This document shows, piece by piece, positions 1-64,000 of a DNA stretch of 64,000 nt. Under the pieces are notes generated by a model that did no database searches, had not been told where the DNA came from, and was given only the letters and a program-made list of their open reading frames with translations. Source of the DNA: Winogradskyella jejuensis (GTDB lineage: Bacteria; Bacteroidota; Bacteroidia; Flavobacteriales; Flavobacteriaceae); assembly GCF_900129745.1 (NCBI RefSeq), contig NZ_FQWS01000001.1:124001-188000 (forward strand), written 5' to 3'. The translations under genes and the position numbers were made by a program. Within the stretch, counting starts at the first letter, position 1; every line of letters starts with the position of its first letter.

Positions 1-114
1 GATGGGATATTTTCGGGCAAAATTACTGTGGTTGTAAAAAACAAAACCATGCTTAAAAAGCTGATTGATAATCTGAAAAAAATTAATGGTATCGATAAGG
101 TTTCACGTGTATAG
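1..114 (+). CDS. RelA/SpoT family (p)ppGpp synthetase/hydrolase, C-terminal end only
   Basis: The first 37 codons form an open frame that ends in TAG at 112-114. The residues (SGKITVVVKNKTMLKKLIDN, then a short tail ending in KVSRV) look like the last strand-helix-strand of a C-terminal ACT domain. ACT domains end the long RelA/SpoT proteins that make and hydrolyse the alarmone (p)ppGpp. Placement just before a Fur-family gene and purA supports this, because I recall that order from flavobacteria. The catalytic domains lie outside the window, so synthetase and hydrolase competence cannot be judged. Family assignment is inferred from a short tail plus context. Confidence 0.6.
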   Translation, partial: DGIFSGKITVVVKNKTMLKKLIDNLKKINGIDKVSRV

Positions 115-203
115 ATACCTTTGAAAAGTTGTTGATTTCTTTTTGGTTTTAGACAAAATTTATAATTCAGTTGCTACAATTTTGTTTAAATTTACACCTT
201 ATT

Positions 204-659
204 ATGAATGCAAAAACCGAAGAAAGTAATCAAGAAATAGTAAAACGCGTTTTTACTACTTTTTTAGAAGAAAATGGCCATAGAAAAACGCCTGAGCGTT
301 ATGCCATTCTTCAGGAGATATACGACAGTGAAGAACATTTTGACATAGAATCTCTCTACATCAAGATGAAAAACAAAAACTACCGTGTTAGTCGTGCTAC
401 GCTATACAATACAATCGAGTTACTTTTGGATTGTGCTTTGGTTCGTAAACATCAATTTGGGCAAAATCAAGCGCACTACGAAAAATCATATTTTGATAAA
501 CAGCATGATCACGTCATTCTTACAGATACTGGTGAGGTTATAGAATTCTGTGACCCACGCATTCAATCTATAAAAAAAACCATAGAAGAAGTTTTTGATA
601 TCGAAATCAACAACCATTCACTTTACTTCTATGGCAATCGCAAAAACAAAACAAACTAA
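204..659 (+). CDS. Fur-family transcriptional regulator lacking the zinc CxxC pairs
   Basis: 151-residue protein with the Fur layout: a winged helix with recognition helix around residues 61-82 ([15 protein letters not shown]), then a dimerisation domain with the H101-D102-H103 triad. Fur-type repressors bind DNA according to bound metal (iron, zinc, manganese) or peroxide. I chose the ATG at 204 because the frame open from 171 begins with an unlikely TTG leader, while the sequence from MNAKTEE fits the family. Oddity: the usual structural-zinc CxxC after the HDH triad is replaced by LTDTG, leaving only C116, and no C-terminal Cys pair is present. The metal or signal sensed cannot be read from sequence. 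The stop lies 6 nt before purA, so the two are probably co-transcribed. Confidence 0.85.
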
Positions 660-665
660 CATATA

Positions 666-1940
666 ATGGCAGTAGATTTACTACTAGGTTTACAATGGGG
701 TGATGAAGGCAAAGGAAAAATTGTCGATGTACTTACCTCTAAATACGATATCATTGCGCGTTTCCAAGGCGGGCCAAACGCAGGGCATACGCTAGTCTTT
801 AATGGACGAAAGCATGTATTACATACGATTCCTTCAGGGATTTTTCATGATAATACTGTGAATTTAGTTGGTAATGGTGTTGTTATTGACCCTGTTATCT
901 TTAAAAAAGAATTAGATAAGCTTGATGAGCAAGATGTAGATTATAAAAAATCACTTTTAATTTCTCGAAAAGCTCACATTATTTTGCCAACTCACCGCTT
1001 ATTAGACGCTGCTAGTGAAGCTTCAAAAGGAAAAGCAAAAATTGGTTCTACTCTAAAAGGTATTGGTCCAACGTATATGGATAAAACAGGGAGAAACGGT
1101 ATCCGTGTTGGAGATATTGAATTAGCCGATTGGAAAGAAAAGTACAGAGCTTTGGCAGATAAGCACCAAGCGATGATAGACTTTTACAACGTTGATATTC
1201 AATATAATTTAGATGAACTTGAAGCAGAGTTTTTCGCAGCAGTAGAAACGTTAAAATCGCTCACATTTATTGATTCTGAAGAGTATATCCATCAAGAACA
1301 AGCCTCTGGAAAATCAATTCTAGCAGAAGGTGCACAAGGTTCCTTGTTAGATATTGATTTTGGTACGTATCCATTCGTCACCTCATCTAACACAACGGCA
1401 GCAGGTGCATGTACAGGACTTGGTGTAGCACCAAACCAAATTGGTAAGGTGTATGGTATTTTTAAAGCATATACTACACGTGTTGGTTCTGGGCCTTTCC
1501 CAACAGAGTTGTTTGATAAAGATGGTGAAACTATGGGACGTGTTGGTCATGAATTTGGTGCAACTACAGGTCGTCCTAGACGTTGCGGATGGTTAGATTT
1601 AGTAGCATTACGTTACGCATGTCAAGTCAATGGCGTTACTGAATTAATTATGATGAAAGGTGATGTACTTTCTGGTTTTAAAACTTTAAAAGTGTGTACA
1701 GCCTATAAATACAAAGGTGAGACTATTACACACCTTCCTTATAATATTGAAGAAGAAAATGTAACACCTATCTATACTGAAATTAAAGGTTGGGACGCTG
1801 ATTTAACAGGCATGACAGAAGCTTCACAATTACCAGAAGCTCTAAATGGCTATGTAGAGTTTTTAGAAAAAGAATTAAACATTCCAATTACTGTAGTTTC
1901 TGTAGGTCCAGATAGAAAGCAAACTATACATAGAAAGTAA
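666..1940 (+). CDS. purA: Adenylosuccinate synthase
   Basis: 424 residues, the usual length for PurA. It joins IMP and aspartate using GTP to form adenylosuccinate, the first committed step from IMP to AMP, in the cytosol. The N-terminal GTP-binding loop QWGDEGKGK (residues 10-18) contains the catalytic aspartate, and NAGHT (38-42) carries the catalytic histidine. Further on are the IMP-contacting GATTGRPRRCGW segment and the C-terminal VGPDRKQTI guanine-binding signature. All key residues are intact. It follows the Fur-like gene by 6 nt and precedes the LptA-like gene, so it sits inside a short operon with unrelated functions. Confidence 0.97.
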   Translation: MAVDLLLGLQWGDEGKGKIVDVLTSKYDIIARFQGGPNAGHTLVFNGRKHVLHTIPSGIFHDNTVNLVGNGVVIDPVIFKKELDKLDEQDVDYKKSLLISRKAHIILPTHRLLDAASEASKGKAKIGSTLKGIGPTYMDKTGRNGIRVGDIELADWKEKYRALADKHQAMIDFYNVDIQYNLDELEAEFFAAVETLKSLTFIDSEEYIHQEQASGKSILAEGAQGSLLDIDFGTYPFVTSSNTTAAGACTGLGVAPNQIGKVYGIFKAYTTRVGSGPFPTELFDKDGETMGRVGHEFGATTGRPRRCGWLDLVALRYACQVNGVTELIMMKGDVLSGFKTLKVCTAYKYKGETITHLPYNIEEENVTPIYTEIKGWDADLTGMTEASQLPEALNGYVEFLEKELNIPITVVSVGPDRKQTIHRK

Positions 1941-2030
1941 GTTATAAACTTTGCTTTATTGCTGTTAAAAAAACTGTTAACTGATACTAAAGCAAAAGTA
2001 AAACGGTTACTAGTCAATAAAAACAAAGTT

Positions 2031-3845
2031 TTGAAAGTACTAAAATTCGTCATCCTACTCTTCTGTTGTACCCTTACAACTGTTGGTTTTTCGCAAAAGA
2101 AAGACAAGCTTAAGATTATATATGCCGGAAAAGGTTTTACGAACAATAATAGTGAAGACGGTGCCTTAACATTTCTAAGAGACAATCAGCAACAAGTTCA
2201 TTTTGTACATAATGGTGTAAATCTGTATTGCGATAAAGCCGTTTGGTACAAAAAACAAGATTTTATAGAAGCCTTTAGTAATGTAAAAATGGTTCAAGGT
2301 GATACTATTACCATGACGGCTAAGTACGTGGAGTATAGTGGTAAAACTGAGCTTGCTTTTGCTCGAGGCGATGTGATTTTAAAAGAACCTGCTTCTACCC
2401 TAACCACTGAAAAGCTTCATTTTGACCGTACGAAACAACAAGCTTATTACGATACTTCTGGTAAAGTAGTAAGAGATTCTTCTGGCACCATTACTAGCCG
2501 AATTGGTCGCTATTACATGCAGCCAAAAAAATATCAATTTATTGATAGTGTGGTCTTAGTCAATCCAGAATACACTCTCAAAACTAAACGCCTCGATTTC
2601 TTTAACGAATCTGGGCACGCCTATATTTTCGGACCTTCAACCATAACAGGAGAAAACGATAAAATATACTGCGAACGTGGTTTTTACGACACACAAGAAG
2701 ATTTTGGTTATTTTGAACGTAATGCAAAAATAGACTACGATGACCGTGAAGTCAAAGGAGACAGTATGTACTTTGACCGTAAACTCAATTTCGCTTCAGC
2801 GACTAATAATATTGTAGTTACAGACACCATAAACAATAGTATTGCCAAAGGTGATTATGCAGAAGTTTGGAAAGCCAAAGATTCGCTATTTATTACAGGC
2901 CGGGCATTAGCTATCTCTGTTCAAGAAAAAGATTCAATTTATATGCATAGTGATACACTGATGCTTACTGGACCAGAAGAACATCGTATCACAAGAGCTT
3001 ATTACAATGCTAAAATATACAAGAGTGATTTAGCAGGCAAAGCAGACTCTATTCACGCCGACCATAAAACTGGGCTTACCGAAATGATAAACTTATCACG
3101 TTTTAGTACGAATGACCCTTTTGCTACAAAACGAAAACCCGTAATTTGGAATTTAGACAACCAAATGTCTGGAGATACCATCCACTTAATTTCTAATGTT
3201 GAAACTAAAAAACTAGATTCCCTAAAAGTCTTCTATAATGCTTTTTTGGTGAGTAAAGACACTATAAGTGATGATGGTTACAACCAAACCAAAGGAAAAG
3301 AACTCATAGGATTATTCAAGGAGAATAAGCTATACAATGTTGATATTATAAAAAATGCTGAAGTTATTTACTACTCAAGAAACGGAATTGGCGAATTAAT
3401 AGGCATTAATAAGTCTAAATCTGGGAGCATTAATATTAGTATTGATAATAATGAAATACAAGAAATACGATTAATCAATAAGGTCGATGGTGATTTAAGT
3501 CCTGAATCTTTATTTCCTAAAAATGCGAATAGATTAAGAGGTTTTGACTGGCGCGGAGAAGAACGCCCTAACAGTGTTGAAGATTTATTTAAAGACGACC
3601 CACCATTAAAACTACCAGTCATAAAAGGTTTGGACGATTACGTGCCGCCAGAAGACTTTTTTGATAAAGATGTGAGAGCCAGAGTAAAAGCAGCTGAACC
3701 TAACGATAAGACTAAAGAAAATAAAGCTGCAAGAAATATTCCTGACCCTTCGAATAGCTCTGGGCAACAAAAAACAAAGGCTCCAAATAAAAAGTTAATT
3801 CAAGAAGTAAAATCTGATAACAAAAAGAAAGCTTCAGGCAATTAA
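2031..3845 (+). CDS. OstA/LptA-like periplasmic protein (LPS transport family)
   Basis: About 604 residues, with an N-terminal signal peptide (basic start, VLKFVILLFCC core, cleavage near VGFSQ). The body carries repeated short beta-strand motifs such as GDxxxMxAxYxEY and GDSMYFDRK. These are typical of the OstA/LptA jelly-roll fold that carries lipopolysaccharide across the periplasm. The C-terminal 80 residues are Lys/Pro-rich and probably disordered. No in-frame ATG exists near the 5' end. Candidate starts are TTG at 2031, which gives a compact signal peptide, or TTG at 1959, which adds 24 basic residues. I prefer 2031. The protein is much longer than E. coli LptA (about 185 residues), as I recall for Bacteroidota homologues. 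It ends 1 nt before the aminotransferase gene. Confidence 0.75.
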   Translation: MKVLKFVILLFCCTLTTVGFSQKKDKLKIIYAGKGFTNNNSEDGALTFLRDNQQQVHFVHNGVNLYCDKAVWYKKQDFIEAFSNVKMVQGDTITMTAKYVEYSGKTELAFARGDVILKEPASTLTTEKLHFDRTKQQAYYDTSGKVVRDSSGTITSRIGRYYMQPKKYQFIDSVVLVNPEYTLKTKRLDFFNESGHAYIFGPSTITGENDKIYCERGFYDTQEDFGYFERNAKIDYDDREVKGDSMYFDRKLNFASATNNIVVTDTINNSIAKGDYAEVWKAKDSLFITGRALAISVQEKDSIYMHSDTLMLTGPEEHRITRAYYNAKIYKSDLAGKADSIHADHKTGLTEMINLSRFSTNDPFATKRKPVIWNLDNQMSGDTIHLISNVETKKLDSLKVFYNAFLVSKDTISDDGYNQTKGKELIGLFKENKLYNVDIIKNAEVIYYSRNGIGELIGINKSKSGSINISIDNNEIQEIRLINKVDGDLSPESLFPKNANRLRGFDWRGEERPNSVEDLFKDDPPLKLPVIKGLDDYVPPEDFFDKDVRARVKAAEPNDKTKENKAARNIPDPSNSSGQQKTKAPNKKLIQEVKSDNKKKASGN

Positions 3846-3846
3846 T

Positions 3847-5022
3847 ATGCAAGACGATTTCTTTAAATATCAAGCACAGACCACACCGCATCCATTAGCC
3901 ATGAAGGTTAGTCATGCTAAAGGAAGTTATATTTACGACACCTCTGGTAAAGCACATCTAGACTTTGTTGCAGGAGTTTCGGCAACGCCACTAGGACACA
4001 GACATCCAAAAGTAGTTTCGGCCATAAAATCACAGCTGGACAAATACCTTCATGTGATGGTTTATGGCGAATATATCCAAGAGCCCGCTGTTGAACTATC
4101 AAAACTTTTAGCAAAGCACCTACCAGAATCTTTAAGCACCACTTATCTTGTAAATTCTGGCACCGAAGCCATTGAGGGTAGCATTAAACTTGCACGTCGT
4201 TATACAGGTCGTTCCGAAATCATTTCAGCAAAAAACGCCTATCATGGCAATACTTTAGGTTCGCTTAGTTTAATGGATTATCAAGAACGTAAGCGTCCGT
4301 TTCTACCGTTAATGCCAGATGTTAAGCATATTGCCTTTAATTGCGAATTCTGTTTAAATAACATCACAAAAAAAACGGCAGCTGTTGTTTTAGAGACTAT
4401 ACAAGGTGGCGCAGGATTTATAGAGCCGCTAAATGATTACCTCAAAAAAGTAAAATCACGATGTGAAGATGTGGGAGCATTACTCATTCTAGATGAAATA
4501 CAACCTGGTTTTGGACGGACAGGACAATTATTTGGATTTCAAAATTACAATTGTGTCCCAGACATATTAGTCACAGGCAAAGGACTTGGAGGTGGAATGC
4601 CTATTGGGGCTTTTACTGCTTCAGAAGAGATGATGTCTTCGCTCAAAGACAACCCTAAACTTGGTCATATCACGACGTTTGGTGGTCATCCCGTAATTGC
4701 TGCCGCTGCGTTGGCTACTTTAAAAGAAATCACGGAGTCTGACTTAATGTCACAAGCGCTTGAAAAAGAAAAACTCATAAGACAGCATCTTCAACATCCA
4801 AAAATTAAAGAAATAAGAGGTCGAGGTTTAATGCTTGCTGCGCTTACCGAATCTGCCAATATTACAAATGAAGTGATATTAAAAGCTAAAGACCAAGGAC
4901 TTATATTATTCTGGTTGCTTTTTGAACCCAGAGCTATTAGGATAACACCTCCGCTTACCATCTCAGAAGCAGAAATAATCGAAGGTTGTAAAACCATAAC
5001 CACCATTCTTGACCAAATATAA
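3847..5022 (+). CDS. Class III pyridoxal-phosphate aminotransferase (acetylornithine/aspartate aminotransferase family)
   Basis: 391 residues with the full class III fold. The phosphate-binding NSGTEA motif is near residue 104, the cofactor-contacting DEIQ is at 216-219, and the Schiff-base lysine is K245 in VTGKGLGGGMPIGAF. These enzymes move an amino group from an omega-amino donor to a keto acid. Arg, ornithine, GABA and lysine pathways all use relatives, and the substrate cannot be fixed here. No other arginine-biosynthesis gene is nearby, so an argD role is not supported. The start ATG lies 1 nt after the preceding stop, so translational coupling is likely. Confidence 0.85.
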   Translation: MQDDFFKYQAQTTPHPLAMKVSHAKGSYIYDTSGKAHLDFVAGVSATPLGHRHPKVVSAIKSQLDKYLHVMVYGEYIQEPAVELSKLLAKHLPESLSTTYLVNSGTEAIEGSIKLARRYTGRSEIISAKNAYHGNTLGSLSLMDYQERKRPFLPLMPDVKHIAFNCEFCLNNITKKTAAVVLETIQGGAGFIEPLNDYLKKVKSRCEDVGALLILDEIQPGFGRTGQLFGFQNYNCVPDILVTGKGLGGGMPIGAFTASEEMMSSLKDNPKLGHITTFGGHPVIAAAALATLKEITESDLMSQALEKEKLIRQHLQHPKIKEIRGRGLMLAALTESANITNEVILKAKDQGLILFWLLFEPRAIRITPPLTISEAEIIEGCKTITTILDQI

Positions 5023-5178
5023 TCCAACTTCTTTTTGAAAGAAGACGTCATCTGGTACGACTATTGTACTTCACATTGAAATTACACTGTTAATTAATTT
5101 GTTAAAAACATTGACAGGCTAAAATTCAAACTTCAATCTATAACACTAAATTTATTTTGTTGAACATTATATCTGCCT

Positions 5179-6585
5179 ATGGAGTATAGTCATAACGAAG
5201 ATTTTAATAACATATCGCTAACGAAGTTTGAATCCATGTTAAAAACAAACGACGTTTTGTTTTTCGACTCAAACGAATTTGAAAACATTATCCACCATTA
5301 TCTCGAAAATGGTAAAATTTCACTAGCAAAAAAAGCTATAAAAATGGGACTGCAACAGCATCCCAGTTCAATAAATCTTCGACTCTTCAAAATTGAAATT
5401 CTAGTTATAGAAAACAAGTTTGAAACAGCTAATGAGATACTCGAAGAACTCCACTATTTAGAGCCAAATAACGAAGAAATTTATATACAGAAAGCTAATG
5501 TGCTATCTAAACAAGATATGCATGAACAAGCTATAAATGCGTTATTAATTGCCCTAGATTTATCAGATTCTGAAGAAGGTGAAAGCGATTTGTATGGACT
5601 TATTGGTATGGAGTATTTGTTCTTAGAACAATTTGAAAATGCCCTATTGTATTTTCAAAAATGTCTTGAAGAAGATTACACAGATTACTCTGCCTTGCAT
5701 AACGTCATTTACTGCTTCGACTTTCTAGACAAAAATCAAGAGGCTATTGATTTTCTAAATGCTTATCTGGATACCAATCCTTATTGTGAAGTGGCATGGC
5801 ATCAGTTAGGCCGACAATATTTCGCCTTAAAAGATTACAAACGTGCAAGTACTGCGTTTGATTTTGCTATTATCTCAGACGATACATTTATAGGCGCTTA
5901 TTTAGAAAAAGGGAAAGTCTTAGAAAAGCAAAAAAAATATACTGAAGCTATTGAGAATTATAAAATCACTCTGGCTTTAGAAGACCCAACATCTTTTGCT
6001 TTACTTCGTATTGGTTATTGTTACGAAAAGCTAGGCGAAGATGATTTAGCCGTACAATTTTTTAACCAAACAGTTGAGGAAGACCCACTTTTGGATAAAG
6101 GTTGGATAGCCATTACTAAGTTCTATGCTAAGCATCAAAATTACCAAAAGGCACTTCATTTTATCAAAAAAGCAGTAAATATTGACAGTGATAATGTACT
6201 TTACTGGAAACTTTATGCTAAAATAAATCTACGTCTTAATTTTCTAGAAGAAGCTGAGCAAGGTTTTAAACGTACATTAGAATTGGGCAACTATGAAATT
6301 GACACTTGGTTACACCGCTCAGACATTTTAATTAAGCTTGGTGAATATGACGCTGCTATATATAATTTATTACAAGCTGTAGAGTTTTATCCGGAATCTG
6401 CAGAAATAGAATACCGTTTAGGCGGCTTGTATTTCAAGATTTTGGAACAAGACAAAGGACGTTACCATTTAAAAAATGCATTACGCTTAAATAAAGATTA
6501 CGATTTTATTATTGAAGAGTTGTTTCCTAATCTTCAAAATAAACCTGTGGTAAAGGCTATTATTTCGTCTTCAAAAAAATCTTAA
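5179..6585 (+). CDS. Tetratricopeptide-repeat protein
   Basis: 468 residues made almost entirely of helical repeats. At least ten 34-residue TPR units are visible from about residue 55 to 450, for example ALLYFQKCLEED, AIENYKITLALED, ALHFIKKAVNID and AIYNLLQAVEFYP. No signal peptide or membrane segment is present, so it is probably cytosolic. TPR arrays form protein-docking superhelices, but no partner or catalytic domain is evident. It stands between a 156-nt intergenic stretch and the DUF368 pair on the same strand. From memory a similar TPR protein often sits at this place in flavobacteria, but the function is unknown. Confidence 0.85.
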   Translation: MEYSHNEDFNNISLTKFESMLKTNDVLFFDSNEFENIIHHYLENGKISLAKKAIKMGLQQHPSSINLRLFKIEILVIENKFETANEILEELHYLEPNNEEIYIQKANVLSKQDMHEQAINALLIALDLSDSEEGESDLYGLIGMEYLFLEQFENALLYFQKCLEEDYTDYSALHNVIYCFDFLDKNQEAIDFLNAYLDTNPYCEVAWHQLGRQYFALKDYKRASTAFDFAIISDDTFIGAYLEKGKVLEKQKKYTEAIENYKITLALEDPTSFALLRIGYCYEKLGEDDLAVQFFNQTVEEDPLLDKGWIAITKFYAKHQNYQKALHFIKKAVNIDSDNVLYWKLYAKINLRLNFLEEAEQGFKRTLELGNYEIDTWLHRSDILIKLGEYDAAIYNLLQAVEFYPESAEIEYRLGGLYFKILEQDKGRYHLKNALRLNKDYDFIIEELFPNLQNKPVVKAIISSSKKS

Positions 6586-6628
6586 GGCTAAAAATCCATA
6601 CCTTAGCGTTTCATTTTTATAATTACTT

Positions 6629-7603
6629 ATGCAACGCAGCTTTTTTAGCTATCTAACTGTGACTTTAAAGGGCATCGCCATGGGTGCTGCTGATGTTGTT
6701 CCTGGAGTTTCTGGAGGAACAATCGCTTTTATTTCTGGTATTTACGAAGAACTTATAGAAAGTATAGATAATCTTAATCTTGGCGTTTTTAAAGTTTGGA
6801 AAAAATCAGGATTTAAAACCGCTTGGAAATCAATTAATGGTACATTTTTATTAGCACTATTTTTTGGTATTGCTATAAGTATTTTATCTCTAGCTAAGGT
6901 GATTAAATGGCTTTTGCATAATGAGCCAGTCTTACTTTGGGCTTTCTTTTTTGGATTGGTATTAGCTAGTATTTTATATATCGCTAAGCAAATTAAAACT
7001 TGGTCGCCCGTAATTTTTGCAGCTATAGCCATTACTTCTATAATGTCTTATTTTATTACGTTGGCTGAGCCTTTTGCGTCACCAGAAAGTCCATTTTACT
7101 TATTATTTTGTGGATTTATTGCCATTATCGCCATGATTTTACCAGGTGTTTCTGGTGCCTTTATATTATTAATTCTTGGTGCTTACCAGACAGCTATTGA
7201 CACCATTAATAATCTTAGAGATGGACTATTTACTGGTAATATGGAACTCTTTAAAGATGCACTTATCAATTTTATTTTACTAGCCATTGGCGCTATAATT
7301 GGCCTAAAAGTGTTTAGTAAAATCCTGAATTGGATGTTTAAGCATAAAAAGAATATAACACTTGCTATTCTCACAGGATTTATGATTGGCTCACTTAACA
7401 AGATTTGGCCTTGGAAAAAAATATTAAGTACCAGACTAAATTCTGAAGGCTTAGAGGTACCACTTTTAGAAAAAAGTATTTTACCAAATAATTTTGAAGG
7501 CGATAGCAAAATTATATGGGCAATCGTATTTATGATTATTGGTTTTTTAACTATCCTCATTCTAGAACGATTAGGAAAGGGAAAAGAAAATAAGTCAGCT
7601 TAA
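6629..7603 (+). CDS. DUF368 membrane protein, candidate undecaprenyl-phosphate translocase (copy 1)
   Basis: 324 residues with eight or more hydrophobic segments. It shows the two half-motifs that define DUF368: GAADVVPGVSGGT near residue 20 and ILPGVSGAFILLILGAY near 170. DUF368 proteins (PopT type) have been reported to return undecaprenyl phosphate, the lipid carrier for peptidoglycan and O-antigen units, to the inner leaflet. Assignment of that role here rests on the family, not on anything specific in this sequence. The next gene is a paralogue starting directly after this stop codon, which indicates tandem duplication and one transcript. Confidence 0.85.
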   Translation: MQRSFFSYLTVTLKGIAMGAADVVPGVSGGTIAFISGIYEELIESIDNLNLGVFKVWKKSGFKTAWKSINGTFLLALFFGIAISILSLAKVIKWLLHNEPVLLWAFFFGLVLASILYIAKQIKTWSPVIFAAIAITSIMSYFITLAEPFASPESPFYLLFCGFIAIIAMILPGVSGAFILLILGAYQTAIDTINNLRDGLFTGNMELFKDALINFILLAIGAIIGLKVFSKILNWMFKHKKNITLAILTGFMIGSLNKIWPWKKILSTRLNSEGLEVPLLEKSILPNNFEGDSKIIWAIVFMIIGFLTILILERLGKGKENKSA

Positions 7604-8623
7604 ATGGAAAGTACCCGCTCATTAAAAGACCGCGTATTTTTAGTCATAAAAGGCTTAGCCATGGGCGCAGCCAACAAAGTACCTGGAGTATCAGGCGGTG
7701 TTGTTGCTTTTGTTGCGGGATTTTATGAAGAGTTTATCTATTCACTCCAACGCGTTAATAAAACAGCTTTTAAATTACTGTTTAGCGGACGGCTCCAGAG
7801 TTTCTACAGATATATCAACGGTAAATTTTTATTTCTTTTGTTTCTAGGAATGATAATTAGTTATTTCAGTGTATCTAAACTTCTTGATTACCTAATTGAA
7901 CATTACGAACTCTACGTCTGGAGTACCTTTTTTGGGATGATTTTGGGCTCTATCTATTACATCAACAAAGATTTTAAAAATTGGAACTCTAAAACCATTA
8001 TCGCTCTCATTATTGGTGCAGCAATCGGCATAAGTATTAGTTTTTTAGACCCTGCTACAGAAAATGATAATTTAATATTTGTATTTCTGTGTGGTATCAT
8101 AAGCGTTTCCGGGATGACACTTCCAGGATTTTCGGGGTCATTTATACTTATTTTATTAGGAAACTATGTGCTATTGCTAGTAGATTCTGTTAATGCATTA
8201 TACGACACAATTGCTGATATATTCTCAGGTAATTTTGAATTTGTAAAAAACCAAGCACGCATACAGATGCTCAAAGTACTATCTGTGTTTACACTTGGTT
8301 CTGTAACAGGCTTAGTAACCTTTTCCCACTTACTAAACTACATATTAAAGCATTACAAGAGTATAACGCTTGCCACTATCATTGGCTTTATTATTGGTTC
8401 TTTAGGTGTTGTATGGCCTTGGAAGAAGACCGTTTTTAAAACGGCTGAGGACGGAAGCGCTATCTTAGACTCAACAGGCACACCTATAATAGAAAATTAC
8501 AAACGTTTTATTCCCGAATTAAACTCAGAAACTTATTTAGCCATAGCTTATATTGTCTTTGGTATTTTAATAGTTTTAGCACTCGAATGGTATGGACAAC
8601 GCACAAAGCGAATTAAAATATAA
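7604..8623 (+). CDS. DUF368 membrane protein, candidate undecaprenyl-phosphate translocase (copy 2)
   Basis: 339-residue paralogue of the preceding gene with the same architecture: GAANKVPGVSGGV near residue 22 and TLPGFSGSFILILLGNY in the second half. The two copies are clearly homologous along their length but diverged, including in the first motif (AADVV against AANKV), so they are not a recent duplication. The ATG follows the upstream TAA with no gap. Its end overlaps the aroE start by 32 nt. Possible roles are a heterodimer with copy 1 or a second condition-specific carrier translocase; sequence alone does not decide. Confidence 0.85.
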   Translation: MESTRSLKDRVFLVIKGLAMGAANKVPGVSGGVVAFVAGFYEEFIYSLQRVNKTAFKLLFSGRLQSFYRYINGKFLFLLFLGMIISYFSVSKLLDYLIEHYELYVWSTFFGMILGSIYYINKDFKNWNSKTIIALIIGAAIGISISFLDPATENDNLIFVFLCGIISVSGMTLPGFSGSFILILLGNYVLLLVDSVNALYDTIADIFSGNFEFVKNQARIQMLKVLSVFTLGSVTGLVTFSHLLNYILKHYKSITLATIIGFIIGSLGVVWPWKKTVFKTAEDGSAILDSTGTPIIENYKRFIPELNSETYLAIAYIVFGILIVLALEWYGQRTKRIKI

Positions 8624-9350
8624 ATTTGGTCTAGTAGGAAAGGCTATCGATTACTCCTTTTCTCGTGGATATTTCGCTGAGAAGTTTCAAGCTGAAAACC
8701 TTCCACACAGCTACGTGAATTTCGATTTACAAGATATTACTGAATTTCCATCAATTTTTTCAGGTTCTGAAATTGTGAAAGGGCTTAATGTAACCATTCC
8801 GTATAAAGAAGCGGTTATTCCGTTTTTAGATAAACTAAATAAACAAGCAAAAAAAATAGGTGCTGTAAATACTATAAAGATTTCAAAAAAAGGAAAATTA
8901 ATTGGTTATAATACTGATTTTTACGGCTTTAAAAACTCACTAAAACCACACTTAAAAAAGCATCATAAAAAGGCGCTTATTTTAGGAACTGGCGGTGCAT
9001 CAAAAGCTATTGCTTATGCACTAAAGCAACTCAAAATAGAGTACTATTTTGTATCGCGTAGTAAAAAAGAACAGGTAACCTACACCTACTCAGATTTAAC
9101 AGAAAAAATAATCGAAGACCACCAAATAATAATCAACTGCTCTCCTGTTGGTACATTTCCAAATATCAATGCTTGTCCAGATATTCCTTATGAGGGCATT
9201 ACACAACAACACATTCTTTACGATTTAATATATAACCCAGAGCAAACTAAATTTTTACAATGCGGAGTATCTCAAAATGCTATCACCATAAACGGCCGAA
9301 AAATGTTAGAGTTACAAGCCGAAAAATCTTGGGAAATTTGGAACAAATAA
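8592..9350 (+). CDS. aroE: Shikimate dehydrogenase
   Basis: 252 residues. It reduces 3-dehydroshikimate to shikimate with NADPH in aromatic amino-acid and chorismate synthesis. The N-terminal substrate domain has FGLVGKAIDYSFS and the catalytic lysine in NVTIPYKE (about residue 72). The paired aspartate is in GYNTDFYGF (about 108), and the Rossmann loop is GTGGASKA. No other in-frame start lies closer to the conserved FGLVG segment, so ATG 8592 is used. It overlaps the upstream DUF368 gene by 32 nt in another frame, suggesting translational coupling. The length is slightly below the usual 270-290 residues, because of a compact N-terminus and a short NADP domain. Confidence 0.93.
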   Translation: MDNAQSELKYKFGLVGKAIDYSFSRGYFAEKFQAENLPHSYVNFDLQDITEFPSIFSGSEIVKGLNVTIPYKEAVIPFLDKLNKQAKKIGAVNTIKISKKGKLIGYNTDFYGFKNSLKPHLKKHHKKALILGTGGASKAIAYALKQLKIEYYFVSRSKKEQVTYTYSDLTEKIIEDHQIIINCSPVGTFPNINACPDIPYEGITQQHILYDLIYNPEQTKFLQCGVSQNAITINGRKMLELQAEKSWEIWNK

Positions 9351-9442
9351 CACCACTCTTCTTTCGCTTTGTTTTATACTAAAAGCTTTGTATTTGCAAG
9401 TCATTTGTTATCTTTAACGTCCACATTTAAAAATAACGACAA

Positions 9443-11392
9443 ATGTCTGAGAAAGATACCCTGCAGAATGCAGACGGAAAAAACGAGGTTGAGGAAACTA
9501 AAGTAGAATCGACACCAAACGAAAACCAAACCGAATTTAAAGCTGAGGAAACTCCTACTGAAGAAGTAGAAACTACAGAAGAAGCTCATGTAGAAGAGAT
9601 TGAAAATTCTAATGCTGAGGATGCTGAGGACGAATCTAACGCTGAGCGTCATAAACTAGAAGACAAGGATTACCATGCTATGGGTATGGATGCTTTGGTT
9701 TCAGAATTTGAGAAGCTTTTAAAAAACAACAAAATACAAACCATATCGTCTCATGTTAATGAGATAAAATCTGAATTCAATTCTAAATACAATGCGCTTT
9801 TAGAGGAGAAAAAAGAGCAATTTATATCCGATGGCGGAAACCCGATTGACTTCTACTACTCTAACGATACCAAAAAGCGTTTCAATTCTGCCATAAAAGA
9901 ATACAAACACGCAATTAACAGCTATTACAAAGACAGAGAAAAATCCTTGAAGCAAAATCTAGAGAATAGACTTGCTATTATCGAGGAAATAAAAGGTCTT
10001 GTAGGCGTTGAAGAAAATATGGGAGAAACCTACAAGCAGTTTAAAGAGCTACAAGAAAAGTGGCGAAATGCTGGGCCAATTCCTAGAGACAAATACAACA
10101 ATGCTTGGAATACCTATCACCATCATGTAGAACGTTTTTATGACTTTTTACATATCAATCGCGATTTACGTGATATGGACTTTAAACACAACTACGAGCA
10201 AAAACTTAAAATTATTCAACGTGCCGAAGAGCTTGCTGCTGAAGAAAACATCAATCATTCTTTTAGAGAATTACAAGTCTTACACAAGCTATGGAAAGAA
10301 GAGCTTGGTCCTGTGGCTAAAGAGCATCGCGAGGAGATTTGGGAGCGCTTTAGTAATGCCACTAAAATCATACATGATAAGCGTCAAGACTATTATGCCG
10401 ACTTAGATAAGGCCTACGAGAAAAATTTAGTCCGCAAGGAAGAAATCATTGAAAAAATAAAAGCCCTTACTACTGAGGAAACGCAATCTCATAACATATT
10501 ACAAAAGCGAATAAAAGAATTAGAAGCCTTGCGCCAAGACTTTTTTAATGCGGGTAAAGTACCTCTAAAAGTTAATGAAGCGACTTGGAAAAAGTTTAAA
10601 GATGCGGTAAGAGAGTTTAATCGTAATAAAAATAAATTCTATAAAAACTTGAAGAAAGACCAATATGCTAATCTTCAGAAAAAGTTAGAATTGATAAAGG
10701 TTGCTGAGGATAACAAAGACAGTGATGATTTTAGTACAGTAACGCCACTGATGAAGAAAATCCAAAACGAGTGGAAAACCGTTGGTCATGTACCACGTAA
10801 GGATTCTGATAAAATTTGGAAGCAATTTAAGAATGCGTGCAATCACTATTTCGACCGTATGCATGCAGAGCGAAAAGCCGAAAATAAAGAACTCTACGAT
10901 GCTTTTGACAAAAAACAAGCACTCTTAGATACAGTAAAAGTTTTTGAGTGCTCTGAGGATACTAAAGCCGATATCGCAAAATTACAAGAGACTATAAAAA
11001 CCTATAAGTCAATTGGGTTTGTACCACAAAACAAGCGCTTTATAGACGGTAAGTTTCATAAAGCGGTTGATGCCGCTTTTGATAAGCTAAAAATGGATAA
11101 GTCTAAATTAGATATGATACGTTTTGAGAGCCGATTAGAAGGTATTTCTGGTGGTGAAGACACGAGACAGTTAGATAACGAGCAAAACTTTATCCGCAAA
11201 AAGATAGACGAGGTAAAATCTGAAATCAACCAGTTAGAAAACAATCTACAATTCTTCTCTAATGTAAACGATGATAATCCACTTGTACAAGAGGTTCATA
11301 AAAACATCGCTAAGCATAAAACAGAGTTAAGCACATGGAAAAGTAAGCTAAAACGTGTGCGTGCGATGTACTCTACAGACGAAGAAGAATAG
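9443..11392 (+). CDS. DUF349 repeat protein
   Basis: 649 residues. The first 75 are very acidic (Glu/Thr-rich) and low-complexity. The rest is charged and helical, with successive DUF349 units recognisable by the W-K/R-x-x-G-x-[VI]-P-R/K pattern: KWRNAGPIPRDKYN, LWKEELGPVAKE, FFNAGKVPLKVN, EWKTVGHVPRKDSD and SIGFVPQNKRF. The C-terminus is coiled-coil-like. DUF349 proteins are widespread in Bacteroidota; no biochemical role is established that I can cite. No signal peptide or membrane segment is seen. A strong terminator follows the gene, so it is the last gene of its transcription unit. Confidence 0.85.
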   Translation: MSEKDTLQNADGKNEVEETKVESTPNENQTEFKAEETPTEEVETTEEAHVEEIENSNAEDAEDESNAERHKLEDKDYHAMGMDALVSEFEKLLKNNKIQTISSHVNEIKSEFNSKYNALLEEKKEQFISDGGNPIDFYYSNDTKKRFNSAIKEYKHAINSYYKDREKSLKQNLENRLAIIEEIKGLVGVEENMGETYKQFKELQEKWRNAGPIPRDKYNNAWNTYHHHVERFYDFLHINRDLRDMDFKHNYEQKLKIIQRAEELAAEENINHSFRELQVLHKLWKEELGPVAKEHREEIWERFSNATKIIHDKRQDYYADLDKAYEKNLVRKEEIIEKIKALTTEETQSHNILQKRIKELEALRQDFFNAGKVPLKVNEATWKKFKDAVREFNRNKNKFYKNLKKDQYANLQKKLELIKVAEDNKDSDDFSTVTPLMKKIQNEWKTVGHVPRKDSDKIWKQFKNACNHYFDRMHAERKAENKELYDAFDKKQALLDTVKVFECSEDTKADIAKLQETIKTYKSIGFVPQNKRFIDGKFHKAVDAAFDKLKMDKSKLDMIRFESRLEGISGGEDTRQLDNEQNFIRKKIDEVKSEINQLENNLQFFSNVNDDNPLVQEVHKNIAKHKTELSTWKSKLKRVRAMYSTDEEE

Positions 11393-11405
11393 TATTATAA
11401 AATCC

Positions 11406-11437
11406 AAAACCCATCTCGCCAGTGGCGGATGGGTTTT
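11406..11437 (+). terminator. Rho-independent terminator after the DUF349 gene
   Basis: Inverted repeat starting AAAACCCATC and ending GATGGGTTTT, with an inner CGCC/GGCG stem, one bulge and a three-base loop. It begins 13 nt after the DUF349 stop codon. The A-tract/T-tract arms would let it act in both directions. Confidence 0.8.
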
Positions 11438-11501
11438 GCCCTAACTAAACTAAATTAACCTTAATTAAAACCGCTAAACAATAATTAAGATTCTACAAAT
11501 A

Positions 11502-11526
11502 TGAAACCTACTTTGGTAAGGTTTCA
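11502..11526. other. Stem-loop in the intergenic region between the DUF349 gene and mazG
   Basis: TGAAACCT and AGGTTTCA form a perfect 8-bp stem around a 9-nt loop, about 55 nt beyond the mazG stop on the minus strand. It could end mazG transcription, but no clear U-tract follows. The rest of 11438-11581 shows nothing I can name. Confidence 0.35.
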
Positions 11527-11581
11527 ATATAATTACGAGTTAGATTTTAGTTTGGATTTTTAAACCTAAAACTTTAACAGT

Positions 11582-12355
11582 TTAAAGCTTTTTAGCCTCT
11601 TCCCAAAAGACATCCATTTCAGATAATGTCATGTCTTTTAAGGACTTATTCAGTGATTTAGACTTAGCTTCTAAGTATTGAAAGCGCTTAATAAATTTTT
11701 TATTAGTACGCTCCAAAGCGTTTTCTGGATTTACTTTTAAGAAACGTGCATAATTAACCATAGAGAAAAGCACATCTCCAAATTCACTTTCTATACAGTC
11801 TTTATTTCCTGAGGTGATTTCTGCCTTAAGTTCGGCTAACTCCTCCTCTACTTTTTCAAAAACTTGTTCTGGTTTTTCCCAATCAAAACCAACACCAGCT
11901 ACCTTATCTTGTATACGATTGGCTTTTACCATAGCTGGTAAACTTTTAGGCACGCCTTCTAGCACGCTCTTCTTCCCTTCTTTAAGTTTCAACTGCTCCC
12001 AGTTGCGCTTTACATCTTCCTCGTCATTAACCTTAACATCACCGTAAATATGTGGGTGTCTGTCTACTAATTTGTCACAAATACTATGGCAAACATCAGC
12101 AATATCAAAATCCTTGGTTTCGCTACCAATCTTAGAGTAGAATACAATATGCAAAAGCACATCGCCCAGTTCTTTTTTAACCTCATCTAAATCGTTATCC
12201 AGAATCGCATCACCAAGCTCGTAAACCTCTTCTATGGTGAGATGACGTAACGACTCCATCGTTTGCTTCTTATCCCAAGGACATTGCTCACGCAACTCGT
12301 CCATAATGGTTAACAAACGGTCAAAGGCTTTTAATTGGCTAGCTCTATCGGACAT
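11582..12355 (-). CDS. mazG: Nucleoside triphosphate pyrophosphohydrolase MazG
   Basis: 257 residues, the length of the two-domain MazG form. It hydrolyses nucleoside triphosphates to monophosphate and pyrophosphate, cleaning up aberrant nucleotides. The first MazG domain (residues 1-120) has the metal-binding pattern EEVYELGDAI...ELGDVLLHIVF. The second (about 160-250) has EEELAELKAEI...EFGDVLFSMVNYARF. CPWDKKQTMESLRHLTIEE near residue 20 is the usual N-terminal signature. It is the most downstream member of the minus-strand group ruvX, def, DUF5606 gene, mazG, though 161 nt separate it from the DUF5606 gene. Confidence 0.93.
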   Translation of the reverse strand: MSDRASQLKAFDRLLTIMDELREQCPWDKKQTMESLRHLTIEEVYELGDAILDNDLDEVKKELGDVLLHIVFYSKIGSETKDFDIADVCHSICDKLVDRHPHIYGDVKVNDEEDVKRNWEQLKLKEGKKSVLEGVPKSLPAMVKANRIQDKVAGVGFDWEKPEQVFEKVEEELAELKAEITSGNKDCIESEFGDVLFSMVNYARFLKVNPENALERTNKKFIKRFQYLEAKSKSLNKSLKDMTLSEMDVFWEEAKKL

Positions 12356-12471
12356 TTTAATTTAGCTTAATAAATACAAATCACTTATCTATTATTAGTT
12401 CGCGTGATTTTATTCCGAACTTTTAAGAAATAAAATAGTATTAAGAACTAATTATGTTTAGTCCATTAAAA

Positions 12472-12496
12472 TAGGTTTCGACTGTGCTCAACCAGA
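12472..12496. repeat. Candidate dispersed intergenic element (GTTGAGCACAGTCGAAAC type)
   Basis: The minus strand reads GGTTGAGCACAGTCGAAACC. From memory, near-identical sequences of the form GTTGAGCGCAGTCGAAAC are scattered through many flavobacterial genomes. There is only one copy in this window, so its status as a repeat is unproven from these data. It lies between the mazG and DUF5606 genes. Confidence 0.3.
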
Positions 12497-12516
12497 CAAT
12501 AATCTATCTAAAAATA

Positions 12517-12942
12517 CTATTCTTCCTCTTCAGATACATCGGTCATTTCTTCTTCGAGACTTTCTAACAAGTCATTTTTTTGAAGAATATTATACCACTG
12601 AATCACTTTTTTTACATCTGAAGCGTAAACGCGGTCTTCATCATAATCTGGTAAAATTTCGAAGAAAAACTCTTCTAATTCGTCTTTACTCGCTTTATGA
12701 CTTATAGCGGTCTGCTCTCCGTTATATTTCTCTTTAATCGTTTTTAAAACCTTACGAAGTGGCACTTCTTCAGTTAATGTGTAAATAGCAATCTCACTAA
12801 GAATACTAATATTACTGTGTGCACCAACAGTGATACGTTTTTTATCTAATAACGATTCTACAACAGCTCCTGTACGTGTCTGTGTTACGATTTGATATAA
12901 TCCTGGCTTACCAGAAATTGATAATATTTTATCTAAACTCAT
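12517..12942 (-). CDS. DUF5606 protein
   Basis: 141 residues beginning MSLDKILSISGKPGLYQIVT, which I recognise as the DUF5606 family of Bacteroidota. The first 65 residues look like a small beta-rich domain, followed by a helical part; the end is acidic (EEEMTDVSEEEE). There is no signal peptide, membrane segment or catalytic motif. It starts 10 nt downstream of def and is probably co-transcribed with it. The conserved link to peptide deformylase hints at a housekeeping role close to translation or protein maturation, but this is only a context inference. Confidence 0.8.
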   Translation of the reverse strand: MSLDKILSISGKPGLYQIVTQTRTGAVVESLLDKKRITVGAHSNISILSEIAIYTLTEEVPLRKVLKTIKEKYNGEQTAISHKASKDELEEFFFEILPDYDEDRVYASDVKKVIQWYNILQKNDLLESLEEEMTDVSEEEE

Positions 12943-12952
12943 GTGTATATTT

Positions 12953-13543
12953 TTAACGTTTTCTGCTCATTGCAGGGAAACGCATTTTGTAATCTGCTCT
13001 AATTTTTCCTTTAGAAATGTTTTGCAACTTTCCTTTTAACAAACGCTTTTTAAACGATGATAGTTTGTCTGTAAATAAAATTCCTTCAATATGGTCGTAT
13101 TCATGCTGAATAACACGGGCTATTAGACCGTCATATTCTTCTGTATACGTATTAAAGTCTTCATCTTGGTATTGAATCTTAATCTTTGGTTGTCTAAATA
13201 CGTCTTCTCGTATATCTGGGATACTTAAACAGCCTTCGTTAAACGCCCACTCATCACCTTCTTCTTCAAGCATAATAGGGTTGATAAACGTCTTCTTAAA
13301 ATTCTTTAATTCTTCTTGCTCTTTTTCAGAAAAGCTTTCATCGTCAGCAAAAGGAGAAGTATCTACCAAAAACATGCGAATAGCTAATCCTATTTGAGGA
13401 GCGGCCAAACCAACACCATATGCACCATACATGGTTTCGTACATATTAGCAATAAGCTCGTTAAGCTTAGGGTAATCTGCATCAATCTCCACTGCTTTTT
13501 TCTTTAAAACCGAATCGCCGTATGCTACAATTGGTAAAATCAT
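12953..13543 (-). CDS. def: Peptide deformylase
   Basis: 196 residues. It removes the N-formyl group from nascent proteins at the ribosome exit, using Fe2+ or another divalent metal. All three family motifs are present: GVGLAAPQIG (about residues 43-52), EGCLSIP with the metal-binding Cys, and QHEYDHIEG with the two metal-binding His and the catalytic Glu. A -7 box (TATTTTTG on the minus strand, 13564-13571) lies 20 nt upstream of the ATG, so def probably heads the transcript that includes the DUF5606 gene. Confidence 0.96.
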   Translation of the reverse strand: MILPIVAYGDSVLKKKAVEIDADYPKLNELIANMYETMYGAYGVGLAAPQIGLAIRMFLVDTSPFADDESFSEKEQEELKNFKKTFINPIMLEEEGDEWAFNEGCLSIPDIREDVFRQPKIKIQYQDEDFNTYTEEYDGLIARVIQHEYDHIEGILFTDKLSSFKKRLLKGKLQNISKGKIRADYKMRFPAMSRKR

Positions 13544-13620
13544 GATTTTATTTTTTACGGATGCAAAAATACAATTCTTAACGTATTATCGATATGTTTT
13601 ATGGTAATAGTTAGTGCTAT

Positions 13621-14031
13621 TTATAGCGAAGCCATATAACTCTGCAAAATAAGTGTTGCACTAATTTCGTCAACTAAGGCTTTATTTCTGCGTTGTTTCT
13701 TTCCTAAGCCACTATCTATCATAGTTTGAAATGCCATTTTTGAGGTAAAACGTTCATCGACTCGCTCAACTGGAATCTCTGGGATTTCTTTCTCTAATTT
13801 CACCAAGAATTTTTGGATATAAATCTCACTCTCCGAAGCTGAATTATCCATTTGCTTTGGCAAGCCAACAACGATTTTGTCTACAGTTTCTTTAGACGTG
13901 TAATCTTTCAAAAACGAAATCAAACGAGATGTATCCACTGTCGTTAATCCAGATGCTATAATCTGCAGCTCGTCTGTGACAGCGATACCTGTTCGTTTAG
14001 TCCCGTAATCTATTGCCAAAAGTCTTCCCAT
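13621..14031 (-). CDS. ruvX: RuvX/YqgF-family putative pre-16S rRNA nuclease / Holliday-junction resolvase-like
   Basis: 136 residues, typical of the family. The RNase H-like core is clear: DYGTKRTGIAV near the N-terminus (first catalytic Asp), VVGLPKQMD in the middle, DERFTSKMA, and a C-terminal DEISATLIL with the last acid. YqgF is known in E. coli for maturing the 16S rRNA 5' end and was named RuvX for similarity to resolvases. I use the ATG at 14031. The open frame reaches 14067, but that extension overlaps a perfect -7 box (TATCTTTG, 14040-14047), so it is probably not translated. Confidence 0.92.
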   Translation of the reverse strand: MGRLLAIDYGTKRTGIAVTDELQIIASGLTTVDTSRLISFLKDYTSKETVDKIVVGLPKQMDNSASESEIYIQKFLVKLEKEIPEIPVERVDERFTSKMAFQTMIDSGLGKKQRRNKALVDEISATLILQSYMASL

Positions 14032-14039
14032 ATCTGGCG

Positions 14040-14047
14040 CAAAGATA
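14040..14047 (-). promoter_or_regulatory. -7 promoter box of ruvX
   Basis: TATCTTTG on the minus strand matches the Bacteroidota -7 consensus TAnnTTTG exactly. It ends 8 nt before the ruvX ATG, so the 5' leader would be only about 5 nt. No TTG occurs at the usual distance upstream. Confidence 0.55.
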
Positions 14048-14143
14048 GTTAGAATATAACTATTCATACTGTTGATTATTTCACAGTTTTAAGAATTCCT
14101 CACAAATTTTTCAAAATAGTTTTACATTCTTTTCAATGCCATG

Positions 14144-14151
14144 TATCTTTG
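14144..14151 (+). promoter_or_regulatory. -7 promoter box of dapD
   Basis: TATCTTTG is an exact TAnnTTTG match, 18 nt before the dapD ATG at 14170. It covers the TTG at 14149 that would otherwise extend the frame, so it decides the start in favour of 14170. Confidence 0.6.
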
Positions 14152-14169
14152 AATTTCAAAATTTTTAAA

Positions 14170-14985
14170 ATGAATCAAATACAAACCGTTATAGAAAATG
14201 CTTGGAACGACCGTTCTTTGCTAACAAATGAAGTCACTATTGATGCTATACGAAGTGTTATTAACCTTATCGATGAAGGTACTCTACGTGTTGCAGAACC
14301 GACAGCTGATGGCTGGCAAGTCAACGAATGGGTAAAAAAAGCAGTTGTACTCTATTTCCCAATCCAAAAAATGGAAACGCTTGAAGCAGGTATTTTTGAG
14401 TACCATGATAAAATGCCGCTTAAAACAGGTTATGCCGAAAAAGGAATCCGTGTAGTACCAAATGCAGTAGCAAGACATGGCGCATACATTTCTAAAGGTG
14501 TTATTATGATGCCAAGTTACGTTAATATTGGTGCGTATGTTGATGAAGGTACAATGGTAGATACTTGGGCAACAGTTGGTAGTTGTGCACAGATTGGTAA
14601 AAATGTTCACTTATCTGGCGGTGTTGGTATTGGTGGGGTTTTAGAACCTCTACAAGCTGCTCCTGTAATTATTGAAGATGGTGCTTTTATCGGAAGCCGT
14701 TGTATTGTAGTAGAAGGTGTTCGAGTTGAAAAAGAAGCTGTATTAGGAGCTAATGTAGTGTTAACCATGAGTACAAAAATTATTGATGTTACTGGTGATG
14801 AACCAGTTGAAATGAAAGGTCGGGTACCTGCACGTTCTGTGGTTATTCCTGGAAGTTATACAAAGACATTTGCTGCTGGCGAATTCCAAGTGCCTTGTGC
14901 TTTAATCATTGGAAAACGTAAAGAAAGTACCGATAAGAAAACATCGCTTAATGACGCGCTTCGGGAATACGATGTTGCGATTTAA
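14170..14985 (+). CDS. dapD: 2,3,4,5-tetrahydropyridine-2,6-dicarboxylate N-succinyltransferase
   Basis: 271 residues, the standard DapD length. It transfers succinyl from succinyl-CoA to tetrahydrodipicolinate in the lysine/meso-diaminopimelate pathway, which feeds peptidoglycan. The N-terminal helical domain (to about residue 95) is followed by hexapeptide repeats forming a left-handed beta helix (GAYISKGVIMMPSYVNIGAYVDEG, then GTMVDTWATVGSCAQIGKNV). The C-terminal tail is RVPARSVVIPG. lysA, for the last step of the pathway, lies far away at 50807, so the pathway is dispersed. A terminator follows 22 nt after the stop. Confidence 0.96.
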   Translation: MNQIQTVIENAWNDRSLLTNEVTIDAIRSVINLIDEGTLRVAEPTADGWQVNEWVKKAVVLYFPIQKMETLEAGIFEYHDKMPLKTGYAEKGIRVVPNAVARHGAYISKGVIMMPSYVNIGAYVDEGTMVDTWATVGSCAQIGKNVHLSGGVGIGGVLEPLQAAPVIIEDGAFIGSRCIVVEGVRVEKEAVLGANVVLTMSTKIIDVTGDEPVEMKGRVPARSVVIPGSYTKTFAAGEFQVPCALIIGKRKESTDKKTSLNDALREYDVAI

Positions 14986-15007
14986 TTAATATTAAATGAA
15001 TTCAATG

Positions 15008-15039
15008 AAACCATTCTGAATCCTCAGGATGGTTTTTTT
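15008..15039. terminator. Bidirectional terminator between dapD and the WaaP-like gene
   Basis: AAACCATTCTGA and TCAGGATGGTTT pair over 12 bp (one G-T) around a 4-nt loop, followed by a T-run to 15039. It lies 22 nt after the dapD stop and directly abuts the stop of the convergent WaaP-like gene, so it can serve both. Confidence 0.85.
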
Positions 15040-15799
15040 ATGTCTTAAATTTCATCTTACGACCAGAACGACGCAACTTCTTTTTATCAATCTTAAGTTG
15101 AAAATTTCTACTATGCTTCAACATTAAAGCATGTGTTTCTTCGTAGGTTTTTCCGTAGAGTTCGGCATATTTTCGAGACATTATTTTCACCATCGTTTTA
15201 GATAACCACAAGCGTCTGAAATTATGCATCCGCTTATCAAAACTTAGAGTTTCAAACTTCATACGGTTTAAATCTATGAGGTAAAACTCGTAATCGTTTT
15301 CAGTTTTAACGATTAATGTGTTACCTGGAGAATGGTCTAAAAAATTGACGCTGTTCTCGTGCAATTTGAAAGTAAACTCGGTAAACTTTTCGAGAATTTC
15401 AGTTCGGTTTCCAAACCAAGGTTTATGGATGAGTTCTCTAAATTCAAAATCAAAATCTATATGTTTGCTAATATAAAAGCTTCGTTTTAACCCTAAAGCT
15501 GAAGATTCTTCAAAGTATGCAATTGGGAAAGGTGTCGAAATTCCGCAGTCAATCAATCGGCTTGCATATTCAAAAGAACGCTTTGCTTTACTCGGTCTGA
15601 TGTATTTGTAGACAAAGCTATTGAAAGCATTAGGTGTTTTAAATGACTTTACATTAAGCTTAAGTCCATCGATTTCAAATGATTTGATAACATTTCTTTC
15701 ACCAACGGTAACACTTTCTCCCTTACTTTCAAAAGAATTTAAAATGGCCTCTAATTGAGGTTTTAAATGTTTGTATTTTGGATGGCAATGTATAATAAT
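15038..15799 (-). CDS. WaaP/Kdo-kinase-like lipopolysaccharide kinase, non-canonical start codon
   Basis: The conserved reading frame runs about 253 residues, the usual size of small bacterial LPS kinases. The catalytic loop FLDHSPGNTLIVK resembles the WaaP/RIO-type H-x-D...N arrangement, followed by FYLIDLNRMKF supplying the metal-binding Asp. Kinases of this family phosphorylate Kdo or heptose in the LPS inner core on the cytoplasmic face. The frame is plainly coding above 15556 (KYKHLKPQLEAIL, KYIRPSKAKRSFEYA), yet no ATG, GTG or TTG occurs there. The only natural place to start is the ATT-ATT-ATA run at 15791-15799, just downstream of a -7 box. The TTG at 15556 would delete a third of the protein. 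The start is therefore uncertain; the family call is good. Confidence 0.75.
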   Translation of the reverse strand: MIIHCHPKYKHLKPQLEAILNSFESKGESVTVGERNVIKSFEIDGLKLNVKSFKTPNAFNSFVYKYIRPSKAKRSFEYASRLIDCGISTPFPIAYFEESSALGLKRSFYISKHIDFDFEFRELIHKPWFGNRTEILEKFTEFTFKLHENSVNFLDHSPGNTLIVKTENDYEFYLIDLNRMKFETLSFDKRMHNFRRLWLSKTMVKIMSRKYAELYGKTYEETHALMLKHSRNFQLKIDKKKLRRSGRKMKFKT

Positions 15800-15816
15800 G
15801 CTGTTATTTGAATGCT

Positions 15817-15824
15817 CAAAGATA
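15817..15824 (-). promoter_or_regulatory. -7 promoter box of the WaaP-like gene
   Basis: TATCTTTG on the minus strand is an exact TAnnTTTG match ending 17 nt before the ATT at 15799. It supports a translation start near 15791-15799 and not at the TTG 240 nt further in. No TTG is found at the expected -33 position. Confidence 0.5.
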
Positions 15825-15897
15825 TACCAAAGTAAATTTTAATAAAAGCCGATAAAATTATATTTTGCGCTTACTCAACTGAAGCTGACTTTTCTTA

Positions 15898-16953
15898 ATG
15901 AAAAAAATTCTTGTCATTCAAAACAAACGTATTGGAGATGTGCTCTTAGCCTCGCTAATTGCTACAAATCTTAAAAAAGTGTTTCCAGATTCTGTAATTG
16001 ACTTTATGGTTTACGATTACACCGTTGGTGTTATTGAACAACATCCAGCGATTGACAATATTATACCTATTAAAGAAAAAGAGTTAAAAAAGATACCAAA
16101 CCTTATTAAAACAGCTTTTCAGATACGAAAAAAGAAATACGATATTATCATGGACCCTTATGCTAAAACGCAAAGCAGAATAATCTCTTTGCTTTCTGGT
16201 GCAAAAACCAGAATTGGGTATAAGAAACGTGATAAAAACCCTCCGCTTCCGTTCTATACACACAATGTCAGTTTCTTAAAAGAGAAGTCGCATCCATGCG
16301 GAAAATCTTTGGAAGATAGAGTGCATTTAGTAAAATCTGTTTTCGATGTTCAGAATCCAGATTATGTTCCAAAAATTTATTTAACGGAAAATGAACAGCA
16401 ATACAACAAGCTTGATAAGTACGATAAACCCGTAATCATGTTTGGCATTTTAGGAAGTACTCCGCAAAAATCTATGCCATACGAGTATATCGTAAGTCTG
16501 ATTGATTTCGTGACGGAGAACTATGATGTTTATGCCTTGTTTAATTATTCGCCACATCAAAAAGCAAATGCGCAATCTATTTATGATGCTTGTAAACATA
16601 AAGACAAAATTATCTTTGATATTTATGAGGAAAGCATCCGCGGATTTGTGTTGCTAATGAATAAGTGTAAGCTACTTATTGCCAATGAAGGCGGTACGGT
16701 GCATATCTCCAAAGCATTAAATAGACCAACCTTCACCATCTTCTCGCCTTATGTTTTAAAAGACCATTGGGCAAGTTTTGAAGATGGTAAAATGCATACC
16801 TCTATTCATCTTTTGGATGAAAAACCAGATTTATTCTCAACAGACAGAGAGCAACGTAAAAAAATAGAAGAAGACCCAAGTTATTTATACAAACAACTCA
16901 CTCCAGAGTTGATTTTACCTCAACTAGATGCTTTTTTAAAACAGCATTTCTAA
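15898..16953 (+). CDS. Glycosyltransferase family 9 (ADP-heptose:LPS heptosyltransferase-like)
   Basis: 351 residues with the GT9 (WaaC/WaaF/WaaQ) two-domain layout. The N-terminus is KKILVIQNKRIGDVLLAS, the usual RIGDV motif after the first strand. A middle segment is VIMFGILGSTPQKSMPYEYIV, and the C-terminal motif IANEGGTVHISKALNRPTFTIF holds the nucleotide-sugar site (normally D/E-x-G-x-x-H). GT9 enzymes add heptose from ADP-heptose to the LPS inner core at the cytoplasmic membrane. It is divergent from the WaaP-like kinase, which acts on the same structure, and is followed after 9 nt by a methyltransferase gene. Confidence 0.85.
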   Translation: MKKILVIQNKRIGDVLLASLIATNLKKVFPDSVIDFMVYDYTVGVIEQHPAIDNIIPIKEKELKKIPNLIKTAFQIRKKKYDIIMDPYAKTQSRIISLLSGAKTRIGYKKRDKNPPLPFYTHNVSFLKEKSHPCGKSLEDRVHLVKSVFDVQNPDYVPKIYLTENEQQYNKLDKYDKPVIMFGILGSTPQKSMPYEYIVSLIDFVTENYDVYALFNYSPHQKANAQSIYDACKHKDKIIFDIYEESIRGFVLLMNKCKLLIANEGGTVHISKALNRPTFTIFSPYVLKDHWASFEDGKMHTSIHLLDEKPDLFSTDREQRKKIEEDPSYLYKQLTPELILPQLDAFLKQHF

Positions 16954-16962
16954 AATAGATTT

Positions 16963-17553
16963 ATGGCAAAACTAAGTATCATTGACAAGTTTCATCATTG
17001 GCGTAGAAAAAGACGTTGGAATAAGCAATATAAAAAAGGAAAGTGGGACTATTTGAATAACGAGCGTGAAGCTGTGCGTTACAATAAAATAGTAGAATAC
17101 ATAAAAACTTACGGCACGTCTAAACCCGTGATATTAGATTTGGGTGCTGGCGAAGCTGTTTTAAATGAGCGTTTAAACGCCGATGATTATACCTTTTTTT
17201 ATAATGTAGACTATTCTTCTGCTTCTATTGAAAAAGCCGAAGAAAAAGGTATTGCAAACACTAAAAATCTTGTTGCAGATATCCATACTTACGACCCTGA
17301 GGAAACTTTTGACATCATAGTATTTAATGAAGCATTTTATTATGTGCACGATCACTTAAAACATGAAGTTTTAGACCGTTTTACCGATAAGTTATCTCCA
17401 AAAGGTGTACTGATTACATCAATATATAAAGAAGGCCAAAACTGCTGGGATATTATTGATGCGTCACCAAAGCTACAACAACTCAATTTTGAAACAGTAA
17501 ATACTGACAGAGAATCGACCTACTGGAAGGTTGGGGTTTATAAAAGAGCTTAG
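16963..17553 (+). CDS. Class I SAM-dependent methyltransferase
   Basis: 196 residues. The Rossmann motif I is VILDLGAGEAVL (residues about 57-68). An acidic residue after strand 2 follows in FYNVDYSSASIEKAEE, then DIIVFNEAFYYV as motif II/IV. The first 35 residues are strongly basic (HHWRRKRRWNKQYKKGKW) and could touch membrane or polyanions. The substrate is unknown, but the position between a GT9 gene and GT2 genes suggests methylation of a sugar in the surface glycan. It begins 9 nt after the GT9 stop. Confidence 0.8.
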   Translation: MAKLSIIDKFHHWRRKRRWNKQYKKGKWDYLNNEREAVRYNKIVEYIKTYGTSKPVILDLGAGEAVLNERLNADDYTFFYNVDYSSASIEKAEEKGIANTKNLVADIHTYDPEETFDIIVFNEAFYYVHDHLKHEVLDRFTDKLSPKGVLITSIYKEGQNCWDIIDASPKLQQLNFETVNTDRESTYWKVGVYKRA

Positions 17554-17570
17554 TCATAAAAATAAAATGA

Positions 17571-17765
17571 ATGGATTGGGTTGATGTTCTTATTGGAATT
17601 TGTTTAATAATACTAGGACTAATTTGGTACAAATATCAAATCCAGAAAACAAAAAAGTACTATGAGGATAAATCACACGGACAATTATCCACTCAGCCAA
17701 GTCAATATATTGGAATTCTAATACTAGTTTTAGGTGGAATTGTAATGATTTATAGAGCGCTTTAA
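17571..17765 (+). CDS. Small two-helix membrane protein, unknown function
   Basis: 64 residues with two hydrophobic stretches (VDVLIGICLIILGLIWYKY and YIGILILVLGGIVMIYRAL). They are joined by a 25-residue hydrophilic loop (TKKYYEDKSHGQLSTQPSQ), a helical-hairpin membrane protein. It starts 17 nt after the methyltransferase stop and overlaps the convergent GT2 gene by 4 nt. I recognise no family. Possible roles are a scaffold or small subunit in the glycan locus, but this is unproven. Confidence 0.6.
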   Translation: MDWVDVLIGICLIILGLIWYKYQIQKTKKYYEDKSHGQLSTQPSQYIGILILVLGGIVMIYRAL

Positions 17766-18586
17766 GCTTTATCCTTTTTAATCCCAAAATCCGTCCAAGT
17801 CTTTTTCTTAGATTTTGTTTCTTTTCTAATTTTTAGATTAGCTTGCTCAGCTGCTTCATTTTTGTAACCACGTGTGTGATACAAATGCACACAAATAGCA
17901 CTGTAACGTATTTGGATTGGCTTTGCACCTAGATTCATAAGCCTTTCGCCTAACTCTCTATCTTCGCCTCCATATGCCATACGCTCATCAAATCCATTAA
18001 CCTTTAGGATATCTTGTTTCCAGCCAGAAGCATTCATACCGTCCCAAGTGGCTTTTGTAGGTGTTAATGTGTTTAGGAGTCTCTCTTTTAGACCTTTAGA
18101 AGTTAGTTTGTTCAACTTGAAAGATTTCTTTAAACCTTGGTCTAATAGCCAACGCTTATCAAAACAATTCTGGTTTTCAATATCTTCCTTTGTAATTTTT
18201 TTAGATATAGATTGCGGTAATTTAAAATAGCCTCCAGATAAAAAACATCCTGATTTGCGTAATTCGAAATGGCATTGTACAAAATCTTTTCTCGGAATAC
18301 AATCACCATCAGTAAGAATAAGATACTCGCCTTGAGAAGCTACAATTGCCTTATTAAGAATTTTTGTTTTTCTAAAACCCTTATCTTCTTGCCAAACATG
18401 AGAGATGTTGTACTTTGATGTTTCAGAAAATCGTTCAATCAAAGTTTTTGTTTCTTGGGTAGAACCATCATCTGCTATAATGATTTCAAAATCTGTGTAA
18501 CTTTGAATTTCGTAACCATACAACACTTTCTCCAACCATTCTGGTTGGTTGTATGTGCTAATAATTACAGAAATATTGGGCATCAA
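17762..18586 (-). CDS. Glycosyltransferase family 2 (GT-A), tandem copy A
   Basis: 274 residues. The N-terminal GT-A domain begins ISVIISTYNQPEWLEKVL and has the nucleotide-binding IIADDGS. The metal-binding acidic motif is LTDGDCIPRKDF, a DxD variant. The C-terminal galactosyltransferase-like region has WDGMNASGWKQDILKVNGFDERMAYGGEDRELGERL, whose ED pair is the probable catalytic base. It directly follows a paralogue (start at 18586, upstream stop at 18587-18589) and shares most motifs with it, so the two arose by tandem duplication. The likely role is a sugar transfer in LPS-core or another surface glycan. Confidence 0.85.
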   Translation of the reverse strand: MMPNISVIISTYNQPEWLEKVLYGYEIQSYTDFEIIIADDGSTQETKTLIERFSETSKYNISHVWQEDKGFRKTKILNKAIVASQGEYLILTDGDCIPRKDFVQCHFELRKSGCFLSGGYFKLPQSISKKITKEDIENQNCFDKRWLLDQGLKKSFKLNKLTSKGLKERLLNTLTPTKATWDGMNASGWKQDILKVNGFDERMAYGGEDRELGERLMNLGAKPIQIRYSAICVHLYHTRGYKNEAAEQANLKIRKETKSKKKTWTDFGIKKDKA

Positions 18587-19408
18587 CTACTTTTTCACGA
18601 TTCCGTAATCCGTCCAGGCACGCTTTTCAACCTTTACATCCTTTCGGATTTTAAGATTACGCTCTAAAGACTCTTTTGTTTTATAACCTCTTGGATGGTC
18701 AAGATGTAGACAAATCGCTTTATGACGTATTTGCTTAGATTTAACACCGTAATTCCATAAGCGCTCACCTAATTCTCGGTCTGGTCCACCGTACTGCATG
18801 CGCTCATCATAACCATTAATAGCAATTAAATCGTCTTTCCATGCGCTAGAATTACAATTATTGAAGGATGCATTTGTTGGGGTAATAAAGTCTAAAAATG
18901 TAGATAAGGTTTCTCCAGAATTTAATTTTAAAGCTTGCTTGCTACTCACGCTACCATTAGCCTTTAACCATTTGGTATCGAAGCAATTTTCGCTTTCTAT
19001 ATCCGCCAATGTAATAGCTTCACTTGTAGGCATATTCAATTTTAAATAGCCACCTGATAAGAAGTACCCTTTTTCAGCAAACTTTGCGTGAGTGGAAACA
19101 AAATCTTTACGCGCTATACAATCACCATCCGTCATTAAAATATAATCATATTCGGTTTGCATAATACACTTGTTAAGCAACTCTTGTCTACGATAGCCTT
19201 TGTCCTCATGCCAAATATGACGTAGGTTTACCGGATAATCTGCTTTAAACCTATCTATAAGCTGCTTTGTAGTTTCTTTCGAGCCATCATCGGCAACAAT
19301 AACTTCAAAATTATCATAATCTTGGTGCTTGTAACTCTCTAAAACTTTTTCGAGCCATGCCTCTGCATTGTAGGTACTTATAATTACGGTAATAGGTAAA
19401 CCACTCAT
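18587..19408 (-). CDS. Glycosyltransferase family 2 (GT-A), tandem copy B
   Basis: 273 residues and paralogous to the next minus-strand gene: VIISTYNAEAWLEKVL, VIVADDGS, MTDGDCIARKDF and GGPDRELGERLWNYG appear in the same order. Copy B has PD where copy A has ED in the GG-x-D-R motif. The ATG at 19408 is used because the alternative TTG further up (19430-19432) lies inside a perfect -7 box. It is the first gene of a minus-strand pair and is divergent from another GT2 gene across an 86-nt intergenic region. Confidence 0.85.
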   Translation of the reverse strand: MSGLPITVIISTYNAEAWLEKVLESYKHQDYDNFEVIVADDGSKETTKQLIDRFKADYPVNLRHIWHEDKGYRRQELLNKCIMQTEYDYILMTDGDCIARKDFVSTHAKFAEKGYFLSGGYLKLNMPTSEAITLADIESENCFDTKWLKANGSVSSKQALKLNSGETLSTFLDFITPTNASFNNCNSSAWKDDLIAINGYDERMQYGGPDRELGERLWNYGVKSKQIRHKAICLHLDHPRGYKTKESLERNLKIRKDVKVEKRAWTDYGIVKK

Positions 19409-19429
19409 TATTTTTACTTTAAATCTTGG

Positions 19430-19437
19430 CAAAGATA
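19430..19437 (-). promoter_or_regulatory. -7 promoter box of the GT2 pair
   Basis: TATCTTTG on the minus strand, an exact TAnnTTTG match 21 nt before ATG 19408. It overlaps the competing TTG start and so excludes it. No TTG is seen at -33. Confidence 0.55.
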
Positions 19438-19454
19438 AGTCTTTTTTAAGCTAT

Positions 19455-19484
19455 TTGTTATCTACATAGAAACGACTAGCTTTG
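19455..19484 (+). promoter_or_regulatory. Full Bacteroidota promoter of the GT2 gene at 19495
   Basis: TTG at 19455-19457, a 19-nt spacer, then TAGCTTTG at 19477-19484. Both elements and the spacing match the Bacteroidota consensus. The ATG at 19495 follows 10 nt later. Confidence 0.75.
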
Positions 19485-19494
19485 CAGTAATCTA

Positions 19495-20235
19495 ATGAAA
19501 ATGAAATTATCTGTAATCATCCCTACTTACAACGAAGAAAACTACGTTGAGAAAGCCATTCGCTCCGTACGTTTTGCGGATGAAATTATTGTAGTAGATT
19601 CCTTTAGCACAGATAAAACACTTGAAATTGCTGAAAAATACAATTGTAAAATCACACAGCGAAAGTTTGATAATTTCTCTAACCAAAAGAATCATGCTTT
19701 AGAGTTTGCAACAGGTGAATGGGTATTGTTTGTAGATGCCGATGAGCGTATTCCTTACGCGTTGAAACAAGAAATAAAAGCGGCAATGACTTCTGGTAAA
19801 CATGCAGGATACAAGCTTAACTTTCCACATTTTTACATGAATCGTTTTTTATATAACCATTCGGATAATGTGCTGCGTTTGGTAAAACGTGCCAATTGCC
19901 GTTTTGAAGGACTTGTACACGAAAAGCTAATTATCGATGGTTCTATTGGTCAGTTGAAAAATCCTGTGCTTCACTTTACTTATAAAGGCTTGTTACACTA
20001 CATTAGTAAAAAAGATAGTTATGCTTGGTTTCAGGCAGAACAAATGTTGAAAAAAGGTAAAAAAGCCACTTACTTTCATTTAGGATTTAAACCTTTTTAT
20101 CGCTTTTTTAGAAGTTACATTCTCCGAAAAGGTTTTATGGATGGTATTCCTGGCTTAGCAGTAGCCTCAATTAATGCCTATGGTGTTTTTTCGAGATACG
20201 TGAAGTTAATGCTTCTACAACGCGGCTTAAAATAG
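19495..20235 (+). CDS. Glycosyltransferase family 2, WaaE/KdtX-like
   Basis: 246 residues. LSVIIPTYNEENYVEKAIRSV is followed by EIIVVDSFSTDKTLEIAE and the DxD-type FVDADERIP, then a C-terminal amphipathic region with FYRFFRSYILRKGFMDG. This layout matches the LPS-core glycosyltransferases often labelled WaaE/KdtX, which add a glucose to core heptose in enterobacteria; the sugar here is not known. A paralogue lies at 21629. The last 9 nt overlap the convergent deacetylase gene. Start ATG 19495 is set by the promoter; ATG 19501 is an alternative. Confidence 0.85.
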   Translation: MKMKLSVIIPTYNEENYVEKAIRSVRFADEIIVVDSFSTDKTLEIAEKYNCKITQRKFDNFSNQKNHALEFATGEWVLFVDADERIPYALKQEIKAAMTSGKHAGYKLNFPHFYMNRFLYNHSDNVLRLVKRANCRFEGLVHEKLIIDGSIGQLKNPVLHFTYKGLLHYISKKDSYAWFQAEQMLKKGKKATYFHLGFKPFYRFFRSYILRKGFMDGIPGLAVASINAYGVFSRYVKLMLLQRGLK

Positions 20236-20940
20236 TTTGAGCTTACCGTATTTTAATTTCAATTTGAATTTTCTCAAACTGTCTTCACCTTTAATATCTA
20301 TGCGTTGAATTTCGTAGTTGTTTTTAAACGGAAAGCGATTAATACGATTTCCAATTCTCAACCCAAAATCAATATTATGGTCTTTCATCAGGTTGAAAAA
20401 CAACTCTTTCTCTTCTCCTTTTCTTGGATACTTTCCGTAAGGATACGCTAACGTTCTATGAATATTTAAACCTGAAGTTTGAATAAACTCTTCAGACTTT
20501 TTAAAGTCTTCTATAGATTGCTCAAGTGACATGGACTTATAATTTCCATGTGCAAAACTGTGCATACCGAGTTCTATGACTTCCGAATCTAAAGATTGTA
20601 GTTGCTCTAAAGACATGATTTGTTTTTCGCCTTCATCCCAATTATTTGTTCCGCCTACATATTGAAAAGGAATATAAAAGCTGGCTTTAAAACCGTACTT
20701 TTTTAAAAGTGGCACAGCTAACTCTAACTGATTGACATATACATCGTCAAAAGTGATAATTACTGATTTTTTGGGCAGCTTCTTTAAATTCTGTAAATCT
20801 TTAAAATGAAACGATTGATAGCCTTTTGATTTTAAAAATTTAAGCTGTGCTTCAAAATTAAATGCACTAATTGTTAAACCTCTACTTTCATTATCTGAGG
20901 CAGAAACTGAATGGTACATTAATATTGGAAGCTTAGACAT
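20227..20940 (-). CDS. Polysaccharide deacetylase (NodB-like, carbohydrate esterase 4)
   Basis: 237 residues with a short NodB fold. Motif 1, ITFDDVYVN (TFDD), holds the catalytic base and metal-binding Asp. Motif 2, GMHSFAHGNY (H-S/T-x-x-H), holds two metal ligands. Then come TLAYPYGKYPRKG and the LRIGNRINRFP region. The family removes acetyl or similar groups from N-acetylated sugars. No signal peptide is visible, so the protein may act in the cytosol on a precursor or be exported by another route. Placement inside the glycosyltransferase cluster supports editing of an amino sugar in the surface glycan. Confidence 0.82.
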   Translation of the reverse strand: MSKLPILMYHSVSASDNESRGLTISAFNFEAQLKFLKSKGYQSFHFKDLQNLKKLPKKSVIITFDDVYVNQLELAVPLLKKYGFKASFYIPFQYVGGTNNWDEGEKQIMSLEQLQSLDSEVIELGMHSFAHGNYKSMSLEQSIEDFKKSEEFIQTSGLNIHRTLAYPYGKYPRKGEEKELFFNLMKDHNIDFGLRIGNRINRFPFKNNYEIQRIDIKGEDSLRKFKLKLKYGKLKLF

Positions 20941-20971
20941 TGAAATTAAATTATTCTGAATTACTCAACTA

Positions 20972-21439
20972 TCAATTTTTCCTATAAACTGGTTGGTCTT
21001 CAAAACCGCATTCTAATTCCTCAGAAAAAACGGGTTTTATGTTTAGTTTACTTTGCATAATATGCAATTCCGTGAAATCAACATACTCAGTTTTACCATA
21101 TTTCAATGGTATTTCGATTTTTAAATCATCTTTGATTTCATACTTTTTTTCAAATATTACACATTTTGGCCCGTGCACTTTCAGTCTAATATTTTCATCA
21201 AAAATATCCTTTACTTTAATTTTAAAAACACCAATTCCATCAAAATCAGACACAGATGTTTTTATTCTATTACTCCCTGAAAAAACTTCTATTATGGAAA
21301 ATCTTACAGTATCATTAGTAGTTTTTTCATAAGTGATTAAAGTCACCGTAATATCTTTTTTAAGATCTGGCCTTTGGGCATTCACTCCTATTAAAAAAAG
21401 AAAACAAAAAGTAAAAAGTAAATTTTTCGCAAACCTCAT
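20972..21439 (-). CDS. Small secreted protein of unknown function
   Basis: 155 residues with a clear signal peptide (MRFAKNLLFTFCFLFLIGVNAQ). The mature part is beta-rich, with FSIIEVFSGSNRIKTSVSDFDGIGVFKIKVKD. That stretch loosely resembles carboxypeptidase-regulatory or transthyretin-like folds but lacks enough signature to name one. There is no lipobox and no T9SS C-terminal domain. A -7 box (TATATTTG, 21444-21451) ends 4 nt before the ATG, suggesting its own almost leaderless transcript. The function is not recognised. Confidence 0.6.
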   Translation of the reverse strand: MRFAKNLLFTFCFLFLIGVNAQRPDLKKDITVTLITYEKTTNDTVRFSIIEVFSGSNRIKTSVSDFDGIGVFKIKVKDIFDENIRLKVHGPKCVIFEKKYEIKDDLKIEIPLKYGKTEYVDFTELHIMQSKLNIKPVFSEELECGFEDQPVYRKN

Positions 21440-21443
21440 AATA

Positions 21444-21451
21444 CAAATATA
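21444..21451 (-). promoter_or_regulatory. -7 promoter box 4 nt before the ATG of the small secreted protein
   Basis: TATATTTG on the minus strand is an exact TAnnTTTG match, and only TATT separates it from the ATG at 21439. If used, the mRNA would be practically leaderless. No TTG at -33 is found. Confidence 0.45.
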
Positions 21452-21545
21452 TAAACCCCATTGGTTATATGTCTTTAGTAAAAACTAATTTTTAATTTCA
21501 AAAAAATAAAAAATGAGTTTTACTTCAGGAAACGCTACGCTAATG

Positions 21546-21604
21546 CATGATTTTTTTCATTAGTACTTTTTAAATTTTCTGATGAAAAAAATCATGTATT
21601 TTTG
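21546..21604. promoter_or_regulatory. 15-bp inverted repeat directly upstream of a -7 box
   Basis: CATGATTTTTTTCAT at 21546-21560 and its exact reverse complement at 21582-21596 flank a 21-nt spacer. The -7 box TATTTTTG follows at 21597-21604, and the GT2 gene starts at 21629. The right arm occupies the spacer between -33 and -7, where a repressor or activator could bind. Confidence 0.5.
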
Positions 21605-21628
21605 TCAAAAAACTGACTTTACCCAAAT

Positions 21629-22375
21629 ATGATAAGCGCTTTAGCTATTACTTACAATGAAGAATCTCGTATAGAGCGCTACATTAAAAGCCTTTCGTTT
21701 GCGGATGAAATTATTATTGTAGATGGTTTTAGCACAGACAAAACAGCTGATATTGCCAAACAATATGATGTAAAATTTGTTCAACGCGAATTTGATAATT
21801 TCTCTAACCAGAGAAACTACGCCATTTCGCTAGCAAAGCATAATTGGGTTGTGTTTTTTGATTTAGATGAAACCATTTCGGAAGAGTTAGCTAAAGAGAT
21901 ACAGCAATCTGTAAAAAATAATACAGATGTCAACGCCTATAAGGTGAAACGCAACTTTCACTTCATGGGGAAACGTATTAAATACAGTGGTTTTCAAAAT
22001 GATGCAGTAGTCAGAGTTTTTAAGAAAGATACTTGCAAATACAATGGCAAACTAGTTCATGAAACTCTAGAAGTTGATGGTAAAATCGGACTTCTAAAAG
22101 CCAAAAGCAACCATTTTAGTTACAAAGGCATTGATGCTTATAACGAAAAACTGACCCAATACAGTAGGTACCAAGCGGAAATGCTTTTCAAAAAAAATCT
22201 GCGACCTAATTTATATCATTTTTTAGTAAGGCCTTGGTATCGTTTTTTTCATCAATACATTATAAAACTTGGAATTTTAGATGGTAAAGAAGGTTTTATT
22301 TTAGCATATTGTAGTGCATTTGCAGTTTTTAAGCGCTACATACAGCTTTGGACCATGTATCGAAATATAGATTAA
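21629..22375 (+). CDS. Glycosyltransferase family 2, WaaE/KdtX-like (second copy)
   Basis: 248 residues, a close paralogue of the gene at 19495. MISALAITYNEESRIERYIKSL and DEIIIVDGFSTDKTADIA come first. The acidic motif FFDLDETIS replaces VDADERI, and FYRFFHQYIIKLGILDG mirrors the other copy. It transfers a sugar from a nucleotide donor, probably to LPS core or a related surface glycan; donor and acceptor are unknown. It is the first gene of a plus-strand run (GT2, GT4, methyltransferase, FkbM) with gaps of 1-53 nt. Confidence 0.87.
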   Translation: MISALAITYNEESRIERYIKSLSFADEIIIVDGFSTDKTADIAKQYDVKFVQREFDNFSNQRNYAISLAKHNWVVFFDLDETISEELAKEIQQSVKNNTDVNAYKVKRNFHFMGKRIKYSGFQNDAVVRVFKKDTCKYNGKLVHETLEVDGKIGLLKAKSNHFSYKGIDAYNEKLTQYSRYQAEMLFKKNLRPNLYHFLVRPWYRFFHQYIIKLGILDGKEGFILAYCSAFAVFKRYIQLWTMYRNID

Positions 22376-22384
22376 ATAGAAGTA

Positions 22385-23461
22385 ATGGCTAAAACACCAC
22401 AAGTTTTCTTAGAATCCCATAACATTAAAAATCTTCATTTTGGTTTTGGTCAATTCAATTATCACCTTATTAAAGGATTATATAATGCAGAAGTTGAAGA
22501 TTTTAAAATGACACTTCATGCTAAGGATACTCCAGTTTTAAAGAAGGAATTCGGTACGTATTTCAATTATAAAACCTATCAATCATTTAGGCGTTACCCG
22601 TTTTTTAGAATACGAAAAAAATATGATGTTTGGCATTCTATGAATCAGAATATAAAAATAGAGCCTTATCATGATATTCCTTACGTGTTAACCATCCATG
22701 ATGTAAATTTTATTGATGAAGTTTCTTCAGACATGAATCATGAGCGTAATATCAGATTCAAAGAAAAACTTCATCGAGCCTCTGCTATAACCTATATTTC
22801 AGAATTTGCTAAGCAATCTACTCATCAGTATTTTGATGTTCCAAACGTTCCTGAATATGTAATTTATAACGGAAACCCAATCAGAGACATTTTAATACCT
22901 GAAGATTACAAACCAGAACAAGTTTCAAAACGTCGGTATTTGTTTTCAATAGGCGAATTTACTGAGCGCAAAAATTTTCACACTTTAGTAGAAATGCTAG
23001 CGCATTTGAAGGATTACGATTTAATTCTTTCCGGAAATAACAATACCTCTTATACTCAAGACGTATTGCTCCCTACGATTGAAAAACTAAACTTACAAGA
23101 CCGAGTTATCATAACCGGTAAGATTAGTGATATAGACAAGCAATATTATTTAAAAAGCTGTGATGCTTTTGTTTTCCCTTCATTAAGAGAGGGCTTTGGT
23201 ATTCCACCAATTGAAGCCATGCGTTTTGGAAAACCTGTATTTTTATCTAACAATACATCGCTTCCTGAAATTGGAGGCGAACATGCTTTTTATTGGGATA
23301 ATTATGATGCCGAATACATGGCAAATATAGTATCAGAAGGCATTAAGATTTTCAACAACAATACAACAGAACTATCTAAACTGTTGACCGAAAGAGCGCT
23401 TTCCTTTAACTGGGATGATGCTGCAAAATCTTACATTGAAGTTTATAAATCCTTACTTTGA
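22385..23461 (+). CDS. Glycosyltransferase family 4 (GT-B)
   Basis: 358 residues. The C-terminal GT4 domain is clear: FSIGEFTERKNFHTLVEML, then VIITGKISDIDKQYYLKSCDAFVFPSLREGFGIPPIEAMRFGKPVFLSN. The second stretch contains the E-x7-E donor-site motif (EGFGIPPIE). The N-terminal acceptor domain carries YDVWHSMNQN and VLTIHDVNF. Retaining sugar transfer from a nucleotide donor is expected. It starts 9 nt after the GT2 stop, so both probably work in the same glycan pathway. Confidence 0.87.
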   Translation: MAKTPQVFLESHNIKNLHFGFGQFNYHLIKGLYNAEVEDFKMTLHAKDTPVLKKEFGTYFNYKTYQSFRRYPFFRIRKKYDVWHSMNQNIKIEPYHDIPYVLTIHDVNFIDEVSSDMNHERNIRFKEKLHRASAITYISEFAKQSTHQYFDVPNVPEYVIYNGNPIRDILIPEDYKPEQVSKRRYLFSIGEFTERKNFHTLVEMLAHLKDYDLILSGNNNTSYTQDVLLPTIEKLNLQDRVIITGKISDIDKQYYLKSCDAFVFPSLREGFGIPPIEAMRFGKPVFLSNNTSLPEIGGEHAFYWDNYDAEYMANIVSEGIKIFNNNTTELSKLLTERALSFNWDDAAKSYIEVYKSLL

Positions 23462-23484
23462 TTTTTTTAAGGGCAATTAAAAAT

Positions 23485-23492
23485 TAACTTTG
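23485..23492 (+). promoter_or_regulatory. -7 promoter box of the membrane-anchored methyltransferase gene
   Basis: TAACTTTG, an exact TAnnTTTG match 22 nt before ATG 23515. A TTG at 23458-23460 lies 24 nt upstream, slightly further than usual. Confidence 0.5.
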
Positions 23493-23514
23493 CGCAACTA
23501 ACAATCAATAAAAA

Positions 23515-24183
23515 ATGAATACAGCTTTATTTATATCACTTGCTGTCGTCTTAGCTATGACACCATTTATTCTAAAATTCGTAAAGCACAGGTCTTTATA
23601 TCCATTTATGCCTTATGAGTATAACTTTAGAAGACGTCGCGTCACTTTTGCGAAAGTTTTAAAGCTTCTAAAAGAGCGTAACGTAAAGATTATTGTAGAA
23701 ACAGGAACCTCTAGAAAAGGATTAGAAGGTGCTAAAAGTGATGGTGCGGCTACTATTGTATTTGGTAAGTGGGCAAAAGAAAATGGTGCAGTAATGCACT
23801 CGGTAGATATAAGTGAAGATTCTGTAAATGGTTCTAAAAATGAAGTTCAAAAACAAGGCTTACAAGATGTTGTTACAGTACATTTAGATGACTCCTTAAA
23901 CTATCTCAAAAATTTTGAAGGTCAGATTGACTTCCTTTATCTTGATAGTTATGATTACTCCAAAACTGATTTAGATATTCAGCGAAAAAGCCAGGAACAC
24001 CATTTGCAAGAATTCAAAATTATAGAAGACCGATTACATACAAACACCATTGTTCTTATTGACGATTGCGGCTTACCTGGTGGCGGAAAAGGAAAAACGG
24101 TTATTGCTTATATGCGAAAGAAAGGCTGGGAAATTATCATTAACAAATACCAAGTGCTCTTACTACACAAAGACAGTTTATAA
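23515..24183 (+). CDS. Membrane-anchored class I methyltransferase-like protein
   Basis: 222 residues. An N-terminal transmembrane helix (ALFISLAVVLAMTPFILKFV) is followed by a basic stretch (FRRRRVTF). The Rossmann-type domain has IIVETGTSRKG as motif I, MHSVDISEDSV as the acidic loop after strand 2, and IDFLYLDSYDY and IVLIDDCGLPGGGKG further on. It resembles the Methyltransf_24 group. The glycine-rich motif ETGTSRKG departs from the canonical GxGxG. The substrate is unknown; a single membrane anchor and its place after GT4 fit modification of a lipid-linked glycan. Confidence 0.72.
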   Translation: MNTALFISLAVVLAMTPFILKFVKHRSLYPFMPYEYNFRRRRVTFAKVLKLLKERNVKIIVETGTSRKGLEGAKSDGAATIVFGKWAKENGAVMHSVDISEDSVNGSKNEVQKQGLQDVVTVHLDDSLNYLKNFEGQIDFLYLDSYDYSKTDLDIQRKSQEHHLQEFKIIEDRLHTNTIVLIDDCGLPGGGKGKTVIAYMRKKGWEIIINKYQVLLLHKDSL

Positions 24184-24184
24184 A

Positions 24185-25030
24185 ATGAAAAAAGCATTTA
24201 AGTACTTCAAAAAAAATCTAAAGTCTAAAAAGCGTAAAAAGCTTTTAGGACCTCACGCTAAAGGTATAATCTATGACTCTGCAAACGGAATAATTGCAGT
24301 ACCAATTGAAGACATTGGTGTTGGAAGATCTTTAGGCTTTGAAGGTAGCTGGGATTTGGAAGAAATAAATATGCTTTCTGAATATTTAACCAAAGATGAT
24401 GTTGTCTATGTAGTTGGCACACATGTAGGAACACTTTTAATTCCTATCTCAAAACAAGTAAAAGAAGTTGTAGGCTACGAGGCTAATGAAGATACATTTT
24501 GGTACATAGAAATGAACCTTGCACTTAACCGCATAAAAAATGCTCAACTGTTTAATAACGCGGTTGGTAACGAAAAAAAGATAGTGACTTTCTATCAAAA
24601 TACGGTGAACTCTGGAGGTAGCAAAATAGCGCCAAAGACAGATAACATTATGTATAATCATGATAATCCAAATAAGGTTGATGTACAAATGATTGCGCTA
24701 GATGAGCATATTCCTGAAAATAACCTAGCTAAGCCAACAGCAATGCTAATGGATATTGAAGGTGCAGAATATTATGCACTTCAGGGGATGAAAAACACCA
24801 TTAAAGATTTACGATTCTTGTATGTTGAGTATGTTCCGCATCACCTAAAAAATATTTCTAACGTATCTAATCAAGAGTTTTTAGAATTGATTACACCTCA
24901 CTTTACTAAAGCAACTTTCGCGCGCTCTAAAAAAGTCATCAACTACAATGATAATCCAAAAGAACTTTCAGATTATCTAGATGAACTCATGAAAAACAAT
25001 AAAGCGGACGACATCGTTTTTTCAAAATAA
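24185..25030 (+). CDS. FkbM-family methyltransferase-like protein
   Basis: 281 residues. The FkbM domain occupies about residues 70-270, with VVYVVGTHVGTLLIPISK at motif I and VVGYEANEDTFWYIEMNL at motif II. ALDEHIPENN and LMDIEGAEYYALQGM, the latter typical of FkbM, follow. FkbM enzymes O-methylate sugars or polyketide hydroxyls. Oddity: the acidic residue normally in motif I (DVGANIG type) is Val here. ATG 24185 is chosen because the longer frame from 24050 lies inside the preceding gene, and the ATG sits 1 nt after that stop. The first 22 residues are very basic (about half Lys). Confidence 0.8.
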   Translation: MKKAFKYFKKNLKSKKRKKLLGPHAKGIIYDSANGIIAVPIEDIGVGRSLGFEGSWDLEEINMLSEYLTKDDVVYVVGTHVGTLLIPISKQVKEVVGYEANEDTFWYIEMNLALNRIKNAQLFNNAVGNEKKIVTFYQNTVNSGGSKIAPKTDNIMYNHDNPNKVDVQMIALDEHIPENNLAKPTAMLMDIEGAEYYALQGMKNTIKDLRFLYVEYVPHHLKNISNVSNQEFLELITPHFTKATFARSKKVINYNDNPKELSDYLDELMKNNKADDIVFSK

Positions 25031-25079
25031 TACACCTTAAGTTTAGCTAGTAAAATTATTAAACAATCTAGCTATGTTG

Positions 25080-25087
25080 TAAATTTG
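25080..25087 (+). promoter_or_regulatory. -7 promoter box of the cca operon
   Basis: TAAATTTG, an exact TAnnTTTG match, 36 nt before ATG 25124. No TTG at the standard distance. Confidence 0.45.
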
Positions 25088-25123
25088 CATTTTGAAAATT
25101 AGCGCTTATCCGCCTTCTTACAA

Positions 25124-26536
25124 ATGACTTACAAAAACGCATTACAACATCCCATTTTTAAAATCATTTCGCAATCTGCTGATGCCTTAGGTGTTAAAGC
25201 TTATGTGATTGGAGGTTTTGTAAGGGATTTTTTTCTAGAACGTGGCGATGCAAAAGATATTGATGTTGTTGCTATTGGTAGTGGTATAGAACTTGCGCAA
25301 CATGTGGCTAATAACTTACCAAACGCAACTAAGGTTCAAATCTTTAAAACTTACGGTACTGCTATGCTTAAGCATAACGATATTGAAATTGAATTTGTAG
25401 GTGCGCGCAAGGAAAGCTATACCGAAGATAGTAGAAATCCCATTGTAGAAAACGGTACATTAGAAGATGACCAAAATCGTAGAGATTTTACGATTAATGC
25501 CTTGGCGCTTGGTTTAAATGACTCTAATTTTGGAGAACTTTTAGACCCGTTTAATGGTGTCGAAGATTTAGAAAAAGGAATCATCAAAACACCTCTAAAT
25601 CCAGATATCACCTACTCTGACGACCCACTGCGAATGATGCGCGCTATAAGGTTTGCTACACAGCTGAATTTTAAGATTGAGGAAGCGTCTTTAAAAGCCA
25701 TATCAAAAAATAAAGACCGCATAAAAATTATTACTAAAGAGCGTATTGTCACAGAACTTAATAAGATTCTGGAAAGTGATAAACCTTCGGTTGGCTTTAT
25801 TCACCTTGAAAAAACAGGCTTGCTCGATTATATTTTACCAGAGCTTACCGCTCTAAAAGGTATTGACGAAAAAGAAGGGCAACGCCATAAAGACAACTTT
25901 TATCACACATTAGAAGTCGTAGATAATATCTGTGAAACTACTGACAATCTCTGGTTACGCTGGGCTGCTCTACTTCATGATATTGGTAAAGCACCAACAA
26001 AACGCTTTAGTAAAAAGGTGGGTTGGACGTTTCATGGACATGAATTTGTAGGCTCAAAAATGGTCTACAAGCTTTTTAAAAGATTAAAAATGCCATTGAA
26101 TGACAAGATGAAGTTTGTTCAAAAAATGGTATTAATGAGCTCTCGTCCTATTGTTTTAGCATCTGATGTAACAGATTCAGCAGTACGTCGATTGGTTTTT
26201 GATGCTGGAGACTATGTTGACGATTTAATGACGCTCTGCGAAGCTGACATTACCACAAAAAACCCAAAGAAATTCAAGAAATACCACAACAATTTTAAGA
26301 TTGTAAGAGATAAAATAGTTGAAGTTGAAGAGCGCGACCATGTACGTAATTTTCAACCACCAGTGAGTGGTGAAGAAATAATGAAAGCTTTTAATTTAAA
26401 GCCTTCTAAAGAAATTGGCATTATTAAAGAAGCTATAAAAGAAGCCATTTTAGAAGGCGACATACCTAATGAGCACGAAGCTGCTTTCAACTTAATGTTA
26501 GAAAAAGGAAAAGCTTTAGGACTAAAAACTGAATAG
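25124..26536 (+). CDS. cca: CCA tRNA nucleotidyltransferase with HD domain
   Basis: 470 residues. The class II nucleotidyltransferase head has AYVIGGFVRDFFLERGDAKDIDVVAIG, with GG and DxD catalytic residues, then the RRDFTINAL and DPLRMMRAIRFATQL motifs that discriminate nucleotides. An HD domain in the second half (LLHDIGKAPTKRF, FHGHEFVGSKM) may give phosphodiesterase or phosphatase activity. The enzyme builds or repairs the CCA end of tRNAs. Poly(A) polymerases share the head, but the length and HD domain favour the CCA enzyme. It heads a tight operon with a GNAT gene and ctaA (1-nt gaps). Confidence 0.92.
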   Translation: MTYKNALQHPIFKIISQSADALGVKAYVIGGFVRDFFLERGDAKDIDVVAIGSGIELAQHVANNLPNATKVQIFKTYGTAMLKHNDIEIEFVGARKESYTEDSRNPIVENGTLEDDQNRRDFTINALALGLNDSNFGELLDPFNGVEDLEKGIIKTPLNPDITYSDDPLRMMRAIRFATQLNFKIEEASLKAISKNKDRIKIITKERIVTELNKILESDKPSVGFIHLEKTGLLDYILPELTALKGIDEKEGQRHKDNFYHTLEVVDNICETTDNLWLRWAALLHDIGKAPTKRFSKKVGWTFHGHEFVGSKMVYKLFKRLKMPLNDKMKFVQKMVLMSSRPIVLASDVTDSAVRRLVFDAGDYVDDLMTLCEADITTKNPKKFKKYHNNFKIVRDKIVEVEERDHVRNFQPPVSGEEIMKAFNLKPSKEIGIIKEAIKEAILEGDIPNEHEAAFNLMLEKGKALGLKTE

Positions 26537-26537
26537 A

Positions 26538-26990
26538 ATGATTAACCTCATCCGTACCACATCAGAGAATCCAGATTTTATTGAACTGGTAAAACAGCTT
26601 GATGCCTATCTAAAAATTACAGATGGTGATGAGCATGAGTTTTACAATCAGTTTAATTCTATTGAAGCACTGAATAATGTGGTGGTTGCTTACGACAATA
26701 TTACACCTGTAGGCTGTGGTGCATTTAAACCTTTTGATAATAATTCTGTTGAAATAAAACGAATGTATGTAATACCAGAAACTAGAACGGCTGGTATAGG
26801 AAAACAAATTCTTAAAGATTTAGAAGATTGGGCCGCAATTATCGGTTATACGTCTTGTATTTTAGAAACAGGCAAGCGCCAAACTGAGGCTGTAGAATTT
26901 TACAGAAAATGTAATTATACCGAAACTGAAAAGTATGGACAATACAAAGACATGGAAAACAGTCTCTGCTTTAAAAAAGATTTAGGTTAA
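26538..26990 (+). CDS. GNAT-family N-acetyltransferase
   Basis: 150 residues. The acetyl-CoA pyrophosphate-binding motif A is VEIKRMYVIPETRTAGIGKQILKDLEDWA (R/Q-x-x-G-x-G/A as RTAGIG). It is followed by CILETGKRQTEAVEFYRKCNY (motif B). Small GNATs acetylate amines, antibiotics, peptides or proteins, and the acceptor here is unknown. It lies 1 nt after cca and 1 nt before ctaA, so it is translated from the same mRNA. Confidence 0.85.
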   Translation: MINLIRTTSENPDFIELVKQLDAYLKITDGDEHEFYNQFNSIEALNNVVVAYDNITPVGCGAFKPFDNNSVEIKRMYVIPETRTAGIGKQILKDLEDWAAIIGYTSCILETGKRQTEAVEFYRKCNYTETEKYGQYKDMENSLCFKKDLG

Positions 26991-26991
26991 A

Positions 26992-28032
26992 ATGAAAAAA
27001 AGATTCAGAAAAACGGTAAAAGTAGCTTTGGTACTTATTTATTTGGTAATTATTGCCGGAGCAGTTGTGCGTATGACGGGTTCTGGAATGGGTTGCCCAG
27101 ATTGGCCAAAATGCTTTGGGTACTATATCCCGCCAACAGATATTTCGGAATTACAATTTAAACCTAATCACGAGTACAAAAAAGGCATTGTTATTATTGT
27201 TAATGAAGAGTTACAAGTCGCAAAAAAAGCATTTACCTCTGGAAACGAAAGAAATTTAGAAAATTGGGAGCCTTATACAGCACATGATTATGCGATATTT
27301 AATCCGCTTCATACATGGGTAGAATACATTAATCGACTTCTTGGTGCGCTTTCAGGACTACCAATTCTAATCTTTACGATTATGTCTATTTGGTTATGGA
27401 AAGATAAAAAGCGGTTTCTGCTACTCTCTATTTTTACTGTGTTTGCTATGGCATTTCAGGCTTGGCTCGGTAAAACCGTTGTAGATTCAAATCTTGCACC
27501 ATATAAGATTACGATTCATATGGTGATGGCTTTAGTCATTGTGGCCGTTATTTTGTACTTAATTTACGCCTCAAAAACCAGTTTTAAAGACCAGAAATAC
27601 GATTCTAAATTTAGAAACGCACTTATTGTAGCCACTATACTAACGTTGGTTCAGATTGTTTTGGGTACACAGGTGCGTCAATTTGTTGATGTGCAAAATA
27701 AGCTGGCAGGATACTTCAATTGGGATATTACAGAACTAGCACCTTTAGAATTTTACATTCACCGCTCACTATCTATTTTAGTTTTAGTCTTAAACGTTTG
27801 GTTATTCTTGCGAAATCGAAAGTTGAGATTAGGCTACAATAAATTCAAACTTGTTATAGTTTGTATTGGGCTAGAGATTGTTACAGGTATTGCGATGTAT
27901 TATTTTAATTTCCCATTCTCTTCGCAACCCTTACACCTAGTTATAGCCGCTATACTGATTGGTATTCAGTTTTATATCATTTTAGAAAGTCATAATAGTA
28001 AGCATTTAAAAAGCACTATTTCTTCTACATAA
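26992..28032 (+). CDS. ctaA: Heme A synthase (COX15/CtaA family)
   Basis: 346 residues with about eight transmembrane segments. It oxidises the C8 methyl of heme O to formyl, giving heme A for aa3-type cytochrome oxidase, in the cytoplasmic membrane. The signature GAVVRMTGSGMGCPDWPKCFG near residue 22 contains the loop cysteines. Heme-ligand histidines appear in HTWVEYINRLLGALSG, ITIHMVMAL, FYIHRSLS and PLHLVIAA. No ctaB or oxidase subunit gene is in this window. Co-transcription with cca and the GNAT gene is inferred from 1-nt spacing. Confidence 0.93.
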   Translation: MKKRFRKTVKVALVLIYLVIIAGAVVRMTGSGMGCPDWPKCFGYYIPPTDISELQFKPNHEYKKGIVIIVNEELQVAKKAFTSGNERNLENWEPYTAHDYAIFNPLHTWVEYINRLLGALSGLPILIFTIMSIWLWKDKKRFLLLSIFTVFAMAFQAWLGKTVVDSNLAPYKITIHMVMALVIVAVILYLIYASKTSFKDQKYDSKFRNALIVATILTLVQIVLGTQVRQFVDVQNKLAGYFNWDITELAPLEFYIHRSLSILVLVLNVWLFLRNRKLRLGYNKFKLVIVCIGLEIVTGIAMYYFNFPFSSQPLHLVIAAILIGIQFYIILESHNSKHLKSTISST

Positions 28033-28036
28033 ATTG

Positions 28037-28044
28037 TATCTTTG
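28037..28044 (+). promoter_or_regulatory. -7 promoter box of the pRiA4b-like gene
   Basis: TATCTTTG, an exact TAnnTTTG match 19 nt before ATG 28064 and 4 nt after the ctaA stop. It argues against translation starting upstream at 28034. Confidence 0.55.
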
Positions 28045-28063
28045 CGCCACTAAAAATTTTAGT

Positions 28064-28579
28064 ATGATTTACAGGTTTAGAGTTATCCTAGATAACGATA
28101 CAGAAGAAGATATTTTCAGGGATTTAGAGATCCGTGAGTCGGATACCATGGAAGATTTACATAACATCATTACACAATTTTTTGGTTTTGATGGTATGGA
28201 AATGGCATCATTTTATGTAAGTGATGAAGAATGGAATCAAGGTGAAGAAATTGCGATGTTCGATGTTAGTGAAGGCGCGAATAAAGTAAAGGTTATGAGC
28301 ACAACAAAAATCAACGATTTAGTGCATGAAGCCTCTACCCGGTTGATTTATGTATACGATTTCCTAAATATGTGGACATTTTTTGTAGAACTTGCCGAAA
28401 TTGTTGAAGAAGCAGAAAGTACAGATTATCCAAATTTAATGTTTGTGCAAGGTCAAGTACCTGACGAAGCTCCAATAAAGAATTTTGAATCTGAAGATTT
28501 AGAAGATTATAATGAATTTGAAGATGGACTTGATGTAGATGACTACAGTGATTTAGATTTTGACGAAAACTGGAATTAA
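28064..28579 (+). CDS. Plasmid pRiA4b ORF-3-like (IS1096 TnpR-like) protein
   Basis: 171 residues starting MIYRFRVILDNDTEEDIFRDLEI. It contains the DLHNIITQFFGFDGMEMASFYVSDEEWNQG segment typical of the pRiA4_ORF3 family, and then VHEASTRLIYVYDFLNMWTFFVELAEI. The last 45 residues are highly acidic. The family was named from a plasmid ORF and a transposon passenger gene, but most members are ordinary chromosomal genes of unknown function. No transposon ends are seen here. The ATG at 28064 is preferred over the extended frame because a -7 box lies between. A strong terminator follows. Confidence 0.8.
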   Translation: MIYRFRVILDNDTEEDIFRDLEIRESDTMEDLHNIITQFFGFDGMEMASFYVSDEEWNQGEEIAMFDVSEGANKVKVMSTTKINDLVHEASTRLIYVYDFLNMWTFFVELAEIVEEAESTDYPNLMFVQGQVPDEAPIKNFESEDLEDYNEFEDGLDVDDYSDLDFDENWN

Positions 28580-28604
28580 ACCAGTAACTACAATAGAAAC
28601 TATT

Positions 28605-28636
28605 AAAAAAGCAGCTCTGAAAAGAGCTGCTTTTTT
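28605..28636 (+). terminator. Rho-independent terminator after the pRiA4b-like gene
   Basis: AAAAAAGCAGCTCT and AGAGCTGCTTTTTT form a perfect 14-bp stem with a GAAA tetraloop, ending in the T-run. It is symmetrical and could act on both strands. Confidence 0.92.
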
Positions 28637-28704
28637 GTACCTAGCTGTAACAAAAGAATAAGTTGCTCGTCTTACTCACATAAACCAATCAAAAACTAAT
28701 CACT

Positions 28705-29604
28705 TTGGAGAATATCCTTACCATTAATAACCTCACTAAAAAGTTTGGTTATCTCACCGCAGTTAAAGATTTAAGTTTTACCATTCAAAAAGGTAATGTT
28801 TACGGCATTTTAGGACCAAACGGAAGTGGCAAATCCACAACCCTTGGTATAGTGCTTAATGTAGTTAACAAAACCAATGGCGATTTTCATTGGTTTGATG
28901 GCAACATCAACACCCATGAGGCTCTAAAAAAAGTAGGTGCTATTATTGAGCGACCAAACTTTTACCCATATATGACGGCAGAACAAAACTTAAAATTGGT
29001 CTGCAAAATCAAAGGTGTAAGTACAGATAAAATTAACGAGAAACTCGAAGTTGTTGGGCTTTTGGATAGAAAGAACAGTAAGTTTAGAACTTACTCTTTG
29101 GGTATGAAACAACGCTTAGCTATTGCCTCTGCATTACTTAACGACCCAGAGATTTTAATTCTAGACGAGCCAACAAATGGTTTGGACCCACAAGGAATTC
29201 ATCAGATACGTCAGATTATAAAAGATATTGCTGCCAATGGCACAACCATTTTGTTAGCCTCTCACCTATTAGACGAGGTAGAGAAAGTATGTTCTCATGT
29301 GGTTGTACTCAGAAAAGGCGAAAAATTATACTCTGGTCGTGTGGACGAAATGATTAATAGCCACGGCTTTTTTGAGTTAAAAACCGAGAAGCAATCCGAA
29401 TTAATTTCTATTCTAGAAGACCATAAGCTTTTTGATAAAATTAAAACCGAAGACGATTTGGTAACAGCATTTTTAAACGAGCCGATGTCGGCTTCAGAGT
29501 TTAACCAACTCATGTTCGATAAGGGTATAGTGCTTTCACATCTCGTAAAACGTAAAGAAAGTTTAGAAGAACAATTCCTTCAACTTACAGATAATCTTAA
29601 TTAA
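28705..29604 (+). CDS. ABC transporter ATP-binding protein
   Basis: 299 residues. Walker A is GILGPNGSGKSTT (about residues 36-48). The ABC signature is YSLGMKQRLAIASALL (LSGGQ variant YSLGM), Walker B is ILILDEPTNGLDP, and the switch is LLASHLLDEVE. The extra C-terminal region (about 215-299) is typical of the ATPase partner of ABC-2 membrane proteins. The start is TTG at 28705, because no ATG lies near the conserved ENILTINNLTKKFG N-terminus. The permease gene follows 69 nt later, separated by a dispersed palindromic repeat. The substrate is unknown. Confidence 0.9.
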   Translation: MENILTINNLTKKFGYLTAVKDLSFTIQKGNVYGILGPNGSGKSTTLGIVLNVVNKTNGDFHWFDGNINTHEALKKVGAIIERPNFYPYMTAEQNLKLVCKIKGVSTDKINEKLEVVGLLDRKNSKFRTYSLGMKQRLAIASALLNDPEILILDEPTNGLDPQGIHQIRQIIKDIAANGTTILLASHLLDEVEKVCSHVVVLRKGEKLYSGRVDEMINSHGFFELKTEKQSELISILEDHKLFDKIKTEDDLVTAFLNEPMSASEFNQLMFDKGIVLSHLVKRKESLEEQFLQLTDNLN

Positions 29605-29617
29605 ACACATATTTGTA

Positions 29618-29646
29618 ATACTGAACTTGTTTCAGTATCTCATCAT
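29618..29646 (-). repeat. Dispersed palindromic repeat, copy 1
   Basis: Perfect 8-bp arms (ATACTGAA/TTCAGTAT) around CTTGT. On the minus strand it reads GAGATACTGAAACAAGTTC, sharing the core TGAGAwmCyGAArCAAGTTC with copies at 45121 and 61381. It sits between the ABC ATPase and permease genes. Confidence 0.65.
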
Positions 29647-29673
29647 AAATATAACTACACAACCAATCAAAAA

Positions 29674-30501
29674 ATGATACGACTCATACAACTCGAATTA
29701 CAAAAACTTTGGCTCAACAGAACAAGCAAAATATTAATATTTGTTAGCTTCATCTTGCCATTTACGGTTTTAGTTTTATCCTCGATAAAGATTAACTTTT
29801 TTGGATTTTTCACCCTAGAATTGGGCGAATTAGGAATATTCAACTTTCCTATTATATGGCATATCACTACATTTTGTGCATCATACTTTAAATTTTTCTT
29901 TGCCATAGTCGTAGTAAGCATGATAGGTAATGAATACAGCAACAAAACACTAAAGCAAAACCTCATAGATGGACTAAGTAAAAAAGAGTTTATACTCTCT
30001 AAATTTTACACCATTGTATTCTTTTCTCTTGCTGCTACACTTCTTATTGGTTTGGCAACTTTCTGTATTGGCATGTATTACTCAAGTTATACCGAAGCAA
30101 CTATTGTATTTAGAGAAGTAGAATTTTTATTAGCCTATTTTGTAAAGCTTGTTGGGTTCTTTAGTTTGTGCTTATTCTTTGGAATGTTATTAAAACGTTC
30201 TGCTTTTGCCTTAGCATTCTTATTTATACTTTATATCGTTGAGTGGCTTGTGTTTTGGGGTGCTTACGAAATTTTTGATAGTGCGGACAAAGCTTTTCAA
30301 GTTAAAAACTTCATGCCTTTAGAGTCTATGTACAAACTCATTGATCAACCTTTCCAACGTGTAGTTATGACCAAATTCCCTGATAAAGCAGAATTAGGTT
30401 ATGATTATGCCGTACACTTTAGCGAAGTAGCTATTGTCATAGGTTGGACAGCACTTTTTATCTTTTTGTCTTACAGATTATTAAAAAAGAGGGATTTGTA
30501 A
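29674..30501 (+). CDS. ABC-2 type transporter permease
   Basis: 275 residues. About six transmembrane segments alternate with short loops (ILIFVSFILPFTVLVLSS, FKFFFAIVVVSMIGNEY, TIVFFSLAATLLIGLATFCIG, LLAYFVKLVGFFSLCLFFGMLL, FALAFLFILYIVEWLVFW, AIVIGWTALFIFLSYRLL). The motif NEYSNKTLKQNLIDGLSKKEFILSKF is typical of ABC-2 permeases. It pairs with the ATPase directly upstream and the complex sits in the cytoplasmic membrane. The cargo is unknown. The T9SS cargo gene begins only 27 nt downstream, with an inverted repeat in between. Confidence 0.88.
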   Translation: MIRLIQLELQKLWLNRTSKILIFVSFILPFTVLVLSSIKINFFGFFTLELGELGIFNFPIIWHITTFCASYFKFFFAIVVVSMIGNEYSNKTLKQNLIDGLSKKEFILSKFYTIVFFSLAATLLIGLATFCIGMYYSSYTEATIVFREVEFLLAYFVKLVGFFSLCLFFGMLLKRSAFALAFLFILYIVEWLVFWGAYEIFDSADKAFQVKNFMPLESMYKLIDQPFQRVVMTKFPDKAELGYDYAVHFSEVAIVIGWTALFIFLSYRLLKKRDL

Positions 30502-30502
30502 T

Positions 30503-30530
30503 ATATTTGATAGCTAGCGTTATCAAATAT
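30503..30530. promoter_or_regulatory. 10-bp inverted repeat covering a -7 box and the start codon of the first T9SS cargo gene
   Basis: ATATTTGATA (30503-30512) and TATCAAATAT (30521-30530) are exact reverse complements with an 8-nt spacer. The left arm includes most of the TATATTTG -7 match at 30502-30509. The right arm contains the first two bases of the ATG at 30529. Confidence 0.45.
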
Positions 30531-33500
30531 GAAAAAAATTCTTTTTTTAATTGCTTTTACAATTGTAAGTGTTTCAATATCAGCTCAAAACGAAGCGTCA
30601 AACTGGTATTTTGGTGATAATGCCGGAATTAGTTTTAACCCAGATGGAAGTATAACTCCAGTTACAGGACAATTAAGTACTGACGAAGGTTGTACAAGTA
30701 TTTCTGATGGGAGTGGCAACTTACTTTTTTACACTGATGGAATTCTGGTTTATGATAGAAATGGAGACTTAATGCTTAATGGCACTGGGCTTCATGGCAG
30801 CCCATCGAGTACACAATCTGCGATAATAATACCTAAACCATTAGATAACGACATATACTACATCTTTACTGTGGACACTAATTCCTTTGATAATACCGAC
30901 CTTGGTTTTAAGTATTCTGAAGTTGATATGACAAGAAATGGAGGTTTAGGAGAAGTTACTCAAAAAAACATAACATTACTTCAAGATAGCTCAGAAAAGA
31001 TTAGTGCCGTGTTAAAAGATTGTCAAACAGAAGCCATTTGGGTAGTAACTCTAGCCAATCAATTTGGTACATTGACAAATCCATTTGCTTTTGATACATT
31101 TCATGCTTTTGAGGTTACCGATACTGGTGTAAATACAACGGCAGTGACATCTCCAGCTGGTGTTACAGTCTCTAACCAAAGAGGCTATCTTAAATTTTCA
31201 CCAGATGGAGAAAAGTTAGCCTGCGCAAACACACAAGGTGGCTTATTTATATATGACTTTGATTTAACAACTGGTATGGTTGATAGCTCCCCAACTTCTC
31301 CACAACAACTAACAATAAATGCTAGTAATGGTGCTGTGATTCCTTACGGACTTGAGTTTTCTCCTAACAACCAATATTTATATGTTTCATCTTCTAATGA
31401 TTTTTTTAACCAGGCTAATCCCGCACAAAATGAAGTGCCAGCAAATCATTTTTCGTCTTTAGTTCAATTTGATTTAGCAGCTGCCGACATTCAATCGAGT
31501 CAAATTCTAATTAATCAAAGAAATGGCTATCGCTCTGCTTTACAGTCTGGTCCTGATGGTAAAATATATAGAAGTACTAGTGCCACTTATAATCAAGGAC
31601 TACCTTTTCTATCTGTAATAAATAATCCTAATGAGTTAGGTGCTGCTTGTGATTATGTTGATAATCAAATCCCGCTTTCAAACAATTCAAGGCAAGGACT
31701 TCCTCCTTTTATAGCTTCGTTCTTTTCTGAGACTATCGATATAATTAATGATCCAGAAATAACAACAACATTTTTACCACTTTGCGAAGGTGAGTCTTAT
31801 ACACTGACTGCAGATAATATTGCTGATGCGACTTACACTTGGAGTTTTGATGGTGTTGCACAACCTACTCCACCAATTCCTTATGAATTTGAAGTATTTC
31901 AAAATGGATTGTACGAAGTCCTTATAGAACTAAACACTGGAGATTGCGAAAGATTTGAAGGGCAAGCATTAGTAGAATATTCTCCATTTCCAGAAGCTTA
32001 TACGCCTCCAAAAATTGATGAATGTGATGATGCATTAAACGATGGTGTTTTTCGTTTCGATTTATCTCAACAAAACGCTGTTATTCTCGGAGGTCAAGAC
32101 CCTAGTGAATATACAGTCCACTATTACGCTAGCGAACAAGATGCAATTGACGACGAAAACGAACTTCCAACATTTTACGAAAACACAACCAACCCTGAAG
32201 AGATTTTCGTTCGTGTAGAAAATGTAAATAATGAAAATTGTTTTAGAACTATTGATGAAAATACAGGTTTAACAGTTAGTTTCTTTATAGAAGTCTTTGA
32301 TGACCCAACAGTTATTAGACCTGAAGACATTGACGAATGCGATTTAGATGGTGACACTACTGATGGCGTTATTACAATTGATTTAGCAGCTTTAATTCCT
32401 AGTGTTTTAGGTCCAGACCAAAACCCTATGCAATTTACAGTGACATACCATGACACGGATGCAGCAGCGCAAACTGGTGCTAATCCTTTACCAAATAGCT
32501 ATCAGAACGTACCGTTTAACGATGAAGTTTTTATAAGAATAGAAAATAATAACAATACAGACTGTTTTGACGTAGATAGCTTTTTAATAACAGTAAATCT
32601 TACTCCAGAAGTTAATGATATTGGTCTTTTTCAATGTGACGAAGATGGTACACCAGATGGAAGAACCTTATTTAATATCCTTGAAAAAGAAGAAGATATT
32701 ACTGGTGGAAACCCAGATTTTAGCGTCGAATATTTCTTAAATCAAACCGATGCTGATGCTGGAGGACCAACCATTGATGCTAGTAATTTTAACAATACTA
32801 GTAATCCTCAAATAGTTATTGCTAAAGTTACTGATACAACATCTGGTTGCTTTAGCTACAGTGAAATAACACTAGAAGCTAGCGCAACCTCTGCCAATGA
32901 TGCTTACCTCGGAGTTTGCGATACTGACGACATAGAAGATGGTTTTGTGGAATTTGATTTGTCTGAAGCTGATGCTCAAGTCTTAAATGGTTTACCTGCA
33001 GGATTAGATTTGGTGTATTATGGAACTTTAGATGATGCGCTTCTGGAGATTAATCCACTACCAAATAACTTTACAAATACTGAAGAAAGTGGACAAACGA
33101 TTTTTGTACGTGTAGAAAATGACAATAACTGTTATGGCATCAATGAAGTTGAACTAGAGGTATTAACGCTTCCTAATGTTGAAATAATGGATGAAGTCTT
33201 ATACTGCTTAAATAATTTTCCAGAGCCAATTGTAATTAATGGTGGTGTTATAAACGATATACCTAACAATTATTATTACGATTGGTCAACAGACGAGACT
33301 ACAATAGAAATTGAAGTTAATGAGCCAGGTACGTATACCGTAACTGTATCTAATGTTGCGGGTTGCTCCAAAGAACGTACTGTTATTGTTAGAGGTTCTG
33401 ACGTTGCGACTATTAATAATATAGAAGTCACCGATGCTTCGGAGAATAATACAGTTACCGTTTTAGTTAATAATCCAGACGAGTTTGAGTTTTCTTTAGA

Positions 33501-33882
33501 TAATCCTAATGGCCTATACCAAGACAGCAATGTTTTTGAAAATGTAAGACCAGGTATTTACACTGTTTATGTAAGAGATAAAGATGGCTGTGGTATTACA
33601 GAAGATATGGTTTCTGTAGTTGGTTTTCCAAAATTCTTTACACCAAATGGTGATAATCAGAACGACTTCTGGCAAGTAAAAGGGATTTCATCTCAATTTC
33701 AACCAGATACAATTATTTACATTTTTGACAGACACGGCAAGCTGCTTAGTGAAATTAATCCTCTAGGTTCTGGATGGGATGGCAACTACAATGGTAACCC
33801 TATGCCTAGTAGCGATTATTGGTTCTCTGTAACTTTACAAGATGGTAGACGCTTTTCGAGTCACTTTGCCTTAAAACGCTAA
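30529..33882 (+). CDS. T9SS type B cargo protein with beta-propeller-like N-terminus and 4 Cys/Asp modules
   Basis: 1117 residues with signal peptide MKKILFLIAFTIVSVSISAQ. Residues about 22-400 resemble a WD/PQQ-like propeller (NWYFGDNAGISFNPDGS, YLKFSPDGEKLACANTQGG, GLEFSPNNQYLYVSSS). An Ig-like stretch follows. Four repeats of roughly 100 residues begin with Cys 499, 604, 703 and 797 (CDxDxxDGxxxFDL). A second Ig-like domain near 890-955 precedes a linker and the C-terminal domain at about 1033-1117 (FPKFFTPNGDNQNDFW...GHFALKR type). That domain is the gliding-motility-associated type B signal for T9SS export and surface attachment. It is the first of four such genes. The protein is probably surface-anchored or released, but its ligand is unknown. 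Confidence 0.88.
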   Translation: MKKILFLIAFTIVSVSISAQNEASNWYFGDNAGISFNPDGSITPVTGQLSTDEGCTSISDGSGNLLFYTDGILVYDRNGDLMLNGTGLHGSPSSTQSAIIIPKPLDNDIYYIFTVDTNSFDNTDLGFKYSEVDMTRNGGLGEVTQKNITLLQDSSEKISAVLKDCQTEAIWVVTLANQFGTLTNPFAFDTFHAFEVTDTGVNTTAVTSPAGVTVSNQRGYLKFSPDGEKLACANTQGGLFIYDFDLTTGMVDSSPTSPQQLTINASNGAVIPYGLEFSPNNQYLYVSSSNDFFNQANPAQNEVPANHFSSLVQFDLAAADIQSSQILINQRNGYRSALQSGPDGKIYRSTSATYNQGLPFLSVINNPNELGAACDYVDNQIPLSNNSRQGLPPFIASFFSETIDIINDPEITTTFLPLCEGESYTLTADNIADATYTWSFDGVAQPTPPIPYEFEVFQNGLYEVLIELNTGDCERFEGQALVEYSPFPEAYTPPKIDECDDALNDGVFRFDLSQQNAVILGGQDPSEYTVHYYASEQDAIDDENELPTFYENTTNPEEIFVRVENVNNENCFRTIDENTGLTVSFFIEVFDDPTVIRPEDIDECDLDGDTTDGVITIDLAALIPSVLGPDQNPMQFTVTYHDTDAAAQTGANPLPNSYQNVPFNDEVFIRIENNNNTDCFDVDSFLITVNLTPEVNDIGLFQCDEDGTPDGRTLFNILEKEEDITGGNPDFSVEYFLNQTDADAGGPTIDASNFNNTSNPQIVIAKVTDTTSGCFSYSEITLEASATSANDAYLGVCDTDDIEDGFVEFDLSEADAQVLNGLPAGLDLVYYGTLDDALLEINPLPNNFTNTEESGQTIFVRVENDNNCYGINEVELEVLTLPNVEIMDEVLYCLNNFPEPIVINGGVINDIPNNYYYDWSTDETTIEIEVNEPGTYTVTVSNVAGCSKERTVIVRGSDVATINNIEVTDASENNTVTVLVNNPDEFEFSLDNPNGLYQDSNVFENVRPGIYTVYVRDKDGCGITEDMVSVVGFPKFFTPNGDNQNDFWQVKGISSQFQPDTIIYIFDRHGKLLSEINPLGSGWDGNYNGNPMPSSDYWFSVTLQDGRRFSSHFALKR

Positions 33883-33918
33883 ATAAAACGTACTTTTAGT
33901 TAGTAAAAAGTTTGTCTT

Positions 33919-35697
33919 TTGAAACTAAAACTCTTTGGCTTATTCTTCTTTATTTTTAGCTGTTACAATGGCTATGCTCAGGATATTGCACTATACCAAC
34001 AGTTTAATGGTCGCTATGACTATACTGCAATAGGTAATACATTAAACACTTCTGAAAATGGAAGTTTGGCTGTGTGCGACATACTCACAAGTTCTTCTGC
34101 CAATTTAGACTTAGACACAAATCAAACTATAATTGCCGCCTACTTGTACTGGGCTGGCTCAGGTGATGGAGATTTTGAGGTTTCTCTCAATAACAATATA
34201 GTAACAGCAGAACGGACATTTAGTGATAGCTTAGATGATACGCGTGTATTTTTTGCTGCTTTTGCAGATGTTACAACTATTGTTTTGGAAGAAGGAAATA
34301 CATTATACACACTTTCAGAATTTGATATTACAGACGTCATTGCACCTTACTGTCCTACAGGCACAAATTTTGGTGGCTGGGCACTAACAGTTATTTATGA
34401 AGACGATGCATTACCATTAAATCAACTTAATGTTTATGACGGTTTACAGAGTGTTCCAGAGTCGCTTACAATCACTTTAGACAATCTTAATGTTTTAGAT
34501 AACGATAATGCTAAAATTGGCTTTATTGCATGGGAAGGCGACCGCGCTTTAGCAGTGAATGAACAATTGACTATAAATGGAAACCTTATTGGTAATCCGC
34601 CTCTAAACCCGAGCAATAATGCTTTTAATGGTACAAATAGCTTTACTGGCGCTACAGATTTATTCAATATGGATATTGATGTATATAACATACAAGACAA
34701 TATTGCCGTCGGAGATACGTCTGCTACCATAAGTCTTACATCGGGTCAAGATTTTGTAATGATAAACAATATTATTACTGTACTCAATAGTCAATTACCC
34801 GATGCTACTATAGTTATTGATAGTATTAATTTGGAATGTGATAGTAGAACGATAGAGGTAGAATATACTGTAAACAACACCAACAGCACTGGTGTATTAG
34901 AAAACAATACACCGATAGCATTTTATGCCAACACAACTCTAATAGGGCAATCGCAAACCAATAGCGATATTCCTATAGGCGGTTCGGAAGTTTCTACGAT
35001 AACACTGGAGATTCCTGAGACGATTCCAGATGAATTTATATTAACTGTAATTGTTGATGACGATGGTAGCGGAAATGGAATTATAACTGAAACTAATGAA
35101 AATAATAACTCAGATTTTGAAGATGTAGCACTTCTTATCATTCCTGAAATATTGATTCTTCCTAATCTAATTGAATGTAACTTAGGATTTGAAAAAGCCT
35201 TTTTCAATTTACTCGAAGCTACCGAGAATAATATTCAATTTGAAAACAGTAGCTTTCAGTTCTACACAAGTTTAGAAGATTTAAAAGAAGGTATAAATAG
35301 TATTCCTTTTCCAGAAGATTTTGAAAATGAATCGAATCCACAAACTATTTATATCCGCTTAGAAAAAGATATATGCTACGAAATTTTTCAGTTTAATATA
35401 GAAACTGAAAATTGTCCTCCTGAAATCCCTGAAGGGTTTTCACCTAACGATGACAATAAAAATGATTGGTTTAACATTCAAGGCTTGTACAATATTTTTG
35501 AGCAACACGAATTAAAAATCTACAACCGTCTTGGCACACTTATCTTTAAAGGTGATAATCAAAAAAGATGGGATGGCTACAGTAATAATGGACTTAACAA
35601 CGGACAACTTGTTCCTGTAGGCACTTACTATTATGTTCTTCATCTTAACGACCCAAACTACAAATCTGTAAATGGCTGGGTCTATGTTAATTATTAA
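33919..35697 (+). CDS. T9SS type B cargo protein with CARDB-like domain
   Basis: 592 residues. The start is TTG at 33919, giving signal peptide MKLKLFGLFFFIFSCYNGYAQ. The N-terminal region (about 25-290) is a beta-rich domain with IAAYLYWAGSGDGDFEVSLN, seen in DUF3344-like secreted proteins. A CARDB-like domain (about 295-400) has EVEYTVNNTNSTG and ITETNENNNSDF. One degenerate copy of the Cys module (ECNLGFEKAFFNLLEA), without the DxDxDG loop, comes next. The C-terminal type B domain (about 503-592) has GFSPNDDNKNDWF, LKIYNRLGTLIF and PVGTYYYVLHL. It exits the outer membrane through T9SS. It may be co-transcribed with the gene 36 nt upstream. Confidence 0.85.
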   Translation: MKLKLFGLFFFIFSCYNGYAQDIALYQQFNGRYDYTAIGNTLNTSENGSLAVCDILTSSSANLDLDTNQTIIAAYLYWAGSGDGDFEVSLNNNIVTAERTFSDSLDDTRVFFAAFADVTTIVLEEGNTLYTLSEFDITDVIAPYCPTGTNFGGWALTVIYEDDALPLNQLNVYDGLQSVPESLTITLDNLNVLDNDNAKIGFIAWEGDRALAVNEQLTINGNLIGNPPLNPSNNAFNGTNSFTGATDLFNMDIDVYNIQDNIAVGDTSATISLTSGQDFVMINNIITVLNSQLPDATIVIDSINLECDSRTIEVEYTVNNTNSTGVLENNTPIAFYANTTLIGQSQTNSDIPIGGSEVSTITLEIPETIPDEFILTVIVDDDGSGNGIITETNENNNSDFEDVALLIIPEILILPNLIECNLGFEKAFFNLLEATENNIQFENSSFQFYTSLEDLKEGINSIPFPEDFENESNPQTIYIRLEKDICYEIFQFNIETENCPPEIPEGFSPNDDNKNDWFNIQGLYNIFEQHELKIYNRLGTLIFKGDNQKRWDGYSNNGLNNGQLVPVGTYYYVLHLNDPNYKSVNGWVYVNY

Positions 35698-35722
35698 TTT
35701 TGTTGCATTTTAACGATTTTTT

Positions 35723-35752
35723 TTGCATTTAATCTATAAATGCTTACATTTG
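35723..35752 (+). promoter_or_regulatory. Full Bacteroidota promoter of the 1611-residue T9SS cargo gene
   Basis: TTG at 35723-35725, 19-nt spacer, TACATTTG at 35745-35752. Elements and spacing both match the consensus exactly. The leader to ATG 35807 is about 50 nt. This indicates that the third cargo gene has its own transcription start. Confidence 0.75.
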
Positions 35753-35806
35753 AGCATGTAATAAGCTTTGAACCTGTTATATACAAAAGCGCATTAATCT
35801 TTTTTT

Positions 35807-38800
35807 ATGTTTGAAAGTGTAAAATACATACGCTTAATAATCATTTTTTTAACTGCACAGATAAGTCTGTCGCAGCAGATTAGTGTTGATAATTCTTTAA
35901 CTGCTGAAGCATTAGTTCAGAATACTTTAGATGCAGAATGCTTAGAAATTTCAAATATAAGCTCACCTGTAAATGGTAGTTCTGTTGGTTTAGGAAGCTT
36001 CGGATACTTTGAACGTGGTTCATCAAATTTTCCATTCGAAAGTGGTATCATATTATCAACTGGTAACGCCACATCAGCCGGAAACGTAGTAAACAATGAA
36101 GTTTTAAACGAAGGTGAAACAGCATGGGGAACAGATATCGACTTAGAGAATACTATTGGAGCGAGTAATACACTAAATGCTACGTCTATAGAGTTTGAAT
36201 TTGTTTCAATATCTGATGTTTTACAATTTAATTACATCTTAGCCTCAGAAGAATACTTTGGTAATTTTCCTTGTAATTATTCCGATGGATTTGCACTACT
36301 CATAAGAGAAGCAGGTACTTCTAATCCCTATACTAACATTGCACTAATTCCCGGAACGACCACTCCTGTAAATACTACAACAATACACGATGAAATTCAA
36401 GGATTTTGCCCTGCTGTAAACAGTCAATTTTTCGAAGGCTACAACTTAGGTGATACCAATTATAATGGACGTACCACAGTATTAACAGCAACAGCTAATA
36501 TTACGCCTAATGTACCTTATCAAATTAAGTTAGTTATTGCTGATCAAACAGACAGAAACTATGACTCTGCTGTGTTTATAGAAGCTAATAGCTTTACCCC
36601 AACTGTAGATTTAGGAAATGATTTTTCTACATGCGCAAGCAGTACAACCTTGGATGCAGATATAAACAACCCAAATGCCGAATATGATTGGTATCTAGAC
36701 GGAGGCTTAATTTCAGATGCAGACCAAGCAACATTAGAAATTTCTAATAGTGGTACATACCAAGTTGTTATTAATATTCCCCTTGGTAATGGATTTTGTA
36801 CAATTGATGACGAGATAATTGTAGATATCAGTAATACACAAAGCACTACTCCAATGCAGAATTATGAGCTTTGTGACGACCCAAGTAATGACGGTGAAGA
36901 AGTTTTTAATCTAAACACTAAAGATGCTGAAGCTATAAATTCTGTGGCTCCAGGGAACTATGTTATATCTTACCATACATCGTTACCAAATGCTCAAGAC
37001 AACATAAATCCCATTACGGGAAATTATACCAATGCCGTTAGTCCTCAACTTATTTATGTAAGGATAGAAGATATAGATAACGGTTGTTTGGCCATAAATC
37101 AGTTTCAACTTATTGTAAACCCAAGACCAGAAATCATAGACCCTCCATTAATGGAAGTTTGTGACGACCAAGTTATTGATGGTTTTACAACTATAGATTT
37201 AAACGAAAATAACGACACTATAACCAATGGTCAAACCAACTTAAACGTTACCTACCATTATACACAAACTGATGCAGATTTAGGTATAAACCCAATACCT
37301 ATGCCTTACGTAAACGACACACCTATGGATATGGTTTTTGTTAGTGTTAGTAACTCAACTACTGGTTGCAATACAACAACAACTCTTGATATCTCAGTTT
37401 TAGCGCCACCAGATATTAATAATGCTCAGAATTATTACATTGATGCCTGCGACTCTGACTATGATGGTTTCGCAAATTTTGATTTAACTGAAGTAGAAGC
37501 CGAAATTTTAAATGGCTTAACAAATGTTACTGTAACATACCATTTAACTCAGGAAGATGCGCTCACAGGAGCAAACCCGATACCTGACCCAACAAATTTT
37601 ATTAATACAATACAAACCGAACAAATAATTTACATACGTGTCGTAGATAATATAACTGGATGCCCATCAATAGCTCCAATAGAAATACATCCTAATCTAT
37701 TATTATCTGGTCCTGATTTTACGGGTCAAACTATTTGTGACATTAATAACGATGGAACAGAAGCCTTTGACCTCTTAGCGCTGACAGGAATTATACTCGG
37801 AGATATACCAGATGTTACGATTACCTTTTACGAAACTGAATTAGATAGAGATAATAGCACTAATGCAATTGATACAAGCGTAGATTATTTTCCAGCTTCG
37901 GTTCCGCAGACATTATACCTCACCTTAACGAGTCCAACTTGTACAGAAACGGAAACTATTATTCTAGATTTATATCCTACGCCAGAGTTTCCAGATTTAC
38001 CACAACAACAAATCTGCGACTCTGACCAAGATGGTCTCACCACAGTAAATTTAACTGACTATAACGATGCACTTACACAAGGCGAAGCAGGTTTTATAAT
38101 CACCTATTTTGAGACACAACAAGATGCAGAAGACGACACGAATCCTATAAACACCATTTATCAAAACACTGTAAATCCTTTTACGATATATGCAAGAATA
38201 ACTTCTGGAACAACTTCTTGTGTAGACACTTCTAGTTTCGAAATTTTAGTTAGCCCTGCCCCAGAAACTACAAGTGCTAATCCAATAATAATTTGTGATG
38301 ATGACCAAGATAGCTTTTCTATTGTTAATCTAGAAGATGTTATCCCAGAAATAACAGCATCAACAGTTGGATTGAATATTACGTTTCATAGCTCGTCGGC
38401 GGATGCAAATTCTGGAAATAATGCTATAGTAAATCCAGAAAATTATAACGCCGAAACAAGCACCATATTTGCAAGAATAGAAAATGATACAACAACCTGC
38501 TATACAGTAGAAAACATATCGATAATAGTCAATACACTACCTGTATTTTCTAATATTTCAGACTTTACGTTCTGTGAGAATAATACAGACGATGTCGGAG
38601 ACTTTTTACTAAGCACCAAAGACGCTGAAATATTAAATGGACAAACAGGAAAAGAAGTTCTTTACTTTTTAACTGCCGATGATGCCATAAGTGGTAATAA
38701 TCCAATAGATAAGAATAGTGATTTTCAGAATACAGAAAATCCGCAAACTATACATGTCCGCGTACAGAATATTACAGACCCAAGTTGTTACGGTACAGAC

Positions 38801-40642
38801 GCCTTTGTACTCAACGTAGGGACTAATCCAAATTTTAACGAACCACCTGATATTTTCCCCTGTGATGACGCGTCTAATGACACTGTTGTTACTATTAATT
38901 TAGATGAAATATCAGCTGATATTTCGGAAGGTATTTCAGAGGACTTAACCATAAGCTATTATCCAAGTTTTGAAGACTTTCAAGCTGGCACTAATCTCAT
39001 TACGGGAAGTACTTACACCACTATAAGCAATCCACAAGAGCTATTTATAGAAATTTCTAATGGTAGCCTATGTACATCTACAGCATCTTTTACCGTTAGT
39101 GTTATTCCTGTTCCTGAAGTTAATGAAATAGCACCTTTTGAGGATTGTGATATTGATTATGACGAAAGTATTTCTTGGAACCTAACAGATGCCGAGATTA
39201 ATATTTTAGATATAAGACAAGATAATATTGTAACCTCTTATTTTTTATCAGAAGGCGATGCAGATAATGATACTAATCCAATACCTGACCCTGAAAACTT
39301 TGTAAACACTTCAAATCCGCAAACAGTTTACGTAAAGGTTATAAATACGGTTTTTGATTGCCCATTAGTTTTACCAATAGAACTTAATGTAATATCGCCT
39401 CCAACATTCAACGATTTTGGCTCTACGGTGATTTGTGATAACGATGATAACAGTTATGACCTTTCCGAAATAAACACTTTATTAGGTAATTTACCGAGTC
39501 CAGTAGTTATAACTTACCACTCCGATGAACAAAATGCTATCGATGACACAAACCCGTTAGATGTCAATTATACCTACCAAACAAATAGCGATATTATCTA
39601 CGCTCGAATTACAAATAGTACAACAGGTTGTTTTTATGTATATCCGTTTATGCTCGAAGTAAATGATAGACCCATTGCCAATACTCCTGAAGATTTAGAA
39701 GAATGTGATGACGATACTGACCAACGTTTGATTTTTGATTTAGAAACGCAAACAGCAGCTGTATTAGGAAGTCAAGATGACACATTTCTAGAAGTAACGT
39801 ATCATAATTCTCAAGATAATGCTATTGCTAACGTAAGTCCTATACAAAGTCCTTATAATGCAATAGATGGCCAAATAATATACGTTAGAGTTACTAATAC
39901 TGAAACAGAATGTTATAGCATTACGCAGTTTGGTGTTATTGTAAATCCTTTACCAATAGTTGAGTTTGAAGACCAAACTATTTGTCCAGAAAATTTTCCA
40001 TTAAGAGTAGATGCCGATACTGGTTTTGAAGATGATGAATATTTATGGTCTACAGGTGAAATGACTTCAGAAATTGAAATCACAGTTACAGGAACCTATA
40101 GTGTTACTGTTACTACACCAAGTGGATGTACAGCAACAAGTGAATTTAATGTTATCATTTCTGAACCAGCAAATATTGAAGTTGTCGAAACCGTTGACTT
40201 TTCTGACCCAAATAATATTACCATTACCGTCTCAGGAATTGGAGATTATCTTTATCAATTAGATGATGGCGAACCTCAAGATTCTGGTTTTTTCGAAAAT
40301 GTAAATCTTGGTTACCATACACTTACTATAATAGACCAAAACGGATGTTCTTCTGTCACAAGAGAAGTTTTGGTAATAGATGCTCCAAAATTTATGACTC
40401 CAAATAACGATGGTGATTTCGATACATGGCATATTATTGGTGTAGAAACACTACCAGGAACTGTCGTGAATATTTTTGATAGATACGGAAAACTACTAAA
40501 ACAGTTGACGCATACTTCCCCAGGCTGGAATGGAACTTACAATGGAAATCTTATGCCTGCCACAGATTACTGGTGGTCAGCTGATGTAAAACGTGGAGAT
40601 ATTCAGTTTACCGCAACAGGACATTTTGCGCTTAGGAGATAA
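35807..40642 (+). CDS. Giant T9SS type B cargo protein: choice-of-anchor L domain plus 11 Cys/Asp modules
   Basis: 1611 residues with a signal peptide (IRLIIIFLTAQISLSQ). Residues about 25-265 form a choice-of-anchor L type domain (FPFESGIILSTG, QFNYILASEEYFGNFP, VPYQIKLVIADQTDRNYDSAVFIEA). An Ig-like segment follows (270-345). Eleven modules begin with Cys 356, 452, 548, 644, 737, 830, 923, 1019, 1114, 1210 and 1300, a period of 90-96 residues. Typical starts are CDSDYDGFANFDL and CDSDQDGLTTVNL, and typical ends are NPQTVYVKVINTxxxC. Two more Ig/SprB-like segments (1390-1520) precede the T9SS type B domain (1527-1611). The repeats suggest a long extended stalk at the cell surface, probably an adhesin-like role; this is inference. 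Confidence 0.88.
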   Translation: MFESVKYIRLIIIFLTAQISLSQQISVDNSLTAEALVQNTLDAECLEISNISSPVNGSSVGLGSFGYFERGSSNFPFESGIILSTGNATSAGNVVNNEVLNEGETAWGTDIDLENTIGASNTLNATSIEFEFVSISDVLQFNYILASEEYFGNFPCNYSDGFALLIREAGTSNPYTNIALIPGTTTPVNTTTIHDEIQGFCPAVNSQFFEGYNLGDTNYNGRTTVLTATANITPNVPYQIKLVIADQTDRNYDSAVFIEANSFTPTVDLGNDFSTCASSTTLDADINNPNAEYDWYLDGGLISDADQATLEISNSGTYQVVINIPLGNGFCTIDDEIIVDISNTQSTTPMQNYELCDDPSNDGEEVFNLNTKDAEAINSVAPGNYVISYHTSLPNAQDNINPITGNYTNAVSPQLIYVRIEDIDNGCLAINQFQLIVNPRPEIIDPPLMEVCDDQVIDGFTTIDLNENNDTITNGQTNLNVTYHYTQTDADLGINPIPMPYVNDTPMDMVFVSVSNSTTGCNTTTTLDISVLAPPDINNAQNYYIDACDSDYDGFANFDLTEVEAEILNGLTNVTVTYHLTQEDALTGANPIPDPTNFINTIQTEQIIYIRVVDNITGCPSIAPIEIHPNLLLSGPDFTGQTICDINNDGTEAFDLLALTGIILGDIPDVTITFYETELDRDNSTNAIDTSVDYFPASVPQTLYLTLTSPTCTETETIILDLYPTPEFPDLPQQQICDSDQDGLTTVNLTDYNDALTQGEAGFIITYFETQQDAEDDTNPINTIYQNTVNPFTIYARITSGTTSCVDTSSFEILVSPAPETTSANPIIICDDDQDSFSIVNLEDVIPEITASTVGLNITFHSSSADANSGNNAIVNPENYNAETSTIFARIENDTTTCYTVENISIIVNTLPVFSNISDFTFCENNTDDVGDFLLSTKDAEILNGQTGKEVLYFLTADDAISGNNPIDKNSDFQNTENPQTIHVRVQNITDPSCYGTDAFVLNVGTNPNFNEPPDIFPCDDASNDTVVTINLDEISADISEGISEDLTISYYPSFEDFQAGTNLITGSTYTTISNPQELFIEISNGSLCTSTASFTVSVIPVPEVNEIAPFEDCDIDYDESISWNLTDAEINILDIRQDNIVTSYFLSEGDADNDTNPIPDPENFVNTSNPQTVYVKVINTVFDCPLVLPIELNVISPPTFNDFGSTVICDNDDNSYDLSEINTLLGNLPSPVVITYHSDEQNAIDDTNPLDVNYTYQTNSDIIYARITNSTTGCFYVYPFMLEVNDRPIANTPEDLEECDDDTDQRLIFDLETQTAAVLGSQDDTFLEVTYHNSQDNAIANVSPIQSPYNAIDGQIIYVRVTNTETECYSITQFGVIVNPLPIVEFEDQTICPENFPLRVDADTGFEDDEYLWSTGEMTSEIEITVTGTYSVTVTTPSGCTATSEFNVIISEPANIEVVETVDFSDPNNITITVSGIGDYLYQLDDGEPQDSGFFENVNLGYHTLTIIDQNGCSSVTREVLVIDAPKFMTPNNDGDFDTWHIIGVETLPGTVVNIFDRYGKLLKQLTHTSPGWNGTYNGNLMPATDYWWSADVKRGDIQFTATGHFALRR

Positions 40643-40687
40643 TACAAAATTTAACATCTTATAAAAAATCAAAACCTGAGCTATAAG

Positions 40688-40695
40688 TATATTTG
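40688..40695 (+). promoter_or_regulatory. -7 promoter box of the fourth T9SS cargo gene
   Basis: TATATTTG, an exact TAnnTTTG match 21 nt before ATG 40717. It overlaps the TTG at 40693, which would be the alternative start, and so favours 40717. Confidence 0.55.
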
Positions 40696-40716
40696 TATCC
40701 GATTTTTACACTATCA

Positions 40717-43065
40717 ATGAGATACATTTTTGTTATATTCACTCTACTTTTTTGTTCTGTAATTTTTGCTCAAAACATTACTGTAGACAGCCAATCTTTT
40801 AATCCTCAACAGCTTATTGAAGATATCTTAATTGATAGTGATTGTATTGAAAATATAGTTGTAACAAACGCCCAAAGTGGAAATTTTAGTGGTATAGAAT
40901 TCAGCTATGGTTTTTTTGATGGTACAGGAACCTCTTTTCCATTCGAAAGCGGTATTGTAATGAGCACTGGACGATTAAGTAATGTACCTGGACCAAATAA
41001 CTCATTGAGTGATGATGACGCACCAGGTTGGGATGGTGATAGTGATTTGGAAGAAATTTTAGATGAAAATGACACATTTAATGCTACAATATTAGAATTT
41101 AATTTTACAGCTATTACCAATCAAATAAGCTTCAGATACCTATTTGCTTCTGAAGAATATCAAGAAGGAAATAGTAATACATGCTTGTTTTCGGACTTGT
41201 TTGGTTTTTTAATTAAGCCGTCTGATAATTCAGAACCCTTTGAAAATATAGCAGTAGTTCCAGGTACAAATACACCTGTAAAAGTAACCACTGTAACTCC
41301 TGGTATTTCTGGCAGCTGTCCACCTCAAAACGAAGCTTATTTTGGAAGTTTTAATAATACCGTTTCACCTATTAACTTCAATGGGCAAACTACAGTATTA
41401 ACTGCAACTGCAGACATTGTTTCTGGAGTCGAATACACAATTAAACTAGTTATTGCTGACGAAACCAATTTTAGATTTGACTCAGCTGTCTTTCTTGAAG
41501 CGGGGAGTTTTCAAGCCTCTAGAGATTTAGGGCAAAACAGATTATTAGCAACTAACAATCCATTATGTGAAGGTGAAACTCTAACTCTAGACGGCACAGT
41601 AGCTGGAAACAATGGTTATGATTGGTTTAGAGATGGTGTTCTCGTACAATCTGACCCAGTAGGTTGTACTAATTGCGGCACCTACGAAGTAACTCAAGCC
41701 GGGACATATACCTTAGAAGTAAATTTAGATGGTACCTGTATTTCCAATGGAGAAATTGCCATAGAATACAGTCCAAATCCTGTTGGCATAGATATTATTC
41801 AAACTGAATGCGATGCTGACCAAGATGGGCTCACCTTTTATGATTTACTAAAACTCGCTGCAGATATTCGTGATAACGACAACGATTTAACCGTGAGTAA
41901 TTTCTTTTTATCAGAAATGGATGCTATCAATAATATTAACCCAATAGATACACCTACAAATTTCGAAAATACCATCCCAAATCAAATCGTTTATGCCAGA
42001 GTAGAAAATCCATTTGGGTGTTTTGATGTTGCAGAGTTAGAGCTTCAAATTTCAAATAACACACTTAATATTCCTGTTATTGAAGCTTGTGATTTCGGAG
42101 AAATTGACGGATTAACAACATTTGATCTTGACGAAGTCATTACTGCTATTGATAGTCAAATACCAACGGGTGCTACTATTAATTTTTTCGAAACGGAAAA
42201 CGATGCGTTTACAGGAAACAATTTATTAAATATAGACTTTGATAATAGTGTACCCGACTTTCAAACCATATTTGTAAAAGTTGAAAGTAATAACGAATGT
42301 TTTGCCATTTCTGAGGTGGACTTACAAGTAAAATTTACACCAGAAGTTTCAGAAGATGAAACTGTAATTTATTGTACAAACACCTTTCCTGAAACCATAA
42401 GACTTTTTGGTGGAGTCCTTAATGATTTACCTAACAACTATTATTACGAATGGCAATTAAACGGAACACCTTTAACCACGACCACTTCTTTTATAGATGT
42501 TAATGAAATAGGCACTTACACTGTGATTATTACAGACCCTAACGGCTGCAGTAACACTAGAGATATTATAGTAGTACCATCAGAAATTGCTCAGATAGAT
42601 GCTGTTGATGTAATTGGCTCAGATACTATAAATACTATTACAATTGACGCTTCTGGCGTTGGTGATTATGAATATGCACTTGACGACGAAAATGGTCCTT
42701 ATCAAGATGAAAATGTATTCAACAACATACTACCGGGATTTCACACAGTTTTTGTTCGTGATAAGAATGGTTGTGGAATAGATTCAGAAATCTTTTCAGT
42801 ACTTGGTTTTCCTAAATTCTTCACCCCAAATGGCGATGGACAAAACGATTTTTGGCAGCTAGATGGTATTAATTTTCAGCTTTATCCAGACCTAGAAATA
42901 ACAATCTACGACCGTTTCGGAAAGTTAATGACGAGACAAAATGCAAATAGCTCTGGCTGGGATGGAAACTATAACGGTAGCTTAATGCCAAATTCTGACT
43001 ATTGGTTTACTGCTGAGTTTGGAGATGGCAGAACTTTTACGGGACATTTTGCCTTAAAACGTTAA
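40717..43065 (+). CDS. T9SS type B cargo protein: choice-of-anchor L domain plus 2 Cys/Asp modules
   Basis: 782 residues with signal peptide MRYIFVIFTLLFCSVIFAQ. It is a shorter homologue of the 1611-residue neighbour. The choice-of-anchor L domain (about 20-265) has SFPFESGIVMSTG, SFRYLFASEEYQEG and IKLVIADETNFRFDSAVFLEA. After an Ig-like part, two modules start at Cys 365 (CDADQDGLTFYDL) and Cys 459 (CDFGEIDGLTTFDL). Then come an Ig-like domain, a SprB-like segment and the type B domain (FPKFFTPNGDGQNDFW...GHFALKR, about 699-782). Its C-terminal third closely matches that of the 1117-residue protein, so the locus appears to have grown by duplication and module loss or gain. Confidence 0.88.
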   Translation: MRYIFVIFTLLFCSVIFAQNITVDSQSFNPQQLIEDILIDSDCIENIVVTNAQSGNFSGIEFSYGFFDGTGTSFPFESGIVMSTGRLSNVPGPNNSLSDDDAPGWDGDSDLEEILDENDTFNATILEFNFTAITNQISFRYLFASEEYQEGNSNTCLFSDLFGFLIKPSDNSEPFENIAVVPGTNTPVKVTTVTPGISGSCPPQNEAYFGSFNNTVSPINFNGQTTVLTATADIVSGVEYTIKLVIADETNFRFDSAVFLEAGSFQASRDLGQNRLLATNNPLCEGETLTLDGTVAGNNGYDWFRDGVLVQSDPVGCTNCGTYEVTQAGTYTLEVNLDGTCISNGEIAIEYSPNPVGIDIIQTECDADQDGLTFYDLLKLAADIRDNDNDLTVSNFFLSEMDAINNINPIDTPTNFENTIPNQIVYARVENPFGCFDVAELELQISNNTLNIPVIEACDFGEIDGLTTFDLDEVITAIDSQIPTGATINFFETENDAFTGNNLLNIDFDNSVPDFQTIFVKVESNNECFAISEVDLQVKFTPEVSEDETVIYCTNTFPETIRLFGGVLNDLPNNYYYEWQLNGTPLTTTTSFIDVNEIGTYTVIITDPNGCSNTRDIIVVPSEIAQIDAVDVIGSDTINTITIDASGVGDYEYALDDENGPYQDENVFNNILPGFHTVFVRDKNGCGIDSEIFSVLGFPKFFTPNGDGQNDFWQLDGINFQLYPDLEITIYDRFGKLMTRQNANSSGWDGNYNGSLMPNSDYWFTAEFGDGRTFTGHFALKR

Positions 43066-43096
43066 TTGATTCCTGCTCATCTTTATCGTAACTTTG
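43066..43096 (+). promoter_or_regulatory. Promoter of uvrB with -7 box 4 nt from the ATG
   Basis: TTG at 43066-43068, 20-nt spacer, TAACTTTG at 43089-43096, then CAGT and the ATG at 43101. Both elements fit the consensus. The transcript would begin at or within a base or two of the start codon. Confidence 0.6.
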
Positions 43097-43100
43097 CAGT

Positions 43101-45107
43101 ATGCGTTTTAAGATAGAATCCGAATTTAAACCTACTGGTGACCAACCACAAGCTATAAAACAATTAGCTGAGGGTATTAACAGCAATGAAAGATATCAAA
43201 CGCTCCTCGGCGTAACAGGTTCTGGTAAGACCTTCACCGTTGCTAATGTTATTCAAGAAGTACAGCGACCAACTTTGGTTCTGGCACATAATAAAACCTT
43301 GGCAGCACAATTATACTCCGAATTTAAGCAATTCTTTCCAGACAATGCGGTAGAATACTTTGTGTCTTATTACGATTACTACCAACCTGAGGCCTATATT
43401 CCTGTTTCTGGGGTTTATATAGAAAAGGATTTGTCTATAAATGAAGAAATTGAAAAGATGCGACTCAGTACCACATCTTCCCTACTCTCGGGTCGTAGAG
43501 ATGTTTTGGTAGTGGCTTCTGTTTCTTGTTTGTATGGTATTGGAAACCCTGTTGAATTCCAAAAAAACGTTATAACTTTAGAACGCGACCAAGTGATTTC
43601 AAGGACTAAGTTACTGCACATGCTCGTCCAAAGTTTGTATTCGCGTACCGAAGCTGATTTTAAAAACGGAAACTTCAGAATTAAAGGTGATACTGTAGAC
43701 GTATTCCCAGGATATTCTGATAATGCCTTCAGAATTCATTTTTTTGGAGACGAAATTGAAGAAATTGAAGCTTTTAATCCGCATACACGAGAAATTATTG
43801 AGCGCTATGATAGATTGAACATTTATCCTGCAAATATGTTTGTAACGTCTCCTGATGTGCTGAATAACGCCATAAAAGACATTCAAGATGATTTGGTAAA
43901 ACAACACGATTACTTCAAAGACATTGGTAAACATCTTGAAGCCAAACGCCTAAAAGAGCGTACGGAATTTGATTTGGAAATGATCCGAGAATTAGGCTAT
44001 TGCTCTGGTATTGAAAATTATTCGCGCTATCTAGACGGTCGCGCACCAGGCACACGACCATTCTGCTTATTAGACTATTTTCCTGAGGATTATTTAATGG
44101 TCGTTGACGAAAGCCACGTGACTATATCTCAAGTGCATGCCATGTATGGTGGCGATAGAAGCCGAAAAGAAAACTTGGTCGAATACGGTTTCCGCTTGCC
44201 AGCTGCAATGGATAACAGACCATTGAAGTTTGAAGAATTTGAAGCACTACAAAATCAAGTGATTTACGTTTCTGCCACACCAGCAGATTACGAAATGCAA
44301 AAGACCGATGGTGTTTATGTGGAGCAAGTCATAAGACCAACAGGATTATTAGACCCTATAATAGAAGTACGTCCAAGCTTAAATCAAATAGATGATTTAA
44401 TAGAAGAAATACAAACTCGTGTAGAAAAAGATGAACGCACATTGGTGACAACTTTAACCAAACGTATGGCGGAAGAATTGGTAAAGTATTTAACCCGAAT
44501 CGCTATACGTTGTAGATATATCCATAGTGATGTAGATACTTTGGAACGTGTAGAAATTATGCAAGATTTACGTAAAGGTATTTTTGATGTTTTAGTTGGC
44601 GTTAATTTGCTTCGTGAAGGCTTAGATTTACCTGAGGTTTCTTTAGTTGCTATCCTAGATGCCGATAAAGAAGGGTTTCTTCGTAGCAATCGCTCATTAA
44701 CACAAACGGTTGGTAGAGCAGCAAGAAATCTTAATGGTAAGGCTATTATGTATGCAGATAAGATTACCAATAGCATGCAAAAGACCATTGATGAAACCAA
44801 TTACCGTCGCGAAAAACAAATCGCTTACAATACCGAAAATAATATCACTCCTAAAGCATTAAATAAGAGTTTAGATAGTGCACTTGCAAAAAATTCTGTA
44901 AGTACTTATAAAACTGAATTAGATGCTAAACTAGCAGCTGAGCCTGAAAGTAAATATCTGACCAAAGGTGAGCTCGAAAAGAAAATACGAGATACACGAA
45001 AGCAGATGGAGCAAGCAGCAAAAGCATTAGATTTTATGGAAGCGGCTCGCTTTAGAGACGAGATTACGGCATATCAAGAGCGTTTGGAGAAATTGAAGGT
45101 AAAATAA
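43101..45107 (+). CDS. uvrB: UvrABC excinuclease subunit B
   Basis: 668 residues, normal length. UvrB receives damaged DNA from UvrA, verifies the lesion with its helicase-like core and recruits UvrC for incision. Visible are Walker A GVTGSGKTF (37-45) and the beta-hairpin region YYDYYQPEAYIP. Helicase motif DESHV and the C-terminal helicase motifs (LREGLDLPEVSLVAILDADKEGFLRS, QTVGRAARN) follow. The C-terminal UVR coiled coil that contacts UvrC is also present. All appear intact. The next gene downstream is convergent, so uvrB is transcribed alone, from a promoter that overlaps the end of the preceding cargo gene. Confidence 0.97.
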   Translation: MRFKIESEFKPTGDQPQAIKQLAEGINSNERYQTLLGVTGSGKTFTVANVIQEVQRPTLVLAHNKTLAAQLYSEFKQFFPDNAVEYFVSYYDYYQPEAYIPVSGVYIEKDLSINEEIEKMRLSTTSSLLSGRRDVLVVASVSCLYGIGNPVEFQKNVITLERDQVISRTKLLHMLVQSLYSRTEADFKNGNFRIKGDTVDVFPGYSDNAFRIHFFGDEIEEIEAFNPHTREIIERYDRLNIYPANMFVTSPDVLNNAIKDIQDDLVKQHDYFKDIGKHLEAKRLKERTEFDLEMIRELGYCSGIENYSRYLDGRAPGTRPFCLLDYFPEDYLMVVDESHVTISQVHAMYGGDRSRKENLVEYGFRLPAAMDNRPLKFEEFEALQNQVIYVSATPADYEMQKTDGVYVEQVIRPTGLLDPIIEVRPSLNQIDDLIEEIQTRVEKDERTLVTTLTKRMAEELVKYLTRIAIRCRYIHSDVDTLERVEIMQDLRKGIFDVLVGVNLLREGLDLPEVSLVAILDADKEGFLRSNRSLTQTVGRAARNLNGKAIMYADKITNSMQKTIDETNYRREKQIAYNTENNITPKALNKSLDSALAKNSVSTYKTELDAKLAAEPESKYLTKGELEKKIRDTRKQMEQAAKALDFMEAARFRDEITAYQERLEKLKVK

Positions 45108-45120
45108 ACCAAGTAATTTG

Positions 45121-45150
45121 TCATGAGATACCGAAGCAAGTTCGGCATGA
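45121..45150 (+). repeat. Dispersed palindromic repeat, copy 2
   Basis: TGAGATACCGAAGCAAGTTC followed by GGCATGA: CCGAA/TTCGG arms plus outer TCATG/CATGA arms. The paired changes relative to copy 1 (A to G and T to C in opposite arms) keep the stem paired. It lies 14 nt after the uvrB stop. A second hairpin, CTCTGAGGCGAAGCCTTGAG, follows at 45169-45187. Confidence 0.65.
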
Positions 45151-45202
45151 GTTTAACTATTTTATTACTCTGAGGCGAAGCCTTGAGAAATTTAAGTTTC
45201 AC

Positions 45203-45604
45203 TTAATTGTATTGTACCTTAAAGATATCAATTAAAAAATCAGGTGGTACAATTTTATTTGGAAAGCTTTCCATTAAGTCTAATACCCTATTTATTGATT
45301 CTTGGCTTAATCCCATTCTAAGTCCAAAATTATAAATTCTTATAATCTGCTTTGGGGAAATTTCAGGACTAAGATTCATGAGCAATACCAAACGATGAAA
45401 TTGAACAATACGCTCACTATGAGATTTTAGATTCACATAAGTAACAGGATGTTCGAATAGATAATTAAAATCTTCTTCAGAAACTTCTAATTGTTTAGCT
45501 ATGCTTAATAGAAATTTATGCTCTATAGATTTAATGCTATCATCCTTCTGCGCAAATGCTATCATTTCAGAAAGCAAACTCAACTTTTCAACGCGATTAA
45601 TCAT
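45203..45604 (-). CDS. TerB-like helical protein
   Basis: 133 residues, all helical, beginning MINRVEKLSLLSEMIAFAQKDDSIKSIEHKFLLSIAKQLEVS. This resembles the TerB/DjlA N-terminal fold (helix, acidic turn, helix). No catalytic motif, signal peptide or membrane segment is seen. From memory, relatives in flavobacteria are often mislabelled as excinuclease subunit B simply because they sit next to uvrB; nothing in the sequence supports that. A -7 box (TAAATTTG, minus strand 45636-45643) is 31 nt upstream. The function is unknown. Confidence 0.65.
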   Translation of the reverse strand: MINRVEKLSLLSEMIAFAQKDDSIKSIEHKFLLSIAKQLEVSEEDFNYLFEHPVTYVNLKSHSERIVQFHRLVLLMNLSPEISPKQIIRIYNFGLRMGLSQESINRVLDLMESFPNKIVPPDFLIDIFKVQYN

Positions 45605-45784
45605 AAATGGGTATGCCGAGGGTTTTTGAATAATACAAATTTAAATAGATGTAAGATTTTATTGTCAGTCATAAACTGTATCTTGTCGAAAATTTCAGGG
45701 CATTTTATCGGTAATATTTAGCGTTTATCATACTGACTTACTGAAATTTACCCACGCTTACAAACGTAAAACAATCAATTTCAA

Positions 45785-46042
45785 ATGACTAACAATGATA
45801 TTTTTAAGAAATTAAGAGTTGCTCATAAATTACGAGATGAGGATATTGTAAAGATTATGGCACTTGTAGATTTTAGAATTTCAAAAAGTGAACTTAATGC
45901 GTTTTTTAGACGTGAAGACCATCCAAAATATATGGAGTGTGGCGACCAAATTTTACGTAACTTTTTAAACGGACTCATTATTCATCTTCGAGGTCCAATG
46001 CCCAAAAAAGGTGAGAATAAAACACAAAAAAAGAGCAACTAA
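45785..46042 (+). CDS. DUF1456 protein
   Basis: 85 residues. It contains one copy of the DUF1456 motif (TNNDIFKKLRVAHKLRDEDIVKIMALVDFRISKSELNAFFR). E. coli YehS has two copies in about 150 residues, so this is a single-domain form. The C-terminus is basic (PMPKKGENKTQKKSN). The role of the family is not established. The stop codon lies inside the palindromic terminator stem, so the gene and terminator are fused end to end. Confidence 0.8.
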   Translation: MTNNDIFKKLRVAHKLRDEDIVKIMALVDFRISKSELNAFFRREDHPKYMECGDQILRNFLNGLIIHLRGPMPKKGENKTQKKSN

Positions 46043-46057
46043 TTAGTTGCTCTTTTT
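46028..46057. terminator. Palindromic terminator overlapping the DUF1456 stop codon
   Basis: A perfect self-complementary core (AGAGCAACTAATTAGTTGCTCT, 46032-46053; 22 bp) flanked by AAAA and TTTT. It overlaps the TAA of the DUF1456 gene and ends 20 nt before the sucC stop on the other strand, so it probably serves both genes. Confidence 0.85.
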
Positions 46058-46076
46058 ATTATATATAAAACAAAGA

Positions 46077-47267
46077 TTAAGCTAATACAGCTTGCACCTT
46101 ATCTGCTGCTTCTTGAAATTCTGTTGCACTTAATACATCTAATCCAGAATTATCAATTAACTCTTTGGCAATGTCTGCATTTGTACCTTGTAAACGTACA
46201 ATAATTGGTACATTAATATTACCCATATTTTTGTAAGCATCAATAACACCTTGCGCTACACGGTCGCAACGTACAATTCCACCAAAAATATTAATCAAAA
46301 TAGCTTTTACCGCAGGGTCTTTAAGTATAATTTTAAAGGCCGCTTCTACTCTAGCTGCGTCTGCGGTACCACCAACATCAAGGAAGTTAGCAGGCTCACC
46401 ACCAGCTTGTTTAATCAAGTCCATAGTAGCCATTGCTAGACCAGCACCGTTAACCATACAACCAACGTTACCATCTAAATCTACGTAATTAAGACCTAGT
46501 TCACCAGCTTCAACCTCAATAGGGTTTTCTTCACGTTTATCACGCAAAGCTGCTAAATCTTTATGTCTAAATAAGGCATTGCCATCTAAAGTTACTTTAG
46601 AATCTACTGCCATTATTTTATCATCACTTGTCTTTAACACAGGGTTAATTTCAAATAAAGAAGCATCAGATTTAACATAAGCCGTATACAATGCAGAAAC
46701 AAACTTTGTCATTTCTTTAAATGCTATACCCGATAAACCTAAATTAAATGCCACACGACGCGCTTGAAAGCCTAAAAGCCCTAAAGCAGGATCAATCTCT
46801 TCTGTAAAGATTAAATGTGGTGTTTCTTCTGCAACGGTTTCGATATCCATTCCACCTTCAGTAGAATACATAATCATATTTTTTCCTGTTGCTCTATTTA
46901 AAAGAACAGACATGTAATATTCTTCTGGCTCATTATCTCCAGGATAGTAAACATCTTCTGCAACTAAAACTTGGTGTACACGCTTACCTTCTGCAGAAGT
47001 TTGTGGTGTTACCAAATCCATACCAATGATTTGTCCTGCAAGTTCTTCAACTTCGTTAAGGTTTTTTGCTAACTTAACACCACCACCTTTTCCACGTCCA
47101 CCAGCGTGAACTTGTGCTTTTATAACATGCCAACCTGTACCGGTTTCTTCAGTTAATTTTTTAGCTGCATCAACAGCTTCAGAAGCGGTTTGTGCTACAA
47201 TACCACGTTGGATACGTACACCAAAACTGCTTAATAATTCTTTTCCTTGATATTCGTGTAGATTCAT
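46077..47267 (-). CDS. sucC: Succinyl-CoA synthetase (ADP-forming) subunit beta
   Basis: 396 residues. With SucD it converts succinyl-CoA, Pi and ADP to succinate, CoA and ATP in the TCA cycle. It begins [17 protein letters not shown] and has an ATP-grasp domain with [39 protein letters not shown] carries the Mg-binding residues, and the C-terminal CoA-ligase region has [27 protein letters not shown] and [13 protein letters not shown]. sucD is not adjacent, so the two subunits are encoded apart, as I recall for this family. The promoter is well defined. Confidence 0.97.
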
Positions 47268-47293
47268 TTGTAATCAGAAATTTATTCGTTGCG

Positions 47294-47323
47294 CAAAAAT
47301 AAGGATAGTAGAACGTTTCTCAA
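47294..47323 (-). promoter_or_regulatory. Full Bacteroidota promoter of sucC
   Basis: On the minus strand, TTG (47321-47323), 19-nt spacer and TATTTTTG (47294-47301). An exact match, 26 nt before the sucC ATG. Confidence 0.75.
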
Positions 47324-47376
47324 ATTGTTTTTTGATAAGATTATACTTTTTAAAATTCTGTCAATTTTAGACAGAA

Positions 47377-48990
47377 TTAATTCTGAACATTCATACGCCG
47401 TTTCTCTAATGGCGAATTAACTATATAAGGTGTTGTATCTCCTAAAACATTTAATGGTGCATATAAAAGTGATTGACCTTTAGCTGCAAATTTAAGGCTT
47501 GTATCTAAGTCTTTATTTTTGAAAATTTCTTGCGTGAAAAATTCTCTGAATTGGTATCCTGTAACTTCCCGAGATTTATAGATACTTCTTCCGCCAACGT
47601 CTTTAATTCCTTTTATTACAAATTCGAGATTTTTCATATCGTCTTCAAATAATTCAGATAGAGAATTATCAAAATCGTTTATAAAAACTTGAATCCGTTT
47701 TGAACTGATAACTTTGATAGATTTGACGATAACCTTTTTGCCATCTAATTTTATCTTAAAATTTCGCTTTTTAATATTTTTTGACTCTACATCATTATTT
47801 AAAAGAACTTCAAATGACTGACTTTCTTTGTCATAGGTTATCTTTTCTTCTCTAAATACAAAATCGTCTGTAACAGTAAATCTGTTATTAAAAGAGATAT
47901 AATTGAGATACATTTTTTGGTCATGCTGCTTATACTCTATCCTGACATTAAACAGAGGATTACGCTGATTAAAATCATACATCGTGTAATTAAATCCGTG
48001 GATTGCATAGTCTTTAAGCGAGATAGAGATTACACCAGACACCTTGAGCTTTGTTGGCTTGTAGGAACCTTGCACACGTTGTTGAACTCCTTTTCTTGTA
48101 TTTGTTAGTGTAGTAAAAGATACATTAACGATAGGATTGTCCTCATCAAAAACGAAACCTTCTTTTGAAAAAATATGATTTGGAATAAAGTCTTTATTTA
48201 ATGTATAAACATACGAAAAGCTGTTTTGATTATAGTTTCTTATGGGGTTATGAACATTAAGAATACTCAACTCATTTCCGCCAAAAGCCAATAAATCTGC
48301 GTTCTCTACATACTTGCTTTCTCCATCATAGGCTTTTGCATATTGTTCACTTTTCTTAAATTCTGGATTAGTCTGTAGCGAATAAAATGCATTTCTATTA
48401 TTAACATTAGAAATTTTATTAGTTGTAATACCAGCATCAAACTGTTCTAAGATACCTTCGTTTAAATTAAAATATTCATCACTTACCAATTGATAATCCC
48501 TGTAATACCCAATTAATGAATGTGCCTTGTCATCTAAGTTTTCTGATATTCTATCAATAGCTTTCTGTACAATTTCTTTACCTAAAATTTTCTTATTCTG
48601 CTTTATTAAGGCACTAACATTAAGAGCCTTTTGTCTATTATTTTTGGTAACATTTAATATTACAGCGTCTAAAGATTCTGCTTGTGGTAACATCTCCACA
48701 ATATTTATTTCAGTTGGATTTAATGTTTTAGGCGATAGCTCCAAATCGTTATAGCCAAGTGCCGTAACAACTAAATCGGGTACATTGTTAATATCTACAA
48801 AAGGCAACCTAAATTGGCCATCGTAGTCTGCGATAACACCTCTACTTGTTCCCTTAAATAATACAGTTGCAAAAGAAATTGGCTCTTTAGTTTCTGCATC
48901 TAAAAGCTGAACCCAAATTTCCTTTGTTTGTTGAGATAAACATGGTAAACTGATAAAAAACGTTAACAATAGTATAGAAACAGATCTCAT
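47377..48990 (-). CDS. Secreted carboxypeptidase-regulatory-like domain protein, tandem copy 2
   Basis: 537 residues with signal peptide MRSVSILLLTFFISLPCLSQQ. An N-terminal CarboxypepD_reg-like beta sandwich (about 25-105) has VQLLDAETKEPISFATVLFKGTSRGVIADYDGQF and LVVTALGYNDLEL. This is the domain often found at the head of TonB-dependent transporters and surface proteins in Bacteroidota. The rest (110-530) has no barrel pattern or plug motif that I can identify; it contains ISENLDDKAHSLIGYYRDYQ and ends with SPLEKRRMNVQN. Its paralogue lies 6 nt upstream, so the two form an operon. The role is unknown; a periplasmic or outer-membrane-associated position is likely. Confidence 0.8.
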   Translation of the reverse strand: MRSVSILLLTFFISLPCLSQQTKEIWVQLLDAETKEPISFATVLFKGTSRGVIADYDGQFRLPFVDINNVPDLVVTALGYNDLELSPKTLNPTEINIVEMLPQAESLDAVILNVTKNNRQKALNVSALIKQNKKILGKEIVQKAIDRISENLDDKAHSLIGYYRDYQLVSDEYFNLNEGILEQFDAGITTNKISNVNNRNAFYSLQTNPEFKKSEQYAKAYDGESKYVENADLLAFGGNELSILNVHNPIRNYNQNSFSYVYTLNKDFIPNHIFSKEGFVFDEDNPIVNVSFTTLTNTRKGVQQRVQGSYKPTKLKVSGVISISLKDYAIHGFNYTMYDFNQRNPLFNVRIEYKQHDQKMYLNYISFNNRFTVTDDFVFREEKITYDKESQSFEVLLNNDVESKNIKKRNFKIKLDGKKVIVKSIKVISSKRIQVFINDFDNSLSELFEDDMKNLEFVIKGIKDVGGRSIYKSREVTGYQFREFFTQEIFKNKDLDTSLKFAAKGQSLLYAPLNVLGDTTPYIVNSPLEKRRMNVQN

Positions 48991-48996
48991 AAGTTT

Positions 48997-50631
48997 TTAT
49001 AATTGAGTATTAATTCCTGGTTTAAGTCTTCTTTTTTCTAGAGGTGAATTAATAATGTAAGAACCTACATCAAGCTCTTTGTTTAGAGGAGCTTTAAAGA
49101 GTGGTCTAACTTTAGAAATAAAACTAAGATTTTTATTTAATTTTTTATCATGAAATACTTCTTGAACAAAAAACTCCCTAAATTGATAAGCTACTACTCG
49201 TCTTCTCTTATATATTTTAGCTCCATTAACATCTTTAATTTTTCTTATTCTAAAATCAATGTCTGCCATATCATTAGGATAGACATTAGTTAATAAATCA
49301 TCAAATTCCGCTATGTTGATTCTTACTACTCTACTACTAACTATTTCGACATCTTTAATAAAAGCTTGTCTCCCTTTATATCTTACTTTAAAATTTTTTG
49401 TTTTAATAGTAGATTTGTCAATCTCATTATTAAACTTTACTTCAAAAGCATTTAGCTCTTTGTCATAAAAGGCACTTATCTCTCTAAAAACATCTTGACC
49501 TTCTTCAATGATAAACCTGTTGTTAAATGTTATATAATTAAGATACATTTTATCCTCATAACGCCTGTACTCTATTTTTACATTAAATAAAGGATTTAAT
49601 TTATTAGAATCATACATGGTATAACTAAAATCATGTATTGAAAAGTCCAATAAAGATATTGATATGATTCCATCAACATCATGCAAGTTACTTATTTTTT
49701 GTGCTGCATTATCTTGGATGTGATTAAAGTGCTTTTTCATTTTACGCTTACGAGTAGTAAACGAAATATTTACTATAGGCTCATCATCAATAAATTGAAT
49801 GTCTTTTTTATTAAAAACATGATTAACTACAAAGTCTTCATTTAGTTGATATACGTAAGAAAAAGATTTTCTATTGTAGTTTCTAATTGGGTTGTGAATA
49901 TTAAGTATTGTCAATTCATTTCCCCCAAATGCTTCTATAGTTGCATTTTCGATAAACTTAGAAGCTTCATTGTATGCCTTAGCCAACACGGTGTCAATCT
50001 GAAAATTTCGATTTTGTTTAAAACTATAAAAAGCTCCTTGGTTGTAGCGCTCTAATGTCTTATGAGATGTAATACCTTTATCAAACTGCTCTAAAATAGC
50101 TTCATTTAAATTATAATATTCATTATTCACAATCTGATAATCTCTATAATATCCTACGGTAGAATGGTGATTATTACTAAGATTCTTAGGTATAAGTTTT
50201 ATTGCTTTAACGACTATTTCTTTCGCAAGCATTTTCTTTCCATTTTTGACTATAGAACTCAGTTCGCTAGCATTTTTCTTATCATTATTGGAAGCATTAA
50301 GTATAATAGTTTCTAGAGTCTCTATTTGGGGAACCATTTTTACAATACTAATAACTTCTGACTTCAGCTCTTTGGGATTGATTTCTATCGATTTAAAGCC
50401 TAAAGAAGAAATTAGCAAATTTGGAACACTGTCTAAATCCTTGTAAGGTATCCTAAACTGACCATAATAATCTGCAATAAGACCTCTACTAGAACCTTTG
50501 AATCTAACTGTTGCATAAGATACGGGTTCATTTGTTTCAGAATTTGATAATTGTATTTTAAGTTCTTCTTGAGAGAAGACATTGGAAAGGGTAAGAATAA
50601 GACATAAAACAAATAGTAATTTTCTTTTCAT
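48997..50631 (-). CDS. Secreted carboxypeptidase-regulatory-like domain protein, tandem copy 1
   Basis: 544 residues with signal peptide MKRKLLFVLCLILTLSNVFSQ. It is colinear with the downstream paralogue over its full length. The regulatory-like domain (IQLSNSETNEPVSYATVRFKGSSRGLIADYYGQF), NHHSTVGYYRDYQIVNNEYYNLNEAILEQFD, and the tail SPLEKRRLKPGINTQL occur in the same order. Identity by eye is roughly half. A -7 box (TATCTTTG, 50644-50651 on the minus strand) lies 12 nt before the ATG and should drive both genes. No T9SS domain or lipobox is present. Confidence 0.8.
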   Translation of the reverse strand: MKRKLLFVLCLILTLSNVFSQEELKIQLSNSETNEPVSYATVRFKGSSRGLIADYYGQFRIPYKDLDSVPNLLISSLGFKSIEINPKELKSEVISIVKMVPQIETLETIILNASNNDKKNASELSSIVKNGKKMLAKEIVVKAIKLIPKNLSNNHHSTVGYYRDYQIVNNEYYNLNEAILEQFDKGITSHKTLERYNQGAFYSFKQNRNFQIDTVLAKAYNEASKFIENATIEAFGGNELTILNIHNPIRNYNRKSFSYVYQLNEDFVVNHVFNKKDIQFIDDEPIVNISFTTRKRKMKKHFNHIQDNAAQKISNLHDVDGIISISLLDFSIHDFSYTMYDSNKLNPLFNVKIEYRRYEDKMYLNYITFNNRFIIEEGQDVFREISAFYDKELNAFEVKFNNEIDKSTIKTKNFKVRYKGRQAFIKDVEIVSSRVVRINIAEFDDLLTNVYPNDMADIDFRIRKIKDVNGAKIYKRRRVVAYQFREFFVQEVFHDKKLNKNLSFISKVRPLFKAPLNKELDVGSYIINSPLEKRRLKPGINTQL

Positions 50632-50643
50632 AAAAATTTCTTA

Positions 50644-50651
50644 CAAAGATA
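50644..50651 (-). promoter_or_regulatory. -7 promoter box of the tandem regulatory-like pair
   Basis: TATCTTTG on the minus strand, an exact TAnnTTTG match 12 nt before the ATG at 50631. No TTG at the standard -33 spacing. Confidence 0.5.
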
Positions 50652-50782
50652 GTTTTAACCACTTACTCTTGTTCCTAAAGAAATTATAAAAGTAAATAGC
50701 CATTTTTTTGTTATATAATTAACATTTTGTTTTAAATGTGATTTTTTTAATATGAAGTTATCACTGATTTTAGTTCTAAAAT

Positions 50783-50790
50783 TAAATTTG
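50783..50790 (+). promoter_or_regulatory. -7 promoter box of lysA
   Basis: TAAATTTG, an exact TAnnTTTG match 16 nt before ATG 50807. No TTG at the standard -33 spacing. Confidence 0.5.
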
Positions 50791-50806
50791 TTAGAAATAC
50801 TGAACA

Positions 50807-52009
50807 ATGACAGAGATGCTCTTAAAAATAACTAAAAATTACGGAAGTCCTCTTTACGTATATGATTCAGCCAAAATTATATCTCAATACAACAGATTAA
50901 AAAATGCTTTTAGTTCAGTGGCTAATTTAAAGTTGAATTACGCCGCGAAAGCACTATCAAATATTTCAGTCCTAAAGTTATTTAACTCTTTGGGCTCTGG
51001 ATTAGATACGGTGTCTATTCAAGAAGTGAAATTAGGTTTAAAAGCTGGCTTTGCTCCAGAATCTATGATATTTACGCCAAACGGCGTGTCATTGCAAGAA
51101 ATTGAAGAAGTGGCAGAAATGGGTGTTCAAATCAATATTGATAACCTTTCAATTTTAGAGCAATTTGGCACAAAACATCCTAAAGTTCCTGTTTGTATAC
51201 GTATAAACCCACACGTGATGGCTGGAGGAAATACTAATATTTCTGTTGGACATATTGATAGTAAGTTTGGGATTTCAATTCACCAAATACCATTGTTGTT
51301 GCGTATTGTTGAAAATACAGGAATGAATATCAATGGTATACACATGCATACTGGTAGTGATATTTTAGATATTGATGTATTTCTCTACGCCAGTGAAATT
51401 TTGTTTGAAACGGCAAAAAACTTCAAAAATCTTGACTTTATAGATTTTGGTTCAGGTTTTAAAGTACCATACAAAACTGGAGATATAGAAACTAATATTG
51501 AAGAACTCGGCGAAAAACTCTCCAAAAGATTTAATGAATTTTGCTCTAGCTATGGAAAAGAATTAACCTTGGCATTTGAGCCAGGTAAATTTCTAGTGAG
51601 TGAAGCCGGAGTCTTTTTGGCAAAAGTGAATGTGGTTAAACAAACCACCTCAACTGTTTTTGCACAAATCGACTCTGGTTTTAATCATCTTATACGACCA
51701 ATGCTTTATGGTTCTCAGCACGAGATTATAAACATTTCAAACCCTGAAGGTCGTGAGCGCTTTTATTCTGTTGTTGGTTATATCTGCGAAACGGATACGT
51801 TTGCTAACAACCGTAGAATTTCAGAAATTAATGAAGGTGATATTTTATGCTTTAAAAATGCAGGTGCTTATTGCTTTACAATGGCAAGCAACTACAACTC
51901 GCGCTACAGACCTGCTGAAGTTTTAATTCATAATGGCGAAGCGCATCTCATTAGAGAAAGAGAAACATTTGAGGATATTTTAAACAAACAGGTCGAGATT
52001 GATATTTAA
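50807..52009 (+). CDS. lysA: Diaminopimelate decarboxylase
   Basis: 400 residues. It decarboxylates meso-diaminopimelate to L-lysine, the last step of lysine synthesis, with pyridoxal phosphate. The Schiff-base lysine is K48 in LNYAAKALSN. GIHMHTGSDI follows, then the phosphate-binding GSGF in IDFGSGFKVPY and FEPGKFLVSEAG. VVGYICETDTFANNR includes the CE(T/S)xD active-site motif from the partner subunit, and NAGAYCFTMASNYNSR closes the C-terminal barrel. All residues expected of LysA are present. It ends with a 4-nt overlap on the convergent DinB-like gene. Confidence 0.95.
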   Translation: MTEMLLKITKNYGSPLYVYDSAKIISQYNRLKNAFSSVANLKLNYAAKALSNISVLKLFNSLGSGLDTVSIQEVKLGLKAGFAPESMIFTPNGVSLQEIEEVAEMGVQINIDNLSILEQFGTKHPKVPVCIRINPHVMAGGNTNISVGHIDSKFGISIHQIPLLLRIVENTGMNINGIHMHTGSDILDIDVFLYASEILFETAKNFKNLDFIDFGSGFKVPYKTGDIETNIEELGEKLSKRFNEFCSSYGKELTLAFEPGKFLVSEAGVFLAKVNVVKQTTSTVFAQIDSGFNHLIRPMLYGSQHEIINISNPEGRERFYSVVGYICETDTFANNRRISEINEGDILCFKNAGAYCFTMASNYNSRYRPAEVLIHNGEAHLIRERETFEDILNKQVEIDI

Positions 52010-52593
52010 TTGCTAACCTTTCCTGTAAAATGATTCACCTTTGGATTAATAGGATTCCCAGTAACACGTCTGTAAACAGCTAATTGTCCGCAGTGCCAAA
52101 TGGCATCTGCTATTGGTCCGTTAACTTGATTCCAAAATGGAATTTTTTGGTCACCGAAAATGATATTATATTCTGAAATATCGTCACTTTGGCGCAAAAT
52201 ATCTGCAGCAATTTTTAAATTCTTTAAGGTTGCTGCACGTTTTTCTTCATAAGTCACTTCTTCTTTCTCACCTCTAGAATTAGCCTTTTTTAAAGTGGAA
52301 TTGACTATGATTTTAGATAAATCATAAATATGGTCAATTGTTTCAGCTGTTGAACGACCATCAGAATTAAGCTTGTAAGCTAAATCTTTTTCGGTTAAAT
52401 CTTTAGACGCCCAGTAAAACCGAAAGCCCAAAGCATCAACCATTCGTGCTGCCATAGTTCCTGCTGTAAATTCTTTTGAGTATTCTGGTACTTCGTAGTA
52501 TGGTAATTCTTTTTTGCTTTGCGCAAATAAAACTGAATTTCCTACCATTGAAACCAATACAACACACATTATTTTATATTTCTTTAAGACCAT
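52006..52593 (-). CDS. Secreted DinB/YfiT-like metal-binding helical protein
   Basis: 195 residues. The signal peptide (KIMCVVLVSMVGNSVLFAQ) precedes a four-helix DinB-like domain. Candidate metal-ligand histidines are in TAETIDHIYDLSK and DAIWHCGQLAVYRR, matching the H...HxxxH spacing type of the superfamily. DinB relatives include thiol transferases and hydrolases. An exported member is less common but known in Bacteroidota from memory. Substrate and partner are unknown. It overlaps the lysA stop by 4 nt in convergent orientation. Confidence 0.72.
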   Translation of the reverse strand: MVLKKYKIMCVVLVSMVGNSVLFAQSKKELPYYEVPEYSKEFTAGTMAARMVDALGFRFYWASKDLTEKDLAYKLNSDGRSTAETIDHIYDLSKIIVNSTLKKANSRGEKEEVTYEEKRAATLKNLKIAADILRQSDDISEYNIIFGDQKIPFWNQVNGPIADAIWHCGQLAVYRRVTGNPINPKVNHFTGKVSN

Positions 52594-52647
52594 TTATACT
52601 TTCTTTAACGGAGATTAAGCCTTCAATATATTATATTAAAAGAAAAA

Positions 52648-52797
52648 ATGAAAAAAGATAAAAACGAAAATTACATGACTCACAGAACTCCAGCCGACAT
52701 GCATGGCGATGGTGTATATTTTAATGAAGACCTTTTGGCTAAAAAACGCCAAAAAGAACTTCAAAAACAAAAAATTGCTAAAAAAGAGTCTAATTAG
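52648..52797 (+). CDS. 49-residue basic protein (small ORF)
   Basis: ATG 52648 to TAG 52797 encodes 49 residues starting MKKDKNENYMTHRTPADMHG. A short acidic stretch (DGVYFNEDLL) follows, then a Lys/Gln-rich helix (AKKRQKELQKQKIAKK). Codon choice resembles that of its neighbours. The last 4 nt overlap the convergent peptidase stop. No promoter could be identified, and I recognise no family. The ORF fills a gap of 200 nt that would otherwise be empty between two minus-strand genes. Confidence 0.45.
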   Translation: MKKDKNENYMTHRTPADMHGDGVYFNEDLLAKKRQKELQKQKIAKKESN

Positions 52798-54194
52798 TCT
52801 TTTATCTGAGGTGCATTTTTAATTTGATTCACACCATATTTATCAAACAAATATACGAGTGACGTCATTGTGGCTGCACCCAATTCTAATTCACGTTTAT
52901 TAACTGCATCGAATGTATCATTAGAGGCATGATGATAATCGAAATAACGTTGAGAATCAGGTCTTAAACCCGCTAAAACTATGTTGTCATTCTTAAGCGG
53001 ACCAATATCTGCACCGCTGTATCCTTTTTCGAAAAAATGGATAAGATAAGGCTTAAATAAACTACGCCACTGCTCTATTTGAGCTAAATTAGCATCACTA
53101 CAATCAAAACTAAAACCTCTTGGGGTAAATCCACCTGAATCGCTTTCTAAAGCAAAAATGTGATTTTCACCTTTTTCTTTGGCAACCTCGGCGTATTTAC
53201 GACCACCACGAAGACCATTTTCTTCATTCATAAATAATACAACACGGATGCTTCGCTTTGGTTTTATTCCGCTTTCTTTTAGTAATCGCAAAACTTCCAT
53301 AGATTGTACAACACCTGCACCATCATCATGTGAACCATCACCCAAATCCCAAGAATCTAAATGCCCGCCAACGACCATATATTCATCTGGAAATTCACTT
53401 CCTGTAATTTCACCAATAACATTGTACGATAAAACATCATCGTATTGTTTACAGCTTTGTTTGAAATAAAATTCTGGGTTTGCTCCGCTTGCAATTATTT
53501 CCGAAAGCTTTTTAGCATCATTAGTACTTATCGCTGCTGAAGGAATACGTTTATCTTCTGGCAAGTCTAAATAACCCATACTTCCTGTATGAGGAAAATC
53601 GTCCTGGCGTAAATTTAATGACCTTACAATAACACCAACAGCACCTAATTTTGAAGCTTCATAAGCACCAGCATAACGTTGCTTTGAGCAACCACCATAA
53701 GCCTCAAACGTATTGATTAAATCGGCTTGCATTGCACCATTGAAAAATACTATTTTGCCTTTTACGTTTTCTTCTCCAAGCTCAGCAAGCTCTTCAAAAC
53801 TTTTGACCTCAACAACTTTGGCTTGTAAACCTTTATCAGAAGTTGCTGTTGAACCACCGAGTGCGCAAATATTAACTTCATATTTTTTTCCATTTGCCAT
53901 AAAATAACCAACTTCTTTTTCGCCTCTTACCCATTTTGGCACCATAACTTCTTGTAACCAAACTTTATCAAGCCCTAACTTTTCTAATTCAGCTTTTGTA
54001 TATTCTACAGCTTTTTGAGCATTCAATGACCCTGATAATCTACCACCGATTTCGTTAGACAAATGGTCTAGCCAAGCGTAGCTTTGCCCATTGGTTAAGG
54101 ATTGTTTGTAGATGTTTTTTAATGTTGCGGCATCGTCTTGAGCAAAAAGTGAAATGCTTAAAAACGTAAAAAAAGTGGCTGCTATTCTATTCAT
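52794..54194 (-). CDS. M28-family zinc aminopeptidase/carboxypeptidase, secreted
   Basis: 466 residues with signal peptide MNRIAATFFTFLSISLFAQ. A PA (protease-associated) insert lies around 125-220 (KGKIVFFNGAMQ...GVIVRSL). The M28 peptidase core has metal ligands in VVGGHLDSWDLGDGSHDDGAG (H, D) and MNEENGLRGGRKYA (catalytic EE). ESDSGGFTPRGF (D) and a late H in FDYHHASNDTFD complete the site. The layout fits carboxypeptidase Q-like enzymes that trim dipeptides outside the cytoplasm. Start ATG 54194 overlaps the PPK2 stop by 8 nt, so the genes are coupled. Confidence 0.88.
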   Translation of the reverse strand: MNRIAATFFTFLSISLFAQDDAATLKNIYKQSLTNGQSYAWLDHLSNEIGGRLSGSLNAQKAVEYTKAELEKLGLDKVWLQEVMVPKWVRGEKEVGYFMANGKKYEVNICALGGSTATSDKGLQAKVVEVKSFEELAELGEENVKGKIVFFNGAMQADLINTFEAYGGCSKQRYAGAYEASKLGAVGVIVRSLNLRQDDFPHTGSMGYLDLPEDKRIPSAAISTNDAKKLSEIIASGANPEFYFKQSCKQYDDVLSYNVIGEITGSEFPDEYMVVGGHLDSWDLGDGSHDDGAGVVQSMEVLRLLKESGIKPKRSIRVVLFMNEENGLRGGRKYAEVAKEKGENHIFALESDSGGFTPRGFSFDCSDANLAQIEQWRSLFKPYLIHFFEKGYSGADIGPLKNDNIVLAGLRPDSQRYFDYHHASNDTFDAVNKRELELGAATMTSLVYLFDKYGVNQIKNAPQIKD

Positions 54195-55065
54195 TTTCTA
54201 ATTGGGATTTATATAATTCTATATTTTCTTTTTCTTCATTTGGCATGACTGGCTCAACGATATCTTTGTATTCTTTTAGCGTATCGTACAAGATTTTTGC
54301 AACGATATATCGCGCGGTTGGCTTGTTATCTGCGGGAATATTAAACCATGGTGCATGGTCTTTGGAAGTGTTGTTTAACGCATCTTCGTAACAGTCTTGA
54401 TATTTGTCCCAAAGTTTGCGCTCTTTTAAATCCCCAGCTTCAAATTTCCAGTTTTTATCTGGCTTGTTTAAGCGACGTAACAGTCTGTTTTTTTGCTCGT
54501 CCTTTGATAAATTTAAAAAGAACTTAAAAATAATTGTTCCATTATCTGCAATGTGTTTTTCAAAATTATTTATTTCTTGAAAACGACGTTGCCAAAAATC
54601 ATCGGTAACATCTTCTACTGACTGGATATCTGGCATATTCTCGTACATTAAGTAATTGGGATGCACACGTGTTACAAGTATATTTTCGTAATGTGTACGA
54701 TTAAAAATTCCAAATTTTCCACGTGCTGGTAGAGCCAAATAATGACGCCATAGGTAATCGTGTTTTAACTCTAAATCGGTTGGTTTTTTAAAGCTGTGTG
54801 CTTCAATTCCTCTAACATTAAATTCTTTAAAAACCTCTCTTATTAAGCTATCCTTCCCTGCAGTATCCATACCTTGAATACACATTAAAACCGAATATTT
54901 ACCATGCGCATACATGGTATTTTGAATATCAGCAAGCTTTTTACTGAGCTTATTCATTTTCTTTTCAATGACTTTCTCTTCCTCTTCTAAATTATACTTA
55001 GTGGTAAGCTCATTGATTTTAATTGGTGCTGAAATTCTAAATTCGTCTATGGTAATCTCTTTCAT
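54187..55065 (-). CDS. Polyphosphate kinase 2 (PPK2) family protein
   Basis: 292 residues with a single PPK2 domain. Walker A-like CIQGMDTAGKDSLIREVF is at about 82-99 and Walker B-like FNRTHYENILV at about 142-152. The lid segment HSFKKPTDLELKHDYLWRHY lies between them, and RLNKPDKNWKFEAGDLKER follows. PPK2 enzymes move phosphate between polyphosphate and nucleoside mono- or diphosphates (class I ADP/GDP, class II AMP, class III both). The class cannot be set by eye. It is the first gene of a two-gene minus-strand unit with the M28 peptidase; why those two are coupled is unclear. Confidence 0.88.
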   Translation of the reverse strand: MKEITIDEFRISAPIKINELTTKYNLEEEEKVIEKKMNKLSKKLADIQNTMYAHGKYSVLMCIQGMDTAGKDSLIREVFKEFNVRGIEAHSFKKPTDLELKHDYLWRHYLALPARGKFGIFNRTHYENILVTRVHPNYLMYENMPDIQSVEDVTDDFWQRRFQEINNFEKHIADNGTIIFKFFLNLSKDEQKNRLLRRLNKPDKNWKFEAGDLKERKLWDKYQDCYEDALNNTSKDHAPWFNIPADNKPTARYIVAKILYDTLKEYKDIVEPVMPNEEKENIELYKSQLENE

Positions 55066-55200
55066 ATGGATAAGATTTTCTTTTTTGTAGTCTATTATGC
55101 CTTAAATATAATGCAATTATAAATGAGCATAAAGTTATTTTACAGCATTAAGATAAAATTTCAGGTCTATGTGCAGTACGTCGAATATTTACTTATAAAA

Positions 55201-55230
55201 TTGTTTGACTTTCTAATTTTAGTATTTTCG
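55201..55230 (+). promoter_or_regulatory. Promoter of the secreted coiled-coil protein gene
   Basis: TTG at 55201-55203, 19-nt spacer, TATTTTCG at 55223-55230, one mismatch from TAnnTTTG. The ATG at 55259 is 28 nt downstream. The remaining intergenic sequence 55066-55200 shows no other feature. Confidence 0.5.
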
Positions 55231-55258
55231 TTTTAACCTCAAACTAAACCTACAAATA

Positions 55259-56008
55259 ATGAAAAAACACTACCTACTTATCCCATTACTATTATTATTC
55301 TTTTTTTCTAACGCCCAAGAAGATGTGCACGTCACTCTAGGAAAATGTAGACGTAACGCTGTATCTGGACACAAAGCTTTTAATCTCGGTAACTTAAAAT
55401 ACTACGCTAGACGTTCTAAATCGGCTATTGACCAATTGGTTAAAAACTCTGAATTCATAGATTGTAACACCGCATTTGACTTATCGCAAAGTGTAGTTAT
55501 TCACCTAGAATCTGCATTACTAACCGAAGATTTTGCAACAGCAAAAGCACATCTTATTAAAGTTGAAGAAACCAGCACTGAAATTTTTAATGCATTTAAT
55601 CTTTGTACTAATAATGAAATTGAGACCGTTTCAATAGTTGAAGTTTCAGAAAGTGTTAATCTATCTGAAATAGAGCAACAACAAGCACTGTTAAAACAGC
55701 AACAAGAAGTATTAGAACAAAAAGAACGTGAACTAAAACTAAAATTAGCAGAACAAAACAAAAAGAAATTAGAATTAAAGAAACAAAGCTTTATAACTAC
55801 TAACCAAAAGGTTATTGAAACAAATACAAAAGCCTACAATAATTCCCTGAAGGCCTGCGAATGCAATGCTACCTTAAAATATAATACTGAAGAAATCTCA
55901 AGTTTGCTAAATAAAACTCTTGACGACCTCAAAGACTTTTATCTAAGTAAAACTATAGAAATGACAGAAGATTATATGGCTCTTCTTAATGAATGCAAAT
56001 TAAAATAG
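55259..56008 (+). CDS. Secreted protein with central coiled coil, unknown function
   Basis: 249 residues. A signal peptide (HYLLIPLLLLFFFSNAQ) is followed by a helical domain with Cys pairs (GKCRRNAVSG, EFIDCNTAFD). A strongly predicted coiled coil (about 138-180, EIEQQQALLKQQQEVLEQKERELKLKLAEQNKKK) comes next, and a second helical domain carries CECNATLKY and LLNECKLK. The even number of cysteines suggests disulphides in the periplasm. There is no T9SS domain or membrane helix after the signal peptide. It is not recognised as a known family and stands alone between two minus-strand units. Confidence 0.65.
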   Translation: MKKHYLLIPLLLLFFFSNAQEDVHVTLGKCRRNAVSGHKAFNLGNLKYYARRSKSAIDQLVKNSEFIDCNTAFDLSQSVVIHLESALLTEDFATAKAHLIKVEETSTEIFNAFNLCTNNEIETVSIVEVSESVNLSEIEQQQALLKQQQEVLEQKERELKLKLAEQNKKKLELKKQSFITTNQKVIETNTKAYNNSLKACECNATLKYNTEEISSLLNKTLDDLKDFYLSKTIEMTEDYMALLNECKLK

Positions 56009-56025
56009 AGCTCTGTACATCACTT

Positions 56026-57189
56026 CTATTTTGATGCAAAAGATTTAACATCGGTTTCACTAACTTCTTTTTCACCAAGAATAATTAAACGTTCTACAAC
56101 GTTACGCAACTCTCGTATATTACCAGTCCAATCGTAATCTTGAAGTAATTTTATGGCTTTATCCGAGAAGGTTTTGCTTGCCGTACCCTGCTCTTCTGAA
56201 ATTTTCTTAGCAAAATGATTGACTAATAGTGGAATATCTTCTCGTCTGTCGTTTAAGGCAGGGACTTCAATCAAAATCACAGCTAAACGATGATATAAAT
56301 CCTCACGGAATTTGCCGTCTTCAATCTCCTTTTTCAGGTTTTTGTTTGTAGCGGCTACAACTCTAACATCCACTTTTATATCCTTATCACTCCCCACACG
56401 TTGAATACGACTTTCTTGAAGTGCACGTAATACTTTTGCTTGGGCAGATAAGCTCATATCGCCAATTTCATCAAGAAAAATGGTACCGCCATTGGCCGCT
56501 TCAAACTTACCTGCTCGGTCTTTTGCTGCAGATGTAAAAGCGCCTTTTACGTGACCAAATAATTCGCTTTCAATTAATTCGCTAGGAATTGCCGCACAAT
56601 TAACCTCAATCATTGGGCCTTTACTGCGTTCACTTTTTTGATGTAACCAATGTGCGACTAACTCTTTACCCGTTCCGTTTGGTCCAGTGACTAAAACACG
56701 AGCATCAGTTGGCGCTACTTTATCTATCATTTCTTTAATACGACCAATGGCTGGACTATCTCCAATCATCTCGTATTTTTTGGACACTTTCTTTTTTAAG
56801 CGTTTGTTCTCAACCACCAGTTCTTTTCGGTCTAAAGCAATACGTACTGTATTTAATAAACGGTTTAAATCTGGTGGTTTAGAGATATAATCAAAAGCGC
56901 CCAAACGCATTGTATTTACAGCAGTATCCAAGTCGCCATGGCCAGAAATCATAACTACTGGAGTTTCTGGTTTTATCTTTTTTACAGCTTCGAGTACTTC
57001 AACACCATCCATCTTTGGCATTTTAATATCGCAAAGCACAAGGTCGTAATCTTTCTTTTTTATCATTTCTACACCAGCGAGGCCATCTTCAGCTTCTTCA
57101 ACTGAATAGGTATCACTCTCTTCAGAAAGAATTTTTACTAATACACGGCGAATAGCCGCTTCATCTTCAATAATTAAAATATGTTGCAT
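56026..57189 (-). CDS. Sigma-54-dependent response regulator without a DNA-binding domain
   Basis: 387 residues. The receiver domain (1-120) has phosphoacceptor D54 and K104. The AAA+ domain (about 140-370) has Walker A GPNGTGKE (169-176), the sigma-54-contacting loop GAFTSA (216-221; canonical GAFTGA), and Walker B GGTIFLDE (234-241). The sensor-region motif DWTGNIRELRNVVERL closes it. NtrC-type activators usually end in a Fis-like helix-turn-helix of about 60 residues; here the protein stops 18 residues after the AAA+ domain. It may act from solution, like other HTH-less activators, or bind DNA through a partner. No histidine kinase is adjacent. Confidence 0.9.
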   Translation of the reverse strand: MQHILIIEDEAAIRRVLVKILSEESDTYSVEEAEDGLAGVEMIKKKDYDLVLCDIKMPKMDGVEVLEAVKKIKPETPVVMISGHGDLDTAVNTMRLGAFDYISKPPDLNRLLNTVRIALDRKELVVENKRLKKKVSKKYEMIGDSPAIGRIKEMIDKVAPTDARVLVTGPNGTGKELVAHWLHQKSERSKGPMIEVNCAAIPSELIESELFGHVKGAFTSAAKDRAGKFEAANGGTIFLDEIGDMSLSAQAKVLRALQESRIQRVGSDKDIKVDVRVVAATNKNLKKEIEDGKFREDLYHRLAVILIEVPALNDRREDIPLLVNHFAKKISEEQGTASKTFSDKAIKLLQDYDWTGNIRELRNVVERLIILGEKEVSETDVKSFASK

Positions 57190-57190
57190 A

Positions 57191-58084
57191 CTATATTTTG
57201 AATTTTATTCCTGTTCTAAGATAAAAAGCATTTCTCTGATTTAATTGAAAAATATTGTCTCTATCTTCATTTCTAAGAATATTGTTAAGCCTGAATGTAT
57301 ATCCAGAGTATAAATAAGCTACTAGATTATCTGTAAAGCAATATTCGTACCCAAGTCCTCCTACGGCTACAGATAAAGATATATTTGATGCTTCTTTCCC
57401 ATTAATGACAATGGGACTCTGAAGATTAGCAAAATAACCATCAAGAGAAGTAAATAGCTGTAGAATACTGCTATCGTTAAAATAATACTTGAGATTAGAT
57501 TTTGGAACCCCAGCACTAAATGACCAATTTTTATTAATCCTCCTAAAGTAATTGACAAATGGTAAGGGAAATGGAATTCCCGCTGTTGTGTTATAAGTCA
57601 ATCCTAATACTAATCTATAAGGTCTTTTTAAATCGTCTGCTTTAGTTCTGTCTTTAATGTAAAATACGCCTCCATTAAGAAACACATCATCCATAGTCAC
57701 CGTACCATTTAGTGTAGAGGCAATACGTGGATTGATTTTAAAACCTAGTCTTGTATTTTCTCCTGTTTTAAAAGTGTAACCTAGATTTAAATCAATAATA
57801 TTCAATGCGCTTAATTCTTCAGTATTAAAGGGGTAGTCTTCTTCAAGATTTAGTAATATTCGATTATATTCTGCTCCGACAACAAGGTAATTTTCCTCTC
57901 CAACCTTTATTGGATAATTTAATAAAGCTCTTAGCCTTGTATACTGGTCTTCAGAATTACTACTAGGTATAAATGAATATTCTAAACGTGCTAAATCTGT
58001 AAGTTGAGCTGTAGCATTATTACATGCAAAAACACAAATAATGAATACAAAAAGTGAATAACGAAAATCTGACTTTAGCTGCAT
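57191..58084 (-). CDS. DUF6268-like outer-membrane beta-barrel protein
   Basis: 297 residues. A signal peptide (FVFIICVFACNNATAQ) is followed by repeated amphipathic strands (NYLVVGAEYNRILLNL, NIIDLNLGYTFKTGENTRLGFKINPRI, YRLVLGLTYNTTAGIPFPLPFVNYFRRINKNWSFSAGVP). It ends with an aromatic/hydrophobic C-terminal strand (AFYLRTGIKFKI) typical of outer-membrane barrels. I match it to DUF6268 from memory. It starts directly after the MscS stop and ends 1 nt before the regulator, so it belongs to the same minus-strand transcript. The function is unknown. Confidence 0.72.
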   Translation of the reverse strand: MQLKSDFRYSLFVFIICVFACNNATAQLTDLARLEYSFIPSSNSEDQYTRLRALLNYPIKVGEENYLVVGAEYNRILLNLEEDYPFNTEELSALNIIDLNLGYTFKTGENTRLGFKINPRIASTLNGTVTMDDVFLNGGVFYIKDRTKADDLKRPYRLVLGLTYNTTAGIPFPLPFVNYFRRINKNWSFSAGVPKSNLKYYFNDSSILQLFTSLDGYFANLQSPIVINGKEASNISLSVAVGGLGYEYCFTDNLVAYLYSGYTFRLNNILRNEDRDNIFQLNQRNAFYLRTGIKFKI

Positions 58085-58965
58085 TATTTACCTTGCTTAA
58101 TATGTATATCTCTCTGCGGAAATGGAATTGAAATATTATTCTCTGCAAATAGCTTGTTAATAGCAAATCGGATATCACTTTTTGGAATAGCGCCAATAAA
58201 ACTATCATCTAATGTGAAGATTAATCTAAAATTTAAAGAGCTATCACCAAAATTTGTAAACAAAACTAAAGGCTCTGGAAAATCTAAAACAGACTCATGA
58301 CTCTTAGCTGCCTCTATCAATAACTTTTTTACTAATTCTACATCGCTCCCATAAGCAACGCCAACCTCAACACTTTCTCTTGTAAGGGTTCCATTTTGTG
58401 TCCAATTGTAAAGTGTATTTGTTAAGTATAGATGGTTTGGAATAACAAGAACTTTATTATCTATAGTTACTGCACGTGTAGTTCTCAATTTTATTTCTTC
58501 AACTCGCCCAACTTTTCCGTCTATTTCAATAATATCTCCAACGTGTACAGATTGGTCTATGAGGATAAATACTCCAGAAATAATATCCTGAAAAAATGTT
58601 TGAAGAGCCAAACCAACACCAATTAATAATGCTGCCGATGCTGCAAAAACAGCGTTAAGGTTAATTCCTATTGAATCTAATGTAACTAAAAGAATAACTA
58701 GATAAACTAACCATCTAAAATAACCAAAGACCACCTGAAACTTACCTGTATCATGTTCTGGTATTTTGCGCGTAAAAATCTTGTAAACAATTCTTAGAAA
58801 AATAGTCGTTACAAAAATTACAGTAACAAGAATCAATAAATCCATAACAGATATTGATATCTCTTTAGTTAAGTCTACATGTAAATCTAGAAATGACCTA
58901 ATATTTTCCCAAACGCTACTTTCGGTAATTGCTTCTTCTATTTTATCTAAATCCTGAAACTTCAT
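58084..58965 (-). CDS. Mechanosensitive channel, MscS family
   Basis: 293 residues. Three transmembrane segments cover about residues 39-130: VMDLLILVTVIFVTTIFLRIVY, FGYFRWLVYLVILLVTLDSIG and the pore helix LNAVFAASAALLIGVGLALQTFFQDIISGVFIL, with its Gly/Ala packing pattern. The beta domain HVGDIIEIDGKVGRVEEIKLRTTRAVTIDNKVLVIPNHL and a C-terminal alpha/beta domain follow. MscS channels release solutes when membrane tension rises after osmotic downshock. It starts 3 nt after the ABC permease stop; co-transcription with the ABC genes and regulator is likely. Confidence 0.92.
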   Translation of the reverse strand: MKFQDLDKIEEAITESSVWENIRSFLDLHVDLTKEISISVMDLLILVTVIFVTTIFLRIVYKIFTRKIPEHDTGKFQVVFGYFRWLVYLVILLVTLDSIGINLNAVFAASAALLIGVGLALQTFFQDIISGVFILIDQSVHVGDIIEIDGKVGRVEEIKLRTTRAVTIDNKVLVIPNHLYLTNTLYNWTQNGTLTRESVEVGVAYGSDVELVKKLLIEAAKSHESVLDFPEPLVLFTNFGDSSLNFRLIFTLDDSFIGAIPKSDIRFAINKLFAENNISIPFPQRDIHIKQGK

Positions 58966-58968
58966 TCC

Positions 58969-60279
58969 TTAATATTTTATCCATTTAAATATTTCTTTAT
59001 AGCTAGGTTTCTTACCATACATTAAGATTCCTACGCGGTAGATTTTTGCAGCAAACCAAACGGTAAACATAAAAGTACCTACAAGCAATAATAAACTAAC
59101 TAATTGCTGCCATAACGGAACTCCAAAAGGTATGCGCATAAGCATAACAACTGGAGATGTAAAAGGTACAAAAGAAAAAACGGTTGAGACTGTTCCGTGC
59201 GGGTCGTCAATTACAGTGAACACACCTACATAAACAGCTAAAATTAATGGCATTAATATAGGTAACATAAATTGTTGCGTATCAGTTTCGTTATCAACTG
59301 CTGCACCTACTGCGGCATATAAAGAGCTGTACAATAAATAACCGCTAATAAAAAACAATAAGAAAGCTATAATAAGGTTTGCGAGCGGTAAGTTTTGAAA
59401 GGATTGTACTGCTAAATTAATTTCGTTTTGCATTGCAGGATTTTCCATAGCCTGCTGAACAATCTCTTGTTGTTGCCCTTGAGCTGCTGATAAATCCACA
59501 CCAAAAACCATACTCACAACTGTAGTAAGAATACCCAAAAGAATAATCCAAATGGCAAATTGAGTAACACCCGCTAAGGATGTACCAATAATTTTACCCA
59601 TCATGAGCTGGATTGGCTTTACTGAAGATATAATAACCTCAATGATTCGGCTTGTTTTCTCTTCAATAATACTTCGCATAATCATGTTACCGTAAATAAT
59701 GATAAACATGAATAATAAATACCCTGCTATTCCACCAAAGGCTAACTTGAAAATATTATCAATCTTTGAACTCTTTTGTCCATCGAAACTTTCTTGTGAT
59801 ATACTTATGTTAGCTCTAGAGTTTTCAATTTGGTCAATATCTAAACCATTAGAAATGAGTTTTAATTCCCTGAGCTTTCGTTCAATCTTGTTTTCTAAAC
59901 TAGACATAATGGTCAAAGAAGGAGACTCTTCAGAATAGAAACTCACAGATTTAGAAACAGCTTCTAAATCTCCATTACCTACATAAAGGAGTCCGTATTG
60001 CTCTTCTTTTTTTACAAAAGATTTTGCATCCTCTAATGCTGTTCCGTTAATGTAATTATAAGTTGTATTCTCTGTGTTCTCAAAGACATCTTTAAAGAGT
60101 CCAGATTCATCTAAGATTGAAATGGTCCTTTTTTTATCATTATTTAGTTGTGCCAAATAAGCAACAACACTGATAAGTGCCACCATAATAAGTGGACTTA
60201 AAAATGTCATTATAATAAAAGATTTATTTCTAACCTTATTTAGATATTCGCGTTTTATGATGAGTGGTAGATGATTCAT
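58969..60279 (-). CDS. ABC-2 type permease (NatB-like)
   Basis: 436 residues. An N-terminal transmembrane helix (SFIIMTFLSPLIMVALISVVAYLAQL) is followed by a large extracytoplasmic domain (about 45-180). About five more helices come next (LLFMFIIIYGNMIMRSII, TQFAIWIILLGILTTVVSMVF, LIIAFLLFFISGYLLYSSL, MLPILMPLILAVYVGVFTV, LVSLLLLVGTFMFTVWF). EEKTSRIIEVIISSVKPIQLMMGKIIG is the classic ABC-2/NatB coupling region. It pairs with the ATPase whose gene ends 3 nt before this start. NatB exports sodium in Bacillus; the substrate here is not known. Confidence 0.9.
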   Translation of the reverse strand: MNHLPLIIKREYLNKVRNKSFIIMTFLSPLIMVALISVVAYLAQLNNDKKRTISILDESGLFKDVFENTENTTYNYINGTALEDAKSFVKKEEQYGLLYVGNGDLEAVSKSVSFYSEESPSLTIMSSLENKIERKLRELKLISNGLDIDQIENSRANISISQESFDGQKSSKIDNIFKLAFGGIAGYLLFMFIIIYGNMIMRSIIEEKTSRIIEVIISSVKPIQLMMGKIIGTSLAGVTQFAIWIILLGILTTVVSMVFGVDLSAAQGQQQEIVQQAMENPAMQNEINLAVQSFQNLPLANLIIAFLLFFISGYLLYSSLYAAVGAAVDNETDTQQFMLPILMPLILAVYVGVFTVIDDPHGTVSTVFSFVPFTSPVVMLMRIPFGVPLWQQLVSLLLLVGTFMFTVWFAAKIYRVGILMYGKKPSYKEIFKWIKY

Positions 60280-60282
60280 TCC

Positions 60283-61209
60283 TTAATTATTTTTTACGGT
60301 TTGAATAAAAATATCACTAGCCGAGGGAATCACTTCTACAAAATGATGTACCTCTGCTTTAGATGTTAAAAACGACAATAAATCGTTGGGCGAAGTTTCT
60401 GGGGTAATCTTTACATTCAGCTTAACATCATCATAGACATTTTTGAAGGTTGCTGGTAAAACTTCAAACTTATCTTTAATCTCATTAATAACAGATTCGC
60501 TATTGTTAGATTGTAAACCAACTTCGAAAGTGTTAGATTTAAACTGACGTTTAATGTCAACTAAGTTTCCATCCAAAACTTTATTAGACTTGTGAATTAA
60601 AGCAATATGGTCGCATAACTCTTCTACAGATTCCATACGATGTGTAGAGAAAATCACTGTTGCGCCTTCTTCTCTAAGTTTTAAAATTTCGTCTTTAATA
60701 AGATTAGCATTTATAGGGTCAAAACCAGAAAAGGGTTCATCAAAAATTAGCAACTTAGGTCTATGCAGTACAGTAACTACAAATTGAATTTTTTGTGCCT
60801 GGCCTTTACTTAATTCTTGTATTTTCTTATTCCACCAATCTCCAATTTCAAATTTATCGAACCATAATTTCAATTGCTTTTTAGCATCAGCCTTAGACAT
60901 TCCCTTAAGTTGTGCCAAATAAAGTGCCTGCTCTCCTACTTTCATAGACTTATACAATCCGCGCTCCTCTGGTAAATAACCAATATCTCTGATATGCTCT
61001 GGCTGTAAAGGCTGATTATCAAGTAGAACCCTACCTTCATCAGGCATAGTTATTTGATTAATGATTCGGATTAATGTGGTTTTTCCAGCGCCATTAGGAC
61101 CAAGTAACCCAAATATACTTCCTTTGGGTACTGCAATAGATACATTATTAAGGGCTCTGAAATCTCCAAAATTTTTGGAAACAGATTCAGCTACCAACAA
61201 TTTACTCAT
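60283..61209 (-). CDS. ABC transporter ATP-binding protein (NatA-like)
   Basis: 308 residues. Walker A is GLLGPNGAGKTTLIR, the signature is LSKGQAQKIQFVV (LSGGQ variant), Walker B is LLIFDEPFSGFDP, and the His switch is VIFSTHRMESVE. A C-terminal regulatory extension (about 215-308) matches the NatA type. The frame is open to 61281, but MSKLLVAESVSKNFGDF from ATG 61209 is the normal start, and the extra 24 residues have no family counterpart. It probably heads the minus-strand transcript through the permease, MscS, DUF6268 and regulator genes. Confidence 0.92.
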   Translation of the reverse strand: MSKLLVAESVSKNFGDFRALNNVSIAVPKGSIFGLLGPNGAGKTTLIRIINQITMPDEGRVLLDNQPLQPEHIRDIGYLPEERGLYKSMKVGEQALYLAQLKGMSKADAKKQLKLWFDKFEIGDWWNKKIQELSKGQAQKIQFVVTVLHRPKLLIFDEPFSGFDPINANLIKDEILKLREEGATVIFSTHRMESVEELCDHIALIHKSNKVLDGNLVDIKRQFKSNTFEVGLQSNNSESVINEIKDKFEVLPATFKNVYDDVKLNVKITPETSPNDLLSFLTSKAEVHHFVEVIPSASDIFIQTVKNN

Positions 61210-61380
61210 ACGTAATGATTCAATTTTTCTTAGAAGCGTAAATATATTAAATGTTAAACGGAATAATAAGATTAAAACCACATATGTTAATCCTATTAAA
61301 AGTTAAACAAAATGAGACAAAAGGAGTTGTAAATCAGAGTAAGACTATAAAAATGAATTAAAAAAACTGAAATAAGATAT

Positions 61381-61405
61381 ATGAGAACCTGAAACAAGTT
61401 CAGGT
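61381..61405 (+). repeat. Dispersed palindromic repeat, copy 3
   Basis: TGAGAACCTGAAACAAGTTC then AGGT: perfect 7-bp arms ACCTGAA/TTCAGGT around ACAAG. It has the same core and left flank as the copies at 29618 and 45121. Confidence 0.65.
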
Positions 61406-61418
61406 CAAGAAAACAAAA

Positions 61419-61446
61419 CCCACCCTTATAATTAAATAAGGATGGG
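61419..61446 (-). terminator. Terminator after dnaJ
   Basis: CCCACCCTTA and TAAGGATGGG pair with one mismatch around an 8-nt loop. On the minus strand the stem is followed by GTTTTGTTTTC. It lies 89 nt beyond the dnaJ stop. Confidence 0.6.
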
Positions 61447-61534
61447 AAAAAATTGCTATGAAAAAGAAAAATTACCGCTAATTAGCATTAGCGATAATTC
61501 AAATATACTCTTTTTTATGATATTGAAGTATATT

Positions 61535-62644
61535 TTAAGAAAACATATCCTTTACTTTTTCGAAAAAGGATTTGTCTCCACTTTCAGGTTTTGGCTGAAA
61601 ATGTTCATCTTCTCGCATACTTTCAAAAAATTCTTTTTGTTTTTTGTTTAAGGTTTTTGGAGTCCACACATTAACGTGAACTAGTAAATCTCCTTTTCCA
61701 TATCCATTAATACTAGGTATCCCTTTTCCTCTTAAACGTAAAATTTTACCAGACTGAACACCTGGCTCAATTTTGATACGCACTTTTCCTGTTACTGTAT
61801 CAATCTCTGTTGATGAGCCCAATACAGCATCGGGTAAACTTACATACAAATCGTAATGTAAATTATCGCCTTCGCGCTTTAATGTTGGATGGTCTTCTTC
61901 TTGGATAGCTACTAATAGGTCTCCCGAAATTCCATTACCAGGAGCTGCATTACCTTTTCCAGTAACTTTTAGCTGCATACCATCTACAACACCAGCAGGT
62001 ATTTTTACACTAACAGTTTCTTCTTTAGCAACTAAACCTTGTGCATCAGCTTCAGAAGGTTTTTTATCTAGACTTTGACCAGCGCCTCCACAGGTAGGGC
62101 AAGCCGTAGCAGTTTGCATACGCCCTAAAATGGTATTAGTCACACGTGTAACTTGACCTTGGCCATTACATGTACTACAGGTTTTATAAGTAACTCCTTC
62201 TGCTTGAACTTTACGCTTTACTTTTATCTTCTTCTCAACACCATTTGCAATGTCTTCTAGAGTAAGCTTTACTCGAATACGAAGGTTACTACCTTTAACC
62301 ACTCGACGTCCGCCGCCACCAAAACCACTGAAACCACCACCGCCGAAAGCACCACCGAAGATATCACCAAACTGGCTAAATATGTCGTCCATATTCATAC
62401 CACCACCGCCAAAGCCACCACCTTCAAAAGCTTGGTGACCAAATTGGTCATATTTGGCACGTTTATCTTCGTTACCTAAAACTTCGTAAGCTTCAGCTGC
62501 TTTTTTGAATTTTTCTTCAGCTTCTTTATCATCCGGATTTTTATCTGGATGGTATTTTAAAGCCATTTTTCTGTAGGCCTTCTTTATCTCCGCTGCAGAT
62601 GCGCTTTTGCTAACACCTAATATGTCGTAAAAATCTTCTTTCAT
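61535..62644 (-). CDS. dnaJ: Molecular chaperone DnaJ with a reduced zinc domain
   Basis: 369 residues. A J domain with HPD at 32-34 delivers substrates to DnaK and stimulates its ATPase. The Gly/Phe-rich linker covers about 75-113 and the C-terminal peptide-binding domains about 200-350 (VPAGVVDG-type [30 protein letters not shown]). The cysteine-rich region contains only two CxxCxGxG motifs (156-163 and 182-189). E. coli DnaJ has four, in two zinc centres. The retained pair corresponds to the outer motifs, expected to form one zinc site. ATG 62644 is preferred over GTG 62647. It is 7 nt downstream of grpE. Confidence 0.94.
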
Positions 62645-62651
62645 CACTTAA

Positions 62652-63200
62652 TTATTGTCCGATAACCACTTTTGGAAAACGAATGACTTTATCTCCTAGC
62701 TTATAACCGCGTTCTACAACATCGATGATTTTCCCTTTTAAATCTTCACTAGGAGCAGGTATTTGTGTAACAGCTTCGTGGTCGTCTGCATTGAAATCAT
62801 CACCTTTATTAACTTCGATTTTTGATAAACCTTTTTGCTCTAGTGTGTTAATTAATTTGTTATAAATTAACAAAACCCCTTTACGCAATTCTTCAGCTTC
62901 TTTATCTTCTTCGATATGCATCAAGGCACGTTCAAAATCATCAAGTACTGGAAGCATAGCTACCATGAGGTCTTGACTTGCTGTTTTAAATAGCTCAATA
63001 CGTTCTTTAGTTGTACGCTTCTTATAATTTTCAAACTCTGCAAACAAACGCATAAATTTGTCTTTTTCTGCTGCGAGTTCGTCTTGTAATTGTTCTTCAG
63101 GTGATTTTTTTTCTTCCACCTTATTTTCTTCAACAGTCTCTGTTGTTGTAGCTTCAACTTGAGGCTCTTCTACCTCTTGGTTTTTATCTTTTTTGCCCAT
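62652..63200 (-). CDS. grpE: Nucleotide exchange factor GrpE
   Basis: 182 residues. It releases ADP from DnaK in the chaperone cycle. The N-terminal 40 residues are acidic and disordered. A long helix (about 35-90) leads to the signature DKFMRLFAEFENYKKRTTKERIELFK, a four-helix dimer region follows (MVAMLPVLDDFERAL), and the C-terminal beta wing contains HEAVTQIPAPSEDLKGKIIDVVERGYKLGDKVIRFPKVVIGQ. It is the first gene of grpE-dnaJ. The upstream region carries a sigma-54-like element and a tandem 8-bp repeat. dnaK is not in the window. Confidence 0.96.
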   Translation of the reverse strand: MGKKDKNQEVEEPQVEATTTETVEENKVEEKKSPEEQLQDELAAEKDKFMRLFAEFENYKKRTTKERIELFKTASQDLMVAMLPVLDDFERALMHIEEDKEAEELRKGVLLIYNKLINTLEQKGLSKIEVNKGDDFNADDHEAVTQIPAPSEDLKGKIIDVVERGYKLGDKVIRFPKVVIGQ

Positions 63201-63237
63201 TGTTTTAGACTAATTTTTAAATCTTCGATTTAGAGAT

Positions 63238-63278
63238 GGCAAAAGTACTGCCAATATTCAGAAAATGTCAAAATGTCA
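63238..63278 (-). promoter_or_regulatory. Candidate grpE-dnaJ promoter: sigma-54-like -24/-12 element overlapping a -7 box, with upstream tandem repeat
   Basis: The minus strand reads TTGGCAGTACTTTTGCC at 63238-63254. TGGCAG and TTGC are spaced so that the GG and GC doublets are 12 nt apart, as in sigma-54 promoters. The same stretch contains TACTTTTG (TAnnTTTG), with a TTG 21 nt upstream. TGACATTT is repeated twice without a gap at 63263-63278. Confidence 0.5.
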
Positions 63279-63306
63279 CAGCTTTTTTTTACTTCGGTTT
63301 ATTTCA

Positions 63307-63335
63307 TAAAAAAACACCTACTTTTCAGCAGGTGT
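63307..63335 (-). terminator. Terminator after the fasciclin gene
   Basis: On the minus strand ACACCTGCT and AGTAGGTGT form a 9-bp stem (one G-T) with a GAAA tetraloop, followed by seven or more T. It lies 34 nt after the fasciclin stop. Confidence 0.85.
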
Positions 63336-63368
63336 CTCTCTTCTTCATAGCAGTTTTTCCTAATCTAA

Positions 63369-63881
63369 CTATTTAGGCATTACTACTGTGTCAATTACGT
63401 GAATTACACCATTACTCGCCTTTACATCTGTTGCCACTATTTCACTGTAATTACCGTTTTGGTCTTTCAACCAGATTTTTCCGTCTTTAGACATCACAGT
63501 TAATACTTGTCCGTTAAGTCCTTTGACCTCTACCTTTCCGTTGTTCTTTTTTAATGCTGCAACCACATCACTAGCCATCAATTTAGCTGGTACTACATGG
63601 TATGTTAACACATTAGCTAAAGCTTTTTTGTTTTCTGGCTTTAGCAAGTTTCCTAATGCTTCTTTGTCAATCTTATCAAAAGCTGCGTTTGTTGGTGCAA
63701 ATACAGTAAAAGGACCATCTCCTTGAAGAGCGGATACTAAATCTGCAGCTTTTAATGCCGTTACTAATGTTGAGAAATCTTTATTTCCTACTGCAACGTC
63801 TACAATTGTTTTTTGAGCTGTAGCTGCAGTGCTAAATGTTAATGCTGCTACCATACTAAAAATAAATACTACCTTTTTCAT
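63369..63881 (-). CDS. Secreted fasciclin (FAS1) domain protein
   Basis: 170 residues. A signal peptide (KKVVFIFSMVAALTFSTAATAQ) precedes a single FAS1 domain (about 25-170). The H1 motif is GPFTVFAPTNAAFDKI, the core is LANVLTYHVVPAKLMASDVV, and H2 is NGVIHVIDTVVMP. FAS1 domains mediate adhesion or protein contacts at the cell surface. Small exported single-domain members are common in marine Bacteroidota, where the role is unclear. No lipobox or T9SS signal is present, so it is probably periplasmic or released. It has its own terminator and no close same-strand neighbour upstream in the window. Confidence 0.92.
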   Translation of the reverse strand: MKKVVFIFSMVAALTFSTAATAQKTIVDVAVGNKDFSTLVTALKAADLVSALQGDGPFTVFAPTNAAFDKIDKEALGNLLKPENKKALANVLTYHVVPAKLMASDVVAALKKNNGKVEVKGLNGQVLTVMSKDGKIWLKDQNGNYSEIVATDVKASNGVIHVIDTVVMPK

Positions 63882-63969
63882 AATTTTTGTTTTAAGGGTT
63901 ATTAGTTAAATGTTTTAGGCACATTTTTTTCGTTTTGATGTGCTTTCATTTATATTTACACAACACTAT

Positions 63970-63999
63970 TTGCCTTGGATGAGCAGATGGATATATTTG
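63970..63999 (+). promoter_or_regulatory. Promoter pointing out of the window
   Basis: TTG at 63970-63972, 19-nt spacer, TATATTTG at 63992-63999. Both elements match the Bacteroidota consensus. The gene would start beyond base 64000, divergent from the fasciclin gene. Confidence 0.6.
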
Positions 64000-64000
64000 G

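Follow-up and report, generated by a model that had tools for sequence, protein, structure and literature searches.

The sections of the periscope papers drawn on here treat the length of bacterial stalks as variable (SasG, Rib and Sgo_0707; PMC8201768, PMC9704523), and describe Periscope Proteins as single chains with an N-terminal functional domain, a stalk of tandem domains and a surface anchor, the stalk being built from highly identical repeats whose number shifts between close strains. The protein studied here, termed C, appears to share this architecture, including a predicted surface anchor, but in contrast to the Periscope Proteins its repeats are diverged (28% mean identity) and their number is near-constant, changing mainly by threes. 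Growth by a fixed multi-domain block is known from nebulin-type repeats, for which the authors, in the part of their report used here, read it as a possible structural or functional constraint (PMC1553488); there, however, the block counts seven domains and belongs to a muscle protein of eukaryotes, whereas in the bacterial cargo protein C it counts three.

With regard to export, C resembles SprB and other type B cargo of Flavobacterium johnsoniae in carrying a TIGR04131 C-terminal domain (CTD) and, like SprB, it is a large repetitive protein with a probable surface location (PMC9143113, PMC12618676). According to the relevant portions of these papers, type B cargo needs PorP/SprF-like shuttles, some of it is orphan to its shuttle, and such orphan cargo can share one. 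A difference is that C has no PorP/SprF gene beside its locus. No report of this module array was found in searches of an open-access library.

The cargo island and its sorting signals

The analysed window, i.e. the whole 64-kb stretch of DNA from Winogradskyella jejuensis, had in a first-pass annotation been described as holding four adjacent ORFs at positions 30529-43065, here termed A to D, and all four were present. They form a cargo island between two conserved edges, as given below, where modules without further comment were placed by alignment and held-out profile.

28705..30501, + strand, ABC transporter ATPase and ABC-2 permease; flanks the cargo island as its conserved left border, outside the stalk
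30529..33882, + strand, gene A, 1117 aa: weak, below-cut-off propeller-type (WD40) head matches, four modules, Ig-like spacer, type B CTD
31984..32280, + strand, A module 1
32299..32604, + strand, A module 2
32596..32889, + strand, A module 3
32878..33171, + strand, A module 4
33622..33879, + strand, A type B sorting domain (TIGR04131), 116.7 bits
33919..35697, + strand, gene B, 592 aa, TTG start: head, one module, divergent type B CTD
35137..35415, + strand, B single module
35425..35682, + strand, B type B sorting domain, divergent, 44.7 bits
35807..40642, + strand, gene C, 1611 aa: choice-of-anchor L head, Ig-like spacer, 11 modules, spacer, type B CTD
35915..36595, + strand, C head, choice-of-anchor L domain (NF038133), predicted jelly-roll-like sandwich
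36833..37126, + strand, C module 1
37121..37408, + strand, C module 2
37409..37702, + strand, C module 3, the one modelled structurally; top same-position identity, 52.6% over 92 orthologues
37697..37981, + strand, C module 4
37976..38260, + strand, C module 5
38255..38539, + strand, C module 6
38534..38827, + strand, C module 7, 52.5% same-position identity
38822..39112, + strand, C module 8
39107..39400, + strand, C module 9, opening the three-module growth block
39395..39670, + strand, C module 10, second of the growth block, short Asp loop
39665..39952, + strand, C module 11, third of the growth block
40376..40639, + strand, C type B sorting domain, 103.7 bits
40693..43065, + strand, gene D, 790 aa: choice-of-anchor L head, Ig_7-like spacer, two modules, spacer, type B CTD
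40873..41511, + strand, D head, choice-of-anchor L domain, NCBIfam profile match
41770..42060, + strand, D module 1
42049..42339, + strand, D module 2
42805..43062, + strand, D type B sorting domain, 111.9 bits
43101..45107, + strand, gene that we take to be uvrB-like, a name given from its sequence rather than from a family library; flanks the island as its conserved right border, outside the stalk

The heads of C and D scored 152.1 and 157.6 bits against NF038133 (cut-off 27), with no match to this family in A or B, and the head of B was assigned no family in Pfam or NCBIfam searches. The listed start of D is a TTG, with an ATG eight codons downstream, and its spacer fell just below the Ig_7 cut-off (PF19081; 25.0 versus 27.3 bits). 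Structural matches of the C head model were weak (Z 8-9 at best over 130-147 residues), with none in the PDB by Foldseek at E 1e-3 or better, while the five matches at E 1e-3 or better in a viral fold library had TM-scores, normalised by query length, no higher than 0.39.

Hydrophobic N-termini can be seen by eye in the translations, and the sorting domains of all four proteins exceeded the 35-bit NCBIfam cut-off of TIGR04131, in agreement with the type B export route named in the first-pass annotation. Seven PorP/SprF-like matches (PF11751) were found in the genome, none of them near the locus; candidate barrels for A, C and D are those at C4:1192024-1192830, which lacks a type B neighbour, and C4:711633-712523. 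As orphan type B cargo is known in F. johnsoniae, according to the part of the source used (PMC12618676), the absence of an adjoining porP/sprF gene does not exclude type B membership. By their sequences, A, B, C and D are classed as putative T9SS type B cargo.

The greatest variation at the locus was seen in the set of cargo genes, with zero to six cargo-like ORFs at relatives' loci. A search of the window for tRNA genes found none. A promoter-type pattern lies at 35722-35752, in the gap before C, with 10 matches in the whole window versus 6.1 expected; the same pattern was found upstream of 7 of 78 named C-like ORFs, versus 0.85 in shuffles, and a promoter of its own may be considered for C at this site.

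The Cys/Asp module and its predicted fold

Profiles made with each protein left out in turn found exactly 4, 1, 11 and 2 strong matches in A, B, C and D (28-69 bits, versus 4.0-6.4 bits for the top match when each protein was shuffled 200 times), thereby reproducing the copy numbers first given for this Cys/Asp module of about 95 residues, 18 copies in all; the eleven starting cysteines previously listed for C were likewise exact. Each of these is followed by a second Cys after 65-71 residues, and the two Cys were the sole invariant columns in an alignment of the 18 modules, the mean pairwise identity of which was 27%. The motif as originally worded was recognisable in the 18-row consensus, CDxDxDGxxxFDL ... 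YxxxxxDAxxGxNPI ... QxIYxRVxN ... C, but proved looser than written, with a degenerate Asp loop in C modules 7 and 10. Both Cys were present in 96.7-100% of 92 C orthologues at each of the 11 positions, and this conserved pair fits the disulphide suggested within each module, without proving one.

Sharing of the module among neighbours holds for the 18 copies in the four genes but is not confined to them, with 41 copies in the genome. Since the module is widespread in Flavobacteriaceae, occurring in 87 of 100 genomes (one per genus), its sharing among these four neighbours is not special, and a locus-specific module was ruled out by both numbers.

No curated family was found for the module, using either 18 modules (Pfam) or 62 modules (Pfam and NCBIfam), as no family was hit by more than a single module, and PDB sequence searches with the module and head profiles gave nothing (for the module, no chain at E up to 10). 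Ig_7 (PF19081), a CHU_C-associated Ig-like family, is of similar size and likely fold, but it matched just 1 of the 18 modules, at E 0.02. The model of C module 3 (pLDDT 93.6) was predicted to be Ig/cadherin-like. Its best Foldseek match in the PDB had an E value of 5.7e-3, none reaching 1e-3, and a structural second look gave weak matches, the highest Z being 6.7, with 78 of the 98 residues aligned, and thus below 8. The best of these was GhpA, a grappling hook protein from Aureispira (PDB 9flp and related entries; 14% identity), but the match was no better than that to vertebrate Ig domains (Sidekick, Z 6.5), and no PDB chain, GhpA included, matched in sequence at E up to 10. The possibility raised early on, that the modules are ordinary Ig- or CUB-like domains, was hence borne out in part: the module is predicted to fold like an Ig domain, but no sequence family was found to include it.

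Module number and block growth in C

A C-like array had 11 modules in 93 of 101 complete ORFs of a first set (C as best BLASTP hit with an alignment of 800 residues or more, four open-ended ORFs set aside). In the de-duplicated union of these with ORFs from named genomes (aligned over at least 600 residues, 26 open-ended ORFs set aside), spanning species and genera, 11 modules were counted in 151 of the 167 homologues that were distinct and complete, a figure in which close relatives weigh heavily because the named set comprised the best 80 of 473 loci. Among the 16 other counts of this union, that of 10 probably reflects 11 modules, one of them scoring below threshold (1633 aa), that of 8 represents positions 1-9 with one module missed, and that of 6 is a different protein of 30% identity with another head; one genus has nine modules (positions 1-9, with 10-11 missing), which is not a step of three. 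Positions were also retained, as 917 of 1012 modules from 92 orthologues best matched the same position of the window protein, versus 92 expected by chance. Furthermore, one genome carries three tandem C paralogues, 47, 45 and 37% identical to the window protein, with 11 modules each.

The first 20 loci were chosen by an ORF length near 1600 aa and were therefore biased. When 40 further loci were taken down the uvrB score list, ignoring length and omitting those already fetched, 17 of 19 complete C-like ORFs had 11 modules. A head-only search, blind to the modules, gave 107 matches at or above 312 bits (the window's own included), 95 of which fell in ORFs 1600-1670 aa long, with the cut set after seeing a score gap, the two matches just below it left out (266.8 bits, 1613 aa; 262.9 bits, 1470 aa) and weaker matches numbering at least those listed. 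The 12 ORFs outside this range were three at contig ends, two with a stop, two from the nine-module genus and five with 14 or 17 modules. Constant numbers were also common in the siblings when ORFs aligned over at least 85% were counted, a filter that favours equal architecture: 2 modules in 17/17 and 33/33 D-type ORFs, 4 modules in 14/15 and 30/31 A-type ORFs, and 1 module in 14/18 and 61/66 B-type ORFs, the remainder of the latter having 0 or 2. Shorter or longer A-like ORFs with 1-9 modules occur at relatives' loci. C was absent from 200 of 299 family genomes at E 1e-150 and is thus dispensable.

The view that the locus evolved by module gain and loss did not hold for C, where such a history is ruled out by the near-constant number and the positional orthology. 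That view would imply an ordinary variable-length periscope adhesin, with which the tandem surface-type domains, the head and anchor, and the differing module numbers of the genome's other module proteins would agree, but the count of 11 in 151 of 167 homologues and repeats far from near-identical make it very improbable for C. Another reading, in which each module is a separate binding site for a ligand or partner and all eleven are kept for functions of their own, with length as a by-product, would be in line with the uneven conservation of individual positions (same-position identity about 52.5% for modules 3 and 7, and 36.6-37.9% for modules 5, 8 and 10). We nevertheless consider it unlikely, in view of block 9-10-11 being multipliable, modules 10-11 missing in one genus, and the same module family forming the variable-number part of other proteins.

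Gain of modules in C is real but rare. In all 11 complete longer arrays (seven with 14 modules, three with 17 and one with 20) it concerned the same three-module block, each array running from position 1 to 8 and then through block 9-10-11 between two and four times; an open-ended ORF with C as its best match (L064), whose 14 modules follow another pattern, was left aside because it is incomplete. The longer arrays occur in several unrelated lineages, and a tree of head plus modules 1-8 rejected them as one clade (p-AU 6.6e-6 and 1.7e-8; 12 longer arrays used in the trees, including the open-ended ORF L164). Block growth was partly spread by tail exchange between relatives, as forced changes numbered only 4 on the block tree versus 7 on the head tree. 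No hidden three-module period was seen within the 11-module array, as no offset stood out (27.8-30.0%), and modules 8 and 11 were 29.5% identical (24-33%), no higher than other pairs, so that the special likeness considered as a cause of the block duplication was not found.

Mutational inertia could give the same picture if the modules have become too diverged to recombine, the number 11 being frozen without any set length and changes being rare accidents, with block 9-10-11 recurring through local sequence or recombination spread of duplicated tails. The low identity within the 93 eleven-module arrays (mean 28%, best pair 47%) would suit this reading, as would the tail exchange visible in the block tree and the coupling of repeat-number variation to high repeat identity in the passages drawn on from the periscope literature (PMC8201768). 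A control was provided by a 1545-aa protein of the same genome, having the same module and head family and a CTD 51% identical to that of C (in a CTD comparison that took in 14 of 16). Together with it, 18 of the other 46 rows were fetched, and with 11 of these 19 cut by contig ends and set aside, the eight complete ORFs with its head had 7, 16, 11, 13, 13, 13, 12 and 3 modules; their heads are 41-54% identical to the genome's own protein, compared to 47-69% for the C heads of the head-only search, whereby orthology is less sure than in C and the comparison not fully like for like. The control modules are somewhat more alike than those of C (mean 33-40% and best pair 41-58% in the complete arrays; the long array of G033 has a best pair of 84%), in favour of inertia, yet these arrays are also well diverged and range from 3 to 16. 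A second control head, from a 1460-aa protein, was found in 5 of 299 genomes, too few for use. Considering also that modules 8 and 11, whose exchange would duplicate the block, are no more alike than others, and that no single-module gains were found among the complete longer arrays, we regard inertia, the main rival reading, as possible but less probable.

A proposed stalk of set height

The reading that we favour, at roughly an even chance of being correct, is that C is a T9SS-exported stalk carrying a lectin-like head at a set height and lengthened only by three-module units beside its anchor. C would then be a fibrillar surface protein with the choice-of-anchor L head as its working end, possibly serving adhesion, and the eleven Ig-like modules would form a rod-shaped stalk, each probably held shut by a single disulphide, with an Asp-rich, probably calcium-binding, loop to stiffen it. 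The type B CTD would pass the protein through the T9SS and then tether it to the outer membrane, presumably via a PorP/SprF barrel. If an Ig-like module contributes about 4 nm, 11 modules would make a stalk of about 40 nm, and selection may have kept stalk length and module order such that the head stands at this defined height. Length would rise by whole 9-10-11 blocks next to the anchor while the head and modules 1-8 stay put, and A, B and D would be shorter siblings with other heads or stalk lengths. A near-constant number alone does not show selection on height. More tentatively, and with less than even confidence, C may act as a surface ruler, its module number and order being selected for a set reach and its length quantised (11, 14, 17, 20); three modules would then make up one structural turn or unit, with only whole units insertable at the base if the position and orientation of the head are to stay undisturbed.

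The pattern of steps of three predicts that 14, 17 or 20 modules would be tolerated, and 10 or 12 not. As one module family builds both nearly fixed and variable stalks in the same genomes, the two kinds of reach, fixed and variable, are open to direct comparison. The module is a widespread domain of the Flavobacteriaceae without a Pfam or NCBIfam name, and the large surface proteins of this family are therefore described less fully than they could be.

The cargo genes and their shared module

Four adjacent genes, A to D, encode T9SS cargo proteins and lie between an ABC transporter pair on one side and a uvrB-like gene on the other, all of them carrying a module of about 95 residues with two invariant cysteines separated by 65–75 residues:

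Gene A, + strand, 1117 residues, 4 modules
Gene B, + strand, 592 residues, 1 module
Gene C, + strand, 1611 residues, 11 modules
Gene D, + strand, 790 residues, 2 modules

Held-out profiles, from which the tested protein was excluded, recovered exactly these 18 copies at 28–69 bits, with shuffled controls at 6.4 bits or less (200 shuffles per protein). The copy numbers in the first-pass annotation were thereby reproduced, and its cysteine positions were also exact. The cysteine pair was present at each of the 11 positions of C in 96.7–100% of 92 orthologues, with the two cysteines never both absent, and the Asp-rich loop following the first cysteine suggests a putative metal site.

Searches of families and genomes, as the annotation had proposed, revealed no family common to more than one module when the four proteins were scanned and the 18 modules compared with Pfam, nor one matched by more than one module when 62 modules from five genomes were compared with NCBIfam and Pfam, and the module sequence had no match among PDB chains at E up to 10. 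Within the family, 87 of 100 sampled genomes carried the module. A sample of the phylum had it in 32 of 247 genomes, with 25 of these in the same family, three in another family of the order and four, having one module match each, elsewhere in the class. The proposed structure prediction gave a confident AlphaFold2 model, built from the window's own modules (pLDDT 93.6), with weak matches: the best Foldseek hit in the PDB had E 5.7e-3, with none reaching 1e-3, and a second-look comparison placed GhpA grappling hook domains on top (Z 6.7, 2.7 Å, 78 residues), on a par with vertebrate Ig domains (Z 6.5). The predicted fold is thus probably an Ig/cadherin-like sandwich, and the likeness to GhpA, seen in predicted structure alone, equals that to vertebrate Ig domains.

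The window's own genome contains 41 module copies, 23 of them outside the locus. Twenty-one of the 23 were in five further ORFs with a type B C-terminal sorting domain (CTD). The remaining two belong to a 768-aa protein whose N-terminus is lipoprotein-like and which lacks a type B CTD (locus L180, 1288–3594; G000:C9); the module therefore also occurs outside T9SS cargo. In another genome, a 5164-aa frame lies partly within locus L188 (1–12846; G033:C47) and has at least 30 modules; an array unit of about 272 aa holds two modules and one other domain reading like Ig/PKD spacers, and the best internal module pair is 84% identical.

Number and order of modules in protein C

Of 299 family genomes, 99, the window's own among them, had a homologue of C at E 1e-150 or better, spread over 82 of 236 genera; the matches listed, own excepted, were 36–60% identical to it. 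Eleven modules were counted in 93 of the 101 complete C-like ORFs (best BLASTP hit C) from family genomes, in 71 of 78 from named genomes (the best 80 of 473 loci, with the nearest proteins from Winogradskyella) and in 151 of 167 in the de-duplicated union, at identities to the window's C of 37–56% for eleven-module ORFs of the family set and up to 74% in the named set. These nearest named C proteins point to Winogradskyella as the probable genus of the window. A search with the head of C alone, blind to the modules, placed 95 of 107 strong matches in ORFs of 1600–1670 aa, and 40 further loci chosen by their uvrB gene had eleven modules in 17 of 19 complete C-like ORFs. The best match lay at the same position of the window's C for 917 of 1012 modules, with 92 expected, the weakest position being module 8 (48/92). 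Each C module is thus the orthologue of its position. The C array is therefore old, and the history of module gain and loss inferred in the first-pass annotation does not hold for C.

As a control we used a 1545-aa protein of the same genome, which shares with C the head family (choice-of-anchor L) and the module and whose CTD is 51% identical to that of C; its head was matched in 41 of 299 genomes, own included. Its eight complete ORFs had 7, 16, 11, 13, 13, 13, 12 and 3 modules, in a comparison not perfectly matched to C, since control heads are more diverged (41–54% vs 47–69% for C heads) and control modules somewhat more alike (mean identity 33–40% vs 28%). These arrays, and that with at least 30 modules, show that the module tolerates changes in number, which are rare in C. 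The main rival explanation, still plausible, is that the number is frozen solely because the modules of C can no longer recombine; it has against it that the control arrays are diverged too, yet are variable in module number. Counting against the control contrast are anchor L-only matches in frames of about 1310–1340 aa, seen in several genera with both head searches (e.g. G088:C47, G168:C1:2855620, G043:C8, G264:C32, G240:C4 and G050:C5), which may represent one more cargo type whose length is near-constant. Eleven control homologues ran into contig ends (loci L189, L191–L193, L195, L200–L203, L205 and L206), as if arrays broke assemblies.

Changes in C arrays

Of the eleven complete longer C arrays, seven had 14 modules, three had 17 and one had 20; position-specific profiles read each of the 11 as modules 1–8 plus two, three or four copies of 9-10-11. 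In the four measured, the best internal pair was 57–86% identical, vs at most 47% in 93 eleven-module arrays, and the extra blocks are therefore later duplications. Growth by a fixed multi-domain block is likewise known from nebulin (PMC1553488). In trees of head plus modules 1–8 the longer arrays were not one clade (p-AU 6.6e-6 with 6 rows, 1.7e-8 with 12 rows) and well-supported branches forced seven changes; the block tree, where some relatives shared extra blocks though their heads did not group, forced only four. Such sharing indicates that tails were probably exchanged between relatives, and we read both kinds of tree together as at least three origins of lengthening, with four or five likely. 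A nine-module C (positions 1–9) occurred in one genus, in two species, and the open-ended ORF of L064, whose best hit is C and whose head lies outside the sequence analysed, had 14 modules in another pattern.

In one tree, the last 9-10-11 block of the 17-module protein at L119 (11661–18161) fell together with the tail of a paralogue on this locus that has 11 modules, a sign of tail exchange. In an uncultured Psychroserpens (L220, 249–16940) three C paralogues follow one another with 20, 14 and, in the third, which runs off the locus, at least 8 modules: neighbouring stalks of graded length. A 1924-aa type B cargo at L093 (2029–7803), adjoining an ordinary 11-module C, has six modules that can be recognised and lacks a choice-of-anchor L head. 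The C protein of L242, a MAG titled 'Algicola sp.' with taxonomy Pseudoalteromonadaceae, was nested among Psychroserpens, probably a naming clash.

Periscope Proteins have highly identical repeats whose number differs between strains (PMC8201768, PMC9704523), whereas the repeats of C are not highly identical and its number, compared between species, is near-constant.

Predicted export, head and proposed role of protein C

A cargo island occupies the stretch from the ABC permease to uvrB: L104, L105, L110 and L114, for example, have no cargo-like ORF there, and L062 has six. Upstream of gene C, the gap holds one match (35722–35752) to TTTG-N19-TACATTTG, the Bacteroidota promoter consensus; its total in the window was not clearly above chance, and 7 of 78 relatives had the pattern. 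The CTDs of A, C and D form one class (44–63% mutual identity), with that of B set apart (20–26% to the others). The genome has 16 type B CTDs and 7 PorP/SprF genes, none of the latter near the locus; six adjoin other type B CTDs and the one standing alone (G000:C4:1192024-1192830) is a candidate shared shuttle for the window's orphan cargo. The obvious model, by analogy, would be F. johnsoniae, where three orphan cargo proteins, whose CTDs are related, have one lone shuttle in common (PMC12618676).

A model of the head of C, built on 58 aligned sequences (pLDDT 80.4), resembled beta-sandwiches and jelly rolls, with residues 380–510 of the protease VesC as top match (Z 8.9), followed by two GH16 glycosidases (Z 8.1–8.4) and by MAM, gingipain adhesin and carbohydrate-binding domains (Z about 6.5–7.6). 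These weak matches are compatible with a lectin-like tip. A fibrillar adhesin survey counts CHU_C-anchored Bacteroidetes proteins and draws its stalk domains from Pfam (PMC8286594); no Pfam family covers the present module. No description of this array came up in the open-access literature searched. We propose that C would be a fibrillar adhesin of set reach, held in place by its CTD, and that the 9-10-11 block adjoining this anchor would be the unit by which reach is raised.
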